Of a stretch of DNA of 64,000 nucleotides, positions 1 through 64,000 are shown piece by piece (within the stretch, counting starts at the first letter, position 1; every line of letters starts with the position of its first letter). The notes under the pieces are model-generated. The model was given only the letters and a program-made list of their open reading frames with translations. It did no database searches and was not told the origin of the DNA. This DNA comes from Thermoleophilia bacterium SCSIO 60948 (GTDB taxonomy: Bacteria > Actinomycetota > Thermoleophilia > Solirubrobacterales > 70-9). The stretch spans positions 1,666,001 to 1,730,000 of the forward strand of contig CP053031.1 in NCBI GenBank assembly GCA_021496505.1, in the 5' to 3' direction. The translations under genes were made by a program, and so were the position numbers.

Positions 1-715
1 CCTCCTCGAAGATCACGTTGAGCATCCCGAGGAGCAGGAACGCGTCCCCGCCCGGCCGCACCGACACATGGCGACTCGCCGAGCGCGCGGTCTCGGTCCG
101 GCGGGGATCGACCACGACGACCTCTCCCCCGCGCTCGACGATCGCGCGCAGGCGGTGGCGCGCGCCGGGCGCCGTCATCACCGAGCCGTTGGAGACCGAC
201 GGGTTCGCGCCGAGGACGAGCATGAAGTCGGTGCGGTCGATGTCGGGCAGCGGAAACAGCGTCAGGTTCCCGAACATCTCGGCGGACGTGCGGTGCTGCG
301 GAAGCTGGTCCGTGGAGGTCGCCGAGTGGTGGTTCTTGCCGCCCATCACCTCGCGCAGCGCGATCGCCGACAGGATCGACCACGAGTGGACGCTCGGGTT
401 GCCGAGATAGGTGGCGACCGCCGAGCGGCCGTCGCGCTCCTGGATCCGGCGCAGGCCGTCGGCGGCGAGGTCGAGTGCCTCCTCCCAACCGATCGGGACC
501 CACTCTGAGCCGACGCGCTTCACCGGTGAGTCGAGCCGGTCGGGGTCCTCGTAGAGGTCGGCGTTCGCGGCGGCCTTCGGGCAGATGTAGCCCTTCGACA
601 TCGGATCGTCCTTGTCGCCCGTGATCCGCAGGACGCGGTCGCCGTCGACCTCGACCGAGATCCCACAGTGCGCCTCGCAGAGCGTGCAGAGGCGGTGGAC
701 GGTCTTCGTCGCCAT
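1..715 (-). CDS. Molybdopterin oxidoreductase, formate dehydrogenase-like (3' end outside window)
   Basis: The first 238 codons of a gene that runs off the left edge. The protein opens with a [4Fe-4S] ligand set, C10-x2-C13-x3-C17-x27-C45 (CTLCEAHCG, then GYICPKA), followed by the start of the Mo-bisPGD-binding fold (LGANPSVSNGS near residue 170 and VVVDPRRTETA near 205). This order is that of the DMSO reductase superfamily, such as assimilatory nitrate reductases, formate dehydrogenases and related oxidoreductases. No twin-arginine signal is visible, so a cytoplasmic enzyme is likely. The ATG lies 37 bp from the divergent tartrate-type dehydrogenase. The substrate cannot be told from this fragment. 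Confidence 0.88.
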   Translation of the reverse strand, partial: MATKTVHRLCTLCEAHCGISVEVDGDRVLRITGDKDDPMSKGYICPKAAANADLYEDPDRLDSPVKRVGSEWVPIGWEEALDLAADGLRRIQERDGRSAVATYLGNPSVHSWSILSAIALREVMGGKNHHSATSTDQLPQHRTSAEMFGNLTLFPLPDIDRTDFMLVLGANPSVSNGSVMTAPGARHRLRAIVERGGEVVVVDPRRTETARSASRHVSVRPGGDAFLLLGMLNVIFEE

Positions 716-752
716 GGCGGTTCAGCATCCCACACCGGGTACCGGCAGGCGC

Positions 753-1808
753 ATGCGGAGCTACGACATAGCCGTGATCCCGGGTGACGGGATCGGGAAC
801 GAGGTGACTCCGGCGGCGCTCGAGGTCCTCGCCGCCGCGGGCAGGCGCCACGGCTTCGAGCTGAGGCGGACGGACTACGACTGGGGCTGCGATCGCTACG
901 TCGCCGACGCCGCGATGATGCCCGCCGACGCGCTCGACCAACTCGGCGAGAGCGACGCGATCTTCCTCGGCGCGGTCGGCCGCCACGACGTCCCCGACCA
1001 CGTCTCGCTGTGGGGGCTGCTGATCCCGATCCGCCGGCACTTTCGCCAGTACGTCAACGAGCGGCCGATGCGACTGTGGCCGGGGATCGAGTCGCCGCTT
1101 CGAGGCGCGACGCCGGAGAACCTCGACCTCGTGGTGGTCCGCGAGAACAACGAGGGCGAGTACTCGGAGATCGGCGGGCGGCTGCACTCCGGCACCGACA
1201 TGGAGATGGCGGTCCAGGAGACGGTCTTCACGCGGACCGGCTGCGACCGGGTGATGGACTATGCGTGCCGGCTCGCAGCCGAGCGATCGGGCCGGATCTG
1301 CTCGGCGACGAAGTCGAACGGGATCATCCACACGATGCCCTACTGGGACGAGCGCTTCGCAGCCGCGCTCGATCGCAACCCGGGCCTTCGCTCCGAGCAG
1401 GTGCTGATCGACGCGCTGGCGGCGATGGTCGTGCTCGACCCGGGGCGCTTCGACGTGATCGTCGCGTCGAACCTCTTCGGCGACATCCTCAGCGACCTGA
1501 CCGCGGCGACCGCAGGCTCGATCGGTATCGCCCCGTCGGCGAACCTCAATCCGGAGCGCGACTTCCCATCGATGTTCGAGCCCGTCCACGGATCGGCGCC
1601 CGACATAGCCGGCAAGGGTGTGGCGAACCCACTCGGCGCGATCTGGTCCGGCGCCCAGATGCTCGAGCACCTCGGCGAGGCCGAGGCCGCGGCCGCGGTC
1701 CTGAACGCGATCGAGGGCTCGCTCGCCGGCGGCGGGCCCAGAACGCCTGACCTCGGGGGCTCGGCAGGCACCGCAGACGTCGTCGCCGAACTGTGCGCCG
1801 CGTTTTAG
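753..1808 (+). CDS. Tartrate dehydrogenase / D-malate dehydrogenase (decarboxylating)
   Basis: 351 residues of the isocitrate/isopropylmalate dehydrogenase superfamily. The start is placed at the ATG just before the N-terminal nucleotide-binding strand (IAVIPGDGIG); the frame stays open upstream but adds nothing family-like. Visible marks are RENNEGEYSEIGGR with a following VQETVFTRTGCDRV, ATKSNGI, and EPVHGSAPDIAGKG near the C-terminus. The NNEGEYS version of the substrate loop fits tartrate dehydrogenase/decarboxylase and D-malate dehydrogenase better than LeuB. It would oxidise a 2-hydroxy dicarboxylate with NAD and a divalent metal. The dicarboxylate transporter 30 bp downstream supports a catabolic role. 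Choice between tartrate and D-malate is open. Confidence 0.85.
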   Translation: MRSYDIAVIPGDGIGNEVTPAALEVLAAAGRRHGFELRRTDYDWGCDRYVADAAMMPADALDQLGESDAIFLGAVGRHDVPDHVSLWGLLIPIRRHFRQYVNERPMRLWPGIESPLRGATPENLDLVVVRENNEGEYSEIGGRLHSGTDMEMAVQETVFTRTGCDRVMDYACRLAAERSGRICSATKSNGIIHTMPYWDERFAAALDRNPGLRSEQVLIDALAAMVVLDPGRFDVIVASNLFGDILSDLTAATAGSIGIAPSANLNPERDFPSMFEPVHGSAPDIAGKGVANPLGAIWSGAQMLEHLGEAEAAAAVLNAIEGSLAGGGPRTPDLGGSAGTADVVAELCAAF

Positions 1809-1838
1809 GAATCACTTAGACGGGGAACCGCTCGGCCC

Positions 1839-3464
1839 ATGGGTGTTGAGGAGCGCCCGCCGGCGACGGCGGGCGGTGGCGGCGAGGACGCCGAGAAGGA
1901 ACTGCTCGGGACCGGGACCTACCGGAGCCTCGGCGAGCAGAAGCTGAGCCCACAGGAGGAGCGCTTCGAGCGCGCGCGGCGGACCTCAGGCCTGTTCATC
2001 GCACCCGCGGTGATCATCGGATTCCTCCTCCTCCCGCTCGACCTCGACCAGACCCAGCACACCCTCGCCGCGATCCTGCTCGGGGTCGTCGCGTTGTGGA
2101 TCACGGAGGCGGTGCCGATCCCCGTCGGCGGCCTGATCGGGATCGCGCTGATCGTGTTCCTCGGTGTCGGCGACGCCGACACCGTGCTGGCGCCGTTCGG
2201 GTCCTCGACCGTCTTCACGTTCATCGGCGCTTTCATCATCGCTCAGGCGATGCTGCGCCACGGGCTGGCGCGAAGGTTCGCGTTCCGCATGCTCGCGATC
2301 CAGGGCGTGTCGAAGTCGACCGCCCGGACAGTCATCGCGTTCGGTCTCATCACCGCGGTGCTGTCAGCGTTCGTGTCGAACACCGCGACGGTCGCGATGC
2401 TGCTGCCGACCGCGATCGCGATCCTCGCGACGCTCACGAACCTCATGAACAAGGAGCGCACCGGCGACGGCGAGCGCTTCGACCCGCTCAAGCTTCGCGT
2501 CGGCGTCGCGCTGATGCTGATGCTGGCCTACGGCGCGAGCGTCGGCGGACTGTTGACACCGGTCGGCAGCCCGCCGAACCTGATCGGGCGCCAGGCGATC
2601 GAGAATGCGACCGGCGAGCGCATCTCGTTCTTCGAGTGGATGCTGAGCGCGCTGCCGGTCTGCGCCGTGATGTTCGTGATCCTCGCGGTGATCCTGCTGC
2701 TCCTGAATCGCCCCGAGGTCAAGCGCCTCGAGGGTGTCGACGAGTACGTCGCCGAGGAGCGACGCAAGCTCGGCTCGATGTCGCAGAAGGAGAAGAACAC
2801 GCTGATCGCGTTCGCTACGGCGGTCACGCTGTGGATCGCCCCGGGGATCGTCGGGATCATCGCCGGCGACGACTCGAAGGCCTACGACGAGGTGGTCACC
2901 CACCTCGACGAGGGCATCGTCGCGATCTTCGCCGCCTCGCTTCTCTTCCTGCTGCCGTCGAATTGGCAGAAGCGCGAGTTCACCCTCACCTGGTCGGAGG
3001 CCAAGGAGATCGACTGGGGCACGATCGTCCTGTTCGGCTCCGGCGTGATCTTCGGGACGCTCCTCGCCGAGACCGGCCTCGCCGACACGCTCGGCACCTC
3101 GGGCGCCGAGGCCCTCGGCGTCAGCTCGACGATCTCGATCACGATCTTCGCGGTGATCCTCTCGATCCTCGTCTCGGAGACAACGTCGAACACCGCGAGC
3201 GCGTCGATCATCATCCCGATCGTCATCCCCGTAGCCGCGGCGGCCGGGGTCGACCCGTTCATCCCCGCCCTCGCCGGCACGTTCGCCTGCTCGTTCGGGT
3301 TCATGCTGCCGGTCTCGACTCCGCAGAACGCGATCGTCTACGGGTCCGGCGTGGTTCCGATCACGAAGATGATCAAGAACGGCTTCGTCTTCGACGTCCT
3401 CGGAGCGATCGCGATCATCGTCCTGCTGCCGATCATGGTGAACCTGCTCGGACTGGCCGGCTGA
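1839..3464 (+). CDS. DASS/SLC13-family dicarboxylate or sulfate:sodium symporter
   Basis: 541 residues with a hydrophilic N-terminal tail of about 50 residues and then many membrane helices. Both SNT signatures of the divalent anion:sodium symporter family are present: SNTATVAMLLP at residues 180-190 and ETTSNTASAS around 447-456. The C-terminal family segment TFACSFGFMLPVSTPQNA is also there. Such proteins import succinate, malate, tartrate or sulfate with sodium. Its position just behind a tartrate/D-malate dehydrogenase suggests a C4 hydroxy-dicarboxylate as substrate; that part is inference. Confidence 0.88.
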   Translation: MGVEERPPATAGGGGEDAEKELLGTGTYRSLGEQKLSPQEERFERARRTSGLFIAPAVIIGFLLLPLDLDQTQHTLAAILLGVVALWITEAVPIPVGGLIGIALIVFLGVGDADTVLAPFGSSTVFTFIGAFIIAQAMLRHGLARRFAFRMLAIQGVSKSTARTVIAFGLITAVLSAFVSNTATVAMLLPTAIAILATLTNLMNKERTGDGERFDPLKLRVGVALMLMLAYGASVGGLLTPVGSPPNLIGRQAIENATGERISFFEWMLSALPVCAVMFVILAVILLLLNRPEVKRLEGVDEYVAEERRKLGSMSQKEKNTLIAFATAVTLWIAPGIVGIIAGDDSKAYDEVVTHLDEGIVAIFAASLLFLLPSNWQKREFTLTWSEAKEIDWGTIVLFGSGVIFGTLLAETGLADTLGTSGAEALGVSSTISITIFAVILSILVSETTSNTASASIIIPIVIPVAAAAGVDPFIPALAGTFACSFGFMLPVSTPQNAIVYGSGVVPITKMIKNGFVFDVLGAIAIIVLLPIMVNLLGLAG

Positions 3465-3497
3465 GCGAAGCCCCCGGATCGCGGGTACTCGCCGGGC

Positions 3498-4475
3498 ATG
3501 GATCTCGCCGCCGCCGCACGGATACCGGGACACCTCGCGAGCTTCGGCCGCTTCCTCTCGCGCCGCGAGGAGCGCGAGCGAGCTGACACCGATGCCTTTG
3601 ACGAGCTCTCGCGCCGGCCGCTGCCGCTGGCCCCCGGCCTCGAGATCGAGTGGCTGGGAACGGCGGGCTACAGGCTGACTTACGAGGGTCGCTCGGTCCT
3701 GATCGACCCGTACCTGACCCGGGTCCCGTTCGGCGAGGCGATAGGCAGCGCGCCCGCGCTCGGCGATCCGGTCGTCCAGAGCCGCTTCCTCGGACCCGAG
3801 GTCGGCCAGGTCGATGCGATCCTCGTCGGCCATACGCACTTCGACCACGCGATCGACGTGCCGCAGCTGACCCGCAACCTCGGCGCGACCGCGTACGGCT
3901 CCGATTCGCTGCGGAGGCTGATGGCGCTCTACCGGCTCGAGGACCGGGCCGTCGAGGTCGAGCCGCACCGCGCCTACGAGATCGGGCCGTTCGTCGTCCG
4001 CTTCGTGCCGAGCCTGCACTCGAAGCTCATCCTCGGCCTCCAGGTGCCGATGGACGGCGCGCTGTCGTGCGAGCACCTCGACCACCTCTCGCCGTCGGAG
4101 TACAAGTGCGGCGACGTCTACGGCATCCACATCGAGGTCGGCGGGACGACCCTGTACCACCAGGGCAGCGCGAACCTGATCGACGACGAGGTCCCGCGAG
4201 GCGGCGTCGACGTCTTCCTCGCCGGCATCGCGGGGCGCCGGTTCACCCAGGAGTATTGGGGACGGATCCTGCCGCTGCTCGAGCCGAGGACCGTCGTCGC
4301 CGGGCACTTCGACGACTTCTTCCGGCCGCTCGACGAGCCGCTCGGGTTCTCCACCAACGTCAACCTCTCGGGGCTGCCGGACGAGATCGCCGCGGTCAGC
4401 TCGGACATCGAGGTCGCGGCGGTGCCGATCCTCGACCGCGGCCGCGGATCAGACCAGTCGCACGAGTCCGCGTAG
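3498..4475 (+). CDS. Metallo-beta-lactamase-fold hydrolase
   Basis: 325 residues. The metal-binding H-x-H-x-D-H motif (GHTHFDHA) falls at residues 111-118, with further candidate ligands in LHSKLI and in the C-terminal AGHFDDFF. This is the layout of the Zn-dependent MBL-fold superfamily (UlaG/RomA-like), acting on a phosphoester, lactone or thioester that cannot be specified. It lies 33 bp after the transporter and may share its transcript. The last 27 bp overlap the 3' end of the convergent membrane protein gene. Confidence 0.8.
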   Translation: MDLAAAARIPGHLASFGRFLSRREERERADTDAFDELSRRPLPLAPGLEIEWLGTAGYRLTYEGRSVLIDPYLTRVPFGEAIGSAPALGDPVVQSRFLGPEVGQVDAILVGHTHFDHAIDVPQLTRNLGATAYGSDSLRRLMALYRLEDRAVEVEPHRAYEIGPFVVRFVPSLHSKLILGLQVPMDGALSCEHLDHLSPSEYKCGDVYGIHIEVGGTTLYHQGSANLIDDEVPRGGVDVFLAGIAGRRFTQEYWGRILPLLEPRTVVAGHFDDFFRPLDEPLGFSTNVNLSGLPDEIAAVSSDIEVAAVPILDRGRGSDQSHESA

Positions 4476-5114
4476 GACGAAGTAGATCCCTGCTCCGGCG
4501 AGCAGGACCGTCAGCGCGAGCCGTCCGTAGCGCCGCATCCCCTCGCCGAGCGCGCCGAGGAATCGCTCGCCCGCCTCGGGGGCGATCCGCGTGAGGGCGA
4601 GTGGCACCCAGGCCGGAGCCGAGCCGAGCGCGACGAGCAGCGCGGCGAGAGCGAGCTCAGGGCCGGAACCAAGGCCGGCGGCGGAGATCTCCTTCGCAGC
4701 CGCGGCGATCAGCGGGATGCCGGTGAGGTTCGTGACCACGGCGCCGACACCGAGCGCGGCCGCGGCGGCGATGCCCGCGGCACCCGACGCGAACGACTCC
4801 GTCGCCGGTCCCGCGGCGGGCGCGTGAAGGCGCCTCGATGCCCAGACGACGAGCGCGGCGACCATCAGAGCCGCTCCGATCGCCAGGTCGAGGCGCGCGT
4901 CGAGTCGCGGTTCGGCCGGAAGCCTGATCGCGCTGCCGAGCACGATGATCGCCGCGACGAGCAGGACCGTCGCCGCGACGACCCCGCCGGCGTAGCCCAG
5001 CGCCGGCCTGCGTCCTCCCGGCAGCGCGAGCAGAAGCGTCTGCTCGGTCAGCATCAACGGCCCGAGCGCGCTCGCGAGCCCGAGCGGCAGGATCAGCGCG
5101 AGGGCTTCGAGCAC
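4449..5114 (-). CDS. GAP/Sap (LysE-like) family membrane protein
   Basis: 221 residues, starting with GTG, almost entirely hydrophobic with about six membrane segments. The opening LILPLGLASALGPLMLTEQ resembles the GAP/Sap family of actinobacterial small exporters (sulfolipid-1-addressing protein and relatives, LysE superfamily). These are thought to move lipids or peptidoglycolipids across the membrane. The 3' end overlaps the convergent hydrolase gene by 27 bp. Family membership is judged by eye and the cargo is unknown. Confidence 0.65.
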   Translation of the reverse strand: MLEALALILPLGLASALGPLMLTEQTLLLALPGGRRPALGYAGGVVAATVLLVAAIIVLGSAIRLPAEPRLDARLDLAIGAALMVAALVVWASRRLHAPAAGPATESFASGAAGIAAAAALGVGAVVTNLTGIPLIAAAAKEISAAGLGSGPELALAALLVALGSAPAWVPLALTRIAPEAGERFLGALGEGMRRYGRLALTVLLAGAGIYFVLRGLVRLV

Positions 5115-5167
5115 GCGCCGAGGCTACGCGCCGGGTCGGCCGCCCGACCGTGGCGTAGGGTCGGGGC

Positions 5168-5524
5168 GTGAGTCCGATCAGCGCGCTCATAGCCGGAGTC
5201 CCGGTCTCCGATCTCGATGCGGCCGCGGACTGGTACGAGCGCTTCTTCGGGCGACCGCCGACGATGCGCGTGGGAGACGAGGTCCTCTGGGACGTCGACG
5301 AGCACGCGACTTTGTTCATCGAGCCGAATCCTCCGCGGGCCGGCTCCGGGCGGATCACCTTCGCCGTGGCCGAGCTCGACGAGCTCCTCGCCGGTCTCGC
5401 GGCGCGCGGGATCCAGCACCGGCCGATCGAAACGTACGCCAGCGGGGTGCGCCACGTGGCGATCCCGGATCCCGACGGCAACGCCCTGGCGTTCGCCGAA
5501 GCTCCGACGCAGGGGGAACGATGA
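5168..5524 (+). CDS. VOC (glyoxalase/bleomycin-resistance) family protein
   Basis: 118 residues from a GTG start. The N-terminal strand (IAGVPVSDLDAAADWYERFF) and the C-terminal HVAIPDPDGNALAFAE are the usual halves of a single VOC domain, a metal-dependent fold used by glyoxalases, dioxygenases and resistance proteins. Its stop overlaps the next gene's start (ATGA), so the two are translationally coupled. No substrate can be assigned. Confidence 0.78.
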   Translation: MSPISALIAGVPVSDLDAAADWYERFFGRPPTMRVGDEVLWDVDEHATLFIEPNPPRAGSGRITFAVAELDELLAGLAARGIQHRPIETYASGVRHVAIPDPDGNALAFAEAPTQGER

Positions 5525-5928
5525 CGACTGCAAAATCCAAGAAGTCCAGCGATTCAGGCTGGGCTGCGTTCGCGGGCGTCGTGATGATCATCGTCGGCAC
5601 GCTCGACGCGATCTGGGGCCTCGGCGGGGTGCTCGACGAGAAGTCGATCATCGTCGGTGGCGGCAAGGGCGCGCTGATCGCCGACCTGACGCTCTGGGGT
5701 TGGGTCCACCTGTTGCTCGGGATCGTGATCGCCGCCACCGGGTTCGGCCTTCTGACCGGCCGTGACAGCGCGCGCTGGACGGCGATCGTCCTGTTGTCGC
5801 TCAACGCGATCTCGCAGGTGGTCTGGTTCACCGCCTCGCCCCTGTGGGCGTTCCTGCTGATCCTGCTCGACGTGACCGTCATCTACCAGCTGACCGTCCG
5901 CTGGGAGCGCCAGGCCTACTGGGACTGA
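5521..5928 (+). CDS. Small four-helix membrane protein (DUF7144-like)
   Basis: 135 residues. After a short Lys/Ser-rich N-terminus come four hydrophobic segments, starting with WAAFAGVVMIIVGTLDAIWG. A LWGWVHLLLGIVIAATGFGL segment and the ending YQLTVRWERQAYWD are typical of a conserved actinobacterial family of unknown function (DUF7144 type). It is translationally coupled to the VOC gene upstream. No catalytic residues are apparent. Confidence 0.72.
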   Translation: MTTAKSKKSSDSGWAAFAGVVMIIVGTLDAIWGLGGVLDEKSIIVGGGKGALIADLTLWGWVHLLLGIVIAATGFGLLTGRDSARWTAIVLLSLNAISQVVWFTASPLWAFLLILLDVTVIYQLTVRWERQAYWD

Positions 5929-5934
5929 CGGCGC

Positions 5935-7317
5935 TCAGGCCTGGATCCGGTCGAGCTCCTCGAACGCCTCGCCGGTCGCGACCGCGAGCCGCTGCAGGCT
6001 CGGCAGGCTGTCGCGGCAGCCGACCAAGCCGACGTTCATCGTGTTCGCGTAGGACATCATCGTGATGTTGAGAGCCATCCCGTGGACCGGGATCGAGGCG
6101 GGATAGAAGCCCTCGAGCCGGCTGCCCTGCAGGTAGAGCGGCTCGGTCGGCCCGGGCACGTTCGAGACGCAGACGTTGAAAGCGCACGGCAGCGGCGTCG
6201 GGACTTTCGTAAGTGCGCTGAGCGCCTGAACGCCGCTCGGGGCCATCAGGTACGAGCTGTAGGCGAGAACCGCCTCGCGACTGAGCCCCGAGATCTGGTC
6301 CTTCGCGGCCTTCGTCGACGCAGCGATCCGGTGTAGCCGCTTCAGCGGGTTCGAGACGTCGGTCGCCATCGAGGCGAGGATCGCCGCGACGACATTGCCG
6401 GGCCCCGTCTCGTCCTCTGTGCGCACGTTGACCGGGAGGAACGCCACCAGTGGCCTGTCGGGCAGCTCGCCGAGGTCGGAGAGGAACTTGCGAAGCCCTC
6501 CGGCGAGGATGCTCAGCATCGCGTCGTTGATCGTTGCGCCGTTGGCCCTGCCGATCTCCTTGATGCGATCGAGCGGGTACTGCTGCGTCGCGAAGCGGCG
6601 GTTTCGCCCGATGCGGCGGTTGAGGATCGTCTTCGGGGCCTGAGGCGCGTGGACGAGGTCGCGATGACGGTCCATCCGCACCCAGGGATCGACGATTCGC
6701 TTGCCGAGTCCGGCCGCCGACTTCCCCTGGACTCGCAGCGTGCGCACCAGCCCTCCGAGGCTCGCGAGCCCTCCCCCGTCGCCATTGCTCGACGGAGGCG
6801 GCGACTGGAAGAACAGCGCCTTGTCGCGCTCGTCGGGATCCGTGCTCATCCCGCGGGCGGTGAGGCGGGTCGCGGTTATGCCATCGACGAGCGAGTGATG
6901 GACCTTCAGGTAGACGGCGAAGCGGCCGCCCTCGAGCCCCTCGACCACGTGCACCTCCCAGGGTGGCCGGGAGAGATCGAGCGGATTGCTGTGCAGTCTC
7001 GAGACGAGGACCCCGAGCTCGCGCTCGCCGCCGGGAGTTGGCAGCGCCGAGCGACGGACGTGGTAGTCGAGGTCGGGCTCCTCGTCGGTCACCCACGCCT
7101 GGAGCGGGCTCGCCAGGAAGCGCGGATGGCGCAGCCGCTTGTTCCACGGCGGCTCGACCGAGCCCCGGGCCCGCGCGGCGTCGACCACGTCGCGGGTGTA
7201 GGTCGGCCCGGCATCGTCCGGCGGCTCGAACGTCGCCATCGACGCGACGTGCATCATCGTCTCCGGCGTCTCGCTGAGGAGAAACAGCGAGTCGAGCACG
7301 GACGGGCGGTCGCTCAT
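5935..7317 (-). CDS. Wax ester synthase / diacylglycerol O-acyltransferase (WS/DGAT)
   Basis: 460 residues, the normal length for the bacterial bifunctional WS/DGAT family. The catalytic HHxxxDG motif is present as HHSLVDG near residues 139-145. The C-terminal family elements NVCVSNVPGP, PLYLQGSRLEGFYP and HGMALNITMMSY also match. Enzymes of this type acylate diacylglycerol or fatty alcohols with acyl-CoA to make storage triacylglycerol or wax esters at the membrane. It is monocistronic on the minus strand, with a tRNA gene upstream. Confidence 0.92.
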   Translation of the reverse strand: MSDRPSVLDSLFLLSETPETMMHVASMATFEPPDDAGPTYTRDVVDAARARGSVEPPWNKRLRHPRFLASPLQAWVTDEEPDLDYHVRRSALPTPGGERELGVLVSRLHSNPLDLSRPPWEVHVVEGLEGGRFAVYLKVHHSLVDGITATRLTARGMSTDPDERDKALFFQSPPPSSNGDGGGLASLGGLVRTLRVQGKSAAGLGKRIVDPWVRMDRHRDLVHAPQAPKTILNRRIGRNRRFATQQYPLDRIKEIGRANGATINDAMLSILAGGLRKFLSDLGELPDRPLVAFLPVNVRTEDETGPGNVVAAILASMATDVSNPLKRLHRIAASTKAAKDQISGLSREAVLAYSSYLMAPSGVQALSALTKVPTPLPCAFNVCVSNVPGPTEPLYLQGSRLEGFYPASIPVHGMALNITMMSYANTMNVGLVGCRDSLPSLQRLAVATGEAFEELDRIQA

Positions 7318-7373
7318 GGTCCTTCAGGTTCCCGACCACGTGCCAGGGCTAACGGATCGGCAACCGAGGGAGA

Positions 7374-7447
7374 TGGGCCGGGGTGGACTCGAACCACCGC
7401 GCGACGGATTATGAGTCCGCTGCTCTGACCAACTGAGCTACCGGCCC
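7374..7447 (-). tRNA. tRNA with CAU anticodon (tRNA-Met elongator or tRNA-Ile2)
   Basis: A complete class I cloverleaf: acceptor GGGCCGG/CCGGCCC, D-arm GCTC/GAGC, anticodon stem GCGGA/TCCGT (with one G-U pair) around loop CTCATAA, five-base variable loop, and T-arm GGTGG/CCACC around TTCGAGT. The discriminator is A73. CCA is not encoded. The anticodon CAU could be elongator Met or the lysidine-modified Ile2. Neither choice is clear from the acceptor stem. Confidence 0.93.
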
Positions 7448-7477
7448 GGGCTCGGGCGCGAGCGTACCGCCCGAGAG

Positions 7478-7873
7478 TCAGGCTCGGACGAGGGTCGCGA
7501 AGAGATGCTCGAGCGTCGCCTCGGGATCGCCCGTGACCCCCGTGTGGGTCGGCGAGGCCTGGATCACCGTGCTCGAGGGCGCGGCGATCCAGCCGAAGCG
7601 CTCGGACTGCTGCAGCCTGCCGAGGGTGCCGCAGTCGCGCTCCCCCGCCGCGACGCGCTCGATCGTTCGCAGGTGCTCGCCGACCGCGTCTAGGTCGATC
7701 TCCGGCGCGAGCGCCAGCAGCCGCTCGCGGTCGACCTCGATACGCGCCTCGAGGAAGCGGTGGCGTCGGCAGTGGAGCACGACGCCGACGTTGATCCGCT
7801 CGCCGCGCTCGATCGACGGCACGACCTGGAGCACGGCGTACTGGAAGACCTCCTCGCGGCCGCTCTCAGGCAC
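7478..7873 (-). CDS. DUF3037 family protein paired with a HipA-like kinase
   Basis: 131 residues from a GTG that overlaps the kinase stop by 8 bp. The N-terminal FQYAVLQVVPSIERGERINV is characteristic of DUF3037. No catalytic residues are apparent. The upstream partner is a HipA-fold kinase, and the two families are commonly adjacent in bacteria. A role as cofactor or regulator of the kinase is inferred from the coupling only. Confidence 0.78.
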   Translation of the reverse strand: MPESGREEVFQYAVLQVVPSIERGERINVGVVLHCRRHRFLEARIEVDRERLLALAPEIDLDAVGEHLRTIERVAAGERDCGTLGRLQQSERFGWIAAPSSTVIQASPTHTGVTGDPEATLEHLFATLVRA

Positions 7874-8630
7874 GGGCCCTCCCCTCCTCCGCCGCCTCGA
7901 TCCATAGCGGGCGAGCCTCGAGGCGTGCGAGCAGGTACTCGACGTAGGAGCCGCGATCGACGCCGCCGAACCAGCCCTCGGGCACCTCGGCGGCGACCGA
8001 TGCGAGCAGCTCGGCCGTGACCCGGGGCGCGAGCTCGGCGTCGGCGTCGGCGATCGGGCCCGCGCGCCCGATCAGCACGTGGTCTCGGATCGCATCGAAC
8101 CGCCCGCTCGCCGCGGTGGGATCCAGGCCCTGGTGCTGGCGGTAGAGCGCGGCGCCGTGATCGATCAGCCAGAGCTCGCCGTGCCAGGTCAGCAGGTTCG
8201 GGTTCTTCGGCGTGCGGTCGACGTTCTCGACCAGCGCGTCGAACCAGACGATTCGGGCCGCCAGCGCCGGATCGACATCGAAGCGGCCAGCCGGCGAGAA
8301 CGGCAGCGCGCCGGGCAGGAAGTCGAGACCGGCGTTCTCGCCGGCGCTCGCCGCGAGCAGCTCCTGAATCTCGGGATCGGGCTCCGCCAGCGCGAGCTCG
8401 GCCGGCATCGAGACGATCGCGAGCTCGGGGACCGGAAGCCCGAGCTCCTGGGCCAGCCGGCCGGCCAGGAGCTCGGCGACGAGCGCCTTGGGTCCCTGCC
8501 CGGCACCGCGCAGCTTGACCACGTAGAGGCCGTCGTCGGACGCCTCGACGAGCGCGGGCAGCGAACCGCCCTCCCGCAGCGGGGTGACGTAGCGCGTCGC
8601 GCGAACCGATCCGAGCTGGGAGGCGACCAC
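7866..8630 (-). CDS. HipA-family kinase-like protein
   Basis: 254 residues, GTG start. The sequence resembles the C-terminal kinase lobe of HipA: nucleotide-binding LYVVKLRG near residue 35, a catalytic-loop-like NVDRTPKNPNLL near 145, and LIDHGAALY in the position of the metal-binding DFG-like motif. It is shorter than true HipA (about 440 residues), lacks the HipA N-terminal domain, and no HipB-type DNA-binding antitoxin lies nearby. It is coupled to DUF3037. The substrate is unknown and toxin activity should not be assumed. Confidence 0.75.
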   Translation of the reverse strand: MVASQLGSVRATRYVTPLREGGSLPALVEASDDGLYVVKLRGAGQGPKALVAELLAGRLAQELGLPVPELAIVSMPAELALAEPDPEIQELLAASAGENAGLDFLPGALPFSPAGRFDVDPALAARIVWFDALVENVDRTPKNPNLLTWHGELWLIDHGAALYRQHQGLDPTAASGRFDAIRDHVLIGRAGPIADADAELAPRVTAELLASVAAEVPEGWFGGVDRGSYVEYLLARLEARPLWIEAAEEGRARA

Positions 8631-8647
8631 GGCCGCGAGGCTATGGC

Positions 8648-9586
8648 TCAGCGCGGCGAGGCGCGGCGCCCGGGATCGTCCTCGAGCCGGTCGCGGTCCC
8701 AGTTGCCGTGGATCGCGGCCGCCTCGTAGGTCGTCTGGAGGAACCCCATCAGGGTCGCGTCGGGATCGTCCGCCGTGCGCACGGCTTCGTAGGGCAGGAC
8801 GAACTGCCCGCCCTCGGCGTAATAGAACGCCTCGCTCGGCGTGATCGCGTGCTCCTGGAAGCCGTCGGGCTCGGGATAGGCGTAGGCGTAGAACATCCCC
8901 TCCCCGTCGCCGCCGGGCCAGAACCCGGCGCTCGAGAGCTCGTGCGAGTAGCCCTCGACCATCACCCAGTCGCCGCAGTTGGGCGCCCCACCCGGATGCC
9001 GCGGCGCGTCGCGACCGGAGAACCGGGTCACGGCCATGTCCATCGCGCCCCAGAAGAAGTGGACGGGGCTGACCTTGCCGATGAAGTGACCGCGGAAAGC
9101 GCTCATCACACGATCGGCCTGGATCAGCTGGCGCCAGAAGAGGTTGGTCGCCTCGGGGTCATAGGCGCCCGGTGCCGTCTGCTCGGGAAACGGCGTCGCG
9201 TCGGGGACCTCGACCGGCCGCGGCAAGATCGGCGCGTCGATCTCGAGCTCGGCGAGCGCCTCGGAGACCTCGCCGTAGAAGTCGGCGACGGACTTCGGCT
9301 CGAGGTCGATGACGCGCTCGTCGCCGTCGTCGGTACGGAACCACAGCACGTGGTCGACGAAATCTAACTCGGCGTCGAAGATCCCGGTCCCGTTCGGGAT
9401 CGCGGTGGTCGTCAGTCCGCGAGGCGAGACGTAGAGCGCGGTCTGCCACCAGTGATTGACCATCGGCGCGTTGGCGAGCCGCAGCTTGCCGACGATCTGG
9501 GTCCACATGTGGAGGGTGTCGCGCGTGTCGGTCCAGTCGTCGACGCGCAGCGCGAGCCAGGCGTGTGAGTTCGAGGAGGCGGTCAC
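8648..9586 (-). CDS. DUF5996 family protein
   Basis: 312 residues from the GTG at the start of TASSNSHAWLALRVDDW; the frame is open much further upstream but that part lies antisense to the next gene. The order WLALRVDDW...TLHMWTQIVGKLRL...NHWWQTALYVSPRGLTT in the first 60 residues, and a central HFFWGAMDMAVTRFSGRDAP, are the features of DUF5996. No function is established. Only 27 bp separate it from the divergent SnoaL-APH gene, so the two must share a compact promoter region. Confidence 0.78.
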   Translation of the reverse strand: MTASSNSHAWLALRVDDWTDTRDTLHMWTQIVGKLRLANAPMVNHWWQTALYVSPRGLTTTAIPNGTGIFDAELDFVDHVLWFRTDDGDERVIDLEPKSVADFYGEVSEALAELEIDAPILPRPVEVPDATPFPEQTAPGAYDPEATNLFWRQLIQADRVMSAFRGHFIGKVSPVHFFWGAMDMAVTRFSGRDAPRHPGGAPNCGDWVMVEGYSHELSSAGFWPGGDGEGMFYAYAYPEPDGFQEHAITPSEAFYYAEGGQFVLPYEAVRTADDPDATLMGFLQTTYEAAAIHGNWDRDRLEDDPGRRASPR

Positions 9587-9613
9587 TTTTCCGAGACTGG
9601 CAGACTCGTCAAC

Positions 9614-10966
9614 GTGGAGAGTCTGAGCGCAGTGCTGCGCGCTGTGGTCGAGCAGGGAGATCCGGCTGCGCTGGAACCGCTGCTCGCCCCGGAGGTCCTG
9701 CTCGACTCGAACAGCGAGCGCGGCCGGCGACGGATCGAGGGGCGCGACGAGGTGCTCGCGCATCTGAGTGGCCCGGGCCCGGGAGAGGTCGTCGACTGGC
9801 GCGCGGCCGAGTACCCGACCGGCGCCGCGATCACGTTCGAGTGGCACGGCGCATCGGGCGCTGATCGCAGGCGCTGGTACCTCCGCCGCGATCCGAGCGG
9901 CGAGATCACGGCGATCCGCAGCTACGCGGCCCGCGTCGCCGCGGGCGACGGCGGACCCCCGGAGGTATCGCCCGCGGTGCTGGCGGCGACCGGACCCGGC
10001 TCGGTGCGCGAGCCACTCGTCCACGGTGGCAATTCGGGCGCGGCGCTCGAGCGGATCAGGGCCGGGGACGGGCGCTCGCTCATCGCCAAGCGCGTCGGCC
10101 CGGCCTCGGACTGGCTCGGCCGGATCACCGGCGACGCGGGCCGGACGGCCCTGCTCTGGGAGGCGGGAGCGTTCGAGCGGATGCCCGTGGCGCTCGACCA
10201 CGGGATCGAGACGGTGGTCCCCGACGGCGATGGCTGGTGGGTCGTGATGCGCGACCTCTCCGACACCTTCCTCGGCGACGAGCGCCGGCTGAGTCGCGCC
10301 GAGAGCCACGAGATCCTCGAGGTCGCAGCGCTCATGCACGCCGAGTTCGCTGGGGGCCCGCCGCAGGGAACCGCGCGGCTCGATCTGCGGATCGGCATGT
10401 CGGCGCTGCCTGTCGCAGCCGCCGAGCGCGAGCAGACCGACCTTCTGCCCAAGCAGATCGAAGCCGCGTGGGACGCGTTCTGCGAGGCGGTGCCGAGCGA
10501 CGTTGCCGACGAGATCATGGTCACGGTGAGCGGCGACCCAGGGCTCGCCACGGCACTGCATGCGGCGGCGGCGCCGACCCTGCTCCACGGCGACCTGCGC
10601 GACGACAACCTCGGGCTCGCGCCCGACGGGATCGTGCTGCTCGACTGGGACCTCGCGACGGCGGGGCCACCGAGCGTCGAGTTCGCGTGGTACCTGTGCC
10701 ACGACGCCTGGCGGATCGATGCGTCGCACGACGACATCGAGGCGGACTTCAGGACGGCTGAGGGCGAGATCGTAGGCGAGCGCGATCACGAGCTCGGGAT
10801 GCTCAGCGGCCTGCTCCAATACGGCTGGATCTTCGGCCACTCGGCGCTGATCCACCCCGACCCGGTCGAGACCGAATGGGCGCATGAGGAGCTCGGGTGG
10901 TGGGTCCCGCGCACGCGGCGTGCGCTCGAGGCGGTCGGCGGAATGCCCCGCGCCGGATCGGGCTAG
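9614..10966 (+). CDS. SnoaL-like / aminoglycoside-phosphotransferase-like fusion protein
   Basis: 450 residues from a GTG. Residues 1-115 look like a SnoaL/NTF2 domain (LLAPEVLLDSNSERGRRRIEG, later RWYLRRDPSGEITAI). Residues about 135-430 form a phosphotransferase of the APH/choline-kinase fold, with LLHGDLRDDNLGL as the catalytic HGDxxxxN loop and VLLDWDLATAGP as the metal-binding motif. Such kinases phosphorylate small hydroxyl compounds; the substrate is unknown. The fused NTF2 domain is unusual and may bind it. The last 4 bp overlap a convergent gene. Confidence 0.75.
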   Translation: MESLSAVLRAVVEQGDPAALEPLLAPEVLLDSNSERGRRRIEGRDEVLAHLSGPGPGEVVDWRAAEYPTGAAITFEWHGASGADRRRWYLRRDPSGEITAIRSYAARVAAGDGGPPEVSPAVLAATGPGSVREPLVHGGNSGAALERIRAGDGRSLIAKRVGPASDWLGRITGDAGRTALLWEAGAFERMPVALDHGIETVVPDGDGWWVVMRDLSDTFLGDERRLSRAESHEILEVAALMHAEFAGGPPQGTARLDLRIGMSALPVAAAEREQTDLLPKQIEAAWDAFCEAVPSDVADEIMVTVSGDPGLATALHAAAAPTLLHGDLRDDNLGLAPDGIVLLDWDLATAGPPSVEFAWYLCHDAWRIDASHDDIEADFRTAEGEIVGERDHELGMLSGLLQYGWIFGHSALIHPDPVETEWAHEELGWWVPRTRRALEAVGGMPRAGSG

Positions 10967-11217
10967 CGGACCGCTTCGCCGCCGGGGAGGCCCGTCTGGC
11001 AGCTCTCGCACGCGACGCGCTCGCGGGTCGCCGCGAGGCCGAGGGCCCAGCAGGTCGGGCAGCCGCGCCAGGCGATGAACGCGATCGGAAAGCCGAGCAG
11101 GCCGATCGCGCCCAGGGGACCGAGCGCGACGAGGCCGCCGACGAGGGCGACCAGACCGACGACACCGCGAATCAGGTGCACCCGGACGCTGGAGCTGGCG
11201 AAGAACGAGTCGGCCAT
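10963..11217 (-). CDS. Small membrane protein with two CxxC pairs
   Basis: 84 residues from ATG. There are two hydrophobic segments (residues about 14-50), then GCPTCWALGL and ACESCQTGL, giving two CxxC pairs about 16 residues apart. The pairs could bind zinc on the cytoplasmic side or form disulfides. I do not recognise a named family. It lies between the P450 gene (41 bp upstream) and the convergent fusion gene, whose stop it overlaps. Confidence 0.55.
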   Translation of the reverse strand: MADSFFASSSVRVHLIRGVVGLVALVGGLVALGPLGAIGLLGFPIAFIAWRGCPTCWALGLAATRERVACESCQTGLPGGEAVR

Positions 11218-11257
11218 CCGCTTCTCATACGCGCGGCGGGACCGCGACGGATCAGCC

Positions 11258-12622
11258 TCAGACGCTCGCGAGAGTCGCCGGTTCCTTCGCCTGGCGCTCG
11301 GAACGGCGGCGCGCGACGATCGTCGCGCCGTGGGTGGGCACGAGCGTTATCGCGCGACGCTTTGCAGGCTCCTGCGGCGCCGCCGCGGGCTCGAGGTCGA
11401 GCTCGCCCACGATCGCTCGCAGCACCTGCTTCATCTCGAAGATCGCGAAGCTGGCGCCGAGGCAACGCCGGACGCCGCCCCCGAACGGGAACCACGTGTA
11501 GGTCCCGGGCTTCTGGTCGAGGAAGCGCTCGGGGCGGAAGGCGCGCGGGTCCGGGTAGATGTCGGGACGCCGGTGGACCAGGTGGATAGCCGGAACGACC
11601 CGGGTCCCGGCCGGAAGGTTGTACCCCCCGAGCTCGACGTCCTCGGTCAGCATCCGCACGACGACGGAGAGAACGGGACGCACCCGGAGCGTCTCGGTCA
11701 CGACGGCGTCGAGGTAGGCGTCCTCGCCGGCGTCGATCTCGCTGCGCAGGCGGGCGAGCTTGTCCGGATGGCGGACGAGGCGCTCGATCGCCCACGAGAG
11801 CGCGGTCGCCGTCGTCTCGTGGCCGGCGACGAGGAGGGTCATGAGCTCGTCGCGGAGCTCCTGGCCGTCCATCAGCGTTCCGTCCTCGTGCTTCGCGGCG
11901 AGGAGCAGCGAGAGGATGTCCGTGCGCTCGGCGAGGTCGGCCTGCTCGCGGCGATCGGCGATCTCCTCGGCGATCAGCCGATCGACCGCCTCGGTCTCGC
12001 GTTGGAAGATCCACATGTCCGACGCGCGCTTCGGCCCGACGGCGAACAGCAGTGCCATGGTCGAGGGCGCCATCACCTTGCCGAGCAGCCTGCGGAGCTC
12101 GTGGCGCATCGCGTCGAAGCGCGGGCCCTCGGTGAGACCGAAGACCGCCTCGAGGATCACCTCGAGGGTCACCGCCTGCATTCGGCTGATCAGCTCGAAT
12201 GGCTCGTCGACCGGCCAGCGACGGACCTCATCGCGGGCGACCCGGTCCATGAGCGATCCGTAGGCCTGCATGCGATCGCCGTGGAACGGCGGTAGCAGGA
12301 GCTTTCGCTGGCGCAGATGCGGCTTCTCGTCGAGCAGCAGGACCGAGTTCGATCCGAGCAGCGGAAGCAGGATGACGTTGCCCTCGCCGGCGTGGAAGAC
12401 CTCGGGTGAGCCTGTGAAGACCTGCTTGACCAGAGCGGGGTCGGAGATCACGACCCAGTCGCCCTCGTTGGCGATCCGCATCGTGTACATGTCGCCGTAG
12501 CGCTCGCGGCACTGCTCCATGTAGGCCATCGGCCGCTTCACCCAGCCGAGCGTCTGGAGCGCTCGAGGGAGCTTCGGTCCCGGCGGCAGGCGGTCGTCGC
12601 GTCCCTTGATCAGACCCAGCAT
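11258..12622 (-). CDS. Cytochrome P450
   Basis: 454 residues. The heme-binding loop FPFGGGVRRCLG places the cysteine ligand at about residue 386. The oxygen-binding I-helix motif AGHETTAT is near 263-270 and the ExxR motif (ETLRVRP) near 309-312. The N-terminal proline-rich LPPGPKLPRALQTLGW is the usual hinge; there is no membrane anchor, so a soluble class I enzyme needing a separate ferredoxin is likely. No redox partner gene is adjacent. The substrate is unknown. The sequence GGAGG sits directly against the ATG, so the functional Shine-Dalgarno is probably the GGGAG slightly further upstream. Confidence 0.93.
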   Translation of the reverse strand: MLGLIKGRDDRLPPGPKLPRALQTLGWVKRPMAYMEQCRERYGDMYTMRIANEGDWVVISDPALVKQVFTGSPEVFHAGEGNVILLPLLGSNSVLLLDEKPHLRQRKLLLPPFHGDRMQAYGSLMDRVARDEVRRWPVDEPFELISRMQAVTLEVILEAVFGLTEGPRFDAMRHELRRLLGKVMAPSTMALLFAVGPKRASDMWIFQRETEAVDRLIAEEIADRREQADLAERTDILSLLLAAKHEDGTLMDGQELRDELMTLLVAGHETTATALSWAIERLVRHPDKLARLRSEIDAGEDAYLDAVVTETLRVRPVLSVVVRMLTEDVELGGYNLPAGTRVVPAIHLVHRRPDIYPDPRAFRPERFLDQKPGTYTWFPFGGGVRRCLGASFAIFEMKQVLRAIVGELDLEPAAAPQEPAKRRAITLVPTHGATIVARRRSERQAKEPATLASV

Positions 12623-12721
12623 CCTCCGGAGTCTCCCACCGCGAGTCGCCTCACGTCGAGCGGATGGACCGTGTTGTGTGACCGATGTCGGGTGGACTGC
12701 AACCCGGGCGCGAGCGCCGGC

Positions 12722-12747
12722 CGACGCCGCGTGAAGGTGCGGCGTCG
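12722..12747. terminator. Strong GC hairpin downstream of the thioredoxin-like gene
   Basis: A perfect 9-bp inverted repeat, CGACGCCGC/GCGGCGTCG, with an 8-base loop, lies 35 bp past the stop of the minus-strand lipoprotein gene and upstream of the P450 gene. There is no T tract on either strand, so it is a candidate terminator or RNA 3' end stabiliser only. Confidence 0.4.
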
Positions 12748-12781
12748 ACGGGGTCGCGTTCTGCCGTGCCGGGTCCGCGCT

Positions 12782-13819
12782 CTAGCGCGAGGATGAAGAC
12801 GTCGACTCGCCCGCGGGTTGGGCCTTGTCGATCGCGGCCTCGAGCTCGGACTTCGAGAAGGCGCCCTCGATCCGTTCGACGATCTTCCCGTCCGAGTCGA
12901 TCACGAAGAGCCACGGCTCGGTCTTGAGGCCGTAGTCCTTGAGCGGCTGACGGATCCCCTTCTCGGGGTTGTTGTCCACGTACACCTCCTGATGGATGTA
13001 CGCGGCGTCGTCGGGTCGCTCGGACTTGACCTCCTCGGCGATGTCGACGACCGGCCCGCAGACCTGAGTCATGCAGAGCGCGGGCGTCGCGAAGAGCAGT
13101 ACGACGGGCTCCTCGCCGAGCACGTCGGCGAGGTCGACGTCGTGCATCGTCCCGGCCGGGACGCGGGTGTCGATCTCGGCGACGTTCGAGACGTCGTCGA
13201 TCGTGTCGGTGTGGGTCACCGGGGCCTGCTCGCCGACGTCGGGGATCTGCTCGTAGCTCTTCGAGCCGACCGGAACCGAGGGGATGAAGGTCGTCTTCAC
13301 GTCGTCGCCGTCGTCGATCACGGCGGCGAGGTCGTAGAAGCCCTCCTCAGGGAAATCGATGTCGGTGACGTAGATCGCCTTGGCGGAATCCGGGTCCGTG
13401 GACGTCGATTGAGCGACGAAGGCGGCCGGGGTCTCGAGGCTCTCGATCGCGGTCGGGAACGGTCCGAGAACCTCCCCGCCCTCCGAGTTCTGGGCGTAGA
13501 TCGCGATGCTCGCGTCGGTGTCCTGCGTCCGATCGACGTCGAAGACGCCGAAGCTGGCGCGGTTCTCGCCCACATCGAAGGCCTGGGTGCCCGGCAGGAC
13601 GACCGTCTCGTCGGTCTGCTCTCCGAAGCCGACGACGTCGGTGATCTGGGCCGGCGCCTTCGGGAACTCCGAGGCCGGTGGGGCACCGACGCTCGCGACC
13701 GCTGCTCCTGAACCGTCTTCGCCGCTCTCGTCCTTCGAACAGGCGACGGCCGGGACGGCGATCGCCGCGAGCGCGAGGGCGCAGAGAAGCTGCGCGCGGC
13801 TTGGCGCGAGGTACGACAT
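12782..13819 (-). CDS. Thioredoxin-like lipoprotein
   Basis: 345 residues. The start is the ATG beginning MSYLAPSRAQ, which gives a lipoprotein signal peptide with lipobox AVAC (Cys about 27); the frame is open upstream without such a signal. A beta-rich middle region is followed by a thioredoxin-like domain from about residue 210. It has LFATPALCMTQVCGP, a C-x4-C pair where thioredoxins have CxxC, and EPWLFVIDSDGKIVERIEG. It should be anchored to the outer face of the membrane and may handle thiols or copper. The exact redox partner is unknown. Confidence 0.75.
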   Translation of the reverse strand: MSYLAPSRAQLLCALALAAIAVPAVACSKDESGEDGSGAAVASVGAPPASEFPKAPAQITDVVGFGEQTDETVVLPGTQAFDVGENRASFGVFDVDRTQDTDASIAIYAQNSEGGEVLGPFPTAIESLETPAAFVAQSTSTDPDSAKAIYVTDIDFPEEGFYDLAAVIDDGDDVKTTFIPSVPVGSKSYEQIPDVGEQAPVTHTDTIDDVSNVAEIDTRVPAGTMHDVDLADVLGEEPVVLLFATPALCMTQVCGPVVDIAEEVKSERPDDAAYIHQEVYVDNNPEKGIRQPLKDYGLKTEPWLFVIDSDGKIVERIEGAFSKSELEAAIDKAQPAGESTSSSSR

Positions 13820-13922
13820 CGGTCCGATCCTAGGCAGGCTCGGTGGTGGTCTCGCGCGGATAGGGTCGTGCGAGTTCGAAGCTGGGCGACGGGCCGCAGG
13901 GCGGCGCGAGGAGGAGAGTGCG

Positions 13923-14648
13923 ATGGCGGAACGAGCGGCGCTCGTAACGGGAGGGTCGAGCGGCATCGGGCTTGCCATCGCTCGCGTGCTCGGAGAGGAA
14001 GGGCACGCCGTGACTATTGCGGCGCGCGGTGAAGAGCGACTAAAAGAAGCCGCCGAGGGACTGCGTGCGGACGGGATCGAAGTCGAGACCGTGCCCACCG
14101 ATGCGCTGGACGTCGACGCGCTGAAGGCGCTCGTGGAGCGCCATCGCGAGCGCTGGGGTCGCCTCGACGTGCTCGTCAACAACGCCGGCGTCGGGCTCGG
14201 CGGTGAGATCGCGGGCTATCCGCCGAAGCGGATCGACGTCCAACTCGGCGTGAACCTCAAGGCGACGATCGTCATGACCGGCGAGGCGATGCCGATGCTG
14301 CTCGAAGCCGGCGAGGAGCATGGGCGGGCGTTGATCGTGAACCTCGCGTCGATCGCGGGCAAGGCCGGTCAGGCTTGGCTCTCGGTCTACTCGGCGACGA
14401 AAGCGGGCGTCGTCGGCTTCAGTCAGGCGACCCAGAGCGAGGTCGGGAGCCGCGGCGTCCGTGTGACCGCGCTCTGCCCCGCGTTCGTCGATACGCCGAT
14501 GACCGAGTTCGCGCGCGAGCACGTCGAACAGGACGCGATGATCCGGCCTGAGGACGTCAGCGAGTCGGTCCGCTTCCTGCTCAAGACCTCGCGGGCGTGC
14601 GTGGTGCCGGAGATCGTCTTCGCCAGGCCCGGCGAAGCGCTTCTCTAG
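13923..14648 (+). CDS. Short-chain dehydrogenase/reductase
   Basis: 241 residues from an ATG behind a strong GAGGAGAG ribosome site. NAD(P)-binding TGGSSGIG is at residues 8-15, NNAGVG follows near 83, and the catalytic Ser-Tyr-Lys set sits in NLASIAGKAG and VYSATKAG. This is the classical SDR fold, an oxidoreductase acting on an alcohol or ketone that cannot be specified. The glycosyltransferase gene begins 25 bp downstream, so the two may form an operon for tailoring a small molecule. Confidence 0.9.
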   Translation: MAERAALVTGGSSGIGLAIARVLGEEGHAVTIAARGEERLKEAAEGLRADGIEVETVPTDALDVDALKALVERHRERWGRLDVLVNNAGVGLGGEIAGYPPKRIDVQLGVNLKATIVMTGEAMPMLLEAGEEHGRALIVNLASIAGKAGQAWLSVYSATKAGVVGFSQATQSEVGSRGVRVTALCPAFVDTPMTEFAREHVEQDAMIRPEDVSESVRFLLKTSRACVVPEIVFARPGEALL

Positions 14649-14673
14649 GGGCCGAGGCGGTCGGGACCCGGTC

Positions 14674-15843
14674 GTGAAGGCGCTCGTCGCCGCTTTCGGC
14701 GACGCCGGACACGCGTTCCCGGCGATCGGGCTCGCCCGCGCGCTCGCCGAGCGCGGGCACGACGTCACCATCGAGAGCTGGCAGAACTGGCGCGGGGTGG
14801 TCGACGGGCTCGGCCTGGACTTCCTCCCGGCCGAGGAGTACTCGGTCTATCCCCCACCGCCGCCGGGCTCGGAGATCACGCCGGGTGCGGCGGCCCGGAT
14901 GCTCGTTCCGATGCTCGAGGAGCGCGGTTTCGACGTCGTCTGTCACGACATCCTCACGATGGCGCCCGCACTCGCGGCGGAGAAGGCTGGGATCCCACGG
15001 GCGACGCTCGTGCCGCACGTCTATCCGTGGTCGGTGACCGGGATGCCGTTCTACTCGTTCGGCGCCCAACCGCCGCGAACGGGGTTCGGGAAGCGGCTCT
15101 GGACGCGGGCCCAGCCGGTGCTCGAGGGCGGTTACCGGCGCGGGCGCGAGGAGCTGAACGCCGAGCGCGAGATCGTCGGGCTCGCGCCGAGCGACCGCCT
15201 GCATGGCGGCATGAGCCGGGACCTGGTGCTGGTCGCGACGCTCCCGGCGCTCGAGTACCCGCGGCGCTGGCCGCGAGAGACGCGCGTGACCGGGCCGATC
15301 GAGTTCGAGCTCGACCACCCCGACGTGCCACTGCCGCCCGGCGACGACCCGCTCGTGCTCGTCGCGCCGAGCACGGCGCAGGACCCTGAGGGCCGGATGG
15401 TCCGGGTGGCCCTCGACGCACTGGCCGACGAGCCGGTTCGGGTGCTGGCGACGACGAACCGCCGGGGCCATCCGCTTCCGGAGGCGCCGGCGAACGCCGT
15501 CGTCGTCGACTGGCTGCGCTACTCGCAGGGGCTTGCGGTCGCTGATCTGGCGATCTGCCACGGGGGTCACGGGACGGTCGCGCGAGCACTGTCTGCCGGG
15601 GTGCCGCTGGTCTGTTGTCCGGCTGGCGGCGATATGGCCGAGAACGGCGCGCGGGTCACCTGGGCCGGCGCCGGCCTCACGATCCCGTGGCGGTTCGTGC
15701 GGCGCCCGACGCTGCGCTCGACGGTACGGCGAGTGCTGGCCGACGAGCGATTCGCCCGCCGAGCCGAGGCGATCGCGCGAAGCGCTGCGGGCCTCAACGG
15801 CGCCTCGACAGGGGCCCGGCTCCTGGAGGAAATGCTCAACTGA
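14674..15843 (+). CDS. GT1-type glycosyltransferase (MGT-like)
   Basis: 389 residues, GTG start. The N-terminal acceptor domain opens with FGDAGHAFPAIGLARALAER. The C-terminal donor domain carries the GT1 signature around ICHGGHGTVARALSAGVPLV and ends PAGGDMAENGARV. The layout matches UDP-sugar-dependent macrolide, sterol or flavonoid glucosyltransferases with two Rossmann domains. It follows the SDR gene closely. The acceptor is unknown. Confidence 0.85.
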   Translation: MKALVAAFGDAGHAFPAIGLARALAERGHDVTIESWQNWRGVVDGLGLDFLPAEEYSVYPPPPPGSEITPGAAARMLVPMLEERGFDVVCHDILTMAPALAAEKAGIPRATLVPHVYPWSVTGMPFYSFGAQPPRTGFGKRLWTRAQPVLEGGYRRGREELNAEREIVGLAPSDRLHGGMSRDLVLVATLPALEYPRRWPRETRVTGPIEFELDHPDVPLPPGDDPLVLVAPSTAQDPEGRMVRVALDALADEPVRVLATTNRRGHPLPEAPANAVVVDWLRYSQGLAVADLAICHGGHGTVARALSAGVPLVCCPAGGDMAENGARVTWAGAGLTIPWRFVRRPTLRSTVRRVLADERFARRAEAIARSAAGLNGASTGARLLEEMLN

Positions 15844-15848
15844 GGGCG

Positions 15849-15862
15849 CGAACATGTGTTCG
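15849..15862. promoter_or_regulatory. LexA (SOS) box upstream of the HNH nuclease gene
   Basis: CGAACATGTGTTCG matches the Gram-positive LexA/DinR consensus CGAACRNRYGTTYG at every position and is extended by one more pair on each side (GCGAAC...GTTCGC). It lies 34 bp before the ATG of the HTH-HNH gene and just after the glycosyltransferase stop. I saw no second match elsewhere in the window. Confidence 0.7.
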
Positions 15863-15896
15863 CTTTTCCATCCGATGGTACTGCGAGTATCGGTGC

Positions 15897-16586
15897 ATGG
15901 ATAGGGATTTCCTGGCGAAGCATCTCGCTGAGGGCTTGTCGCTCAGGCAGATAGGCGAGCTTGTCGGTCGCGATCCCTCAACGGTCGGATACTGGGTTCG
16001 CCGACATGGGCTAACGGCGAACGGACGAGATCGTTTTGCCCCGCGCGGCGGGCTCAGTGCCGAGGTGATCGAGCCTCTGATCGAACGCGGCTTGACGCTC
16101 CAGGAGATCGCGACGGAGCTCGACCGGAGCCTGTCGACGGTCATCTACTGGATGCGTCGACACGGCTTGAAGACCATGCGGCGCCATCGGGGTCACGCCG
16201 AGCTCTCCCGAGCCGCAGAGGCCTCGGGTCAGAAGCGCTTTGAGGGGCACTGCACCATCCACGGAGCAACCTCGTTCCTGGTCCTCGGAAGCGGCCGGTC
16301 GAGCTGCGCCAAGTGCAATGTCGAAGCGGTGTCGCGACTCCGGCGCTCGACGAAACAGCGACTTGTCGAGATCGCCGGCGGCTGCTGCTGCGTCTGCGGT
16401 TACGACAAGAACCCAGCCGCGCTTCAGTTTCATCATGTCGACCCGGCGCAGAAGGAATTCGGCATTGGATCGGGCAATACGCTGGCGTTCGACCGGGTCG
16501 CGAAAGAGGCCGCCAAGTGCGTTCTCGTCTGCGCGAACTGCCACGCCGAGATCGAGGCAGGAGCAGAGATCCTGGCGCTAAAGTGA
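15897..16586 (+). CDS. Double-HTH HNH endonuclease, probably SOS-regulated
   Basis: 229 residues; the start is the ATG that directly precedes the first HTH. Residues 5-35 and 60-92 are two copies of a resolvase-like helix-turn-helix (LSLRQIGELVGRDPSTVGYW and LTLQEIATELDRSLSTVIYW, each ending in RRHGL). A zinc-knuckle pair follows (CTIHG, CAKC). The C-terminal HNH nuclease core has CCCVCGY, LQFHHVDP and CANCH. Base composition is visibly less GC-rich than its neighbours, which hints at transfer. It lies between a LexA box and a tRNA gene 45 bp downstream. Confidence 0.8.
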   Translation: MDRDFLAKHLAEGLSLRQIGELVGRDPSTVGYWVRRHGLTANGRDRFAPRGGLSAEVIEPLIERGLTLQEIATELDRSLSTVIYWMRRHGLKTMRRHRGHAELSRAAEASGQKRFEGHCTIHGATSFLVLGSGRSSCAKCNVEAVSRLRRSTKQRLVEIAGGCCCVCGYDKNPAALQFHHVDPAQKEFGIGSGNTLAFDRVAKEAAKCVLVCANCHAEIEAGAEILALK

Positions 16587-16630
16587 CGCGTTCGGCCTGG
16601 GTCCGTGCGACTTCCGGCACGAACATACGG

Positions 16631-16714
16631 TCCGGGGTGACGAAATTGGCAGCCGTGCCTGACTGTTAATCAGGTGCCCGTGAGGGCGTGTGGGTTCGAG
16701 TCCCACCCCCGGAG
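16631..16714 (+). tRNA. tRNA-Asn (GUU) with a long class II variable arm
   Basis: Acceptor TCCGGGG/CCCCGGA, discriminator G at 16714, a 3-bp D-stem ACG/CGT around AAATTGGCAGC, anticodon stem CCTGA/TCAGG with loop CTGTTAA (GUU at 16665-16667), and T-arm GTGGG/CCCAC around TTCGAGT. Between anticodon and T arms is a 15-base variable region, T-GCCC-GTGA-GGGC-GT, with a 4-bp stem. U1-A72, G73 and the GUU anticodon are asparagine identity features. The D-arm and variable arm resemble tRNA-Leu. CCA is not encoded. Confidence 0.88.
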
Positions 16715-16748
16715 CTCTCTCCTCCAAGCTCGTTTGGGTTCAGACCCG

Positions 16749-18650
16749 TCAGCCGCGAGCGCGGATGATGCGCTCGGCGAGCTCGGCTCGCTGGCGGTGC
16801 AGGGTGACCGGGGGATCCCCCCCGCCGCGTTCGGCGGCGGCGATCTTGCGCTCGAGCATCGCCTGCTCGAGCTGGAGGAAGTTGACCTCGATCGCCTCGG
16901 GGCTGGCGGGCTCGGAGTTCGCCTCGAGGACGATCGCGCTGACCATCGCGACGAGCTCCTCGTCGTCGTGCGGCAGCTCGCTCGCGGGGTCCTCGAGGTG
17001 TTCGAGGAGCCAGTCGCGGGCTCGTCGCGCGAGCGGCGTCAGGTGGGCGTTGGTGAGCCTGCCGAGCATCTCGCGCCCGGGGTTCGGCGCGGCCACGCAC
17101 ATCGCGAGAAGCGCCCGCTCGCGACGCTCGAGTCCGCTGAGCGCCACGGGAACGCGGGCGTGGGCCTCGCTGGGCGGAGCGTCGGGCTCGGGACCGGGGT
17201 CGCCGTCGAGCATCGGGTCCGGTCCCGGGTCGCCTGGACCCCCGGACTGGCCGCGCGCCGGAGCCGGGGCGAGCTTCGGCATCGCCGGCTTCGGCGCCGC
17301 GGCCGGTCTGGGACGCTCATCGCTCCGTCCCGCCCCGCGCTTGGCCGCTTCGCGCACCCGGCGCGATACCAGCCCCGCGTCGGCTCGGAGCCGCTCGATC
17401 ACCTCGCGCTCGAGCTCCGTTCGGGTGATCGACTCGGGCATCGCCGCCAGCACCGGCGCGACCTCGTCGAGCGCCCGGTCCCGGCCTGTCGGCGACTCGA
17501 GATCGGCGTCGGAGAGCAGCGCCCGGACGTGGAACACCGGCAGCTCGTCGGCCGTCGAGATCAACTCGCGGAAGCGCTCGGCGCCGCGCTCTGCGTCAGC
17601 CGCGAGCATGTCGGCGGGGTCCTCGCCCTCGGGCATCGACGCGACGCGCAACCGCACCCGCTTGCCGCGCGCGACGCCCTGGGCCCGCAGCATCGCTTCG
17701 CGCCCGGCGCGGTCGGCGTCGAGCGCGAGCACGACCTCCTCGGTGTGCTGGGCGAGCTGGCGGACCTGATCGGGCGTGATCGCGGTGCCCATCACGGCAA
17801 CCGCCTCGCCGATCCCCGCCTGGTGGAGCGCGAGCACGTCGGTGTAGCCCTCGACGACCACCGCTCGCCCGCGCTTGGCGATCGCCGGGCGCGCCTTGTC
17901 GATAGCGAACAGGATCTCCTTCTTGCGAAACAGCTCGCCCTCAGGTGAGTTCACGTACTTCGGCTTCTGGTCCGGGCGCAGCGCCCGGGCGCCGAAGCCG
18001 AGCGGCCGCCCACGCGCGTTCGCGATCGGGAACGTGATCCGCGAGCGAAACCGGTCGTAGACCGAGCCCTTCTGGTTTCGCACGAGCAGCCCCGAGCGCT
18101 CGAGCTCCTCCGGCTTGAACCCGGCCTCCTGACCGCGGATCAGGACCGTGTCCCAGGCGCTCGGAGCGAAGCCGACGCCGAACTCGCGCAGGACCTCCTC
18201 CCCCAGTCCGCGCTCGGCCAGGTACTCACGCGCCTTCGCCGCCTCGCTCGAGTTCCAGAGGTATGCGGAGTAGAAGGACCCGACCCGATCGAGCACCTCA
18301 CCGAGTCGCGCCCGGCGCTTGCGGGCGCGCTCCTCCTCAGGGTCCTCGGCGCCCCGGTCCAGCTCGACGCCGAAGCGCTCGGCGAGCCACTCCGTCGCCT
18401 CTGGGAACGTCAGCCCCTGCTTCTCCTCGACGAACTTGAAGACGTCCCCGCCCGCCCCGCAGCCGAAGCAGTAGTAGAGCTTCTCCGCCGCCTGGACCGA
18501 GAACGACGGCGAGCGCTCGTCGTGGAACGGGCACAGCCCCGTGAACCGGTCCCCGGAGCGCCTCAGGTCCGTATGGGCGGAGACGACCTCGACCATGTCC
18601 GCCGCCTCGCGGACGCGGTCGATCGAGCCGCGCGTGATCTGACCCGCCAC
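16749..18650 (-). CDS. dnaG: DNA primase
   Basis: 633 residues, GTG start, full length for bacterial DnaG. The CHC2 zinc-binding domain has C40, H43, C61 and C64 (CPFH, YYCFGC). The RNA polymerase/Toprim core follows with VVVEGYTDVLALHQAG and the metal-binding LALDADRAGREA. A proline- and acid-rich linker leads to a C-terminal helicase-binding region. It makes RNA primers for replication. Only 5 bp separate it from the dgt gene upstream, an arrangement seen in many actinobacteria. Confidence 0.96.
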   Translation of the reverse strand: MAGQITRGSIDRVREAADMVEVVSAHTDLRRSGDRFTGLCPFHDERSPSFSVQAAEKLYYCFGCGAGGDVFKFVEEKQGLTFPEATEWLAERFGVELDRGAEDPEEERARKRRARLGEVLDRVGSFYSAYLWNSSEAAKAREYLAERGLGEEVLREFGVGFAPSAWDTVLIRGQEAGFKPEELERSGLLVRNQKGSVYDRFRSRITFPIANARGRPLGFGARALRPDQKPKYVNSPEGELFRKKEILFAIDKARPAIAKRGRAVVVEGYTDVLALHQAGIGEAVAVMGTAITPDQVRQLAQHTEEVVLALDADRAGREAMLRAQGVARGKRVRLRVASMPEGEDPADMLAADAERGAERFRELISTADELPVFHVRALLSDADLESPTGRDRALDEVAPVLAAMPESITRTELEREVIERLRADAGLVSRRVREAAKRGAGRSDERPRPAAAPKPAMPKLAPAPARGQSGGPGDPGPDPMLDGDPGPEPDAPPSEAHARVPVALSGLERRERALLAMCVAAPNPGREMLGRLTNAHLTPLARRARDWLLEHLEDPASELPHDDEELVAMVSAIVLEANSEPASPEAIEVNFLQLEQAMLERKIAAAERGGGDPPVTLHRQRAELAERIIRARG

Positions 18651-18655
18651 GACCG

Positions 18656-19678
18656 CTACCCCATGCGCTCGAAGCTCGCGAGCGCGAAGCGGTCGGTCAT
18701 CCCAGCCACGTAGTCGACCGTCGCCTGCAGGTCGCCGGTTCCGCCGTCGACCGGACGCTCGAGCAACTCGTCGAACAGGCGTCGCAGCGATCCGGTCACG
18801 CGCTCGAGCTCACCGCGGGCGGCGCTCCCCAGGTAGACGCGCTCGAACATGAACTCACGCAGCCGCAACATCGCCCCGCCGACCTGCTCGGACTGGCCGA
18901 TGTCGCCGGCCGCGGCGGAGTGTTCGACGATGTCGCGTACGAGCGTGTCGATCCGCCTCGAACCGGTGTGGCCGAGCAGCTCGATCTCCGCAACGGGCAG
19001 GTCTCCGACCGAGATGACGCCGGCGCGCACCGCGTCGTCGATGTCGTGGTTGATGTAGGCGACCCGGTCGACCAGCCGCACGACCCGGCCCTCGAGCGTC
19101 GCCGGGGTCTCCTCGCCGGTGTGGCGAAGGATGCCGTCGCGAACCTGCTCGGTGAGGTTGAGCCCGGCTCCGTCGCGCTCGAGGTGGTCGACGACACGCA
19201 GCGAGTGGCGGTTGTGGCGAAAGCCCTCGCCGCCGTGGTCGCGGACCGCCTCGTCGAGCGCGGTCTCGCCGATGTGACCGAACGGCGGGTGCCCTAGGTC
19301 GTGCCCCAGTCCGATCGCCTCGGTCAGGTCCTCGTTCAGGCCGAGCGCCCGCGCGACGGTCCGCGCGACCGCCGAGGTCTCGAGCGTGTGCGTGAGACGG
19401 GTGCGGTAGTGGTCGCCCTCGGGCGCGATGAAGACCTGCGTCTTGTGCTTGAGGCGCCGGAACGCCTTCGAGTGGACGATCCGGTCGCGGTCGCGTGCGA
19501 ACGGCGTGCGCACGGGGCTGTCGGGCTCGGGGACGGCTCGACGGGCGGGGTAGGACCGTGCGGCCGGTGCCCAGAGGAACCCTTCCTCGATCGCCCTGAC
19601 CCGCTCCTCGAGCGGACGCACAGGGCTCGGCGCCGGCGCGCCGCCCGCCTCGGTCTCTTCCGCTTCGAGTGAGCTCAT
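18656..19678 (-). CDS. dgt: Deoxyguanosinetriphosphate triphosphohydrolase-like protein
   Basis: 340 residues from ATG. The HD-domain metal site is visible as RLTHTLETSAVARTV and GLGHDLGHPPFGH, with the family motif DRDRIVHSKAFRRLKHKTQV before it. Dgt-type enzymes hydrolyse dNTPs to deoxynucleosides and triphosphate and so tune nucleotide pools. It is probably cotranscribed with dnaG downstream. Confidence 0.92.
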   Translation of the reverse strand: MSSLEAEETEAGGAPAPSPVRPLEERVRAIEEGFLWAPAARSYPARRAVPEPDSPVRTPFARDRDRIVHSKAFRRLKHKTQVFIAPEGDHYRTRLTHTLETSAVARTVARALGLNEDLTEAIGLGHDLGHPPFGHIGETALDEAVRDHGGEGFRHNRHSLRVVDHLERDGAGLNLTEQVRDGILRHTGEETPATLEGRVVRLVDRVAYINHDIDDAVRAGVISVGDLPVAEIELLGHTGSRRIDTLVRDIVEHSAAAGDIGQSEQVGGAMLRLREFMFERVYLGSAARGELERVTGSLRRLFDELLERPVDGGTGDLQATVDYVAGMTDRFALASFERMG

Positions 19679-19736
19679 GAGCCCGATCAGGATAGGCCCG
19701 GGCGCCGCGCCGTTCGCTCCCCGCGGGCGGGCCGGG

Positions 19737-20471
19737 TCAGGTCCGGGCGGGGCGATTCATCCACGGCATGTCGGCGCTCCTCAAAACGAGGTAGGAGAGC
19801 CAGATCGCGAGCGCGAAGACCGGCAGCCCCATCGCCGTGCGGACGACCCCGAGCGCCACGACCGAGCCGGCCAGGTAGAGCGGGAGCTGAACCGCGAGCC
19901 GGGTCAGGAACATCCCGACCCAGATCCAGCTCGCGCGGCTGTAGGCCCGGACCTGGTGCGGGTCGGAGCGCCACTCCATCCCGCCGCCCGTCAGCGGCCC
20001 CATGATCACGCCGATCAGGGGCCAACGCACGAGGATCGAGATCGCGTAGGCGGCGGCATAGCCGGCGTTCAACAGCAGGCCGGGCAGGAAGAAGTCCTCG
20101 GCACGCCCCGTCCGGCTGGCGATGAACGCCGAGATCCCGACGCCGATCAGGCCGGCGAGCGCGAACTGCGTCGTCTCGCGACGGAAGACCCTGATCGCGG
20201 CGAAGACGGCCGCGACCCCGACCGCCGCCCAGGCGGCGGGCGGTATCTCGTTCGATCCGAGCGAGTAGACCGCGACGAAGACGATCCCCGGAGCCACCGA
20301 CTCGGCGATCCCATAGGGACCGCCCATCGCCTGCATCAGGTCCGGCTGCTCGCCCTCCTCGAGCGCCTCCTCCTCGACCGCCCCGGCGTGGACGCCGCCG
20401 TCGGGTGCCCCCGGGTCGGCGGGAATCCGGTCGCGACGTCGCGGGCTCGGCTCGTCCTCGTGCTCGCTCAC
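19737..20471 (-). CDS. DUF3159 family membrane protein
   Basis: 244 residues, GTG start. An acidic N-terminus of about 45 residues is followed by five or six membrane helices. The family marks are MQAMGGPYGIAESVAPGIVF and ILVRWPLIGVIMGPLTG, with WRSDPHQVRAYSRASWIWV. DUF3159 proteins occur throughout actinobacteria and resemble the intracellular septation protein A family, but have no established function. It lies 22 bp after recO on the same strand. Confidence 0.82.
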   Translation of the reverse strand: MSEHEDEPSPRRRDRIPADPGAPDGGVHAGAVEEEALEEGEQPDLMQAMGGPYGIAESVAPGIVFVAVYSLGSNEIPPAAWAAVGVAAVFAAIRVFRRETTQFALAGLIGVGISAFIASRTGRAEDFFLPGLLLNAGYAAAYAISILVRWPLIGVIMGPLTGGGMEWRSDPHQVRAYSRASWIWVGMFLTRLAVQLPLYLAGSVVALGVVRTAMGLPVFALAIWLSYLVLRSADMPWMNRPART

Positions 20472-20493
20472 GCCTCGATTGTCGCGAACCGCG

Positions 20494-21204
20494 TCAGGCG
20501 GCCGCGCCCAGTCGGACGTGGGCGTGGTGCTCGAGCGTGTCGGAGATCGCCCGTTCGGCCAGGCGGAGCGTCCGCGGATCGGCCGCCGGCGTCTCGCTCA
20601 GCGGCTTGGAGAGGACCCCGACCATGAACTCGTGCGCGGCGGCGGAGAGTCCGAACCCCGACCCTTCGCAGGCTCCGCAGACGACGCCCCCGGCGGCCCC
20701 GGAGAAGCCGGAGAGCTCGTCGCGCTCCCCACAGAGCGCACACGCCGCGAGCTCGGGGGCGAATCCGGCGACGAGCGCGAGCTTGAGCCGGAACGCCAGC
20801 GCATCGGCGAGTTCGTGGCGACCGGAGTCGAGCATCGTCAGGTAGCGGCAGAGCAGGTTGTATGCGGCCGGGTTCGGCTCGATCGAGTCGAACAGGCGCA
20901 GGACCGCCTCGCAGCCGCGCGCCGCCGCGGCGATCGCCGGTCCGTCGCGGCGCAGCCGCGAGTAGCCGTCGACCGTCGCGGCCGAGGTCACGGTGAGCAG
21001 CTCGCTTCGCCCCTCGTAGAGAACCATGTCGATGCGAAAGAACGGTTCGAGCCGACCGCCGAACCGCGACTTCGGCTTGCGGGCACCTTTCGCGATCGCG
21101 TTCACGCGGCCCTTGGCCGGCGTGTAGAGGTGCAGGATCCGATCGGCCTCGCCGAACCGGATCGAGCGCAGCACCACCGCCTCCGTCTTCACCTGCCCGG
21201 CCAC
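20494..21204 (-). CDS. recO: DNA repair protein RecO
   Basis: 236 residues, GTG start that shares a base with the mutM stop codon (TAGTG). The N-terminal OB-fold begins KTEAVVLRSIRFGEADRILH and continues with LYTPAKGRVNAIAKGARK. The C-terminal zinc-binding module has CALCG and VVCGAC. RecO loads RecA with RecF and RecR in gap repair. Translational coupling to mutM groups two DNA-repair functions. Confidence 0.93.
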   Translation of the reverse strand: MAGQVKTEAVVLRSIRFGEADRILHLYTPAKGRVNAIAKGARKPKSRFGGRLEPFFRIDMVLYEGRSELLTVTSAATVDGYSRLRRDGPAIAAAARGCEAVLRLFDSIEPNPAAYNLLCRYLTMLDSGRHELADALAFRLKLALVAGFAPELAACALCGERDELSGFSGAAGGVVCGACEGSGFGLSAAAHEFMVGVLSKPLSETPAADPRTLRLAERAISDTLEHHAHVRLGAAA

Positions 21205-22142
21205 TAGACCGATTGTCGCCGAGCGGCAGGACGGCGCCGGGCGCGCCTGCGGAGCCGTTTCTGGCAGACCGGGCAGAAGTAGGTCGAGCGCCCGCCGACG
21301 ACGATCCGCCGGATCACGCCGCCGTCCTCGCGCGGGCAGGCCTCCCCCTCGCGGGTGTGGACGGCGAACTCGTCCTGCATCGAGCCCTTCTCTCCGCGCG
21401 CGTCGCGGTAGTCGTCGATCGAGGCGCCGCCGTTGGCGAGACCGGCCTCGAGGGCCTCGACGATCCCGGCGCGGAGCGCCTCGTGGTGCTCGGGGCGCAT
21501 CGATCCGGCGGGCGAGAGCGGGTGAAGGCGCGCGAGCCAGAGCGCCTCGTCGGCGTAGATGTTGCCGATCCCCGCGATCCCGCCCTGGACGAGCAGGAAC
21601 GACTTGAGCGGCGCACGGCGGCCGGCCGCGAGACGACCGATCGCCTCCGCCGTCAACTCGTCGGTAAGCGGCTCGATCCCGACACGGCTGCGCAGGTGCT
21701 CGTCGATCCCCTCGCCCTCGAGCAGCACGCCGGTGCCGAAGCGGCGCGGATCGGTGAACAGGACGCGCCCACCGTCGTCCATCTCGAACCAGAAACGCAG
21801 GTACTTCGCGTCCGGGCTTGATTCATACAGGCGAGGCATCCCGAGACGGTCGACCTCGGTCAGCTCGGCGTCGAGCGCCGACCCCGGCGGCCGGAGGATG
21901 AAGTTCCCCGTCATCCGCAGGTGCATGACCAGCGCCCGCTCGCCGTCGAGTTCCATGACCAGGTACTTGCCGCGGCGCCTGACCGCCTCGATCCGCGCCC
22001 CCTCGAGCGCATCCTCGATCAGCTCGGGCGACTCCGGCTCACACCAGCGTGGATCGAGGATCCGGGCCTCGACGATCCGCCGTCCGACGACTCCTGGCTC
22101 GAGCTGCGTGCGGACGGTCTCGACCTCGGGAAGCTCGGGCAC
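21204..22142 (-). CDS. mutM: Formamidopyrimidine-DNA glycosylase (Fpg/MutM)
   Basis: 312 residues. The N-terminal catalytic PELPEVETVR (Pro2, Glu3) and the conserved lysine in RRGKYLVMEL mark a bifunctional glycosylase/AP lyase removing 8-oxoguanine. The helix-two-turn-helix (GIAGIGNIYADEALW) is intact. The C-terminal zinc finger is odd: C269, C290 and C293 are present but the expected second cysteine at 272 is Glu (CPRED instead of CxxC). Zinc binding may be altered or use another ligand. Confidence 0.93.
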   Translation of the reverse strand: MPELPEVETVRTQLEPGVVGRRIVEARILDPRWCEPESPELIEDALEGARIEAVRRRGKYLVMELDGERALVMHLRMTGNFILRPPGSALDAELTEVDRLGMPRLYESSPDAKYLRFWFEMDDGGRVLFTDPRRFGTGVLLEGEGIDEHLRSRVGIEPLTDELTAEAIGRLAAGRRAPLKSFLLVQGGIAGIGNIYADEALWLARLHPLSPAGSMRPEHHEALRAGIVEALEAGLANGGASIDDYRDARGEKGSMQDEFAVHTREGEACPREDGGVIRRIVVGGRSTYFCPVCQKRLRRRARRRPAARRQSV

Positions 22143-22193
22143 CGGGCCCGTTCTACCAGCGGCGCGGCGGGCTCAGCCCGTTCGAGCCGAGCG

Positions 22194-22400
22194 TCAGGAG
22201 GCGAAGCGGCGACGCACGCCGGCCATGCGGTTGCTGAAGGCCAGCGGCACAAGCGCGAGCGAGCGCGTGCGCCGGACCACGCGACGTCGCGCCTCCGAGC
22301 CGACGCCCCGGGCACCCGCCCGCAGATCGGCGGCGGTCGGCCGGCGCTCGAGCCGCGGCGCGTAGGCGAGCGCGATCAGGATCAGATCGAGTCCGGGCAT
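22194..22400 (-). CDS. Small basic hypothetical protein between xerD and mutM
   Basis: 68 residues from an ATG preceded by a good GGAGG site 4 bases upstream (CTAGGAGGACCGATG). A short hydrophobic start (LDLILIALAYAP) is followed by a strongly basic, Arg-rich remainder. It starts 8 bp after the xerD stop and reads in the same direction, which supports a real coupled gene. I recognise no family. Confidence 0.5.
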   Translation of the reverse strand: MPGLDLILIALAYAPRLERRPTAADLRAGARGVGSEARRRVVRRTRSLALVPLAFSNRMAGVRRRFAS

Positions 22401-22408
22401 CGGTCCTC

Positions 22409-23380
22409 CTAGGTCGCTCGCGGGTGGGCCGCGAAGTAGACGGTCTTGATCTCCTCGCCGGAGAGGTGCGTGTAGAGCTGGGTCGTCGCGACGTCGGCGT
22501 GGCCGAGCATCTCCTGCACGGAGCGCAGGTCGCAGCCTCCGGAGAGCAGGTGTGTGGCGAAGGTGTGGCGCAGCGTGTGTGGGCTCATCCGGGAATCGAG
22601 GCCGACGTCCTGCGCGTGGCGCTGGATGATCTTGTAGAGCCCCTGCCGCGTCAGCGCCCCACCACGGAAGTTGACGAACAGCTTCGCCTCAGGCCGGCGC
22701 TCGGTCAGCTTCGGGCGCGACTCGCGCAGGTAGCGCCGGATCGCCGTGGCGGCCGCGCCGCCGACGGGGACGATCCGGTCCTTCGAGCCCTTGCCGCGGG
22801 GGCGGACGAAGCCCTCGTCGAGGTCGATATCGGTCATCTCGAGGCCGACCGCCTCCGAGACCCGCAGCCCACAGCCGTACATCAGCTCGAGCAGCGCCCG
22901 GTCGCGGATCGCGATCGGGTCCGAGCCCGAGATCGCCTCGACGAGACGGGTCACCTCGCCGTGCGTCAGGACCTGGGGAAGCTTTCGCTGCCGGGCCGGC
23001 GAGGCGAGACGTGCCGTCGGATCCTCATCGACGACCTCCTCGCGGCGCAGGTGGCGGTAGAACGAGCGCAGGCACGCCGCCTTGCGGTTGACGGTCGCGG
23101 GCGAGCAGGGATGGCGCGGCTCGCCGTCCTCGGTCTCCGGTCCACTCCCCGCCAGCTCGGCGAGGAACTCTGTCACCTGGGTGCCGGACGCCTCCGTGGC
23201 GGAGATGCCGCGGCGGGCGAGAAATCCGCCGAACTGGAGCAGGTCGGTGCGGTAGGCGTCGAGTGTGTTGCGGGCGAGGCCGCGCTCGAACTCGAGATAG
23301 GCGAGGAAGTCGAGGACGAGCTCTTCGAAGCGACCGTCCGCGCCGCCGCCCTTCCTGTCGTCGTGTACCGCGATCGCCAC
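22409..23380 (-). CDS. xerD: Tyrosine site-specific recombinase, XerD-type
   Basis: 323 residues, GTG start. It has the N-terminal SAM-like core-binding domain (FLAYLEFERGLARNTLDAYR) and the catalytic domain with the first Arg in ELMYGCGLRVSEAVGL. The box II HTLRHTFATHLLSGG and nucleophile in LGHADVATTQLYTH complete it. Xer recombinases resolve chromosome dimers at dif. A roughly 15-residue insertion before the catalytic domain is the only irregularity. XerC versus XerD cannot be separated by eye; XerD is the better guess. Confidence 0.88.
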   Translation of the reverse strand: MAIAVHDDRKGGGADGRFEELVLDFLAYLEFERGLARNTLDAYRTDLLQFGGFLARRGISATEASGTQVTEFLAELAGSGPETEDGEPRHPCSPATVNRKAACLRSFYRHLRREEVVDEDPTARLASPARQRKLPQVLTHGEVTRLVEAISGSDPIAIRDRALLELMYGCGLRVSEAVGLEMTDIDLDEGFVRPRGKGSKDRIVPVGGAAATAIRRYLRESRPKLTERRPEAKLFVNFRGGALTRQGLYKIIQRHAQDVGLDSRMSPHTLRHTFATHLLSGGCDLRSVQEMLGHADVATTQLYTHLSGEEIKTVYFAAHPRAT

Positions 23381-23432
23381 GGCGCCGAGATACGCGCCGC
23401 CGGGCGCGCTCCCTGCCGCTGCAAGGGCGCCG

Positions 23433-23969
23433 TCAGCCGCGCGAGCGCTCGGCGAGGATCTCGCGCAGCATCGCCAGCGCGATCAGCGACTTCGCGTCGC
23501 TCGACTCGTCGAAGGCGGCATCGATCTCGCCGAGCGGCCACGGGGTGATCTCGATCCGCTCCGACGCGATCGGCTCGTGGTCCGGGTCGTCGCTCAGTCC
23601 CTCGGCGAGGAACACGGTGACCTCCTCCTCGAGTAGACCCGGACTCATGTAGAAGCTCTTGAGCTCGGTCCAGTGCTCCGCGATCTTGCCGATCTCCTCC
23701 GAGAGCTCGCGCTGCATGCACTCGAGTCGAGACTCGCCCTCGACGTCGAGCTTTCCGGCCGGCACCTCGAGCGTCGAGGCCTCCCCGACCGCCTCGCGCG
23801 GCTGGCGGACGAGCCAGACGGACTCGTCGTCGATCGCGAGCGCGGCGACCGCGCCCGGATGGGTGACGACCTGGCGCTCTGCCTCCTCGCCGTCGCCGTG
23901 GTCGAAGACGTCGATGCGAACCGATGCGATCGGCCCCTCGTAGACGGTCTCGCTCGAGATTCGCTTCAC
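23433..23969 (-). CDS. Nudix hydrolase, ADP-ribose pyrophosphatase-like
   Basis: 178 residues from the GTG that overlaps the M20 peptidase stop. The Nudix box reads GKLDVEGESRLECMQRELSE followed by EIG, with one extra residue before the first Glu, as in many actinobacterial ADP-ribose pyrophosphatases. WLVRQPREAVGEASTLEVPAG just upstream is typical of that subgroup. The enzyme would cleave ADP-ribose or another nucleoside diphosphate derivative. It is coupled to the peptidase upstream. Confidence 0.85.
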   Translation of the reverse strand: MKRISSETVYEGPIASVRIDVFDHGDGEEAERQVVTHPGAVAALAIDDESVWLVRQPREAVGEASTLEVPAGKLDVEGESRLECMQRELSEEIGKIAEHWTELKSFYMSPGLLEEEVTVFLAEGLSDDPDHEPIASERIEITPWPLGEIDAAFDESSDAKSLIALAMLREILAERSRG

Positions 23970-25093
23970 CGCTCCGCGCCCTCCCCCGCCGCCCGCACGA
24001 TCTGGTCGCAGACGGCGAGCATCTCGACGAGCCTGTCGGCGGCGACGGACTCCTGCGGCGTGTGCGGGGCCTCGGTCCCGTTGGCGAGCAGGATCGCGTC
24101 GAAGCCGTTCTTTCGCAGGGCGTTCGCGTCCGAGCCGCCGCCGGTCGAGCGCTCGACGACGGTGTGCCCCGAGCGCTCGAGCCCGCCGCGAGCGAGTGCT
24201 CGGGCGCGACTGTCGGACGGGACCTCGTAGGCGCGGAACATCTCCCAGACGTCGCAGTCGACATCGGCGCTTCGCTCCGACCCGGCCCACGTGCAGGCGT
24301 CGACCATTCGCCCGACGACGTCGCGCGCCTCGCGGTCGTCGAGCGAGCGCGCCTCGGCGTCGACGCGGCAGTGCCCGGGGACGACGTTCGTCGCGGTCCC
24401 GCCCGAGATCACGCCGACGTTGGCCGTCGTTCGCTCGCTCAGGCGGCCGAGCTCCATCGCCTCGATCGCCGCCGCGGCGGCCTCGATCGCCGACACGCCC
24501 GCCTCCGGCGACATACCTGCGTGGGACTCGGCGCCCTCGAAGTCGGCGAGCAGGCGCATGTAGGTCGGCGCCGCGGTGATCAGCTCGCCGATCGGCGTCG
24601 CGTGGTCCATGACGAAGCCGACGTCGGAGCGAAGCGCCGACGTGTCGAGCGCGTGCGCTCCGCGCAGCCCGTCCTCCTCGGCGACGCTCAGCACGATCTC
24701 GATCCCGACCGGCGGCGGCATCGGCGCCTCGGACCAGCGGATCGCGAGCTCGACGGCGACCGCGACCGCGGCCTTGTTGTCGGCCCCGAGGATCGTCGGA
24801 CCCGCCGAGCGGAAGACGCCGTCCTCGCCGAAGCGAACCTCGATCGGCTGCGGGTGCGGCACCGTGTCGAGGTGGACGCAGAACATGATCGAGGCGTCCG
24901 AGCTCCCGGCGAGGTGGGCGATGCGATTGCCGCAGCCCGCTCGGGCGGGACCCTCGCTGTCGTCCTCGCGGACGTCGAACCCGGCCGCGGTCAGCTCGGC
25001 CGACTGCCAGTCGCCGACCTCGCGCTCGGAGCCCGTCGGGCTCGGGATCTCACACAGCTTCGCGAAGCGGTCGAGGAGGCGCGCGTCGCTCAT
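23966..25093 (-). CDS. M20 family peptidase (PepT-like)
   Basis: 375 residues, ATG start. Metal-binding signatures are FCVHLDTVPH, GADNKAAVAVAVELA and VAEEDGLRGAHALD, and the dimerisation domain and final STGGGSDANAL segment follow in order. This is the co-catalytic zinc exopeptidase family that includes tripeptidase PepT. It probably acts on short peptides in the cytosol. It overlaps the Nudix gene by 4 bp and follows pyrG by 35 bp. Confidence 0.87.
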   Translation of the reverse strand: MSDARLLDRFAKLCEIPSPTGSEREVGDWQSAELTAAGFDVREDDSEGPARAGCGNRIAHLAGSSDASIMFCVHLDTVPHPQPIEVRFGEDGVFRSAGPTILGADNKAAVAVAVELAIRWSEAPMPPPVGIEIVLSVAEEDGLRGAHALDTSALRSDVGFVMDHATPIGELITAAPTYMRLLADFEGAESHAGMSPEAGVSAIEAAAAAIEAMELGRLSERTTANVGVISGGTATNVVPGHCRVDAEARSLDDREARDVVGRMVDACTWAGSERSADVDCDVWEMFRAYEVPSDSRARALARGGLERSGHTVVERSTGGGSDANALRKNGFDAILLANGTEAPHTPQESVAADRLVEMLAVCDQIVRAAGEGAER

Positions 25094-25128
25094 CGCCGCA
25101 GATCCTCGCAGGCGGGCGCGCGCGGCCG

Positions 25129-26814
<1,686 letters not shown>

Positions 26815-26893
26815 AGGTGCTCTCCAGGGTCGTTCGAGGGGTCGGTCGAGCGGGCGGCGGTCATGGATGCGACGCTCGGATCCCTCACTTCAA

Positions 26894-26976
26894 GCGAGTT
26901 TAAGGCTCGCCCGGACGGAAGTCCGGACGGGCCGCGGGGGCGTCCGGATAACCCCGCTAGCAGCGAGAAAACTCGC
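26894..26976 (-). promoter_or_regulatory. Three consecutive hairpins in the recN-pyrG gap
   Basis: The 201-bp gap holds, in minus-strand order, GCGAG-TTTT-CTCGC (26976-26963), CCGGAC-TTCC-GTCCGG (26926-26911) and GCGAG-CCTTAAA-CTCGC (26910-26894). The first and third share identical arms, so the first GCGAG could instead pair with the last CTCGC and enclose the middle hairpin. A pyrG leader or recN 3' structure is possible. No terminator T tract follows. Confidence 0.45.
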
Positions 26977-27015
26977 CGAGCCAAGCCGGTGGAAGCGATG
27001 GAGGCGAGGCGGTGG

Positions 27016-28704
27016 CTAGGCCGCTTCGAGCAGCTCGCGGGCGTGCTGGGTCGCGCCCTGATCGCTCGTCTCGCCACCCATCATCCGGACGATCTCGCCG
27101 ACGAGCGCCTCGCCCTCGACCAGCTCGACGTCCGTGCGAGCCGAATCACCGTCGCGGGACTTGGCGATCCGGAAGTGCCTCGCGGCGAGCGATGCGACCT
27201 GCGGCAGGTGCGTGATGCAGATGACCTGCCCGGCGTCCGCGAGCGCGCGGAGGCGCTCACCGACGACCCGCGCGGTGTTGCCCCCGATGCCGGCGTCGAC
27301 CTCGTCGAAGACGAGCGTCCGGCGCTCGCCGCGCTCGGCGCCGCAGAGCGCGAGCATGATCCGCGAGAGCTCGCCGCCCGACGCCGCGTCGCGCAGCGAG
27401 GAGACGGGCATCCCCGGGTTGGTCGCGACGCGGAACTCGACGCTCTCCGCGCCCGTCGCCGTGAACCCGCCCTCGGACTCGGGCACGGGATCGAGCGCGA
27501 CCTCGAGCCGCGCACCCTCCATCGCCAGCTCTCCGAGCGCTGCCTCGACCTCGGACTCGAGCCGGGCGGCCGCCGTCCGCCGCTCCGCGGAGAGCTCCGC
27601 CGCGAGTCGCTCGCGCGCCAGACCCAGCTCGCCGAGCTCCGCCTCGAGCTCCTCCGCGCGCTCGCCCGAGCCCTCGAGCTCGGCGATCCGCGCCCGGCAG
27701 CGCTCGGCGTGCTCGAGCACCGCCTCGATCGAGCCGCCGTGCTTGCGCTTGAGGCGGTCGAGCGTCGCGAGCTGCTCCTCGACCTCCTCGAGCCTGCCGG
27801 GCTCGGAATCGACGCCGTCGGCGAAGGCACGGAGCTCGGTCGAGAGCTCGGTCAGCTCGAGCGTGGCGGCACGCATCCGCTCGGCGAGCGCGTCGAGATC
27901 CGGATCGACCCCGTCGAGCGCGGCGAGTCCGGACTCCGCGTCCGCCAGCGGCGCGAGCGCCCCGGAATCGGGGTCCTCGTCACCCGTGATCGCGACGGAT
28001 GCCCCGCCCGCGGCGCCGCGCAGAGCCTCGGAGTGGCGCAGCCGCTCGCGCTCGACGGCCGCAGCGGCCGCCCCCTCGGGATCCGGCGCGGCCGCGTCGA
28101 TCTCCTCGAGCTCGAACCGGAGCAGGTCGAGATCTCGCTCGCGAGCGCCCTCGCGCTCGCGCAACTCCGCGAGCTCCCGCTGAGCCGCTCCAAAGCGGCG
28201 GTGGGCCTCGGCGTAGCGCTCGCGGCGCTCGACCTGGGCAGAGCCCGCGAAGCCGTCGAGGATCCCGAGCTGGGCCGAGCCGAGCATGAGACGACGGTGC
28301 TCGTGCTGGCCGTAGAAGCTGATCAGGCGCGAGCCGAGCGCCGTCAGGTCGGCTGCCGGGGCTGACCGGCCGGCGATGAACGCGCTGGTCCGGCCCGAGG
28401 CGCCGACCCTCCGCCCGAGGACGACCTCGGTCGCGGCCTCCGGAAGCCGCTCGGCGATGTCGGCGAGCTCGGGATCGTCGAGCAGACCCTCGGGCAGCTC
28501 GAAGACGCCCTCGACCCAGGCCTCGCTAGCGCCCGGTCGGACGATCTGCGCTCGCGCTCGACCGCCGAGGAGCAGATCGAGCGAATGGGCGAGGATCGTC
28601 TTCCCGGCACCGGTCTCGCCGGTGATCGCGTTCAGGCCGGCGCCGAACCGGAGCTCGGCGCGCTCGATCAGCAAAAGGTTCTCGATCCGGAGCTCGAGCA
28701 GCAT
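27016..28704 (-). CDS. recN: DNA repair protein RecN
   Basis: 562 residues from the ATG after GGAAGGGAG; the frame is open further upstream without family sequence. Walker A is GETGAGKT in the first 40 residues; long coiled-coil arms rich in Glu/Arg/Ala fill the middle. The C-terminal half holds the ABC signature SGGELSRIMLAL, Walker B TLVFDEVDAGIGG and ITHLPQVASLA. RecN is an SMC-like ATPase in double-strand break repair. No LexA box was seen in front of it. Confidence 0.95.
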   Translation of the reverse strand: MLLELRIENLLLIERAELRFGAGLNAITGETGAGKTILAHSLDLLLGGRARAQIVRPGASEAWVEGVFELPEGLLDDPELADIAERLPEAATEVVLGRRVGASGRTSAFIAGRSAPAADLTALGSRLISFYGQHEHRRLMLGSAQLGILDGFAGSAQVERRERYAEAHRRFGAAQRELAELREREGARERDLDLLRFELEEIDAAAPDPEGAAAAAVERERLRHSEALRGAAGGASVAITGDEDPDSGALAPLADAESGLAALDGVDPDLDALAERMRAATLELTELSTELRAFADGVDSEPGRLEEVEEQLATLDRLKRKHGGSIEAVLEHAERCRARIAELEGSGERAEELEAELGELGLARERLAAELSAERRTAAARLESEVEAALGELAMEGARLEVALDPVPESEGGFTATGAESVEFRVATNPGMPVSSLRDAASGGELSRIMLALCGAERGERRTLVFDEVDAGIGGNTARVVGERLRALADAGQVICITHLPQVASLAARHFRIAKSRDGDSARTDVELVEGEALVGEIVRMMGGETSDQGATQHARELLEAA

Positions 28705-28783
28705 CTCCCTTCCGGTTGTAGCGGCGGGCCCCGACGGACTCGTCCCCCCGAAGCCGAGGAGCGCCGGTCCGTAGGCTCGCGCG

Positions 28784-29602
28784 ATGCCCGAAGGCCACAC
28801 GATCCACCGCCACGCGCGCCTGCAGGCGAAGGCACTGGGCGGTCAAGCACTGCGGGTCAGCTCGCCTCAGGGTGAGGAGAGCGACATCCCGGCGGCCGAG
28901 GTCGCGCTCGAGGCGGCCCGAATCCTCGACGGGCGGACGCTCGAGCGGATCGAGGCCTACGGCAAGCACCTCTTCTACCGCTTCGAAGGCGAGCGCTCGC
29001 TCCACGTCCACCTCGGCCTGTTCGGCCGCTTTCGAACGCACAAGGAGCCGATTCCGCCGCCTCGCGGCGCCGTGCGACTGCGCTTCGACGCGGGCTCGCG
29101 CGCGGTCGACCTCTCGGGAGCGACCTCCTCGAAGCTGATCGTGCGCGGAGACGAGCGACGACTGCGCGAACGGCTGGGACCCGACCCGCTGCGCGCCGAC
29201 GCCGACCCCGAGGTCGCATGGGCGAAGCTGAAGCGCCGTCGGACCCCGATCTCCGCCGCCCTGATGGACCAGAGCGTCATCGCCGGGATCGGCAACGTCT
29301 ACCGGGCAGAGATCCTGTTCGCCTGCGGGGTCCGCCCCTCGCTGCCTTCGAACAAGCTCAGCCGGCCCCGCTTCGACGCGATCTGGGAGACGACGGTGGC
29401 GATGCTGCGCCTCGGCGAGCGCTCGGGGCGGATCATCACCGTCCCGGCCTCCGAGGCCGACGTGCCACCGTCGAAGCTGCGGGGCCGCGAGCGCGTCCAG
29501 GTCTACCGCCGCGAGCGCTGCAGGCGATGCGGCGGACCCGTGCGGACCAAGGAGGTCGCGGCGCGGACCCTCTACTGGTGCCCGGCCGAGCAGAAGCGCT
29601 AG
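28784..29602 (+). CDS. nei: Endonuclease VIII-like DNA glycosylase (Nei family)
   Basis: 272 residues. The N-terminus PEGHTIHRHARLQ has the Nei-type Pro2-Glu3-Gly, and the helix-two-turn-helix MDQSVIAGIGNVYRAEILFA is intact. It would excise oxidised pyrimidines. The C-terminal zinc finger has C246, C249 and C266, but the fourth ligand position (269) is Glu: WCPAEQ instead of CPxC. It is the only plus-strand gene in a long minus-strand stretch and diverges from recN. Confidence 0.88.
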   Translation: MPEGHTIHRHARLQAKALGGQALRVSSPQGEESDIPAAEVALEAARILDGRTLERIEAYGKHLFYRFEGERSLHVHLGLFGRFRTHKEPIPPPRGAVRLRFDAGSRAVDLSGATSSKLIVRGDERRLRERLGPDPLRADADPEVAWAKLKRRRTPISAALMDQSVIAGIGNVYRAEILFACGVRPSLPSNKLSRPRFDAIWETTVAMLRLGERSGRIITVPASEADVPPSKLRGRERVQVYRRERCRRCGGPVRTKEVAARTLYWCPAEQKR

Positions 29603-29679
29603 GCGGGGCCGGCTGCTCGACCCAGCAGTCGCCTCAGGTCCGCCTCGATCTCGTCGAGCTCGCCCGCGAGCATCCGCCC

Positions 29680-29719
29680 GGCGCGCCGAGGCTCGGCGCG
29701 CCCAGTGGTGCTGGGCGCG
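29680..29719. terminator. Two mutually exclusive hairpins between convergent nei and nadK
   Basis: GGCGCGCCGA/TCGGCGCGCC (29680-29689 with 29693-29702, 3-base loop) and CGCGCCCAG/CTGGGCGCG (29697-29705 with 29711-29719, 5-base loop) share the bases 29697-29702, so only one can form at a time. They sit between two convergent stop codons, where a bidirectional terminator is expected. No T tract. Confidence 0.45.
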
Positions 29720-29727
29720 GCCTCGCG

Positions 29728-30606
29728 CTACCGCGCGAGCGGGCCGAACTTCTCGAGGACGCGGCGGTAGAAGCTCGAACCGGGTGGCTGGGCGAGCCGG
29801 GCGGCGTCTTCGAAGAAGCGGATCTCGATCGCCTCGCCGGGTCCGAGCTCCGTCTCGTGGGCGCCGTCGAAGACGACGTCGACGGCTTCGCGGCCGACGG
29901 CGTTACGAACCTCGAGGACGTCCTCCGGAGCGACGACGAGCGCCCTCGCGGTCAGCGTGTGCGGGGCGATGAACGAGACGACGTAGCCGGTCACGCCCCA
30001 GGCCATGATCGGGCCCTGATTGGCGAGGTTGTAGCCCGTCGAACCGGCGGGCGTGGCCGCCACGACGCCGTCACAGCGGACCGCGCCGACGCTCGTCCCG
30101 CCGACCGCGATCTCGAGCTCGGCGACCCGCCGCTCGGGCTGGCGCACGATCGAGATGTCGTTGAGTGCGATCGGGTGCTCGACATCGGCCTCACAGCTCA
30201 GGCCGGGCATCGCCATGACCTCGAATTGGGCCTCGAAGGCCGGCCGGATCGCCTCGTCGAGCCGGTCCCGCCCCGTGGCCGCGAGGAATCCGACGGTGCC
30301 GAAGTTGAACCCGAACACGGGCGTGCCCGTGCCGGAGGTCCGCCGCAGCGCCCGCAGGATCGTTCCATCGCCGCCGAGCACGATGCAGAGATCGGGTGCG
30401 CCATCCAACTCGGACGCGGGCCGCAGGGTTCCGGCCATCGAAGGGTGGCGCTCGAGCTCATCGGCCTCGGCGTAGAGGTCGCAGCCGTGCTCCCGCGCGA
30501 TCGACGCGATCAGCCCTATCGCCTCGCGCGTCTGCTCGGGATGGGTGTGCGTGAGGATCGTCGCCGTGCGGATCGCCGCAGGCGGGTCGACACGACGGAC
30601 GCTCAA
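29728..30606 (-). CDS. nadK: NAD kinase
   Basis: 292 residues. LCIVLGGDGTILRALR carries the GGDGT motif, and VAATPAGSTGYNLANQGPI and FIAPHTLTARALVV are the conserved NAD-binding elements. It phosphorylates NAD to NADP with ATP or polyphosphate. The start overlaps the tlyA stop by 4 bp, the standard tlyA-nadK coupling. In many actinobacteria recN follows directly; here recN is separated by the inverted nei gene. Confidence 0.95.
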   Translation of the reverse strand: MSVRRVDPPAAIRTATILTHTHPEQTREAIGLIASIAREHGCDLYAEADELERHPSMAGTLRPASELDGAPDLCIVLGGDGTILRALRRTSGTGTPVFGFNFGTVGFLAATGRDRLDEAIRPAFEAQFEVMAMPGLSCEADVEHPIALNDISIVRQPERRVAELEIAVGGTSVGAVRCDGVVAATPAGSTGYNLANQGPIMAWGVTGYVVSFIAPHTLTARALVVAPEDVLEVRNAVGREAVDVVFDGAHETELGPGEAIEIRFFEDAARLAQPPGSSFYRRVLEKFGPLAR

Positions 30607-31394
30607 GGCTCGGCCCTCGCGATCTCGGCGTCGAGGTCCGGGAGCGCCCGCGATGCGTCGCGGGTCAGGCGCAGGAAGGTCTCGCGGTTGCCCTTCGGGC
30701 CCGGGAGCTCCGAGCTCGCGACACCGGCGACGCTGAGCCCGCCGGACATCGCCGCCGACGCGACGGCGCCGAGCGCCTCGCGGCGGTCCTTGGCGCTGCG
30801 CACCACTCCGCCCCGCACCCGGCCCTTGCCGAGCTCGAACTGAGGCTTGACCATCACGAGCAGCTCTCCGTCGTCGCGGATCGCCGCGGCGACCGGTCCG
30901 ATCACCTTCGCGAGCGAGATGAAGGAGACATCGATCGTCGCGAGCGAGGCCGCGTAGGGAAGCGCCGCGGGGTCGATCGCGCGGGCGTTCGTCCGCTCGA
31001 TCACGGTCACCCTGGGGTCGTCGCGGAGGCGCTGGTCGATCTGGCCGCGGGCGACGTCGAGCGCGATGACCCGCTCGGCGCCGCGCTTGAGCAGGCAGTC
31101 GGTGAACCCTCCGGTCGACGCGCCGACGTCGAGACAGTCGAGGCCGGTCACGTCGAGATCGAGAGCCTCGAGCGCGTTCTCGAGCTTGAACCCGGCTCGG
31201 GAGACGAACCGCGGGGGCTCAGCGACGACGATGTCGGCCTCGGGATCGACGAGCTCGCTCGGCCGGGCGAGGATCGGTCCGTCGGCCCCGATCCGGACGT
31301 TACCCGCGCGCACCGAGGCCGCTGCGGCCGTCCGCGAGGCCGCCAGGCCGCGCTCGGCGAGGAGGGTGTCGATCCGCTGTCGGGTCTCGGCCAT
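30603..31394 (-). CDS. tlyA: TlyA family rRNA 2'-O-methyltransferase
   Basis: 263 residues from the ATG of MAETRQRIDTLLAERGLA. An N-terminal S4 RNA-binding domain (residues 5-65) precedes an FtsJ-like methyltransferase with SAM motif CLDVGASTGGFTDCLL, catalytic context TIDVSFISL and MVKPQFELGKGRV. TlyA methylates 16S and sometimes 23S rRNA and affects capreomycin sensitivity. A terminator-like hairpin lies only about 45 bp before the start, so tlyA either has its own promoter or is attenuated. Confidence 0.93.
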   Translation of the reverse strand: MAETRQRIDTLLAERGLAASRTAAAASVRAGNVRIGADGPILARPSELVDPEADIVVAEPPRFVSRAGFKLENALEALDLDVTGLDCLDVGASTGGFTDCLLKRGAERVIALDVARGQIDQRLRDDPRVTVIERTNARAIDPAALPYAASLATIDVSFISLAKVIGPVAAAIRDDGELLVMVKPQFELGKGRVRGGVVRSAKDRREALGAVASAAMSGGLSVAGVASSELPGPKGNRETFLRLTRDASRALPDLDAEIARAEP

Positions 31395-31436
31395 GCGGGC
31401 AAACGTAGCGGTCCCGAATGGCCCGCTCTGACCCCA

Positions 31437-31475
31437 CAAAAGAGAACGCCCCACAATTCAAGCGGGGCGCCCTCT
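31437..31475 (-). terminator. Intrinsic terminator between dxs and tlyA
   Basis: On the minus strand AGAGGGCGCCCC pairs with GGGGCGTTCTCT (12 bp including two G-U pairs) around an 11-base loop, and is followed by TTTTG. This is the clearest Rho-independent terminator in the window. It ends 43 bp before tlyA. Confidence 0.75.
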
Positions 31476-31728
31476 GGGTACAGGGAGGAGAGATATGTGT
31501 GTTTGGGAGGTCGGCCCCGGAGAAAGCGCCGAACTCTTGGTCGGCGGACCGTGGCCATGAAGCTGGTGATGATCCGGCCGCTCACGCTCGGCCGTCACAT
31601 CGCACATGGAAAGTTAGGGGCGAAAGGCGAACGTGTGTGTGAGTGCGCGCACACTGGTTCGATGTTCGTCGAACCAACGAACGCATTGCGCCCAACCGGG
31701 GGCCCTTCTTCGAGCGCCGACCCCTCGC
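31476..31728 (-). other. Structured intergenic stretch after dxs, candidate ncRNA or leader
   Basis: No convincing gene lies in the 334 bp between dxs and tlyA. On the minus strand it holds TGGTTCGA/TCGAACCA (8 bp, 6-base loop), GTGTG/CACAC, CGGCCG/CGGCCG and CGCCGA/TCGGCG hairpins in succession, and then the terminator. That is the layout of a structured RNA of about 250 nt or of an attenuated tlyA leader. I find no tmRNA, RNase P or SRP RNA signature. Confidence 0.4.
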
Positions 31729-33768
31729 TCAGCCGCTCATCGCGCGGTCGCGCAGCGACTCGGCGACGCGATCGGCGACCGCCTCCCCGGTGAACCCGAC
31801 CTCGCGATGGAGCAGGTCGGGCTTACCGTGGGTGACGTAGCGGTCGGGCAGGCCGACGCGGATCACCCGCGCGCGCAGGCTCGGATCGTCGAACGCGTCC
31901 TCGACGTGCTCGAGCACCGCCGAGCCGAAGCCGCCCGGCAGGACGTTCTCCTCGACCGTGACGAGCAGCGAGTGCGTCGCCGCGAGGCGCGAGATCAGGC
32001 TCTCGTCGAGCGGCTTGGCGAAGCGCGCGTCGGCAACCGTCGCCGACGTCCCGTGCTCGGCGAGGATCGCCGCCGCGTCGAGGCAGACCCCCACCCCGCT
32101 CCCGTAGCCGACGAGCGCGACCGTCTCACCCTCGGCGAGGACCTCGCCGCGGCCGATCTCGACCGGGTCCGGTCGCTCGGGCAGCGCGACGCCTACGGCG
32201 TTGCCGCGCGGATAGCGAAGCGCGGCGGGGCCGTCGTGGGCGAGCGCCGTGCGCAGCATCCGCACGAGCATCGCCTCGTCCCGCGGCGCCATGACGACGA
32301 CGTTCGGGATCGGGCGGAAGTAGGAGACGTCGAAGGCGCCGTGGTGAGTCGGGCCGTCGTCGCCGACGAGCCCGGCGCGGTCCATCGCGAAGACGACGTC
32401 GAGGTCCTGGAGGCAGACGTCGTGGACGATCTGGTCATAGGCCCGCTGGAGGAACGTCGAATAGATCGCGCAGACGGGCTTCGCGCCCTGGATCGCCATG
32501 CCTGAGGCCATGAGGACGGCGTCCTGCTCGGCGATCCCCACGTCGTAGTACTGCTCGGGGAGCTCGTCGGCGAGCTTCTGCAGTCCCGTGCCGCCCGCCA
32601 TCGCCGCGGTGATGCCGAGAACGCGCTTGTCGCGACGCGCCTCGGCGACGAGGGCGTCGGCGAAGACCTGGGTGTACTGCGGCGGCTTGGGCGGCGGAGG
32701 CTGTTCGAGCTTCTCGGGCGCGATCGAGTCCGGCGCGTCGGTCTCGGAGACGGGCACCGGCTTCGGCGGCTCGGGCTTCGGCGCCGGCAGGCCGCCGACG
32801 ATCGACCCCGGCTTCGCGGCGTGCCACTTCTCCATCCCCTCGAGCCCGCCCTCCTCGGCGGGCGCGAAGCCCTTGCCCTTGACGGTCTGGACGTGGACGA
32901 CGACCGGCCGCTCGGCGGCGAGCGCGCCCTGGAGCGCCTCGCGCAGCGCGGTCACGTCGTGGCCGTCGATCACCCCGACGTAGGCGAGATCGAGCTCCTC
33001 GAACAGCAGGCCGGGAGCCCAGTAGGCCTTGAGCGCCGACTTGATCTCCGGCCCGAGCCGGCCGATCCGCTGGCCGAGCCCGTAGGGCAGCTTCGTGAGC
33101 CGGTTCTCGACGTCCTCGCGGGCGTGGTAGAGCCGCGGATTCAGACGCACGCGGTTGAAGTAGCCCGACAGCGATCCGACGTTGGGCGAGATCGACATGC
33201 CGTTGTCGTTCAGCACGATCACCATCGGCGTCTGCAGGCCGCCGGCGTTCTGGAGCGCCTCGAAGGCGACGCCTCCCGTCAGGGCGCCGTCGCCGATCAC
33301 CGCGACGACCTTCCCGTCGGGACCGATCCCGCGGCGCATCGCCTCCTTGAGCCCGACCGCGTATCCGATCGAGGTCGAGGCGTGGCCCGCGCCCATGATG
33401 TCGTGCTCCGACTCCGCGATCGAGCAGAACGGCGCCAGGCCGCCGTACTGGCGAATCGTCTCGAGCCGTCCGGCGCGCCCCGTCAGGATCTTGTGCGGAT
33501 AGGCCTGGTGGCCGACGTCCCAGAGGATCTTGTCGCGCGGCGAGGCGAGCAGGCTGTGGAGGACCGTCGCGATCTCGCAGGTCCCGAGGTTGGCGCCGAA
33601 GTGGCCGCCGATCTCGCCGATCGTGTCGATGATCTCGCGCCTGACCTCGCCCGCGATCTGCGCCAGCTCGGCATCCGAGCGACCGCTCAGGTCGGCCGGC
33701 CCGGAGATCGAGGGGAGCAGCGGTTGCGCAGCCGGCGGAGCCGGATCAGGTGACGGGTCCACGCTCAT
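31729..33768 (-). CDS. dxs: 1-deoxy-D-xylulose-5-phosphate synthase
   Basis: 679 residues, longer than the usual 620-640. Thiamine diphosphate and metal binding are seen in WDVGHQAYPHKILTGR, GAGHASTSIG and VIGDGALTGG plus LNDNGMSIS; the pyrimidine-binding domain has GIAEQDAVLMASGMA. The extra length is a Pro/Lys-rich low-complexity stretch at about residues 325-365, between domains I and II. Dxs condenses pyruvate and glyceraldehyde 3-phosphate in the first step of the MEP isoprenoid pathway. It overlaps the prenyltransferase gene by 4 bp. Confidence 0.96.
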   Translation of the reverse strand: MSVDPSPDPAPPAAQPLLPSISGPADLSGRSDAELAQIAGEVRREIIDTIGEIGGHFGANLGTCEIATVLHSLLASPRDKILWDVGHQAYPHKILTGRAGRLETIRQYGGLAPFCSIAESEHDIMGAGHASTSIGYAVGLKEAMRRGIGPDGKVVAVIGDGALTGGVAFEALQNAGGLQTPMVIVLNDNGMSISPNVGSLSGYFNRVRLNPRLYHAREDVENRLTKLPYGLGQRIGRLGPEIKSALKAYWAPGLLFEELDLAYVGVIDGHDVTALREALQGALAAERPVVVHVQTVKGKGFAPAEEGGLEGMEKWHAAKPGSIVGGLPAPKPEPPKPVPVSETDAPDSIAPEKLEQPPPPKPPQYTQVFADALVAEARRDKRVLGITAAMAGGTGLQKLADELPEQYYDVGIAEQDAVLMASGMAIQGAKPVCAIYSTFLQRAYDQIVHDVCLQDLDVVFAMDRAGLVGDDGPTHHGAFDVSYFRPIPNVVVMAPRDEAMLVRMLRTALAHDGPAALRYPRGNAVGVALPERPDPVEIGRGEVLAEGETVALVGYGSGVGVCLDAAAILAEHGTSATVADARFAKPLDESLISRLAATHSLLVTVEENVLPGGFGSAVLEHVEDAFDDPSLRARVIRVGLPDRYVTHGKPDLLHREVGFTGEAVADRVAESLRDRAMSG

Positions 33769-34571
33769 GCCTCCCGCTCGTGGATGAAATCGGCCACCGC
33801 GCGCAGGTCCGCCGTCCGCTCCGCGCCGACGCGGTCGAGTGAGTCGATCGCGGTCGCGTGCGTCTGGTCGGCCATCTCACGGGCGCGGTCGAGTCCGTAG
33901 GAACTCACGTACGTAAGCTTGCCATGCCGCTCGTCCGAGCCCCGGGGCTTTCCGAGCTCCGCATCCGAGCCCGTGACGTCGAGGATGTCGTCGACGATCT
34001 GGAACAGCAGGCCGAGCGCGGCCGAGAAGCGGCGAAGCGCGGACGCGACCGACTCATCGGCGGCCGCGATCCGCAGCGGTACGCCTACGGACGCGGCGAT
34101 CAGGCGGCCCGTCTTGCGGCCGTGGAGGTCGGGGAGCTCGACGCCCGAGTCCGGGGCCGATGCGGCGTCCGTGACGTCCAGGTACTGACCGCCGACCATG
34201 CCGTCGACCCCGGTCGCGGCGCACAGCTCACCGAGCGCCGCGAGGACCCGGTCGGACTCGCCGCGCTGTTCGGTCGAGAAGATCCGGATCGCCTCGGCGA
34301 AGAGGCCGTCGCCGGCCAGGATCGCGACGTCCTCGCCCTTCGCGCGGTGCAGCGTCGGGCGGCCACGGCGCAGGTCGTCGTCGTCCATCGCCGGCAGGTC
34401 GTCATGGATCAGCGAATAGGTGTGGATGAGCTCGATCGCGACGGCGGCCGGGATCAGCGACTCGGGCTCGAGCCCGACGGCGCGCCCCGTCGCCAGGCAG
34501 AGGACCGGGCGCACCCGTTTGCCGCCGGCGAGCAGCGAATAGCGCATCGCGTCCTCGAGCCCGGCCGTCAC
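33765..34571 (-). CDS. ispA: Polyprenyl diphosphate synthase (IspA/GGPPS-like)
   Basis: 268 residues from GTG. The first aspartate-rich motif is DDLPAMDDDD, the second DDILDVTGS, with SLLAGGKRVRPVLC near the N-terminus. It makes C15-C20 isoprenoid diphosphates from the product of the MEP pathway started by dxs downstream. The start is doubtful: 28 further in-frame codons reach back to the preceding stop and encode a plausible family N-terminus (PGYPEHLRELIDRQLAALRF), but they contain no ATG, GTG or TTG. A CTG at 34646 could be the true start. Confidence 0.9.
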   Translation of the reverse strand: MTAGLEDAMRYSLLAGGKRVRPVLCLATGRAVGLEPESLIPAAVAIELIHTYSLIHDDLPAMDDDDLRRGRPTLHRAKGEDVAILAGDGLFAEAIRIFSTEQRGESDRVLAALGELCAATGVDGMVGGQYLDVTDAASAPDSGVELPDLHGRKTGRLIAASVGVPLRIAAADESVASALRRFSAALGLLFQIVDDILDVTGSDAELGKPRGSDERHGKLTYVSSYGLDRAREMADQTHATAIDSLDRVGAERTADLRAVADFIHEREA

Positions 34572-34655
34572 AGGGCTCTCGGAGAAGCGCAGCGCCGCGA
34601 GCTGGCGGTCGATCAGCTCGCGGAGATGTTCGGGGTAGCCGGGCAGCGGGCTCGC

Positions 34656-35021
34656 TCAGTCGGTCTCGCCCGCGGCGCGAAGCGCGCGGTCGACCTCGCT
34701 CGCGGCCGACCCCACGAGCTCGGCGGCCTCACGGGCGAGCTCGGCGGCGCGCGAGTCCGAGACGTCCGGATCGCGGAGCTCGGAGGCCAGCTCGTCGAGG
34801 CGTTCGGCCGAGCGGCGGATCCGCTCGCCCGCCGATGTCGGGCCGCTCGGCGCGGGAGCGCCGGACCCGGCGTCGGGGTCGGGGGCTGCGGCGACCGGCT
34901 CGGCCTGATCGGCCGGCACCACCTCGTTGTCGGGGTCCGTCGATCCGGGCCGCGGCGTCGTCGGGCCCTCGAGGGGATCGACCGGATCGCCGCCGGGTGA
35001 GCCTGCCGTCTCGTCAGTCAC
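34656..35021 (-). CDS. Exodeoxyribonuclease VII small subunit-like protein
   Basis: 121 residues from a GTG overlapping the nusB stop (a TTG two codons earlier is possible). The first 65 residues are a Pro/Ala/Asp-rich tail. The last 55 (ERIRRSAERLDELASELRD to ASEVDRALRAAG) form a helical hairpin resembling XseB, which normally lies between nusB and ispA in actinobacteria. No XseA large-subunit gene is in the window. The call rests on weak similarity plus position. Confidence 0.5.
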   Translation of the reverse strand: MTDETAGSPGGDPVDPLEGPTTPRPGSTDPDNEVVPADQAEPVAAAPDPDAGSGAPAPSGPTSAGERIRRSAERLDELASELRDPDVSDSRAAELAREAAELVGSAASEVDRALRAAGETD

Positions 35022-35394
35022 TGGCAATCGTCTCCTTCGCGGACGCGCCGAGGACGCCGTTGACGAAGCCCGGCGCGTCGGCGCCAGAGAACTCCTTCGC
35101 CAGCGTCACCGCCTCGTCGATCGCGACCTCGGATGGAACGTCCTCGCGGTAGTGGATCTCGTAAAGCGCCACCCGCAACAGGTTGCGATCGAGCCGCGGG
35201 AGCCGGTCGAGGTCCCAGCCGTGGGCGCGCGTGGCGATCTCGGCGTCGATCTCGTCGCGATGCTCGGTGACGCCACCGATCAGCTCGCGCGTGAACGGGC
35301 GCGCGTCTGAGGTCAGCTCGTCGAGCGGTCGGCCGGTGACGTCGTGCTGATAGAGCGCGAACACGGCGTCACGGCGTTGCTCGGAGCGTCGCAC
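35014..35394 (-). CDS. nusB: Transcription antitermination factor NusB
   Basis: 126 residues, GTG start. The all-helical NusB fold is recognised by RRDAVFALYQHDVTG at the N-terminus, LDRNLLRVALYEIHYREDVP and VAIDEAVTLAKEFSG, ending FVNGVLG. It acts in rRNA antitermination with NusE. Downstream genes overlap it, so it heads the nusB-xseB-ispA-dxs run. Confidence 0.92.
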   Translation of the reverse strand: MRRSEQRRDAVFALYQHDVTGRPLDELTSDARPFTRELIGGVTEHRDEIDAEIATRAHGWDLDRLPRLDRNLLRVALYEIHYREDVPSEVAIDEAVTLAKEFSGADAPGFVNGVLGASAKETIASD

Positions 35395-35438
35395 CGGGTC
35401 AGCTTATGAAGCGGCGGGGCGCGCCGAGGCCCGCGCGC

Positions 35439-36002
35439 CTAGGCGCGCGAGACGTACTCGCCGCTTCGCGTGTCGACGCGGACGCGCTCGCCCTCGGAGA
35501 TGAAGAGCGGGACCTGGATCACGACCCCGGTCTCGAGCGTCGCCGGCTTGGAGCCGCCGCCGGAGGCCGTGTCGCCCTTGAGGCCGGGATCCGTCTGGGT
35601 GACGGCGAGATCGACGGCACTCGGGACCGTGACCCCGGCCGGCTGCTCGTCGACGAGCAACAGGTCGACCTCGTCGTTGGGCAGGACCCACTGCATGCCC
35701 TCGCCGGCCGCCGACATCGGTATCTCGAGCTGCTCGTAGTTCTGCGTGTCCATGAAGGTCGCCATCCCGGCGGCCTCATAGAGGAACTGCATCTTGCGGC
35801 TCTCGGTGCGAACCGGACGGAACTTCTCCCCGGCGCGGAACGTGCGGTCCATGACGCCGCCGTCGTCGAGCCGGCGCAGCTTCGTGCGAACGAAGGCGCC
35901 GCCCTTGCCGGGCTTGACGTGCTGGAACTCCATGATCCGGAAGATCTGTCCGTCGACCTCGATGTGGGTCCCGTTCTTGAACTGGTTCGTGCTGATCGAC
36001 AT
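35439..36002 (-). CDS. efp: Elongation factor P
   Basis: 187 residues, full length. The N-terminal KOW-like domain has EFQHVKPGKGGAFVRTKLR, with the tip lysine at residue 33; two OB domains follow, and the C-terminal VRVDTRSGEYVSRA is the family ending. EF-P relieves ribosome stalling at proline runs. No EpmA, EarP or YmfI modifier gene is in the window. The nusB gene follows 44 bp later, a common pairing. Confidence 0.96.
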   Translation of the reverse strand: MSISTNQFKNGTHIEVDGQIFRIMEFQHVKPGKGGAFVRTKLRRLDDGGVMDRTFRAGEKFRPVRTESRKMQFLYEAAGMATFMDTQNYEQLEIPMSAAGEGMQWVLPNDEVDLLLVDEQPAGVTVPSAVDLAVTQTDPGLKGDTASGGGSKPATLETGVVIQVPLFISEGERVRVDTRSGEYVSRA

Positions 36003-36050
36003 ATCCGGGCGTGAGGCTATCCGGCCGCACCGCGGCTCAGAATCGGGTGC

Positions 36051-36497
36051 GTGAGCGCCCGAGCTATATCACCGCGTCTCGAGGCCGTGGTCGATGCGTT
36101 GCCGATCGAGCCCGGGATGCGCGTCCTCGAGATCGGCTGCGGCCCGGGGGTCGCGGCTCGGGCTGTGGCGGAGCGGCTCGACGACGGCTTCGTACTCGCG
36201 ACGGACCGTTCCGTGAGAGCGATCGATCAGGCGCGGGCCGCGGGGGCCGAGCTGATCGAGCGCGGACGGCTCGGGGTCAGGCGCACGAGCGCGGAGGACC
36301 TCGAGCTCGAGCCCGGCGAGGAGCCCTACGACCTCGTCTTCGCCATCCGTGTCGGGGCGCTCGACGGGCGCCACCCGAGGGCGGGCGAGCGCGCGCTGCG
36401 GCGGATCGCCGCTTCGACACGCCCGGGCGCACGGCTGTTCATCGACGGCGGCGACCCGCTTCGCGAGCTGGAGATCCCGCGTCCGGCCGGAGCGTGA
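36051..36497 (+). CDS. Class I SAM-dependent methyltransferase
   Basis: 148 residues, GTG start. VLEIGCGPGVAARAVAERL is motif I, FVLATDRSVRAIDQA is motif II, and EPYDLVFAIRVGALDG is the motif IV region. The protein is short for the family, about a Rossmann core only. The substrate is unknown. It diverges from efp with 48 bp between. Confidence 0.75.
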   Translation: MSARAISPRLEAVVDALPIEPGMRVLEIGCGPGVAARAVAERLDDGFVLATDRSVRAIDQARAAGAELIERGRLGVRRTSAEDLELEPGEEPYDLVFAIRVGALDGRHPRAGERALRRIAASTRPGARLFIDGGDPLRELEIPRPAGA

Positions 36498-36584
36498 CGC
36501 CGCGCACGACGGGATTGGCAGACTCGTCCGTGGGGACGGTGTGAGACCCGAGCGACGAGCGACGAGGAGGCCCGAGACCCGACG

Positions 36585-37154
36585 ATGGCGCGCCCCGGCC
36601 TGATCGAGGACGCAGAGCGGATCGACCTCGCCGTCTACGCGGCGATCGCGCGAACGCCGACGCCGACGCTCGACCGAGCGCTCGCCCGTCTCTCGCGCGC
36701 TGCCGACCACTCGCGCGTGCACGTCGCGATCGCTGCCGGTCTCGCACTCACCGGTGGCCGCTCCGGCCGACTTGCCGCGGCTTCGGGGCTGGGATGCACC
36801 ATGGCCACTTCAGCGGTGGTCAACCTCGGGCTGAAGCCTCTCGGCGCCCGCCGCAGGCCCGACCGCGAGGCGAGTGAGAGCCCGGTCGCGCGGCACGTCC
36901 GGATGCCGGAGTCGACATCCTTCCCCTCGGGCCACTCGGCGAGCGCCTTCGCGTTCGCGAGCGGCGTCGGTCAGGTCCAGCCGCTGACCGCCCTCCCCCT
37001 GCACGGCCTCTCGACATTGATCGCCTACTCGCGCGTCCACACCGGGGTCCACTATCCGGCCGACGCCGTCGCGGGCGCGGTCATCGGAGGCGCGGTCGCC
37101 CAGCTCGTCGGCTCCGTCGGCAGGCGCTGGTCAGCGGCCCGCCGGCGGGGCTGA
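36585..37154 (+). CDS. PAP2-family membrane phosphatase
   Basis: 189 residues. The three phosphatase motifs are present: KPLGARRRPDR, PSGHSASAF, and SRVHTGVHYPADA. Hydrophobic segments lie between them. PAP2 enzymes dephosphorylate lipid phosphates such as phosphatidic acid or undecaprenyl pyrophosphate at the outer face of the membrane. The nearby lipid kinase (37400-38764) acts on related lipids in the opposite sense. Confidence 0.87.
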   Translation: MARPGLIEDAERIDLAVYAAIARTPTPTLDRALARLSRAADHSRVHVAIAAGLALTGGRSGRLAAASGLGCTMATSAVVNLGLKPLGARRRPDREASESPVARHVRMPESTSFPSGHSASAFAFASGVGQVQPLTALPLHGLSTLIAYSRVHTGVHYPADAVAGAVIGGAVAQLVGSVGRRWSAARRRG

Positions 37155-37167
37155 GCGGAGCTACGAC

Positions 37168-37386
37168 CTACCAGCGAAGCTCGATCTCGAGCTCGCGCTC
37201 CTCCGTGCTGACTTCGAGCTCGAGCTTGAGCTCGACCTGCTCGGGAACGTGCAGCTTGAGGCTCATCCCCTCGCGCTCGAACTCGAGGTCGCCGTCGTCG
37301 GAGAGCATCTTCGCCAGGCGGCGCAACCTGGTTGCGACCTCCTTGCGCGTGACCGTCTCCTTCTGCTCGATCTCGAACAGGTCCAT
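37168..37386 (-). CDS. Amphi-Trp domain protein
   Basis: 72 residues from an ATG preceded by AGAGGAGGACCC. The pattern LFEIEQKETVTRKEVATRLR followed by alternating charged and hydrophobic strands (LEFEREGMSLKLHVPEQVEL) and a final tryptophan (EIELRW) fits the small amphi-Trp domain family. Function unknown. It ends 14 bp from the convergent PAP2 stop. Confidence 0.75.
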   Translation of the reverse strand: MDLFEIEQKETVTRKEVATRLRRLAKMLSDDGDLEFEREGMSLKLHVPEQVELKLELEVSTEERELEIELRW

Positions 37387-37399
37387 GGGTCCTCCTCTT

Positions 37400-38764
37400 T
37401 CACGGCCGGTGTGTCCGGCCCGGGTTTGCATGCTTACCGACCGGCAGCGGCGGGCGTCCGGTCGCGACGCGCAGCAGCGCTCGGGCGCCGTCGAGCGGAC
37501 CCTCGGGCACGCGTGCCGACGGCGACGCGCCCGGGTGTGCGCGCGAGATCCGGACCCGCAGCACCCCGGGTAGCGTCCGGAAGCGGAGCGGCGGCTCCAG
37601 CGTCGTCGCCTCGCCATCGATCCCGGCCGCGATCGGGCCGTCGGCGTCGACCTCGAACCGTGGTGCCGACCACTCACGCCACGGCCGCAGCCTCGACCCA
37701 CCGCCTTCCTCGCCGGCCTCACGCCGGGCGACGACGGTCACGCCGAGGAGCCCGTCGTCGATGCGCGGGCGCGTTCCCGACCCGATGGCGCGGCCGAGCC
37801 GGTAGCGGTTGTTCGAGACGAGGATCGCGGCCGCCGTCGAGTGGACGTGCCCGCCCGGCCCGTGCCAGCGAAGGCTCCGCCCGCCCTGCCCCCCGGGGCC
37901 GATCGCATCGGGAAGCGCATCGACGATCGTTCGCAGCTTCGCATCGCGGTAACCGTCGCGGGCGACCGCCTCGGCGTAGAGCCCGAGCGAGACGTTGTTG
38001 ACGAAGACGCGGCCGTTGACCTCGGCGAGGTCGACACGACGCTCACCCGCGTCGACGAAGGCGTCCAGGGCTCCGACGACGTCATCGCGATCGACGCCGA
38101 GGTCGAGGGCGAAGTGGTTGCGGGTGCCGGCCGGGATGCATGCGTACGGCAGCCCGAGCTCGGCCGCCACCCTGGCCACCACCGCCTGTGAGCCGTCCCC
38201 GCCCGCCATCGCCACCGCGTCGGCGCCGCCGCCGACCGCTGAGCGCACGAGCCGCTCGAGATCGGCCCCGGGCTCGAGCTCGATCGGGTCGATGCCTCTC
38301 GCGCGCGCCTCCTGGGCGAGCCGGAATCGCGTCGACTTACCCCCACCGGATCGCGGGTTTAGGAAGAGGACGGGTCTGGCCGGCGGCGGCACGCCGGGCA
38401 GCGGCGCCCGGTAGGCGAGCGCGGTTCGCGCAGCGGCGGCGGCGAGCCCGAGCCCGAGGACGATCAGGAGCGCGACGCCGCCGTGGTCGTCGCCCCCGAT
38501 CAGGACAGTTGCCAGCGCCCCCATCGCGACGAGGCCGACCCCGAGCCCGGCGGCGCGGGCGGCGCCTCGCCTCAACAGGCCGTACCAGCAGCTGAGCACC
38601 ACGATCAGCAGCAGGGCCACGATGACGAGTACGCGCGGGAACTCCCCGACGAGGACCGCGGTCGCGAAGACCAGCACCGCGGCGGGCAGGACGAGCGCGG
38701 CGAGCGCGGCGAGCCGCCGCGTCGGCGGGACCCTGACCGTCGCGGGTCGATGCGGGGGCGGCAC
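37400..38764 (-). CDS. Diacylglycerol kinase-family lipid kinase with N-terminal membrane helices
   Basis: 454 residues, GTG start. Four hydrophobic helices (residues 15-120) precede a DAGK catalytic domain: VLFLNPRSGGGKSTRF, then AMAGGDGSQAVVARVAAELG and IPAGTRNHFALDLG. The C-terminal beta domain follows. Such enzymes phosphorylate diacylglycerol or related lipids. Fusion to a membrane module is common in actinobacteria. The C-terminal 40 residues are Pro/Arg-rich and look unstructured. Confidence 0.87.
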   Translation of the reverse strand: MPPPHRPATVRVPPTRRLAALAALVLPAAVLVFATAVLVGEFPRVLVIVALLLIVVLSCWYGLLRRGAARAAGLGVGLVAMGALATVLIGGDDHGGVALLIVLGLGLAAAAARTALAYRAPLPGVPPPARPVLFLNPRSGGGKSTRFRLAQEARARGIDPIELEPGADLERLVRSAVGGGADAVAMAGGDGSQAVVARVAAELGLPYACIPAGTRNHFALDLGVDRDDVVGALDAFVDAGERRVDLAEVNGRVFVNNVSLGLYAEAVARDGYRDAKLRTIVDALPDAIGPGGQGGRSLRWHGPGGHVHSTAAAILVSNNRYRLGRAIGSGTRPRIDDGLLGVTVVARREAGEEGGGSRLRPWREWSAPRFEVDADGPIAAGIDGEATTLEPPLRFRTLPGVLRVRISRAHPGASPSARVPEGPLDGARALLRVATGRPPLPVGKHANPGRTHRP

Positions 38765-38849
38765 GACGAGTTTCTACCCCACGCCGGGTGGCTCGGCAAT
38801 GTCGCCGGCCGTGCCCTGCCCGGTGCTCGCCTCCACGGGTGAGGCTGGC

Positions 38850-41012
38850 TCAGCCGACGATCAGAATCTCCAGGCGCCGCGGTCCGTGAACGCCCTCGAC
38901 GCGGCTCAGCTCGATGTCCGAGGTGGCCGACGGGCCCGAGACGAGCGTCACGGGACGGCGGTCGGCCGGGGCGTCGGCGACCGCCGCGATGCCCTCAGGA
39001 ACTCCCACGGCGATGTTCTCGGCCGAGACCACGCAGACGTGGAGGTCGGGGACGAGAGTCAGGGCGCGACGACCGCTGAGCGCGCCGCCGTCGAGGAGGA
39101 TCGTGCCCGTCTCGGCGATCGCTCCCGCGCTCCCCGTCACCGCGCCGGCGAGCTCGTCGAGGTCCGCGGACGTGAGGTCCTCGTCGGGGACGGCTTCGAC
39201 CCGGCTCGACCCGATCCACTCGCGCGGCAGATCGGCCGGGACCCCGACCCGGCGCGCATCGTGGGTCTCGAGCGCCTCGGCGATCGCCGACGGGAGGTCG
39301 TCGCTCCCCACGCGACGCACGTTCGCGTTGTAGTCGGCGGCTCGCTCGGCGAACAGCTCGACGACCTCCTCGCGTGAGAGGTCCTCGCGGCGACGGATGT
39401 CGCGCTCGACCGGGACGTCGGCGCCGAGCTCCGATCCGAGCGCCGTCCGGATCCGCCCCATGACGCACTCGCGCGCGTCCTCGGGCTCGCCCGGCTGACC
39501 GACGCCTCGGCCCGGCGGCGGCGGCTCGTTCTCGATCGTCGGCATCGCGCCGGGGCCCGCGCCCCGATGGTGCGTAGCCGCGATCGGCGCCGAGCCGTTC
39601 GAACCTCGCGAGGGCTCCGAGCCGGCGCCCCCGCGCTCGCGCCACCACTCGCGGAACGTCTGCTTCGCCGGCGGGCGCAGGTCGCGGCTCTGCGTCCACC
39701 CCGAGAGCGCGCCGGGCAGGCGAGTGATCGCACCGCGGCCGGCGAGCGGCCGGGCCGCGATCCGCCCCAGCCTCTGCGCGGTCTCGTAGCGGCGCCGGGT
39801 CGAGAACGCCGCCGCCAGGGCCCGCATCGCGGCGAGCTCTCCCCCGCCCTCGTCGCGCTTCCGATCGACGACCTCGCCGCGCAGGTGGATCAGCGCCGTC
39901 GGGATGTCGATCTCGACCGGACAGACCTCGTAACAGGCACCGCAGAGGCTCGATGCCCAGGGGAGCGTCTGCGAGTCCTCGAGCCCGGCGAGCTGCGGCG
40001 AGAGGATCGCTCCGATCGGCCCCGGATAGACCGACTCGTAGGCGTGGCCGCCGACTCGTGAATAGACCGGGCACGAGTTGAGACAGGCCGAGCAGCGGAT
40101 GCACCGGAGCGCCTGGCGCCCGACGCGGTCGGCGAGCGTGCGGGTGCGGCCCGCGTCGATGACGACGAGGTGAAACTCCTCGGGTCCGTCACCGTCGCGC
40201 ACCCCGGTCCAGATCGACGTGTACGGATTCATCCGCTCGCCGGTCGACGAGCGCGGCAGGAGCTGGAGGAAGACCTCGAGGTCGCGCCACTCGGGCAGCA
40301 GCTTCTCGATCCCCATGACCGTGATCAACGTCCGCGGCAGGGTCGTGCACATACGGCCGTTGCCCTCGGATTCGACGACGCAGACCGAGCCCGTTTCGGC
40401 GATCGCGAAGTTGGCGCCCGAGATCCCCACCGACGTGTGGAGGAACAGATCGCGCAGGTGCTTGCGCGCCGCCTCGGTCAGCTCCGTCGGCTCGTCGGTC
40501 AGCTCGTCGATCCCGAGCTCGCGCCGGAACAGCTCGCGGATCTCGGCACGGTTGCGGTGGATCGCGGGAACGAGGATGTGCGACTGCACGTCGTCTCCGA
40601 GCTGGATGATGAGCTCGGCGAGATCGGTCTCGAGCGCCTCGATGCCGCGCTCGGCGAGCGCCTCGTTCAGCTTGATCTCGTCGCTGGCGATCGACTTGAC
40701 CTTGACCGCGCGCTTCTCGCCGGTGGCTTCGACCAGATCGCCGATGACGCGGTTGGCCTCGGCGGCGTCGCGCGCCCAGTGGACATGGCCGCCGGCGGCG
40801 CTCACCGCGGCCTCGAGGCGCTCGAGCTGCGCCGGCAGGTCGAGGAGCGCGCGGTCCTTGATCGAGCGACCCGCGGCGCGGAGTTCGGCCCAGTCGGGGA
40901 GCTCGTCGACGACGCGCTGGCGCTTGTCGCGGATCGTCGTCGTCGCCTTCTTGAGGTTGCGGCGGAGCTGGGCGTCGGCGAGCGTTCGGCTGGCTGCGGC
41001 GGGGAAGCTCAT
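38850..41012 (-). CDS. LutB-LutC fusion, lactate utilization iron-sulfur protein
   Basis: 720 residues from the ATG overlapping the lutA stop. Residues 1 to about 490 are LutB-like: an LUD domain (SVGISGANFAIAETGSVCVV) then two cluster motifs, CIRCSACLNSCPVY near 303 and CGACYEVCPVEI near 355. A Gly/Pro-rich linker leads to a second LUD domain (about 540-720) like LutC, with AGAIAETGTILLDGG and TLVSGPSATSDIELSRVEGV. In Bacillus these are separate genes. With LutA they oxidise L-lactate to pyruvate. Confidence 0.9.
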   Translation of the reverse strand: MSFPAAASRTLADAQLRRNLKKATTTIRDKRQRVVDELPDWAELRAAGRSIKDRALLDLPAQLERLEAAVSAAGGHVHWARDAAEANRVIGDLVEATGEKRAVKVKSIASDEIKLNEALAERGIEALETDLAELIIQLGDDVQSHILVPAIHRNRAEIRELFRRELGIDELTDEPTELTEAARKHLRDLFLHTSVGISGANFAIAETGSVCVVESEGNGRMCTTLPRTLITVMGIEKLLPEWRDLEVFLQLLPRSSTGERMNPYTSIWTGVRDGDGPEEFHLVVIDAGRTRTLADRVGRQALRCIRCSACLNSCPVYSRVGGHAYESVYPGPIGAILSPQLAGLEDSQTLPWASSLCGACYEVCPVEIDIPTALIHLRGEVVDRKRDEGGGELAAMRALAAAFSTRRRYETAQRLGRIAARPLAGRGAITRLPGALSGWTQSRDLRPPAKQTFREWWRERGGAGSEPSRGSNGSAPIAATHHRGAGPGAMPTIENEPPPPGRGVGQPGEPEDARECVMGRIRTALGSELGADVPVERDIRRREDLSREEVVELFAERAADYNANVRRVGSDDLPSAIAEALETHDARRVGVPADLPREWIGSSRVEAVPDEDLTSADLDELAGAVTGSAGAIAETGTILLDGGALSGRRALTLVPDLHVCVVSAENIAVGVPEGIAAVADAPADRRPVTLVSGPSATSDIELSRVEGVHGPRRLEILIVG

Positions 41013-41737
41013 GCGTGGGCTTCGTTCTCGCCGGTCTGGTCGGTCGAGTTCAGGATCTCGGCCAGGTGCATCGTCCGCACGCCGCTCCGAGCGCGAGAGA
41101 GGGCGCCGCCGATGTGCATCAGGCACGAGTTGTCGGCCGCCGTGACGACCTCGGCCCCGGTGTCGAGAACCGCGCGCATCTTGTCGGTCAGCATCGCCGT
41201 CGAGGTGTCGGCGTTCTTGACCGCGAACGTCCCGCCGAACCCGCAGCACTCGCGAGCCTCGGGAAGCTCGACGAACTCGATCCCCCGGACCGAGCGCAGG
41301 AGGCGCTCGGGCTTGTCGCCGACCCGCAGCAGACGCAGCGAATGGCAGGTCGGGTGCATCGTCACGCGGTGCGGGAAGTACGCGCCGACGTCCTCGATCC
41401 CGAGCCGGTCGACGATGAACTCGGTCAGCTCATAGGTCCGCGGAGCAAGCTCACCGGCGGCGGCGTCGATGCGCGGGTACTGCTCGCGGACCATCGCCGC
41501 GCACGAGCCCGAGGGGGTCACGATCACCTCCGCGTCGGAGAAGACGTCCGCGAAGCGGCGGGCCAGGTCGCGTGCCTCCTGCCGGTAGCCGGAGTTCATG
41601 TGCATCTGACCGCAGCACGTCTGCTCCTCGCGAAACTCGACCTCGCAGCCGAGTCGCTCGAGCAGCTCGACCGTCGCCGCGGCGGACTCAGGGAACAGCG
41701 TGTCGTTGAAGCAGGTGGCGAACAGCGAGACACGCAT
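41009..41737 (-). CDS. lutA: LutA-type (Fe-S)-binding lactate oxidation subunit
   Basis: 242 residues. It has the two CCG domains of the family: EEQTCCGQMHMNSGYRQEAR near residue 38 and ARECCGFGGTFAVK near 170, plus HPTCHSLRLLRVG. Such domains bind the noncubane or [4Fe-4S] clusters of heterodisulfide-reductase-like enzymes. It overlaps the LutBC fusion by 4 bp and follows the hexad-repeat gene by 10 bp, so the three are probably expressed together. Confidence 0.92.
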   Translation of the reverse strand: MRVSLFATCFNDTLFPESAAATVELLERLGCEVEFREEQTCCGQMHMNSGYRQEARDLARRFADVFSDAEVIVTPSGSCAAMVREQYPRIDAAAGELAPRTYELTEFIVDRLGIEDVGAYFPHRVTMHPTCHSLRLLRVGDKPERLLRSVRGIEFVELPEARECCGFGGTFAVKNADTSTAMLTDKMRAVLDTGAEVVTAADNSCLMHIGGALSRARSGVRTMHLAEILNSTDQTGENEAHA

Positions 41738-41747
41738 CGCGTCGCGC

Positions 41748-42212
41748 CTACCCGCGCCCGAGCGATCGCAGCAGGCGCCCGGCGCGCGAACCGGTGCCGG
41801 ACACACCGATCCTCCCGACCTCGCCCTTGAGCCCGACGCAGCCGATGCACGCGACACAGCCTTCGCAGTCCACGCAGCCGATGCAGGCAACGCAGGCGCG
41901 GCAGAGGACGTTGCCGATGCCGGCGGCGATCGCCACGCTGGCGAGAACGCCTGCCGAGAGCGAGACGGCGGAGCTCCCGGTCACCGCCCCGCTGGCCAGG
42001 ACTCCGGAGGAGCCGATGACGCCCGCGCTCGCGACGACGCCGGCGCTGCCGACCACTCCGGCGCTCGCGACGACCGCGGCGCTGCCGACGACGCTCGTAT
42101 TCCAGTTCTCGTCGGGTGCGCGCGCGGCTGCGGCACCCGACGGGCCGGCTCCCGCATCGCTCGGCGCGGCGCCGTCCGGGACGGCCGCCGGGGGTGGGGT
42201 CTCCTCCTCCAC
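41748..42212 (-). CDS. Hexad-repeat protein with eight cysteines at every third residue
   Basis: 154 residues from a GTG. After a 38-residue Pro/Ala/Glu-rich tail the chain falls into six-residue units from residue 41, such as VVGSAA VVASAG VVGSAG, continuing to about 136. In the last part the unit becomes CVACIG CVDCEG CVACIG, giving Cys at 104, 107, 110, 113, 116, 119, 122 and 125. I recognise no named family; a beta-solenoid with a cysteine ladder is inferred from the period. It sits between an acyl-CoA dehydrogenase and lutA in the same direction, 10 bp before lutA. Confidence 0.7.
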   Translation of the reverse strand: MEEETPPPAAVPDGAAPSDAGAGPSGAAAARAPDENWNTSVVGSAAVVASAGVVGSAGVVASAGVIGSSGVLASGAVTGSSAVSLSAGVLASVAIAAGIGNVLCRACVACIGCVDCEGCVACIGCVGLKGEVGRIGVSGTGSRAGRLLRSLGRG

Positions 42213-42244
42213 CCCGTTCAGGCTACAGGCGCACCGCGAGGGGT

Positions 42245-43411
42245 CTAGAGACCGTAGGTCTTGGCGATGATCTCGCGCTGGATCTCGCTCGTCCCGCCGT
42301 AGATGGTGCCGACGAGCGTCTGGCGGACGTAGCCCTCCATGTCGTACTCGGAGGCGTAGCCGTAGCCGCCCATCATCTGCATGCCCTCGAGTGCGACCTG
42401 CTTGGCGACCTCGGTGCACTTGAGCTTGGCCATCGAGGCCTCGCGCGGCAGCAGGCGGTCGGGATCGGCGTCGACCTTCGCGGCGACGTCGTAGCAGAGC
42501 AGGCGCGCGACCTCGATCTCGGTCGCCAGGTCGGCGATGCGGTGCTTGAGGACCTGGAAGCTCCCGATCGGCCGACCGAACTGCTCGCGCTCCTTGACGT
42601 AGGTGAGCAGGTCGTCGAACGCGCGCTCGGCGGTGCCCAGCTGGAGCGCGGCGATGATCAGCCGCTCGACGTTGAGGCCGGCCATCAACTGCATCCAGCC
42701 GTGGCCCTCCTGGCCGAGCAGGTTCTCGGCGTCCACCGTGGCGTCGGTGAACCAGACGTCGTTGACCTCCTCGCCACCCATCGTCTCGATCGGCTTGATC
42801 TCCACTCCCTCGGTCTCGACCGGGACCTCGATCATCGAGATCCCGTCGTGCTTCGAGCCCTCGGTGGAGGTGCGGCAGACGAGCAGGATGTGGGCGGCGT
42901 CATGGGCGCTCGAGATCCAGGTCTTCTGACCGTCGATCACGTAGGCGCCGTTATCGCGCCGGGCGCGGCAGGAGAGCGCACCGACGTCGGACCCCGCGCC
43001 GGGCTCGGACATCGCGATCGACTCGACGTTGCCCGATGCGATCCCGCCGAGCATCGCAGCCTTCTGCTCCTCGGTGCCGAACTTCTCATAGGCCTTGGCG
43101 ACGATCAGCGTCGTCGTGTAGCCGTAGACGGGGATCTGGCCGCGCCCGAGCTCCTCGAGCAGGAGGCAGGCGTCGAACATGCCGCCTCCGGCGCCGCCGT
43201 ACTCCTCCGGTATCGCGACGCCGAGCCAACCGAGCTCGGCGAGCTTGCGGTAGGCCTCGGCCGAGTGCATCGAGCGCCTACCGCCGGTGAGGGCGTCGCG
43301 CTGCTCACGCGTCCCGCACTCGCGCTGGGCGAAGTCGCGGATCGCGTCGACGAAGTCGCGGCGCTCGTCGGTCATCCGCGGGTCGTCGGTCATCGTCTCG
43401 GTTGCGCTCAT
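42245..43411 (-). CDS. Acyl-CoA dehydrogenase
   Basis: 388 residues from the ATG behind AAGGAG. FAD-binding signatures are IAMSEPGAGSDVGAL and WISSAHDAAHILLV, and the C-terminal helical domain has MMGGYGYASEYDMEGYVR and GTIYGGTSEIQREI. The catalytic base region is IYGGTSE. It would introduce the alpha-beta double bond in a fatty or branched acyl-CoA. It is 19 bp after the TetR gene and 32 bp before the hexad-repeat gene. Confidence 0.94.
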   Translation of the reverse strand: MSATETMTDDPRMTDERRDFVDAIRDFAQRECGTREQRDALTGGRRSMHSAEAYRKLAELGWLGVAIPEEYGGAGGGMFDACLLLEELGRGQIPVYGYTTTLIVAKAYEKFGTEEQKAAMLGGIASGNVESIAMSEPGAGSDVGALSCRARRDNGAYVIDGQKTWISSAHDAAHILLVCRTSTEGSKHDGISMIEVPVETEGVEIKPIETMGGEEVNDVWFTDATVDAENLLGQEGHGWMQLMAGLNVERLIIAALQLGTAERAFDDLLTYVKEREQFGRPIGSFQVLKHRIADLATEIEVARLLCYDVAAKVDADPDRLLPREASMAKLKCTEVAKQVALEGMQMMGGYGYASEYDMEGYVRQTLVGTIYGGTSEIQREIIAKTYGL

Positions 43412-43430
43412 CGGGGCTTGCTCCTTGGGG

Positions 43431-44123
43431 TCAGTCAGTCGGGTTCGGTGAGGGGTCCGAGGCGTCGGGCGGGATACCGGCGGCGGCGAGGAACAGGCGT
43501 GTCGTCTGGTCGACGAGCTCGTCGCGCCCCTTGCCGAGACGACCGGTGACGCTCGCGACGAGCGTCTCGGCGACCCCGCCGACGAGCACGAAGGACGCCG
43601 TCTCGATCGCGCGCTGATCGACGCTCGGGTCGGCCAGCTCGCGCAGCTGCTCGGCGGCCAGCGAGGCGAACGACGCGAGCGAGCGCTCGCGTCGCTGACG
43701 AAAGCGCGCGGTCGACATCGACTCGACCATCGCCACCCGAGCCTTGTCGGGATCGGCGATGAAGAGGTCCGCGATCGCGCCCAGCGCGGTCGCGACCCGT
43801 GCCCGTGGCCCGAGGTCGGACGCGCCGGCGAAGCTCGCGGCGATCGTCGCCCGCACCTCGTCCTCGATTCCGTGCACAACCGCTTCGAAGAGCGCCTCGC
43901 GATCCTCGAAGGCCTCGTAGAAGTAGCGCTGGCTGAGGCCCGCGGCTCGACAGACGTCGAGGACCGTCGACCCCGCCCAGCCCTCGGCGGCGAAGACGCG
44001 AAGCCCGGCCTCGACCAGTTGGTCGTGGCGCAGCGAGCGTCGCTCGCCGGCCGTTCGGCCGCCGTAGAGCCGCTCGGTCCGCTCGGTCTGGGTCGCCTCC
44101 TCCACGTCGCGTGATTCTGACAC
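43431..44123 (-). CDS. TetR-family transcriptional regulator
   Basis: 230 residues. The N-terminal HTH is clear: LVEAGLRVFAAEGWAGSTVL then VCRAAGLSQRYFYEAFEDRE. The rest is an all-helical ligand-binding domain. It heads the acyl-CoA dehydrogenase-lut operon and probably represses it, releasing in response to an acyl-CoA or similar ligand (inferred). A perfect inverted repeat lies 18 bp before its start. Confidence 0.9.
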   Translation of the reverse strand: MSESRDVEEATQTERTERLYGGRTAGERRSLRHDQLVEAGLRVFAAEGWAGSTVLDVCRAAGLSQRYFYEAFEDREALFEAVVHGIEDEVRATIAASFAGASDLGPRARVATALGAIADLFIADPDKARVAMVESMSTARFRQRRERSLASFASLAAEQLRELADPSVDQRAIETASFVLVGGVAETLVASVTGRLGKGRDELVDQTTRLFLAAAGIPPDASDPSPNPTD

Positions 44124-44140
44124 AGCGTCGTTCCAGATCC

Positions 44141-44157
44141 GCGGTCAACGTGACCGC
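44141..44157. promoter_or_regulatory. Candidate TetR operator
   Basis: GCGGTCA-ACG-TGACCGC, perfect 7-bp arms with a 3-bp spacer, centred 26 bp upstream of the tetR start and in the gap to the divergent M42 peptidase gene. Size and place fit autoregulation by the adjacent TetR protein. Confidence 0.55.
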
Positions 44158-44228
44158 TCAGCAATTGTCCGCTCGGCGGAGCGTGCGTCGTCCGATCGGT
44201 CGTCCCATGAACGTGGACGAGTCGTAGA

Positions 44229-45302
44229 ATGCCCGCCCGCATGGCCGACCAGGACGCTCCCAAGCTGCTCACCGACCTCCTACGCGCCGCAGGCCCCTCG
44301 GGCTATGAGGGCCCGGCAGCGAAGGTCTGGCGCGAGGCTGCCGATTTCGCCGAGCTGAGCCGCGACACGATGGGCTCGACGGTCGCGCTGATCGGCGGCG
44401 AGAGCGAGGGCCCGCTGTTCGCGGTCGTCGGCCACATCGACGAGATCGGGCTCGTCATCACGCACATCGACGACAAGGGCTTCGCCTGGTTCGAGCCGAT
44501 CGGCGGCTGGGACCCGCAGATCCTGATCGGCCAGCGGGTCGAGGTCCAGTCGAAGGACGGCCCGGTCCCCGGTGTCTGCGGCCGCAAGCCGATCCACCTG
44601 CTCAAGCCCGACCAGCGCAAGAAGGTCGTCGAAATGAGCGGTCTGCACATCGACATCGGCGCCGCCGACGGCGACCGCGCGAAGGAGCTGATCCGAGTCG
44701 GCGACCCGGTCGTCGTGCTCGCCGACCCGGTGCCGGTCGACGGCAACCGCCTCGTCTCCAAGTCGATGGACAACCGGCTGGGCGCCTACGTCGCGCTCGA
44801 GGCGACGCGCCGCGTCAAGGAGCGCGGGACCGTGGTCGGCGCGATGGCGGGCGTCGCGGCTGCGCAGGAGGAGATCGGCCTGTTCGGCGCCGGCACCTCG
44901 GCCTTCTCGCTCGCCCCCGACCTCGCGATCGCCGTCGACGTCACCCACGCCTCCGACGCCCCCGGGATCGAGGAGAAGGAGACCGGCGTCCACCCGCTCG
45001 GCTCCGGCCCCGTTATCCAGCGCGGCGCGACGCTCTCGCCGATCGTCAGCGACCTGCTGATCGAGGTCGCCGAGCGCGAGGGCATCGACTACACACTCGA
45101 GGCCTCGGGCCGCGGGACGCACACCGACGCGGACGCGATCGCGATCGCGCGCGGCGGCATCCCCGCGGGCGTCGTCTCGATCCCACTCCGCTACATGCAC
45201 TCGCCGGTCGAGATGGTCGACCTCGGCGACGTCGAGGCCGTCATCGAGCTGATCGCCGCCTTCGCCGCGGCGCTGACGCCCGACATCGAGCTGACGCGCT
45301 AG
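44229..45302 (+). CDS. M42-family aminopeptidase (FrvX/glutamyl aminopeptidase-like)
   Basis: 357 residues; a second ATG at 44241 is possible. Dinuclear metal-site residues lie in FAVVGHIDEIGLVITHID, SKSMDNRLGAYVAL, AAQEEIGLFGAG and AIDVTHASDAPG. Such peptidases form tetrahedral cytosolic complexes that trim peptides. The final 62 bp overlap the 3' end of the convergent nuclease gene. Confidence 0.9.
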   Translation: MPARMADQDAPKLLTDLLRAAGPSGYEGPAAKVWREAADFAELSRDTMGSTVALIGGESEGPLFAVVGHIDEIGLVITHIDDKGFAWFEPIGGWDPQILIGQRVEVQSKDGPVPGVCGRKPIHLLKPDQRKKVVEMSGLHIDIGAADGDRAKELIRVGDPVVVLADPVPVDGNRLVSKSMDNRLGAYVALEATRRVKERGTVVGAMAGVAAAQEEIGLFGAGTSAFSLAPDLAIAVDVTHASDAPGIEEKETGVHPLGSGPVIQRGATLSPIVSDLLIEVAEREGIDYTLEASGRGTHTDADAIAIARGGIPAGVVSIPLRYMHSPVEMVDLGDVEAVIELIAAFAAALTPDIELTR

Positions 45303-46284
45303 ACCGCGGGCGGGCCAGAAGGCGCCGTAGGTCGGCCTCGATCGCGGCGGGCTCGCGATCGAGCATCGTGCCGGAGACGCGAAAGGTTTCGTACCCGGCG
45401 ACGCGGACCCGGCGGTCTCGCGCCTTGTCGGCATCGACCGCGGCCTGGGTCAGATGAGGCGCGCCGTCGAGTTCGACAACGAGACGCTCGGAACGCCAGA
45501 GGCAGTCGACCTCGATCAGCGTCCCTTCGACCTCGACCAGTTGATTTCGCTCCGGCGGTGGTAGCCGGCGATCGGCGAGCCAGCGCGTGAAGCGGGACTC
45601 GAGGGAACTGCGAATCCGGTCCCGGCGCGGCCGCAGAGTCGCCGCCAGGTGTCGCAGCGTCGAGATGCCCTTGCGCTTGGGGTAGCGCTCGAGGAGCTCG
45701 GAGAGCGGGGTGAGGTCGAGCTGAGCTCCGACCGCTTTGTCGAACGCGACCCAGAGCTGCTGCGGGTTGAGTAGTCCTGCGAGGTCGAGAAGCGTGCGGG
45801 ACGGGTCTGTGACGGGGATGCCGTCGCGAGTCGTGATCTCGTCGGGTTCGATCGGGCGACGATGGATGACCATCCCGCGTCGCGATCGAATGTCCTTCGC
45901 GAAGGTCAGGTGGACGACTCCACTCTGATGGCGCAGCACTCCCCAATGCGCGGCTGCAGTGCGATGGCTGAGCGGCGCTCCTGCTGCGGCGAGGGAGGCG
46001 GCCATCAGCGTGGTCTCGCGCCTGCGAGGGCGGTGCCCGACGGCGTAGACGCCTCGATGCAGACGCACGAGCTGGCCCGAGGAGCATCTGTACTCCACCG
46101 CCCTCCGACTCAGCCCCGCTTCGAGCAACTGCGCCAACGACAACACCCCGTGCTGGCGCCGAGCCACCGCCGCCGCCCGTCGCCAGGGAGCCGGGTGACG
46201 AAAGCCACGACTATCCGGGGTTTCGTCGCCGAGCTCCTCCACCCCACCCACGCTGAGGCAACCGGGCGCATACGTGGCGCGCAC
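45241..46284 (-). CDS. AbiEi-like winged-helix / DUF559 nuclease-domain protein
   Basis: 347 residues. Residues about 30-90 match the AbiEi antitoxin N-terminal winged helix (ARRQHGVLSLAQLLEAGLSR, then LHRGVYAVG). The C-terminal part is a DUF559/Vsr-like PD-(D/E)xK nuclease domain with EVEGTLIEVDCLWRSERLVV and ELDGAPHL. Solo copies of this architecture are frequent in actinobacterial genomes; no AbiEii toxin partner is adjacent. The Ser/Arg-rich last 20 residues are encoded antisense to the M42 gene. Confidence 0.75.
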   Translation of the reverse strand: MRATYAPGCLSVGGVEELGDETPDSRGFRHPAPWRRAAAVARRQHGVLSLAQLLEAGLSRRAVEYRCSSGQLVRLHRGVYAVGHRPRRRETTLMAASLAAAGAPLSHRTAAAHWGVLRHQSGVVHLTFAKDIRSRRGMVIHRRPIEPDEITTRDGIPVTDPSRTLLDLAGLLNPQQLWVAFDKAVGAQLDLTPLSELLERYPKRKGISTLRHLAATLRPRRDRIRSSLESRFTRWLADRRLPPPERNQLVEVEGTLIEVDCLWRSERLVVELDGAPHLTQAAVDADKARDRRVRVAGYETFRVSGTMLDREPAAIEADLRRLLARPRSSASARCRASAPRRRRRSAR

Positions 46285-46369
46285 GGCGTGCCCAATCTGA
46301 GTCTCGGCGCCACCAAAGCCGACCGAGGGACGGCTCGCCGCCGCTCGGTGCCGGCGGCCCGAGCGTTCC

Positions 46370-47464
46370 CTACTCGACCTCGATCAGCTCCTTGCCGAGC
46401 GAGGACAGGTTGCGGTAGCCGTCGTCGGTGACGATCACGATGTCCTCGATCCGCACTCCGAAGCGGCCCGGGACGTAGACGCCGGGCTCGACCGTCACCA
46501 CGTCGCCGGGGATCAGCTCGTCTTCGGAACGGGTCGAGAGCCGTGGTGCCTCGTGGATCTCGAGGCCGACCCCGTGTCCGAGACCGTGGCCGAAGTGCTC
46601 TCCGTGACCGCCGGCCTCGATGATGCGCCGCGAGACCGCGTCGACCTCGCGGCCCGAGACTCCGGCGCGGACCGCGCCGAGCCCGGCCTCCTGAGCGCGC
46701 AGCACGAGCTCATAGATCTCGCGCTGGTCCTCGGAGGGCGCGCCCACGGAGAAGGTCCGTGTGCCGTCGGAGCAGTAGCCGTCGAGGACGACGCCCCAGT
46801 CGATCGTCAGCAGGTCGCCGGGGGCGACGATCCGCTCCGACGGCGAGTGGTGCGGCAGCGCTGAGTTCTCGCCGGAGGCGACGATGGTCGGGAACGACGG
46901 CTCAGCGCCGTGCTCGCGCATCCGGCCCTCGAGCGCGACCGCGATCTCGAGCTCGGAGCGACCCGCGAAGCCCTGCTCGATCAGCCATGCCAGCAGGTCG
47001 TCCGCGAGCTTGGCCGCCGCCGCCATGGCCTTCTGCTCGGCCTCGTCCTTCGTACGCCGTAGCGCTTCGACCACCCCCGACACGGGGACGAGCTCGGCAT
47101 CGTCGGGCGCGCTCTCGGCGAGCTTGCGGTGCGAGCGGACGCTCGTCGCCGCCTCGTCGAAGCCGACGCGACCGGACAATCGAGGCGCGAGCGTGTCGAT
47201 CAGGCCCTTCTCGGCGAGGACCCGCTCGAACTCGCCCGGGACGACACGTTCGGCTCGCTCGGTGTAGCGGAAGTCCGTGACGAAGAGCGCTCGGTCGGTT
47301 GCCGCCAGGATCAGCGAGCTCGTGCCGTCGAACCCGGTGAGCCAGCGGACGTTGGCTCCCGCGTCGGGCCCGGAGTCGCCCGGCCGGACGAGATCCCCCA
47401 CGATCAGTGCGTCTAACTCGCGCTCGGCGAGCGCCGCACGCAGACGATCGAGCCGGGTGCTCAT
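46370..47464 (-). CDS. pepQ: Xaa-Pro peptidase (M24B family)
   Basis: 364 residues from the ATG that overlaps aroQ. An N-terminal creatinase-like domain (ALAERELDALIVGD) precedes the pita-bread domain with metal ligands in TIDWGVVLDGYCSDGTRTF, GHGLGHGVGLEIHEAP, VTVEPGVYVPG and GVRIEDIV. It cleaves Xaa-Pro bonds in peptides. Its place at the end of an aro cluster before efp is usual in actinobacteria, but efp is elsewhere here. Confidence 0.92.
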   Translation of the reverse strand: MSTRLDRLRAALAERELDALIVGDLVRPGDSGPDAGANVRWLTGFDGTSSLILAATDRALFVTDFRYTERAERVVPGEFERVLAEKGLIDTLAPRLSGRVGFDEAATSVRSHRKLAESAPDDAELVPVSGVVEALRRTKDEAEQKAMAAAAKLADDLLAWLIEQGFAGRSELEIAVALEGRMREHGAEPSFPTIVASGENSALPHHSPSERIVAPGDLLTIDWGVVLDGYCSDGTRTFSVGAPSEDQREIYELVLRAQEAGLGAVRAGVSGREVDAVSRRIIEAGGHGEHFGHGLGHGVGLEIHEAPRLSTRSEDELIPGDVVTVEPGVYVPGRFGVRIEDIVIVTDDGYRNLSSLGKELIEVE

Positions 47465-47901
47465 CCGTCGAGCACCTGTCTGAGCCGCTCGAGCCCGTCG
47501 CGGTAGCCCTCCACCCCGCGCCCGGAGACGGCCTCGAGGACGAGCCCCTCGAACACCGAGCGGTGACGCCACTCCTCGCGCGACATGACGTCCGACAAGT
47601 GGACCTCGACCGCGGGGACGGCCGCGATCTCGAGCGCGTCGCGGAGCGCCCAGCTGTAGTGGGTCCAGGCGCCGGCGTTGATCAGTACGGCATCGGCGAG
47701 CTCGGGCAACCGGTGCAGGTGTCCGATCATCTCGGCCTCGTCGTCGGTCTGGAAGAAGCGCGCCTCGAGTCCGAGGTCGCGGGCGAAGCCGCCGACCTCG
47801 CGCTCGAGTCCATCGAGGGTGAGGTCGCCGTAGTGCTCCGGATCCCGGCGCCCGAGCATCCCGAGGTTCACCCCGTGGACGACGCCGACCCTGTTTTGCA
47901 C
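47461..47901 (-). CDS. aroQ: 3-dehydroquinate dehydratase, type II
   Basis: 146 residues, the normal length. The N-terminal catalytic loop reads VNLGMLGRRDPEHYG with Tyr24; substrate-binding INAGAWTHYSWALRDAL and VEVHLSDVMSREEWRHRSV follow. The usual NGPNLN start is altered to HGVNLG, keeping the Asn. It dehydrates 3-dehydroquinate, the product of the AroB domain encoded just upstream. Confidence 0.93.
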   Translation of the reverse strand: MQNRVGVVHGVNLGMLGRRDPEHYGDLTLDGLEREVGGFARDLGLEARFFQTDDEAEMIGHLHRLPELADAVLINAGAWTHYSWALRDALEIAAVPAVEVHLSDVMSREEWRHRSVFEGLVLEAVSGRGVEGYRDGLERLRQVLDG

Positions 47902-47904
47902 GCT

Positions 47905-49485
47905 CTACTCCTCTCGCAGTTCCCGGACCGCACCGAGCAAGCTAGTCCGATCGACGGTCTGCCCGATGCGCGGTTCGCCCGGCCGCTCCAGCAGGACGAA
48001 GCCGACCCCGGCCGCGAGCGCCTTCTTGTCACGTGCGGTCGCGTCGACCACCGACTCGGGGTCGATGCTCGGGTCGAGCCGCACAGGGAGTCCCTGCGCG
48101 GAGAGAAGCGCCTCGCACTCAGCGCGCAGACCCTCGGCCCCGGAGAGGCGTAGCGCGGCGAGCAGGCCGAGCGAGATCGCCTCGCCGTGGCGGTAGCGGC
48201 CGTAGGAGGTGACCGCCTCGATCGCGTGCCCGACCGTGTGGCCGAGGTTCAGTACCTGGCGGCGCCCACCGTCGCGCTCATCCTCGGCGACGACCCCGAG
48301 CTTGGTCCGGGCGCAGAGGAAAGTGAGGTCGTTGAGCTGGGTCGCGGCCTCCCCCGAGCCCAGCGGGCCCATGCCACGGACCGTCTGCCAGAGCTCCCCG
48401 CCGGCGATCAGCGCTGTCTTGATCACCTCGGCGTAGCCGGCGGCGATCTCCTCCCGTGGAAGCGTCGCGAGGACCCCAGGGTCGCTCAGGACTGCGCTCG
48501 GCAGGTGGTAGGCGCCGACGTAGTTCTTGCCCTCGGGCAGGTCGACCCCGGTCTTGCCGCCGAGCGCCGAGTCGACCTGCGCGACGACCGTCGTCGGGGC
48601 CTGGACCACGGGGACGCCGCGCTGGTAGGTCGCGGCGCAGAATCCCGCGAGGTCGCCGACAACTCCGCCACCTAGCGCGAGGACCCGATCATCGCGACGC
48701 ATCCCGACGCCTGCGAGCGCACGCAGGACCCGCTCGGCTTCGGCGAGGGTCTTTCGCTCCTCCGAGGCCTCGACCTCGACGGTCTCGCCGGCGGCCCCCG
48801 TGATCCCGGGCCACGCGTCGACGACGACCCGGTCGGCGACCGCGAAGACCCGTCCGGACCCGGTGAGCCCGAGCGCGTCGAGAGCGCCACGGCAGTAGAG
48901 GGCCGGGTAGGAGCCCGAAGCCGAGCGGCCCCAGGTGAGCCGCGCTCCCGGCACCGTCCGTGCGTGATCGAGCCAGGCGGCGCTCGCGCGCCGATCGGCC
49001 GCCGGCAGCTGTGGGAGCACCGCGTCCGCCAGGCTCTCGTAGAGCGGCGTCCGAGCCTCGAAGCGACGCCGGAACTCGTCGCGACTCGTGGCCAGCGGTC
49101 GGTTGCTCCGCGAGCAGCGCTGCCACGCGGTCGGCTCGTCGACCTCGCACCAGACGACATAGGCGCGGTTGGCGAGCGCGTCGCGGATCACGGCGGACTC
49201 GACCGCTCCGCCGCCGAGCGCGAGAACCTGGATATCCGGGTCGTCGATCAGGCGGAGCGTGACCGCCTCTTCGATCCGGCGAAACGAGGCCTCCCCGGCC
49301 GACTCGAAGTGGGCTGCGATCGACTCGCCGAGCTCGCGCTCGATCTCGCGGTCGGTGTCGCGGGCCTCGAGGCCCAGGGCGGCAGAGACGGTGGCGGCGG
49401 CGGACGTCTTGCCCGCGCCCATGAACCCGATGAAGACGAGCGGCCGCGCCGCCCGACCCCGGGAATCGCCGCTCAGCGCCTCCAC
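47905..49485 (-). CDS. aroKB: Shikimate kinase / 3-dehydroquinate synthase fusion
   Basis: 526 residues. Residues 1-175 are shikimate kinase: Walker A FIGFMGAGKTS, DTDREIERE and LALGGGAVES. Residues about 180-526 are 3-dehydroquinate synthase: LALGGGVVGDLAGFCAATYQ, PTTVVAQVDSALGGKTGVD and metal-binding NLGHTVGHAIEAV and YRHGEAISLG. The two enzymes catalyse steps 5 and 2 of the shikimate pathway. AroK and AroB are adjacent separate genes in most bacteria; the fused form is uncommon. It overlaps aroC by 13 bp. Confidence 0.95.
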   Translation of the reverse strand: MEALSGDSRGRAARPLVFIGFMGAGKTSAAATVSAALGLEARDTDREIERELGESIAAHFESAGEASFRRIEEAVTLRLIDDPDIQVLALGGGAVESAVIRDALANRAYVVWCEVDEPTAWQRCSRSNRPLATSRDEFRRRFEARTPLYESLADAVLPQLPAADRRASAAWLDHARTVPGARLTWGRSASGSYPALYCRGALDALGLTGSGRVFAVADRVVVDAWPGITGAAGETVEVEASEERKTLAEAERVLRALAGVGMRRDDRVLALGGGVVGDLAGFCAATYQRGVPVVQAPTTVVAQVDSALGGKTGVDLPEGKNYVGAYHLPSAVLSDPGVLATLPREEIAAGYAEVIKTALIAGGELWQTVRGMGPLGSGEAATQLNDLTFLCARTKLGVVAEDERDGGRRQVLNLGHTVGHAIEAVTSYGRYRHGEAISLGLLAALRLSGAEGLRAECEALLSAQGLPVRLDPSIDPESVVDATARDKKALAAGVGFVLLERPGEPRIGQTVDRTSLLGAVRELREE

Positions 49486-50639
49486 TCGATCCGCTCGCGG
49501 TAGGCCTCGAGAGCGGCGCGGGCGTCGTCGATGTGATCGCCGCCGAACTTCTCGCGGTAGCAGCGCGCGAGGACCAGCGCGACCATCGCCTCGCCGACGA
49601 CGCCGGCGGCGGGCACGACGGTCGAGTCGGTGCGCTCGCGCATCGCCTTCGCGGGCTCCTTGGTCTGCGTGTCGACCGAGCGCAGCGGCTTGGTGAGGGT
49701 CGAGATCGGCTTGAGCGCGCCGCGGACGATCAACGTCTCGCCGTTCGACATCCCGCCCTCGACGCCACCGGCGCGATTCGTCTCGCGGTAGAAGCCCCGC
49801 TCGGGGGTGTGGAAGATCTCGTCGTGGGACTCGGAGCCTGGCGAGGCCGCGACCTCCCAGGCCTCGCCGACCGAGACGCCCTTGACCGCCTGGATCGAGA
49901 CGATGGCGTGGGCGAGCCGGCCGTCGAGTCGGTCCTCCCAGGAGACGTGGGAGCCGAGGCCCGGGACGAGACCGAAGCCGCGGACCTCGAAGATCCCGCC
50001 GAGCGACTCGTTTCGCTTCCGCAGGACGTTGATCTCCTCGACCATGCGCTCACCGGCGTCGGCGTCGAGACAGCGCACGGGCGACTCGTCGACGCCGTCG
50101 AAGTCACCCAACTCGAGATCGTGCGGCGAGGGCGCCTCGACGGAGGCGATCCGCAGGACGTGGGAGCGGACCTCGACCCCGAGAGCGCGGAGGAACTCCT
50201 TCGCGATCGCGCCCGCCGCGACGCGTGCTGCGGTCTCACGTGCGCTAGCGCGCTCGAGAACGTTGCGAACGTCAGTGTGGCCGTACTTCTGCGCGCCGAC
50301 CAGGTCCGCGTGCCCGGGCCGCGGCAGGTGCGACTCCGCGACGTCGGCCTCGACCGGCCACGGGTTCATCCGCTCTTCCCAGTTCTTGTAGTCGCGATTG
50401 GCGACCAGCAGCGCGACCGGCCCGCCGATCGTGCGGCCGTGGCGGACGCCGGAGCGGACCTCGACCGAGTCGGTCTCGATCTTCATCCGCCCGCCGCGGC
50501 CGTGGCCGAGCTGACGCCGCGCCATGTCGGCGTCGACGCGCTCGCGATCGAGCTCTAGACCGGCCGGAAGACCCTCGACGATCGCGGTCAGTCCGGGGCC
50601 GTGGGATTCGCCGGCCGTGGTGAAGCGAAACTGGGACAT
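49473..50639 (-). CDS. aroC: Chorismate synthase
   Basis: 388 residues. Signatures are FTTAGESHGPGLTAIVEGLP at the N-terminus, GRGGRMKIETD, RPGHADLVGAQKYGH and SNGETLIVRGALKPI. It uses reduced FMN to make chorismate from EPSP. It heads a minus-strand run aroC-aroKB-aroQ-pepQ, all overlapping or within 5 bp. Confidence 0.96.
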   Translation of the reverse strand: MSQFRFTTAGESHGPGLTAIVEGLPAGLELDRERVDADMARRQLGHGRGGRMKIETDSVEVRSGVRHGRTIGGPVALLVANRDYKNWEERMNPWPVEADVAESHLPRPGHADLVGAQKYGHTDVRNVLERASARETAARVAAGAIAKEFLRALGVEVRSHVLRIASVEAPSPHDLELGDFDGVDESPVRCLDADAGERMVEEINVLRKRNESLGGIFEVRGFGLVPGLGSHVSWEDRLDGRLAHAIVSIQAVKGVSVGEAWEVAASPGSESHDEIFHTPERGFYRETNRAGGVEGGMSNGETLIVRGALKPISTLTKPLRSVDTQTKEPAKAMRERTDSTVVPAAGVVGEAMVALVLARCYREKFGGDHIDDARAALEAYRERIEWRR

Positions 50640-50724
50640 GCGGAGCCGAGAGGCTATCCGCGGGCGGGTCCGGCGACCTTCGCGCGAACGACCTCCCCTG
50701 GCTCCAAGCGTTCTGCGAAGACGC

Positions 50725-51855
50725 TCAGCCGGTCGGCCGGAAGTCGATCCCGTCGATCGCGATTCCCTCGCCGTAGTCGGGCAGCGCGGAATCGATGATG
50801 AACGCGCCGCTGTTCGGGGCGAGGAAGGCGGACGCCGAGTCCTCGACCGTGGTCGACGCGTCGTCGAGACGCGGAATCAGGAAGGCCTGGCGGTAGTCGG
50901 CGCGGCACGCCGCCGGGAGCGTCAGCGGGGAGTCGCCCGTACCGCTCACGCGGCGTACGGCTCCGCGCAGGTGGACGACGCCCTCGAGGTCTCGGTAGCA
51001 CTGCGGAGTGGCGAAGTCCTCGCCGAACGCCTCCCAGCCGGTCTGCACGGTCACGTTCTGCCACGGGGCCGGGTCAACGAGCGAGGGGTTGGGATAGGTG
51101 CCTGAGAGCGCTCCACCCGCGGGACCGCTGGGGGCGCCGCCGCCTCCACCCTCACCGACGCCGATGCAGCTGGGCGAGCCGTTCTGGGAGACGCTCGCGA
51201 TCGCCTGTCCGGTCGGGCAGGCGGTGGCGATCCTGGCCTGGATCGCGCCGTAGTCGAGCTGGCTCTCGTCGATCTCGCCGGCGCCGATGACCCCGGCCGC
51301 GATCTGCGGGTTCGGATACGTCCCGGTCAGGTCTCCCCCGGCCTGGCCGCTGGCCCCGCCCGTGCCGGTGTCGACGCAGGATGCCGTGCCATCGGATCCG
51401 ACGCTCTCGATCGCCTGTCCATCCGCGCAACCGCTCGTGTCGATCCGCGCCTGGAGCGCGGTGAAGTCCAGGGTGGCCTCGTCGATCGCCGCCCCGGTCA
51501 CGGAACCGTCGGCGAGCTTGGTGGAGGTCACGGCCCCATTGGCCAGCTTGGTCGAGCCGATCGCGAAGTCCGCGATCTTCGAATCGGTCACGGAGCTCGT
51601 GCCGAGATCGACGTTCTTGACGTCGCCGTCACGGATGTCGATCGAACCGACCTGTCCGTCTCTGATCTGAGCCGAGCGAACCTGACCCTTGCCGATGTCG
51701 GCGGACTTCACCTGGCCGTTCTTGATGTCGCCCGAGTCGACCGAGTTCTTGCCCGGCAGCGCCTGGGCGACGCCGCCGGTCAGGATCAGGAAGAGAGCGA
51801 TGTATCCGACGATGTTTCCGCGCAGATGGGCGTGGATCTTCTGGCTCGAGCTCAC
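50725..51855 (-). CDS. Surface protein with decapeptide repeats, after the pilus operon
   Basis: 376 residues. One membrane segment (LRGNIVGYIALFLILTGGVA) is followed by ten-residue units from V39 to about L129, pattern V-x-S-x-x-I-x-x-G-x, with the hydrophobic residue at 39, 49, 59, 69, 79, 89, 99, 109, 119 and 129. Two copies of a G-x-L-x-GTYPNP motif follow near 180 and 255, as in phage tail-fibre-like proteins, and a C-terminal domain of about 100 residues. Likely a secreted or anchored fibrous protein; function unknown. It follows the PilV-like gene by 63 bp. Confidence 0.65.
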   Translation of the reverse strand: MSSSQKIHAHLRGNIVGYIALFLILTGGVAQALPGKNSVDSGDIKNGQVKSADIGKGQVRSAQIRDGQVGSIDIRDGDVKNVDLGTSSVTDSKIADFAIGSTKLANGAVTSTKLADGSVTGAAIDEATLDFTALQARIDTSGCADGQAIESVGSDGTASCVDTGTGGASGQAGGDLTGTYPNPQIAAGVIGAGEIDESQLDYGAIQARIATACPTGQAIASVSQNGSPSCIGVGEGGGGGAPSGPAGGALSGTYPNPSLVDPAPWQNVTVQTGWEAFGEDFATPQCYRDLEGVVHLRGAVRRVSGTGDSPLTLPAACRADYRQAFLIPRLDDASTTVEDSASAFLAPNSGAFIIDSALPDYGEGIAIDGIDFRPTG

Positions 51856-51918
51856 GTGGACCCATCGGCCGGCCCGCGGCGCCGCTTTAGCCCACTCGAC
51901 GGGGGTTCGATCCGCTGA

Positions 51919-53280
51919 TCAGTCCGGCGCGACTGATGGCGTCGTCGTGTTGATCGTCAGGCGGCTGTCGTAGCTCGTCATGTCGTACATGAACTGCAAC
52001 AACTGGCTGTTCGAGCCCGAGCCCTTGACCGCGAGCGCGACGCCGAGCCTGTCGCCGGGCGCGACGCGAATGTTCGAGAAGTCCATCGGCACCGTGACCG
52101 CGGTCCAAGCGTTGCGCGGCCAGGTCGCGGCGCTGTAGGAGAAGTAGCTCTTTCCCGACGGGTCTTCCACAACCTGGTCGATCTCGTTCCCGCGGACGCC
52201 GATCTCCCGCGTGAACAGGAAGGCGCAGATCGACCCGGGGTGGGTCGCGGTGTTCAACGTCTTCGACTGCAACGAGAGCGAGGCGCTGTCGATTACGAGC
52301 TCGGAGCTGCCGGACACCGGGGCGGTCAGCCAGCGGTGGACGTACTGGTGCGGGTTCGTGACCGTCGGCGTGTAGGCACAGTCGCCCGCCTGCGGTCGCA
52401 GCTGGAGTCCCCGATCGTTCGAGGGATTCGTCGCCGGCTCGACGTCGGTGGCGTAGTCGTACTCGGTGGTCCTGCTCGCCGGCGCGTTGCCCTTATAGAG
52501 GCGGTCGGGCGCGCCGGGGGTCGCGCCCGTCTTCGCGCCCGCCGAGCAAGCGCCCAGAGTGTTGCGGGTCTGGTGGTCCGAGAGAGTGGTCCGGGTCGTC
52601 GCCGAGCAGGGAGTGTCCGACAGCGAGTAGGTCACGGCGGTCACCGAGTTCGGCGTCGGCTGGAGCGCGTTCTTGACCGGCGCGGCCGCTGGATCGCCGA
52701 AATCGGACTGGAGCTCCTGGTAGGCGCGCTCGCCGCCCGAGGCCGTCGTGTCGGGCTTGATCGCGATCGTCACGCGCTTGAGGTCCTGGGTTCCGGGACA
52801 AAGCGATTCCGGGCAACCGGGGTCGTTTCGCCAGGTGACGTAGCGATAGATCTTGCCGCTCACGTCGCCGCTGGTGAAGCTGGTCGGACCCGGGAGGATC
52901 GTTCCCCCGGTCACGAGGGTCGCCGGGGAGCTGCCGTCGGCCTCGGTGGCGAACCTGCTGCCCGAGACCCGGTAGTTGGGGTTGGTGGGGTCGGTCGATG
53001 TCGCCGGGAGCTGCGTCAAACCGACGTTGTTGAAGTTCGTCTCCGCGACCTGGCGGATCTTCTCCATCTCGAGCTGGAGCCGGTTCGAGACCACCTGGCT
53101 CTGCTCGGCGCGGTACGCGCCGCGAGATGACGCATCGACCATGCCGAGCACCGCGAGGGCGCCCACGACGAGGATCAAAGCGGCGACGACGCCTTCGACG
53201 ATCGTCACGCCTCGCTCGTCGGCGGCCCGACGGCGGACGATCGCCCCGGTGCGGGCGAGATTGTCCCCGAGTCTCGTCAT
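51919..53280 (-). CDS. PilV-like minor pilin with large C-terminal domain
   Basis: 453 residues. The type III signal is RRAADERG24, cleaved before VTIVEGVVAALILVVGALA, with Glu at mature position 5. The bulky secreted part has a C-terminal region resembling a jelly-roll domain. Large minor pilins of this type prime pilus assembly or act at the tip. Its start overlaps the PilW-like stop by 4 bp. Confidence 0.8.
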   Translation of the reverse strand: MTRLGDNLARTGAIVRRRAADERGVTIVEGVVAALILVVGALAVLGMVDASSRGAYRAEQSQVVSNRLQLEMEKIRQVAETNFNNVGLTQLPATSTDPTNPNYRVSGSRFATEADGSSPATLVTGGTILPGPTSFTSGDVSGKIYRYVTWRNDPGCPESLCPGTQDLKRVTIAIKPDTTASGGERAYQELQSDFGDPAAAPVKNALQPTPNSVTAVTYSLSDTPCSATTRTTLSDHQTRNTLGACSAGAKTGATPGAPDRLYKGNAPASRTTEYDYATDVEPATNPSNDRGLQLRPQAGDCAYTPTVTNPHQYVHRWLTAPVSGSSELVIDSASLSLQSKTLNTATHPGSICAFLFTREIGVRGNEIDQVVEDPSGKSYFSYSAATWPRNAWTAVTVPMDFSNIRVAPGDRLGVALAVKGSGSNSQLLQFMYDMTSYDSRLTINTTTPSVAPD

Positions 53281-53837
53281 GACGCAGGAAGGTTCCTCGG
53301 CGCGACCCCGTCGCTGAGCGTGATCGCATCATCGCCACGCTCGCCGGGGAAGACGACCTTCAGGCCGACGTAGCTCGGAGTCCCCGAGACCGGCGAGTAC
53401 TCGAAGACCGAATTCGATGACAGTCCGGTTACGAGGGTCGTCGTGTACGCGACCCCGGATCCGTCGGCGTTGCGGATCGACCGGGTGCAGGTGCCCGAGC
53501 TGTTGCACGAGTAGGTGACGAGGCACTGGCGGACGGTCGACGACTGCGCGCCGCCGCACGGCGACTGGTTCACGTAGGTCCGCACCTGGAGCGAGGACGC
53601 GCTGCGGGTGCCGAACGCGTAGCTCTCGCGGACGTCGCGCGAGACCTGCTCCATGAAGACCCTGGCCCGCTGGATCTCGTTCGACTTCTCCGAGGTCTTC
53701 GGCTGGCTCTGGATACCGGAGACGAACACTGAGACCGCCCCGCCGACGACGATCAGCGCGATCACCATCCCGACGAGCAGCTCAATCAGGGTGAAGCCGT
53801 CCTCCGCGGCGGCCCTTTCTCGCATCCGCCCGAGCAT
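53277..53837 (-). CDS. PilW-like minor pilin
   Basis: 186 residues. Prepilin cleavage is predicted after Gly14 (AAAEDG), leaving FTLIELLVGMVIALIVVGG with Glu at position 5. Two cysteine-rich stretches (CGGAQSSTVRQC, CNSSGTC) may form disulfides outside. Helical N-terminus and globular remainder fit PilW/PulJ-type minor pilins. Coupled to the PilV-like gene. Confidence 0.82.
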   Translation of the reverse strand: MLGRMRERAAAEDGFTLIELLVGMVIALIVVGGAVSVFVSGIQSQPKTSEKSNEIQRARVFMEQVSRDVRESYAFGTRSASSLQVRTYVNQSPCGGAQSSTVRQCLVTYSCNSSGTCTRSIRNADGSGVAYTTTLVTGLSSNSVFEYSPVSGTPSYVGLKVVFPGERGDDAITLSDGVAPRNLPAS

Positions 53838-53841
53838 CGGA

Positions 53842-55227
53842 TCAGCAGTTGGAGTTCGGAGCCGAGGTCGATGCCGGAGGCGTCGTGTTGCACTCCGTGA
53901 ACGACACGGGCTCGTAGTGCGGGACCCCGTCGCCGCCCATCGTCCACTCGCTCGAGAGGTCGTCGTTGAAGATCCGGCTTCGTGAGTCGACCGTCATCTT
54001 CTTCGCCGCGATCGCGCCGCAGTACTCGGAGTTGGAGTTGAGCTGGACCTCGGTCTGCGGCGCGTAGACGATGATCCCGCCGGCGCAGTCCTCGAGCAGG
54101 CTCGTGTTCGAGTTCAGCGTGATCCGGCTGGTGGTGGTCGGCGAGCCGGCGAAGAGCATCGCGACGTTCGCCGGGCTGGCGAGCGGCGAGATGGTGCTGT
54201 TGGAGTTGAGGGTCAGCGGGTTGCTCTGGCCGCTGCAGTTCTCCGGCTTGTCGAAGTAGAGGCGTACGCCCGAGGCGACGTAGATCGTCGAGTTCGACGA
54301 GACCAGGATCTGGCAGAAGCTGTAGTTGGTGCCGCTCAGCGTCAGCGAGACGTTCGAGTTCAGCGTCAGCGAGCGGCGCTTCCAGTCCCAGCGGACGTTG
54401 CTCTGGGTGCCGGTGTAGGAGTCCTTCTGACTCGTCACCGTGCAGCCCGCCTCCCAGGCGAACTGACATAGCCGGGAGTTCGAGTTGTTCGTGACGACGT
54501 CGCCCTGGTCGACCGGCGGCAGGCTGAGCGGCGCCTGAGTCCAGGTCCCGGAGCCCGTGCAGCCGTCGCCGTAATGAGCGGCGTTCGAGTTCATGCTGAT
54601 CGTCTTGCCGAGGCCCGTCGAGGCGCTCCCGCAGAGACGCGAGTTGGAGTCCATCGTGATCGCGCCGTTCGTCGCCGTGTTCGCGTCGATCGTCGCGTTC
54701 GAGTTGAGGTGGATTCCGTCCTGGGAGAGGACTCCCGCGCTGGCGAACGGCTTCGTTCCCTGGGAGGTGACCTTGTTGACGACATGCACCCGTCGCGTGA
54801 CGCCGTCGACCGTGCCCGAGGAGACGATCTCCATCTGGGTCGCACCGGGCTTCACCGAGTAGGTGTAGGTGCCACCGCCGACAGGATCCTCGGCCGTCAC
54901 GGGGGCGCACCAGCCCGCCGGGCTGCTCATCGTCGCCGCCGTCACGACCGAGCCACCCGGACCCGCGACGATGCAGCTGGTCGAGCCCGCGGGAACGCGG
55001 TTGTAGCGGACCAGCGCTTCGTTGACCCCGGCCTCCGCGATCGCGAACGCGCCCTTCGTATCCGTGTCACGCGTGACGCCGCCCTGGGTCCTGACCGTCG
55101 ACATCAGGCCGACCGTCACGATCGCGAGCGCCGCGAGCAGCATGAAGAGCACCGTCGGCACGGCGAAGCCCGCTTCGCCGTCGAGACGCCGCGGGCCGGT
55201 CGGTTCTGAGGACTCGGGAAGTCTCAC
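53842..55227 (-). CDS. PilX-like pilus protein with Asn/Ser repeats
   Basis: 461 residues from the GTG after GAGGGG; the frame is open upstream but would overlap the preceding gene. A prepilin-like segment (DGEAGFAVPTVLFMLLAALA) lacks Glu at position 5. From residue 190 on, about ten copies of an x-N/D-S-N-x pattern recur (LNSNATI, LNSNSTI, LNSNTSL, LNSNSEY), spaced 20-50 residues, which suggests a right-handed beta-helix. It probably belongs to the minor pilin set. Start chosen on ribosome site and spacing of 13 bp. Confidence 0.72.
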   Translation of the reverse strand: MRLPESSEPTGPRRLDGEAGFAVPTVLFMLLAALAIVTVGLMSTVRTQGGVTRDTDTKGAFAIAEAGVNEALVRYNRVPAGSTSCIVAGPGGSVVTAATMSSPAGWCAPVTAEDPVGGGTYTYSVKPGATQMEIVSSGTVDGVTRRVHVVNKVTSQGTKPFASAGVLSQDGIHLNSNATIDANTATNGAITMDSNSRLCGSASTGLGKTISMNSNAAHYGDGCTGSGTWTQAPLSLPPVDQGDVVTNNSNSRLCQFAWEAGCTVTSQKDSYTGTQSNVRWDWKRRSLTLNSNVSLTLSGTNYSFCQILVSSNSTIYVASGVRLYFDKPENCSGQSNPLTLNSNSTISPLASPANVAMLFAGSPTTTSRITLNSNTSLLEDCAGGIIVYAPQTEVQLNSNSEYCGAIAAKKMTVDSRSRIFNDDLSSEWTMGGDGVPHYEPVSFTECNTTPPASTSAPNSNC

Positions 55228-55240
55228 AATGCCCCTCGGC

Positions 55241-56293
55241 TCAGCCCTTGACCCGCTCCTTGACCTTCTTGATCTGGTCGACGCGGAGCTCGAAGACTCG
55301 CTCGACCGGCTCATCCTCCGGCTGGTAGGTCAGGTTCATCGTCGACTGCGGGTCGAGGAACGCCCACTGGCAGTCGTCCGGGCTCGGGAAGCAGGACTGC
55401 TCGCCGCTGACCCGGGTGACGTCGGACGAGACGAGGAACGCGGCGCGTTTGCCGCTTTCGTCCGTGCCGATGAACGCCGCCGCGGGCGAGCTGTCGGACG
55501 GCAGCACCTGGAAGAGGTCGAGGTCGTTGCGCTGGGTCAGGGGCTGGCCCTGCTCTCCCACGGACACGCCGACCTGATAGCTGATCTGCTCGGTGATGTA
55601 GCGGATCTCCGGCTTGTCGTTGCCGCCGCTGTTCCCGCCGTTGTTGCCGCCCCCGTTGTTGCTCCCGCCGTCGTCGGTATCGGTGTCGGTACCCGTGTCC
55701 GGCGGAGCGACCGGCGCTCCGGGGTCGACCGGCGTGCCCGGGTCGACGATCCCGGGGTCCGTGAACGAACCGTCCGGGAGGGTGTCGGTGCCGAGATCGC
55801 TCGATCCGTCGTCGGTTACTGGGACGTCCTCGGAGACGGCGCCGTCGGTGGGCGCGTCGAGATTGACGGCCACGGGAGCGCTGAAGGGGTTCCGCGACTT
55901 GAGGCTCGCGAGGCGCTTCTCGTAATCGCGAACCCCGGTGCTGTCGACCAGGACCGCGGGCGCAACCGCGTCCGCGTCCGCAGCGACCGGCACGGCCGCC
56001 GGGAGAACGGGGTCCTCGTCCGGCCTGGCCAGCAGTAGCGGGACCGCGGCGAGGGCCACGATCAGAGCGATCGCCGGAATCAAGAGCCGGCGGTCGCGCA
56101 GATCGCGAATGAGGTCTGCGACGGGCGCGGGCACCCTCTCGCTGATCGGCGGGCCGCCGCGCTTCGGGGGTTTGGGTGCGCCACCGGCCGGGGCGACATT
56201 TGAAGCCTTCTCGCCCCCACCGCGGCGGAGCTTCGGCTTCGAGAACTTCGGCAGCTTGAGCTCGGGCCCCTTGTCGATGCGCGGCATCTTCAC
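55241..56293 (-). CDS. Membrane-anchored pilus assembly protein in the PilP position
   Basis: 350 residues. A basic cytoplasmic N-terminus of about 70 residues, one helix (LLIPAIALIVALAAVPLLLA), then a Pro/Asp/Gly/Asn-rich extracellular linker and a C-terminal beta-rich domain. Position after pilO is that of the lipoprotein PilP, but there is no lipobox and no obvious PilP similarity. No secretin is present for it to bind. Function inferred from position only. Confidence 0.6.
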   Translation of the reverse strand: MKMPRIDKGPELKLPKFSKPKLRRGGGEKASNVAPAGGAPKPPKRGGPPISERVPAPVADLIRDLRDRRLLIPAIALIVALAAVPLLLARPDEDPVLPAAVPVAADADAVAPAVLVDSTGVRDYEKRLASLKSRNPFSAPVAVNLDAPTDGAVSEDVPVTDDGSSDLGTDTLPDGSFTDPGIVDPGTPVDPGAPVAPPDTGTDTDTDDGGSNNGGGNNGGNSGGNDKPEIRYITEQISYQVGVSVGEQGQPLTQRNDLDLFQVLPSDSSPAAAFIGTDESGKRAAFLVSSDVTRVSGEQSCFPSPDDCQWAFLDPQSTMNLTYQPEDEPVERVFELRVDQIKKVKERVKG

Positions 56294-57105
56294 GGGGTCA
56301 CCGCCGCGGTCGGGGCGGGAGTCGCGGTCGCATCCGTGGTCGCCGGGGCCGTCGTCTCACCCGGGACCTCGACAGCCGGGCCGGCGCCTGTCGCCCCTGC
56401 CGTCGCGCCCTGGTCGGGCGGCGTCAGGTAGGAGGTGAGCGAGACGTTGGCCGAGAGCAGGTCCGAGGCTCCGCCCTCCTCGTTGAGGCTGAGCGAGAAA
56501 CCATCGATCGTGAGCAGCCGGCCTCGCGCCGCCTGCGAGCCGCGGGTGACGAGCTGGCCCTGGTTGTCAACGTGGACGAGGCCGTCGAGCCCGGCGAAGA
56601 ACTTCGAAAGCCCGAAGAAGTCGCCCTCGAAGGTCAGGTCGTAGGGCATCGTCATCAGTCCCGCCGGGCCCACCTGGGCACCGAGCGGCTGGAGCGCGAC
56701 CGACGACTCAGTCGCCGGAACGGTGCCGTCGGTCGGCGTCGGTGCCGGAGCCGCGGCGGTGGCCGATGCGTCACCCTCGGTCGTGAGCGTCAGGCTGAGG
56801 AAGTCGGTGCGTGCCCGCGACGAGATGCCCTCGACCTGGTCGATCAGGGAGGCGGTGTCGGAATCGGCCGGAACGGCTTTTCCGAGACGGACCATCGCGC
56901 TATAGGCCTCGTCGAAGTCGGCCTCGGCCGCCTCCGCCTGGGAAGCGAGCGCCTCCTGCTCGGAGACGCTCTGCTCGAGCGTGGCGATCTCGTCGTCGAG
57001 CTTCGCGACCTCGTCGCGTTTCGGAGCGATCACCAGGAACCAGACCCCTGCGAGCGCAGCGACGATCGCAAGGCCGAGGAGGATCATCTTGTCGGAGCTC
57101 TTCAC
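56290..57105 (-). CDS. pilO: Type IV pilus inner-membrane protein PilO
   Basis: 271 residues. One N-terminal helix (MILLGLAIVAALAGVWFLVI) is followed by a coiled coil rich in Glu/Ala and a ferredoxin-like domain, the usual PilO plan. The C-terminal 45 residues are Ala/Thr/Pro-rich. It overlaps pilN and the next gene by 4 bp each. PilM, PilN and PilO form the alignment complex of the pilus base. Confidence 0.85.
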   Translation of the reverse strand: MKSSDKMILLGLAIVAALAGVWFLVIAPKRDEVAKLDDEIATLEQSVSEQEALASQAEAAEADFDEAYSAMVRLGKAVPADSDTASLIDQVEGISSRARTDFLSLTLTTEGDASATAAAPAPTPTDGTVPATESSVALQPLGAQVGPAGLMTMPYDLTFEGDFFGLSKFFAGLDGLVHVDNQGQLVTRGSQAARGRLLTIDGFSLSLNEEGGASDLLSANVSLTSYLTPPDQGATAGATGAGPAVEVPGETTAPATTDATATPAPTAAVTP

Positions 57106-57884
57106 GGTGCCGCCTCCCCGCTGACGGGCTCGGCCTGGGTGGGCGCGGCCTCGGTGGTCTCACCCTCGGCCGGGGCGGGCTCGGCCGGCGCCGCTGCGGT
57201 CGGGTCGGTCGTCCCCGTCGGCGGAACCGGGGCGGCGTCGAACGCGACGACCGCGGTGAAGGCCGTCGCCGTCGGATCAGCGGCGCAGCCGCCGGAACCG
57301 CCGGAGCCCGTGGACTCCGCGGTATCGCTCGACCCAGGCTTGGATGTGGTGTCCACCGCGACTCGTGTGACACCGTCGATCAGCTCGAGATCGCTGATGT
57401 ACGCGGCCACGGTCCGCTGACTCGCCGCGCAGCCGGCCATCTCGAGCGCCGGGCCGGGGATCGACGCCCGCAGCGGGTTCGCGGTCTCACCCTCGACGGC
57501 GGCAGCCCCGCTCGCGGATCCGGTCAGACCGGTCAGCCAGACGTCACTCGGTGTGACCAGTCCAAGCTCATTCATCACCCGCGACCAGTCGAAACGGCTC
57601 TGGGCGAGACTGGAGATCGTGGCTTCGCGTGAGGTCTTGAGGGCCGCGAACTCGGCGTATGGCGCAAGCGCCTCTGCGCGCGCCCGAGCGTTGGCTTCTC
57701 GAGCCTCGAGGCTCGCGATCTCGTCCTCGCGCTCACCGACGGCGTTGTTCGTCGTAACGAGCAACGTGACGAGGCCGAGAGCAAGGACCAGCGCACCGAC
57801 GATGATGTACGGCGCGATTCCCGTGCGGCTGGGACCGGAGGTCCCGCGGCGCTCCTCGGGCGGAAGAAGATTGACCGGACGCAC
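57102..57884 (-). CDS. pilN: Type IV pilus inner-membrane protein PilN
   Basis: 260 residues. The N-terminal VNLLPPEER is the conserved PilN motif that docks into PilM. A single helix (YIIVGALVLALGLVTLLVTT) and coiled coil follow, then a domain with WSRVMNELGLVTPSDVWLTG. The C-terminal 50 residues are Ala/Pro/Thr/Glu-rich. It starts 3 bp after the pilM stop. Confidence 0.9.
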   Translation of the reverse strand: MRPVNLLPPEERRGTSGPSRTGIAPYIIVGALVLALGLVTLLVTTNNAVGEREDEIASLEAREANARARAEALAPYAEFAALKTSREATISSLAQSRFDWSRVMNELGLVTPSDVWLTGLTGSASGAAAVEGETANPLRASIPGPALEMAGCAASQRTVAAYISDLELIDGVTRVAVDTTSKPGSSDTAESTGSGGSGGCAADPTATAFTAVVAFDAAPVPPTGTTDPTAAAPAEPAPAEGETTEAAPTQAEPVSGEAAP

Positions 57885-57887
57885 GAC

Positions 57888-59075
57888 CTACTCCTCGAGC
57901 CCGAGTCCGAAGGGAACGGTCAGGCGCGCCGCCTCGTAGGGATCGATGTCGCGCATCGGCGCCGGCGTCGCCGCTCGGAACGCGAGTCCAGTCTCACGCT
58001 CAAGGCGCGTGACCAGACCCTCGATCGCAATACCCGGACCGCAGGCGACGACCTCGTCGACCATCACCGCGCCGTCCTGGGCACCGTAGTAGTCGAGCGA
58101 CATCCGGATCTCCTCGGCGAGGCGAGTCGCGCCCTCGTCGAGCGCCGCGCGCGCGGCCATCACGTTCTCCGGGTCGCCTTCGAGGACGTCGATCGGCTGA
58201 TCGAGCCCGACGTAGGCGAGCCACTGGCGCGCATGATCGAGGCGCAGCTCGCGTGCCTCGGCGAGGCGCTGTGCGATGCCCTCGATGCTGGCCGGCGCGA
58301 CGCGCGTGAACCTGCAGCGCGTACCGGTGGCGACCGCGAGGTTGGTCACGTCGCCGAGGTGGAAGTAGAGAACCGTTCGCTCGGGCGAGGAAGCACCGTT
58401 GGTCTCCGGCTGCCCTGGAAGTGCTCCCGAGCGCTCGAGCTCGATTCGCTCCTCGTAGGACAGCGTCGAAGGGTCGAACGCCGGATCGATCACCGAGGTC
58501 TCGGTCGTCGCCGGTCCCGTCTCGCTCGCGAGCGCACGAATCATCGCGAAGGCCGAGTGGTCGATCCCGACCGGCCGCAGCCCGGCGGTGCGAAGAGCGG
58601 CGACGACTCCGGTGATCATGTCCCGGCGCGCGGCCACGGCCACGACCTCGAGGCCTCCACCCTGCTCTTCGGGCACGGCGCCGGTGACCTGCCAGTCGAG
58701 AACGGAGTGCTCGAGCGGCATCGGGACCTGGTCGGCGGCCTGGAAGCGCACGGCGGCCTCTAGCTCGTCCTCCGGCAGTGGCGGCACCCGCAGTGTCCGG
58801 ACGGCGATCCGCTGGTTGGCGAGCCCGAGCCGGACCTCGCGCGGAAGCTTGTGGGTCGCCCAGACCTCCTTGAGACGCTCGCCGAGCGCGGCCGGATCGA
58901 TCACCTCGCCGTCAGAGAACAGCCCACTCTCGATCGGCTCGATCGCGCGACGGATCAGATCCGTGCTGCCGTTGACGCGCAGCTCGGCGGCGCCGACGCT
59001 GTTCGAGTCGATCTCGAGGCCGACGACCGTCTTGGCCTTCGACTTCGAGCTGGGCTTTCGGGAGCTGATCTTCAT
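57888..59075 (-). CDS. pilM: Type IV pilus assembly ATPase-like protein PilM
   Basis: 395 residues of the actin-like ATPase fold: VVGLEIDSNSVGAAELRV at the N-terminus, VRLGLANQRIAVRTLRVP, then FRAATPAPMRD near the end. PilM binds PilN on the cytoplasmic face. Its start is 87 bp after the pilD stop. Confidence 0.92.
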   Translation of the reverse strand: MKISSRKPSSKSKAKTVVGLEIDSNSVGAAELRVNGSTDLIRRAIEPIESGLFSDGEVIDPAALGERLKEVWATHKLPREVRLGLANQRIAVRTLRVPPLPEDELEAAVRFQAADQVPMPLEHSVLDWQVTGAVPEEQGGGLEVVAVAARRDMITGVVAALRTAGLRPVGIDHSAFAMIRALASETGPATTETSVIDPAFDPSTLSYEERIELERSGALPGQPETNGASSPERTVLYFHLGDVTNLAVATGTRCRFTRVAPASIEGIAQRLAEARELRLDHARQWLAYVGLDQPIDVLEGDPENVMAARAALDEGATRLAEEIRMSLDYYGAQDGAVMVDEVVACGPGIAIEGLVTRLERETGLAFRAATPAPMRDIDPYEAARLTVPFGLGLEE

Positions 59076-59162
59076 GGGTCTCTCGGGGCGCGGGGCTCAC
59101 GGGACGTGGCCGCCGCCACCGATCAATCGGCTGCGCAGACGGTTTCCTTGAGCCCTCTGGAC

Positions 59163-59921
59163 CTAGAGGAAGCGGGTCGCGTACCAGTCGACGATCTCGG
59201 GCCCGAACCAGAGGCCGACGATGCCGCCGAGGGCAAGGAACGGACCGAAGGGAACGGTCATCTTCCGGGCGCTCTGGCCGTGGCGCGCGAAGAGCGCCGC
59301 TCCGGCGAGCGAGCCGGCGAGAAGACCGACCAGGACCGCCGGCGCGACGGAGGCGCCCAGGTAGAGACCCATCATCCCGACGAGCTTCGCGTCGCCCATT
59401 CCCATGCCGCGCGGATGGGCCATCGCGATCACGAACAGGAGGCCGCCGGCGATCGCAGCGGCGAGCACCCGGTCAGGCAGCAGCTCGGGTGCCCCGAGCG
59501 CCAGTCCGACGAGCGCCACCACAGAGCCCGCGAGGACGATCTTGTTCGGGATGATCCGTAGGTCGAGGTCGGTGAGAGTCACCGCTACGAGCAACGTGCA
59601 GAGCACGAGACCGAGCCCTAGCGCGAGAAGGTCGTCGTCGCCGAGCGCGAGGTAGGTCCCGACGTAGAGCAGGGCGAGCCCGAGCTCCGTAAGCGGATAT
59701 CGAACGGCGATCGGCTCGGCGCAATTGCGGCAGCGGCCTCCGAGGAGCAGCCAGGAGAGCAGCGGAACGTTGTCGTGCGCGCGGATCGGCGCCGAGCAGC
59801 CCGGACACTCGGACCTCGCGCTAACCCAGTTCTCGTCGCGGGGCAGCCGATGTGCAAGCGCCGTGACGAAGCTGCCGAGGGCGAGGCCGAGGGGGAAGAG
59901 AATGAGGGCGGGCAAGAGCAT
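59163..59921 (-). CDS. pilD: Prepilin peptidase / N-methyltransferase
   Basis: 252 residues. The N-terminal zinc module has C39, C42, C64 and C67 (CPGC and CRNC). The two catalytic aspartates lie in DLDLRIIPNK and GMGDAKLVG. About eight membrane helices. It cleaves and methylates the pilins encoded around it (the pilA-, PilV- and PilW-type signals). Having its own copy in the operon suggests a self-contained pilus system. Confidence 0.94.
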   Translation of the reverse strand: MLLPALILFPLGLALGSFVTALAHRLPRDENWVSARSECPGCSAPIRAHDNVPLLSWLLLGGRCRNCAEPIAVRYPLTELGLALLYVGTYLALGDDDLLALGLGLVLCTLLVAVTLTDLDLRIIPNKIVLAGSVVALVGLALGAPELLPDRVLAAAIAGGLLFVIAMAHPRGMGMGDAKLVGMMGLYLGASVAPAVLVGLLAGSLAGAALFARHGQSARKMTVPFGPFLALGGIVGLWFGPEIVDWYATRFL

Positions 59922-60025
59922 TCCTGTTGTCGTTAGGGCGAAGGCGATTTCGAGTCCAGCTCTCCCCCGCTATCGGCGGAAGCTGCCGACGGGTTGAGAG
60001 CGGGACGGCATGCACCTAGAACGAC

Positions 60026-60053
60026 GAAGGGCGGGCCCGGAGGCCCGCCCTTC
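60026..60053 (-). terminator. Terminator after pilA
   Basis: A perfect 12-bp inverted repeat, GAAGGGCGGGCC/GGCCCGCCCTTC, with a 4-base loop (TCCG on the minus strand), 27 bp past the pilA stop. There is only a weak T-rich tail. It probably sets the 3' end of an abundant pilA mRNA while letting some transcription reach pilD. Confidence 0.65.
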
Positions 60054-60080
60054 TGAGCTAGTGCGGATTTCTTGTACCGC

Positions 60081-60518
60081 TCAGCCCCAGTCGCCCCCGG
60101 TCGGGCAACCGCCGCCGGCCGGTGTACAGGTGTAGGTCAGGGTTCCCGCGTCGTTCTTGATGCTGAAGTCCGTCGCCGTCGTCTCCGCCTCGACGGTGAC
60201 CTCGTAGGTGTCCGCATCCGTCACGGTCGGCTCAGAGAAGCGCGTGCCGGCATCGCTGAGCGACGGCTCGATCGCGACCAGCTTCGCCTTCGTGGCTCCG
60301 GTGTAGGAACCGTTGTTGTCGGTCGCATAGGTCTCCATGGCCGTCTGGGCCGTGCGGACCTGCTCCTTGGCGTCGGCGTCGTTGGCCTTGTCGCGCTGGT
60401 TGAAGAAGGACGGGATGGCGATCGCGGCGAGCAGACCGATGATCAGCATCACGACCAGGAGCTCGATCAGGGTGAAACCGGACTCACCCTGGGCGCGCTC
60501 ACGGAGCTTGTTGAGCAT
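60081..60518 (-). CDS. pilA: Type IVa major pilin
   Basis: 145 residues. The signal MLNKLRERAQGESG14 precedes the mature FTLIELLVVMLIIGLLAAIA with Glu5, the classical type IVa pilin helix. The C-terminal domain has a cysteine pair (CTPAGGGC) that closes a D-loop-like region. The strong terminator after it and the elaborate leader before it fit the main structural subunit. Confidence 0.95.
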   Translation of the reverse strand: MLNKLRERAQGESGFTLIELLVVMLIIGLLAAIAIPSFFNQRDKANDADAKEQVRTAQTAMETYATDNNGSYTGATKAKLVAIEPSLSDAGTRFSEPTVTDADTYEVTVEAETTATDFSIKNDAGTLTYTCTPAGGGCPTGGDWG

Positions 60519-60519
60519 T

Positions 60520-60536
60520 TGATCCTCCTTGGATCA
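60520..60536 (-). promoter_or_regulatory. Hairpin holding the pilA Shine-Dalgarno
   Basis: On the minus strand TGATCC-AAGGA-GGATCA forms a 6-bp stem with the Shine-Dalgarno AAGGAGG split between loop and stem, one base before the pilA ATG. Opening or closing it would change translation. Confidence 0.55.
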
Positions 60537-60580
60537 TCTGTGAACGCCAGAGCCCCCGTGTGCCATTCGGTGGTCCGTGA

Positions 60581-60675
60581 CCCCAGTCGGTAACCGGCTG
60601 ACTCACGAGTGCTTCCCGGGAGTCCCTTGGTTTTGCGCCCCCGTCTCACGACGGGTTTGCCTTTCTCACCTGGGC
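60581..60675 (-). ncRNA. GEMM-I (cyclic di-GMP class I) riboswitch in the pilA leader
   Basis: On the minus strand the order AGGCAAACC (60662-60654), P2 hairpin CCCGTC-GTGA-GACGGG with a GNRA loop (60655-60640), GGGCGCAAAACC (60640-60629), P3 stem GACTC/GAGTC and GGTTACCGA (60595-60587) matches the GEMM-I consensus in sequence and spacing. P1 is CCCAG/CTGGG. It starts about 45 bases downstream of the promoter's -35-like element and ends 62 bases before the pilA ATG. Whether the ligand is c-di-GMP or cGAMP cannot be settled by eye. Confidence 0.85.
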
Positions 60676-60700
60676 GTCTGGCTTTTGTTTCCGGTTCGCC

Positions 60701-60727
60701 TATCGGGACCTGACCCCAACCCCTTTA
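60701..60727 (-). promoter_or_regulatory. Sigma-28 (FliA/WhiG)-like promoter of pilA
   Basis: Minus-strand TAAA (60727-60724), 17 bases, then CCGATA (60706-60701). The sigma-28 consensus is TAAA-N16-CCGATA, so the spacing is one base long. Transcription would begin around 60690-60695, just before the riboswitch. Confidence 0.45.
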
Positions 60728-60753
60728 GGCGACTGGGGTGAACATTCGTCCAG

Positions 60754-60773
60754 CCTGGGGGCCAGCCCCCAGG
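60754..60773. terminator. GC hairpin between divergent pilA leader and the next gene
   Basis: CCTGGGGG-CCAG-CCCCCAGG, a perfect 8-bp stem, in the 312-bp gap between pilA and the gene at 60831. No T tract. It may insulate the two divergent units or be an operator; function unassigned. Confidence 0.3.
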
Positions 60774-60830
60774 TCACCTGGGGTGAGTGCCACCGGGGAC
60801 CGAGCGCATACCGCTCTACGATGCGAAGTG

Positions 60831-61364
60831 ATGGCCGCCCGACGTGTCCTGATCGCGATCCTTGCCTTCATCGGCGGGATCAGCATCGTTGCCGCGCTGA
60901 TCCCCGTCACGCCTCAGACGGATGGCCAGGACGAGACGACCACGTCGACGTCCACGACCGACTCCGAGGACCGCCAGGCCGCGGCGCCGAGGCCGGAGTC
61001 GGACGGTCAGTTCGTCCGTGAGACGGTCCGGCCATCCGCCGGCGAGGAGCCGCGGCGGATCGATCTCGAGGCGGGTGACCAGCTCGAGTTGCTCGTCTAC
61101 GCATCAGCAGGCACGCAGGTCGAGGTGACCCGCACCGGGGAGACGGACTTCGCGGACCCCCTGGCGCCGGCGCGCTTCGATCTACGGCTGAGCGAGACCG
61201 GCATCTACCTCGTCAAGCCGCTCGAGGGCGGCGAGCCGCTGGCGACGATCAGGGTGAGCGAACCGAAGCGCGACGCCCCGGACTCGCAGGACCGGCCCGA
61301 CGGCGCCGAGACGCCCAGTCAGAGCGTGCGCGACGTCGTCGGTCCGGAGCTCGAGGCGAGCTGA
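60831..61364 (+). CDS. Hypothetical single-pass membrane protein
   Basis: 177 residues from the ATG of AARRVLIAILAFIGGIS; the frame is open upstream without support. One N-terminal helix is followed by a Thr/Ser/Asp/Glu linker and a small beta-rich domain (IDLEAGDQLELLVYASAG, FDLRLSETGIYLVKPLEGG). It diverges from the pilA leader. I recognise no family; an exported or anchored domain seems likely. Confidence 0.65.
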   Translation: MAARRVLIAILAFIGGISIVAALIPVTPQTDGQDETTTSTSTTDSEDRQAAAPRPESDGQFVRETVRPSAGEEPRRIDLEAGDQLELLVYASAGTQVEVTRTGETDFADPLAPARFDLRLSETGIYLVKPLEGGEPLATIRVSEPKRDAPDSQDRPDGAETPSQSVRDVVGPELEAS

Positions 61365-61379
61365 GCCCGCCCGGCGCCC

Positions 61380-61814
61380 TCAGCCGTTCAGCGAGGCGTC
61401 GACGGTGATGTCGACGTTTCCGCGCAGCGCGTTCGAGACCGGGCAGGACTGCTCGGCCTCGTCGGCGAGACGACGGAACTCCGAGTCGTCGAGGCCCGGT
61501 ACGTCACCGCGTACCTTGAGCGCGACCGACGTGATCTTGATCTCCTTCGCGTCGAACGAGCAGGTCGCCTCGACGTCGAGCTGGTCGGCCGGGTTGCCCG
61601 CCTGAGCAAGGGCGTTCGAGAACGCCATCGCGTAACAACCGGCGTGCGCGGCCGCGATCAGCTCCTCGGGGCTGGAATGCCCCTCGGGCTCGCCGGCGCG
61701 GCGCGCGAAGGTGAGGTCGAGTGGGCCGAAGGCGCCTGTGCCGGAGGTGAGGGTGCCCTCGCCGGACTGGAGGTCGCCCTTCCATGTGATTGATGCGGTG
61801 CGGTCAATAGCCAT
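61380..61814 (-). CDS. OsmC/Ohr-family peroxiredoxin
   Basis: 144 residues. The two redox cysteines are in AAAHAGCYAMAFSNAL and EQSCPVSNAL, and PEELIAAAH is the family motif before the first. OsmC proteins reduce organic hydroperoxides. The start is the ATG opening MAIDRTASITWKGDL. It lies between the membrane protein (convergent) and the CYTH-CHAD gene. Confidence 0.92.
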   Translation of the reverse strand: MAIDRTASITWKGDLQSGEGTLTSGTGAFGPLDLTFARRAGEPEGHSSPEELIAAAHAGCYAMAFSNALAQAGNPADQLDVEATCSFDAKEIKITSVALKVRGDVPGLDDSEFRRLADEAEQSCPVSNALRGNVDITVDASLNG

Positions 61815-61844
61815 ATGACCCGGTCTACCCGCATTGCGCGCAAC

Positions 61845-63281
61845 CTATCTCGCCCATCCGTCGGGCTCCTGCTCCTCCTCTGCACCCCAGGCGCCCCAGT
61901 AGGAGCGCAGGCGTGCCACGAAGTCACGCGTGCGCTCGGCGTAGACCCGATCGGCGATCGGGAACGCCGCCGTCAAGAGCCGCTCCTGGCGTCGACGGGC
62001 GAGCTCGATCAGCTTCGTCCGGTCACCGTCGGGCTCCGGCATTCGCGCCTCGATCTCCTCGATCAACACCGAGAGGTCGTGGTGGTCGCCGAGCAGGTCC
62101 GAGAGCTCGTCGAGCTCGTCGACGGTCGCCGCGAGAACCCCCTCCCATGCGTCGCGGAGCAGGCGCAGGTGGTACCAGAGGTCCTTGACGCGCTTTCGCC
62201 ACTCGTGGACGGCCTCGTCGTTCGACGGGTCGTGCTGGACCTCGGCGTAGCGGGCGCGGCCGCGGCCGTAGCTGCGCGCGAGTCCCTTCGAGACGGCCTT
62301 CCAGCCCTCGGGCAGCTCCCAGCCCGAGATCTCGAGCCGACCGCGCTCGATCGCCTCGCGCGCCTCGTCGACCCGCTCGGCGAGGTGGGCATCGCCGGAA
62401 TGCCGCGCACGCTCGGCCTCGAGACTCTCTCGGAGCCGGGCGACCGAGTCCGGCGACAGCGAACCTGCGTCCTCCTCGGCGACGATCAGGTCGAGGGTCG
62501 CGATCTTGACCTCGGCATCGCGAGCCCCCGCGAGCTGGCGCGCGGCGTCGCGAAGCCGGGAGTTCTGCTCGCGATAGCGCTCCTTCCCGAGCCCGTCGCG
62601 GACGAGTCGCAGGACCGACCGCGCCTTCTTGAGGTCCTTGCGCGTCTCATGAACGGCTTTCGCCCGCCTGGCTTCGTCGCCGTTCGACCCGCGCGCCGCC
62701 CGCAGCTGTTCGAGCGCGTGCTCGGCCCGCCCGGCGGCGGCGCGGCGCGCGGCGGCATCGAGCGGCTCGTCGGAGCGGAATCGGTACTGGCGCGGGTCGG
62801 ACTCCGACATCTCCGTCGCGGAAGGTAGCCCGTCGACGGCCAGCGATGCGTTCGACCAGCCGGGCTCGCCCGTGACCTCGTGCCTGAGCCAGTCCGGCGG
62901 CTCGAAGGACGCGGCCTCGGCCTCGGATCCGAACTCGGCCTCCGCCGTGACGAGTCCGTCGAGATCGCCGGCGTAGACATCGACCTCGATCACCGGCTCG
63001 CGCCCGATCCGGTAGCGGCGCTTCTCGATCCTGCGCCCCTGCGTCAGCGCCCACAGGCTCTCGAAGCGCTCGCGGTCGATCTCGAGCTCCTCCTCGACCC
63101 GGCTCAGTCCGGCCTTGCTCTTGACGGTCATGAAGTAGGTCCCGCCGAGGTCGCGGACGCGAACCTCTGCCGCTCCCCCGGCCTCGGTCAGATACCCCTG
63201 GCGGACGTCGACGCCAGCGTCGGCTCGCGAAAGATCCGGGACGGCCTCCAAGACCCAGCGCCGCTCGATCTCCGATGCCAT
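61845..63281 (-). CDS. CYTH-CHAD domain protein
   Basis: 478 residues from the ATG before the CYTH ExExK motif (SEIERRWVL). The CYTH triphosphate tunnel domain covers residues 1-155; a CHAD domain with repeated helix-His-Arg/Lys patterns (VHETRKDLKKARSVLRLVRD and VHEWRKRVKDLWYHLRLL) covers about 195-470. These bind or hydrolyse polyphosphate. Both are usual partners in actinobacteria. Confidence 0.9.
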   Translation of the reverse strand: MASEIERRWVLEAVPDLSRADAGVDVRQGYLTEAGGAAEVRVRDLGGTYFMTVKSKAGLSRVEEELEIDRERFESLWALTQGRRIEKRRYRIGREPVIEVDVYAGDLDGLVTAEAEFGSEAEAASFEPPDWLRHEVTGEPGWSNASLAVDGLPSATEMSESDPRQYRFRSDEPLDAAARRAAAGRAEHALEQLRAARGSNGDEARRAKAVHETRKDLKKARSVLRLVRDGLGKERYREQNSRLRDAARQLAGARDAEVKIATLDLIVAEEDAGSLSPDSVARLRESLEAERARHSGDAHLAERVDEAREAIERGRLEISGWELPEGWKAVSKGLARSYGRGRARYAEVQHDPSNDEAVHEWRKRVKDLWYHLRLLRDAWEGVLAATVDELDELSDLLGDHHDLSVLIEEIEARMPEPDGDRTKLIELARRRQERLLTAAFPIADRVYAERTRDFVARLRSYWGAWGAEEEQEPDGWAR

Positions 63282-63382
63282 CGCCGCCCAGCCTACGGAG
63301 CACTCGCGCCGCTTTGAAGTCGTGGTGCGGGGTAGGGCAAGAGTGCGGTCGTCAGACCGCGGGGACACGACAGAGGAGAGAG

Positions 63383-64000
63383 ATGAACCTGGCCCTGAAC
63401 CTCAAGGAGTCGGCGGAGAAGCACGGCGATCGCGTCGCGATCAAGCTCGACGACACCGAGCTCAACTACGAGACGCTGGCCGGTGCCACGGCGAACGTCG
63501 CCGGACTGCTCGCCGAGAAGGGGGTCGAGGCCGGGGACCGGGTCGGGGTCATGCTGCCCAACGTCCCCTACTTCGCGGCGATCTATTACGGGATCCTGCG
63601 CCGCGGAGGCGTCGTCGTGCCGATGAATCCGCTGCTCAAGGGCCGGGAGGTCAAGTTCTACCTCGAGGACTCGGGCGCGAAGGTCCTGTTCGCCTGGCAC
63701 GGCTTCGAGGAGGCTGCCGTGGACGGCAGCGAGCAGGCCGGCGCGGAGTGCATCCTGGTCGAGCCCGGCGAGTTCGAGAAGATCGTCGGCGCCGCGGACC
63801 CGATCGACGAGTGGGCCGAGCGCGACGGCGACGACACCGCGGTGATCCTCTACACCTCCGGCACGACCGGCACGCCGAAGGGCGCCGAGCTGACCCACGA
63901 CAACCTCGCCACGAACGCGATCAAGGGCTCGCGCGAGCTGATCGGGATCACCGAGGAGGATCGGGTCCTCGGCGCGCTGCCGCTGTTTCACTCCTTCGGC
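63383..64000 (+). CDS. AMP-binding acyl-CoA synthetase (3' end outside window)
   Basis: First 206 codons of a gene that runs off the right edge; ATG behind AGAGGAGAG. The AMP-binding P-loop VILYTSGTTGTPKGAELTH is near residues 154-172, and LPLFHSFG ends the visible part, both typical of long-chain fatty acyl-CoA ligases. MNLALNLKESAEKHGDRVAI and MNPLLKGREVKFYLEDSGAK fit. It would activate fatty acids for oxidation or lipid storage, in line with the WS/DGAT and acyl-CoA dehydrogenase genes. Confidence 0.9.
   Translation, partial: MNLALNLKESAEKHGDRVAIKLDDTELNYETLAGATANVAGLLAEKGVEAGDRVGVMLPNVPYFAAIYYGILRRGGVVVPMNPLLKGREVKFYLEDSGAKVLFAWHGFEEAAVDGSEQAGAECILVEPGEFEKIVGAADPIDEWAERDGDDTAVILYTSGTTGTPKGAELTHDNLATNAIKGSRELIGITEEDRVLGALPLFHSFG

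Follow-up and report, generated by a model that had tools for sequence, protein, structure and literature searches.

The window that we analysed, 64,000 nucleotides of the Thermoleophilia bacterium SCSIO 60948 genome (3.42 Mb in a single contig), carries a type IV pilus cluster on its minus strand. The cluster has the order pilA-pilD-pilMNO, with pilA as its first gene (open reading frame start at 60518), and a second protein with a prepilin motif is encoded farther downstream than PilO. The features of the pilA leader and of the cluster are, in the direction of transcription:

60700–60727, minus strand: candidate WhiG/sigma-28-type promoter (−35 TAAA at 60727–60724, 16-nt spacer, −10 CCCGATAG at 60707–60700)
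60672–60682, minus strand: 5' arm of a predicted outer helix P0, GCCAGACGCCC (complementarity test; RNAalifold pairs 35–39/179–183; hairpin in aptamer-less relatives)
60586–60671, minus strand: c-di-GMP-I (GEMM-I) riboswitch aptamer (RF01051, 60.7 bits; RF03167, 57.4 bits)
60582–60585, minus strand: 3' strand of a predicted P1 extension, UGGG, pairing with CCCA at 60674–60671 (consensus fold; partner-swap test)
60546–60557, minus strand: 3' arm of P0, GGGGGCUCUGGC (consensus fold; complementarity test)
60520–60536, minus strand: predicted Shine-Dalgarno hairpin UGAUCC-AAGGA-GGAUCA, with the Shine-Dalgarno core mostly in the loop (complementarity test)
60081–60518, minus strand: pilA, type IV pilin of 145 aa (PF07963, the prepilin methylation motif, 31.4 bits; TIGR02532)
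59163–59921, minus strand: prepilin peptidase, PilD-like (PF06750, PF01478)
56290–59075, minus strand: pilM, pilN and pilO (PF11104, PF05137, PF04350)
51864–51889, minus strand: second match to the WhiG-type promoter pattern, at the end of the pilus cluster and before a 376-aa open reading frame (50725–51855)

The aptamer and its ligand

A sequence-only reading of this DNA had proposed a GEMM-I riboswitch on the minus strand upstream of pilA, at 60581–60675, with all conserved blocks in order and a GNRA-capped P2 hairpin, in an actinobacterium. Each of these points is borne out; the promoter, P0 and the Shine-Dalgarno hairpin listed above go beyond that reading. Scanning the whole window with cmscan and Rfam 15 at curated thresholds returns three matches, namely two tRNAs and a c-di-GMP-I aptamer that lies inside the proposed span. 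The RF01051 match is complete, covering model positions 1–87 with an E-value of 2.2e-9 and a score well above the gathering cut-off of 35 bits. The conserved blocks follow one another as AAAGGCAAAC, the hairpin CCCGUC-GUGA-GACGGG, GCGCAAA and the 3' P1 strand UUACC; the GUGA tetraloop of P2 (60649–60646) is a GNRA loop, and the host belongs to the class Thermoleophilia. In a search of the whole genome with RF01051 the E-value is 2.7e-11, and aptamers of this family recur before pilin genes in related genomes; the pilA aptamer is more than a chance match. By class, the element is almost certainly a GEMM-I c-di-GMP aptamer. It ends 67 nt before the pilA ATG, and we infer that it may affect pilA expression.

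A scan restricted to 60480–60800 returns the GGC variant family RF03167 in place of RF01051, at a score slightly below its own cut-off of 59 bits. Several aptamers of relatives exceed that cut-off.

The aptamer is very improbably a sensor of 3',3'-cGAMP (GEMM-Ib) rather than of c-di-GMP. The GEMM-I class does include cGAMP-type variants, and the change from G to A occurs in three aptamers of another Thermoleophilia family (L099, L114 and L135 in family f9), which show the GEMM-Ib pattern AAAAGCAAAC and whose next gene is not a pilin gene. The window copy, however, carries G within AAAGGC at the specificity position of the RF01051 alignment, where we take G to denote the c-di-GMP type and A the cGAMP type. 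The pilus precedents given in the earlier reading fare less well: GEMM-I examples in Geobacter are mainly of the cGAMP type. The Clostridium example, the switch upstream of C. difficile pilA1, is of class II (PMC6200980).

A second, weaker RF01051 copy in the genome (G000:C1:1382055, 48.5 bits) is located directly upstream of a gene whose product matches a polysaccharide lyase and begins with a signal-peptide-like stretch. Across the class, the c-di-GMP-I family is found in 118 of 299 Thermoleophilia genomes, and in 29 of a set of 61 comprising our genome and 60 relatives. As judged from the sequences, Thermoleophilia aptamers appear often to stand before a pilin gene: a simple motif test places a pilin-type gene next downstream at 52 of 181 aptamer loci, a few of which (such as L160) are doubtful.

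A candidate WhiG-type promoter upstream of the aptamer

The flagellar/WhiG promoter has been defined as TAAA followed by GCCGATAA, with a search rule of at most two mismatches in total and at most 200 bp from the start codon (PMC8325347). Our candidate has an exact TAAA and a −10 box that agrees with the consensus at 6 of 8 bases and lies ~182 nt upstream of the pilA ATG. A scan for sigma-70 promoters found none. The window has two matches to TAAAN{15,17}CCGAT, against 0.04 expected, and both (60702–60727 and 51864–51889) are inside the pilus cluster. The second abuts the predicted start of the 376-aa open reading frame, which has no Pfam match; this placement would fit a leaderless transcript or a later start.

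By eye, TAAA-N15/16-NCCGAT is common upstream in pilA leaders. Among pilin-linked aptamers, 21 of 52 have the strict pattern in the 120 nt upstream of them; among the other aptamers the count is 17 of 129, and among background windows it is 7 of 2164 (p 6e-31 for the pilin-linked aptamers and 5e-17 for the others). The loci are not independent, and these p-values are descriptive only, because the pattern was picked after some of the leaders had been viewed. The spacer is 16 nt in 15 cases and 15 nt in 5. Within the order, 15 of 29 pilA loci have a strict promoter match, and many pilA loci are without one.

A collection-wide search for the promoter together with the aptamer gave at least 120 matches, chance ones included, and was not used for counts; of the 120 matches listed, 46 passed a simple check for the remainder of the aptamer, and a few of these look wrong by eye. 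Four Rubrobacter records among the matches listed (L250, L258, L272 and L281) have the promoter-plus-aptamer pair; in two of them, L258 and L281, P1 is closely followed by the start codon of a signal-peptide-like protein. Two further listed matches from Actinomycetota (L260 and L269) have the pair before pilins, with a terminator-like hairpin and T run 3' of the aptamer, an expression platform that, from its sequence, looks different from that of the window pilA leader. Sigma-28-type promoters with GEMM-like aptamers are also found, among the matches listed, in records from Armatimonadota and Deltaproteobacteria (L247, L248, L294, L312, L320, L324, L259 and L325), where the next genes encode short MKIS/MQIS proteins or are flagellar-type genes (PF00460 for L259). 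The short proteins are FlgM-like by eye; a Pfam search gave no confirmation.

WhiG, RsiG and c-di-GMP signalling

The genome encodes both WhiG and RsiG. Its best FliA/WhiG protein scores 348 bits, against a WhiG equivalog cut-off of 343 (NF004935), and aligns with Streptomyces WhiG (6PFJ), retaining the K-X3-GR residues by which WhiG contacts c-di-GMP (PMC8325347). RsiG, encoded at G000:C1:1600662, has the single motif ERETSYRRRTLHGKID, of the form E(X)3S(X)2R(X)3H(X)3D, matches PF22802 with 61.4 bits and has PDB relatives 7LQ2–7LQ4. The query for RsiG comprised three helix sequences, one of them a hand-written consensus that retrieved the solved RsiG structures, and the resulting match was checked by Pfam and PDB. 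The genome search found no flagellin and 23 GGDEF domains.

RsiG is a c-di-GMP-dependent anti-sigma factor, and WhiG–RsiG is reported to control type IV pilus genes in Rubrobacter (PMC8325347). Across the 61 genomes, which are related and hence not independent, WhiG and RsiG co-occur (p 1e-7), and each is present in 27 of 29 riboswitch-bearing genomes versus 19 of 32 others (p 0.003 for either protein). At the level of genera, WhiG is found in 19 of 19 with the riboswitch and 6 of 9 without (p 0.026).

For Thermoleophilia, only the single-motif form of RsiG has been reported (PMC8325347). Five RsiG open reading frames from family f4 of the same order (L222, L229, L237, L238 and L239) contain the full motif twice within a single open frame, which looks like a tandem duplication.

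An outer helix and a Shine-Dalgarno hairpin

Outside the aptamer, the leader contains conserved pairing. For 14 leaders of the family, RNAalifold predicts P1, its extension and an outer helix, GCCAG/CUGGC, which is P0. The linker aligns badly across the order, so that the consensus of 26 leaders retains the aptamer only, and we therefore used an alignment-free test on 23 leaders, comparing how each 5' arm pairs with the 3' arm of the same leader and with the 3' arms of other species (5000 permutations). For P0, own pairs are more stable than swapped ones (−13.8 versus −11.7 kcal/mol, z −4.1, 0 of 5000 permutations), as they are for the Shine-Dalgarno hairpin (−5.6 versus −3.2 kcal/mol, z −6.3, 0 of 5000). 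The P0 helix that encloses the aptamer and the Shine-Dalgarno hairpin covary. The P1 extension, which on its 5' side overlaps outer P0, gives a partner-swap p of 0.015. A local anti-P1 hairpin, plausible by eye as a switch partner, found no support in the same kind of test (p 0.75).

The Shine-Dalgarno hairpin has a loop, AAGGA, that places GGA as in a CsrA site, and the genome has csrA (82.5 bits), so that CsrA rather than the aptamer might set pilA translation. We consider this quite improbable: csrA is not enriched with the riboswitch, and it is absent from 11 of 29 riboswitch-bearing genomes, some of which have the Shine-Dalgarno hairpin and good assemblies. We rejected CsrA control of the hairpin, csrA having no link to the riboswitch across relatives, and also a weak RsmV match of the hairpin (E 0.2, far under the cut-off).

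Relatives that keep the hairpin and lack the aptamer

Relatives of pilA are found in 10 of 22 searched genomes without a riboswitch match, and at the eight aptamer-less pilA loci that we examined RF01051 gave no match even at E 1. Two of them, G002 (genus g2) and G012 (genus g12), were aligned with riboswitch-bearing members of their own genus. In both, the coding start is conserved and the aptamer is absent between the two P0 arms, which are kept as a plain hairpin; of the two, only G002 has a clear WhiG-type promoter. P0-like arms are also present in G046 and G047, and are less clear in G031. Since the arms are kept while the aptamer is missing, the aptamer looks like a separable insert in the leader hairpin. 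Its aptamer-less sister species offer natural controls, in which the leader hairpin is retained and the sensor is absent.

How c-di-GMP might act on pilA

Taking the WhiG-type promoter, WhiG/RsiG and the aptamer together, we infer that c-di-GMP may control pilA twice, once through the sigma factor and once through the leader RNA. At high c-di-GMP, WhiG would be held in the RsiG complex, so that pilA would be subject to both layers. Because one 5' strand serves both the P1 extension and the outer half of P0, ligand binding is expected to favour the former over the latter: c-di-GMP would stabilize P1 with its extension at the cost of outer P0. This shift would alter pilA expression downstream of initiation, through either translation or the mRNA. 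Overall, the pilA operon probably has a WhiG-type promoter and, in its 5' UTR, a c-di-GMP-I riboswitch, giving two c-di-GMP layers of which the second changes pilA expression post-initiation.

The direction of control would be somewhat more likely OFF at high c-di-GMP in both layers. By analogy, we slightly favour OFF: the C. difficile class I switches that respond are OFF switches (PMC6200980), the RsiG–WhiG layer is repressive when c-di-GMP is high, and an aptamer near a start codon can sequester the Shine-Dalgarno sequence by extending P1. In such start-proximal aptamers the extended P1 can bury the Shine-Dalgarno sequence (own versus other, p 0.005). In 26 of 50 of them, including our genome's second copy, at least 75% of that sequence is paired; this modelling suggests that their genes may be under OFF switches. 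For pilA itself, accessibility of the Shine-Dalgarno sequence is alike in the aptamer-forced and free folding ensembles (means 0.50 and 0.52). Direct sequestration by the aptamer state of the pilA leader is thus unsupported, and folding of this leader gives no direction of control.

That unchanged accessibility would fit control through a Rho-dependent stop of elongation or through mRNA decay instead of translation, in either direction. We rate this as unlikely, yet a serious contender. The 5'-proximal P0 hairpin of the aptamer-less relatives could protect an mRNA, and a terminator-like hairpin with a T run follows the aptamer at the two pilin loci L260 and L269. In the window, by contrast, the leader region has no intrinsic terminator on the minus strand; the sole match is on the plus strand, within the aptamer.

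An ON riboswitch beneath a repressive RsiG–WhiG layer is unlikely. It would yield a band-pass, with pilA expressed only at intermediate c-di-GMP, because GEMM-I aptamers, which bind c-di-GMP at about nanomolar concentrations, do so far more tightly than RsiG–WhiG. The thresholds of the two layers can thus differ, RsiG–WhiG mixtures binding a c-di-GMP probe at 0.9–1.7 µM (PMC8325347), and c-di-GMP induces C. difficile pilA1, albeit via a class II switch (PMC6200980). However, the tested C. difficile class I switches are OFF (PMC6200980), and the architecture of the pilA leader reveals no ON platform.

Comparison with known systems

Signalling by c-di-GMP in non-filamentous actinobacteria has been little studied. 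Here, one gene appears to be the meeting point of a riboswitch and the sigma/anti-sigma switch of Streptomyces and Rubrobacter; this makes pilA a clean test case for why cells would read one signal twice. Tentatively, we propose that a Thermoleophilia pilin is under two-level control by c-di-GMP, with an RsiG–WhiG layer in the micromolar range and a riboswitch in the nanomolar range, and that the riboswitch is a removable insert at the apex of a conserved leader hairpin, with repeated gain or loss within genera. In the open-licence full-text papers searched we found neither a WhiG-type promoter with RsiG and a class I aptamer on a pilin gene, nor an aptamer as a module within a leader hairpin.

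The aptamer itself resembles the families RF01051 and RF03167 in all conserved blocks, in the GNRA loop and in the specificity G, and it scores above the RF01051 cut-off. It differs in falling below the RF03167 cut-off, in an outer helix P0 that neither model includes and in having no intrinsic terminator.

To our knowledge, the promoter-level control of V. cholerae gbpA and tfoY does not run via a WhiG/RsiG switch, and neither is a pilin gene. For each of the two, c-di-GMP is reported to work at two points on one gene, the promoter and a class I riboswitch (Vc1/Vc2; PMC6200980), as proposed here for pilA. C. difficile pilA1, with Cdi-2-4, also has a c-di-GMP riboswitch upstream of a major type IV pilin, but that aptamer is of class II and turns the gene ON by transcription read-through (PMC6200980).

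With the reported WhiG–RsiG system (PMC8325347), our genome shares WhiG, a single-motif RsiG and candidate WhiG-type promoters in the pilus cluster. Riboswitches go unmentioned in the text of that paper, whereas here the pilA leader adds a c-di-GMP aptamer.
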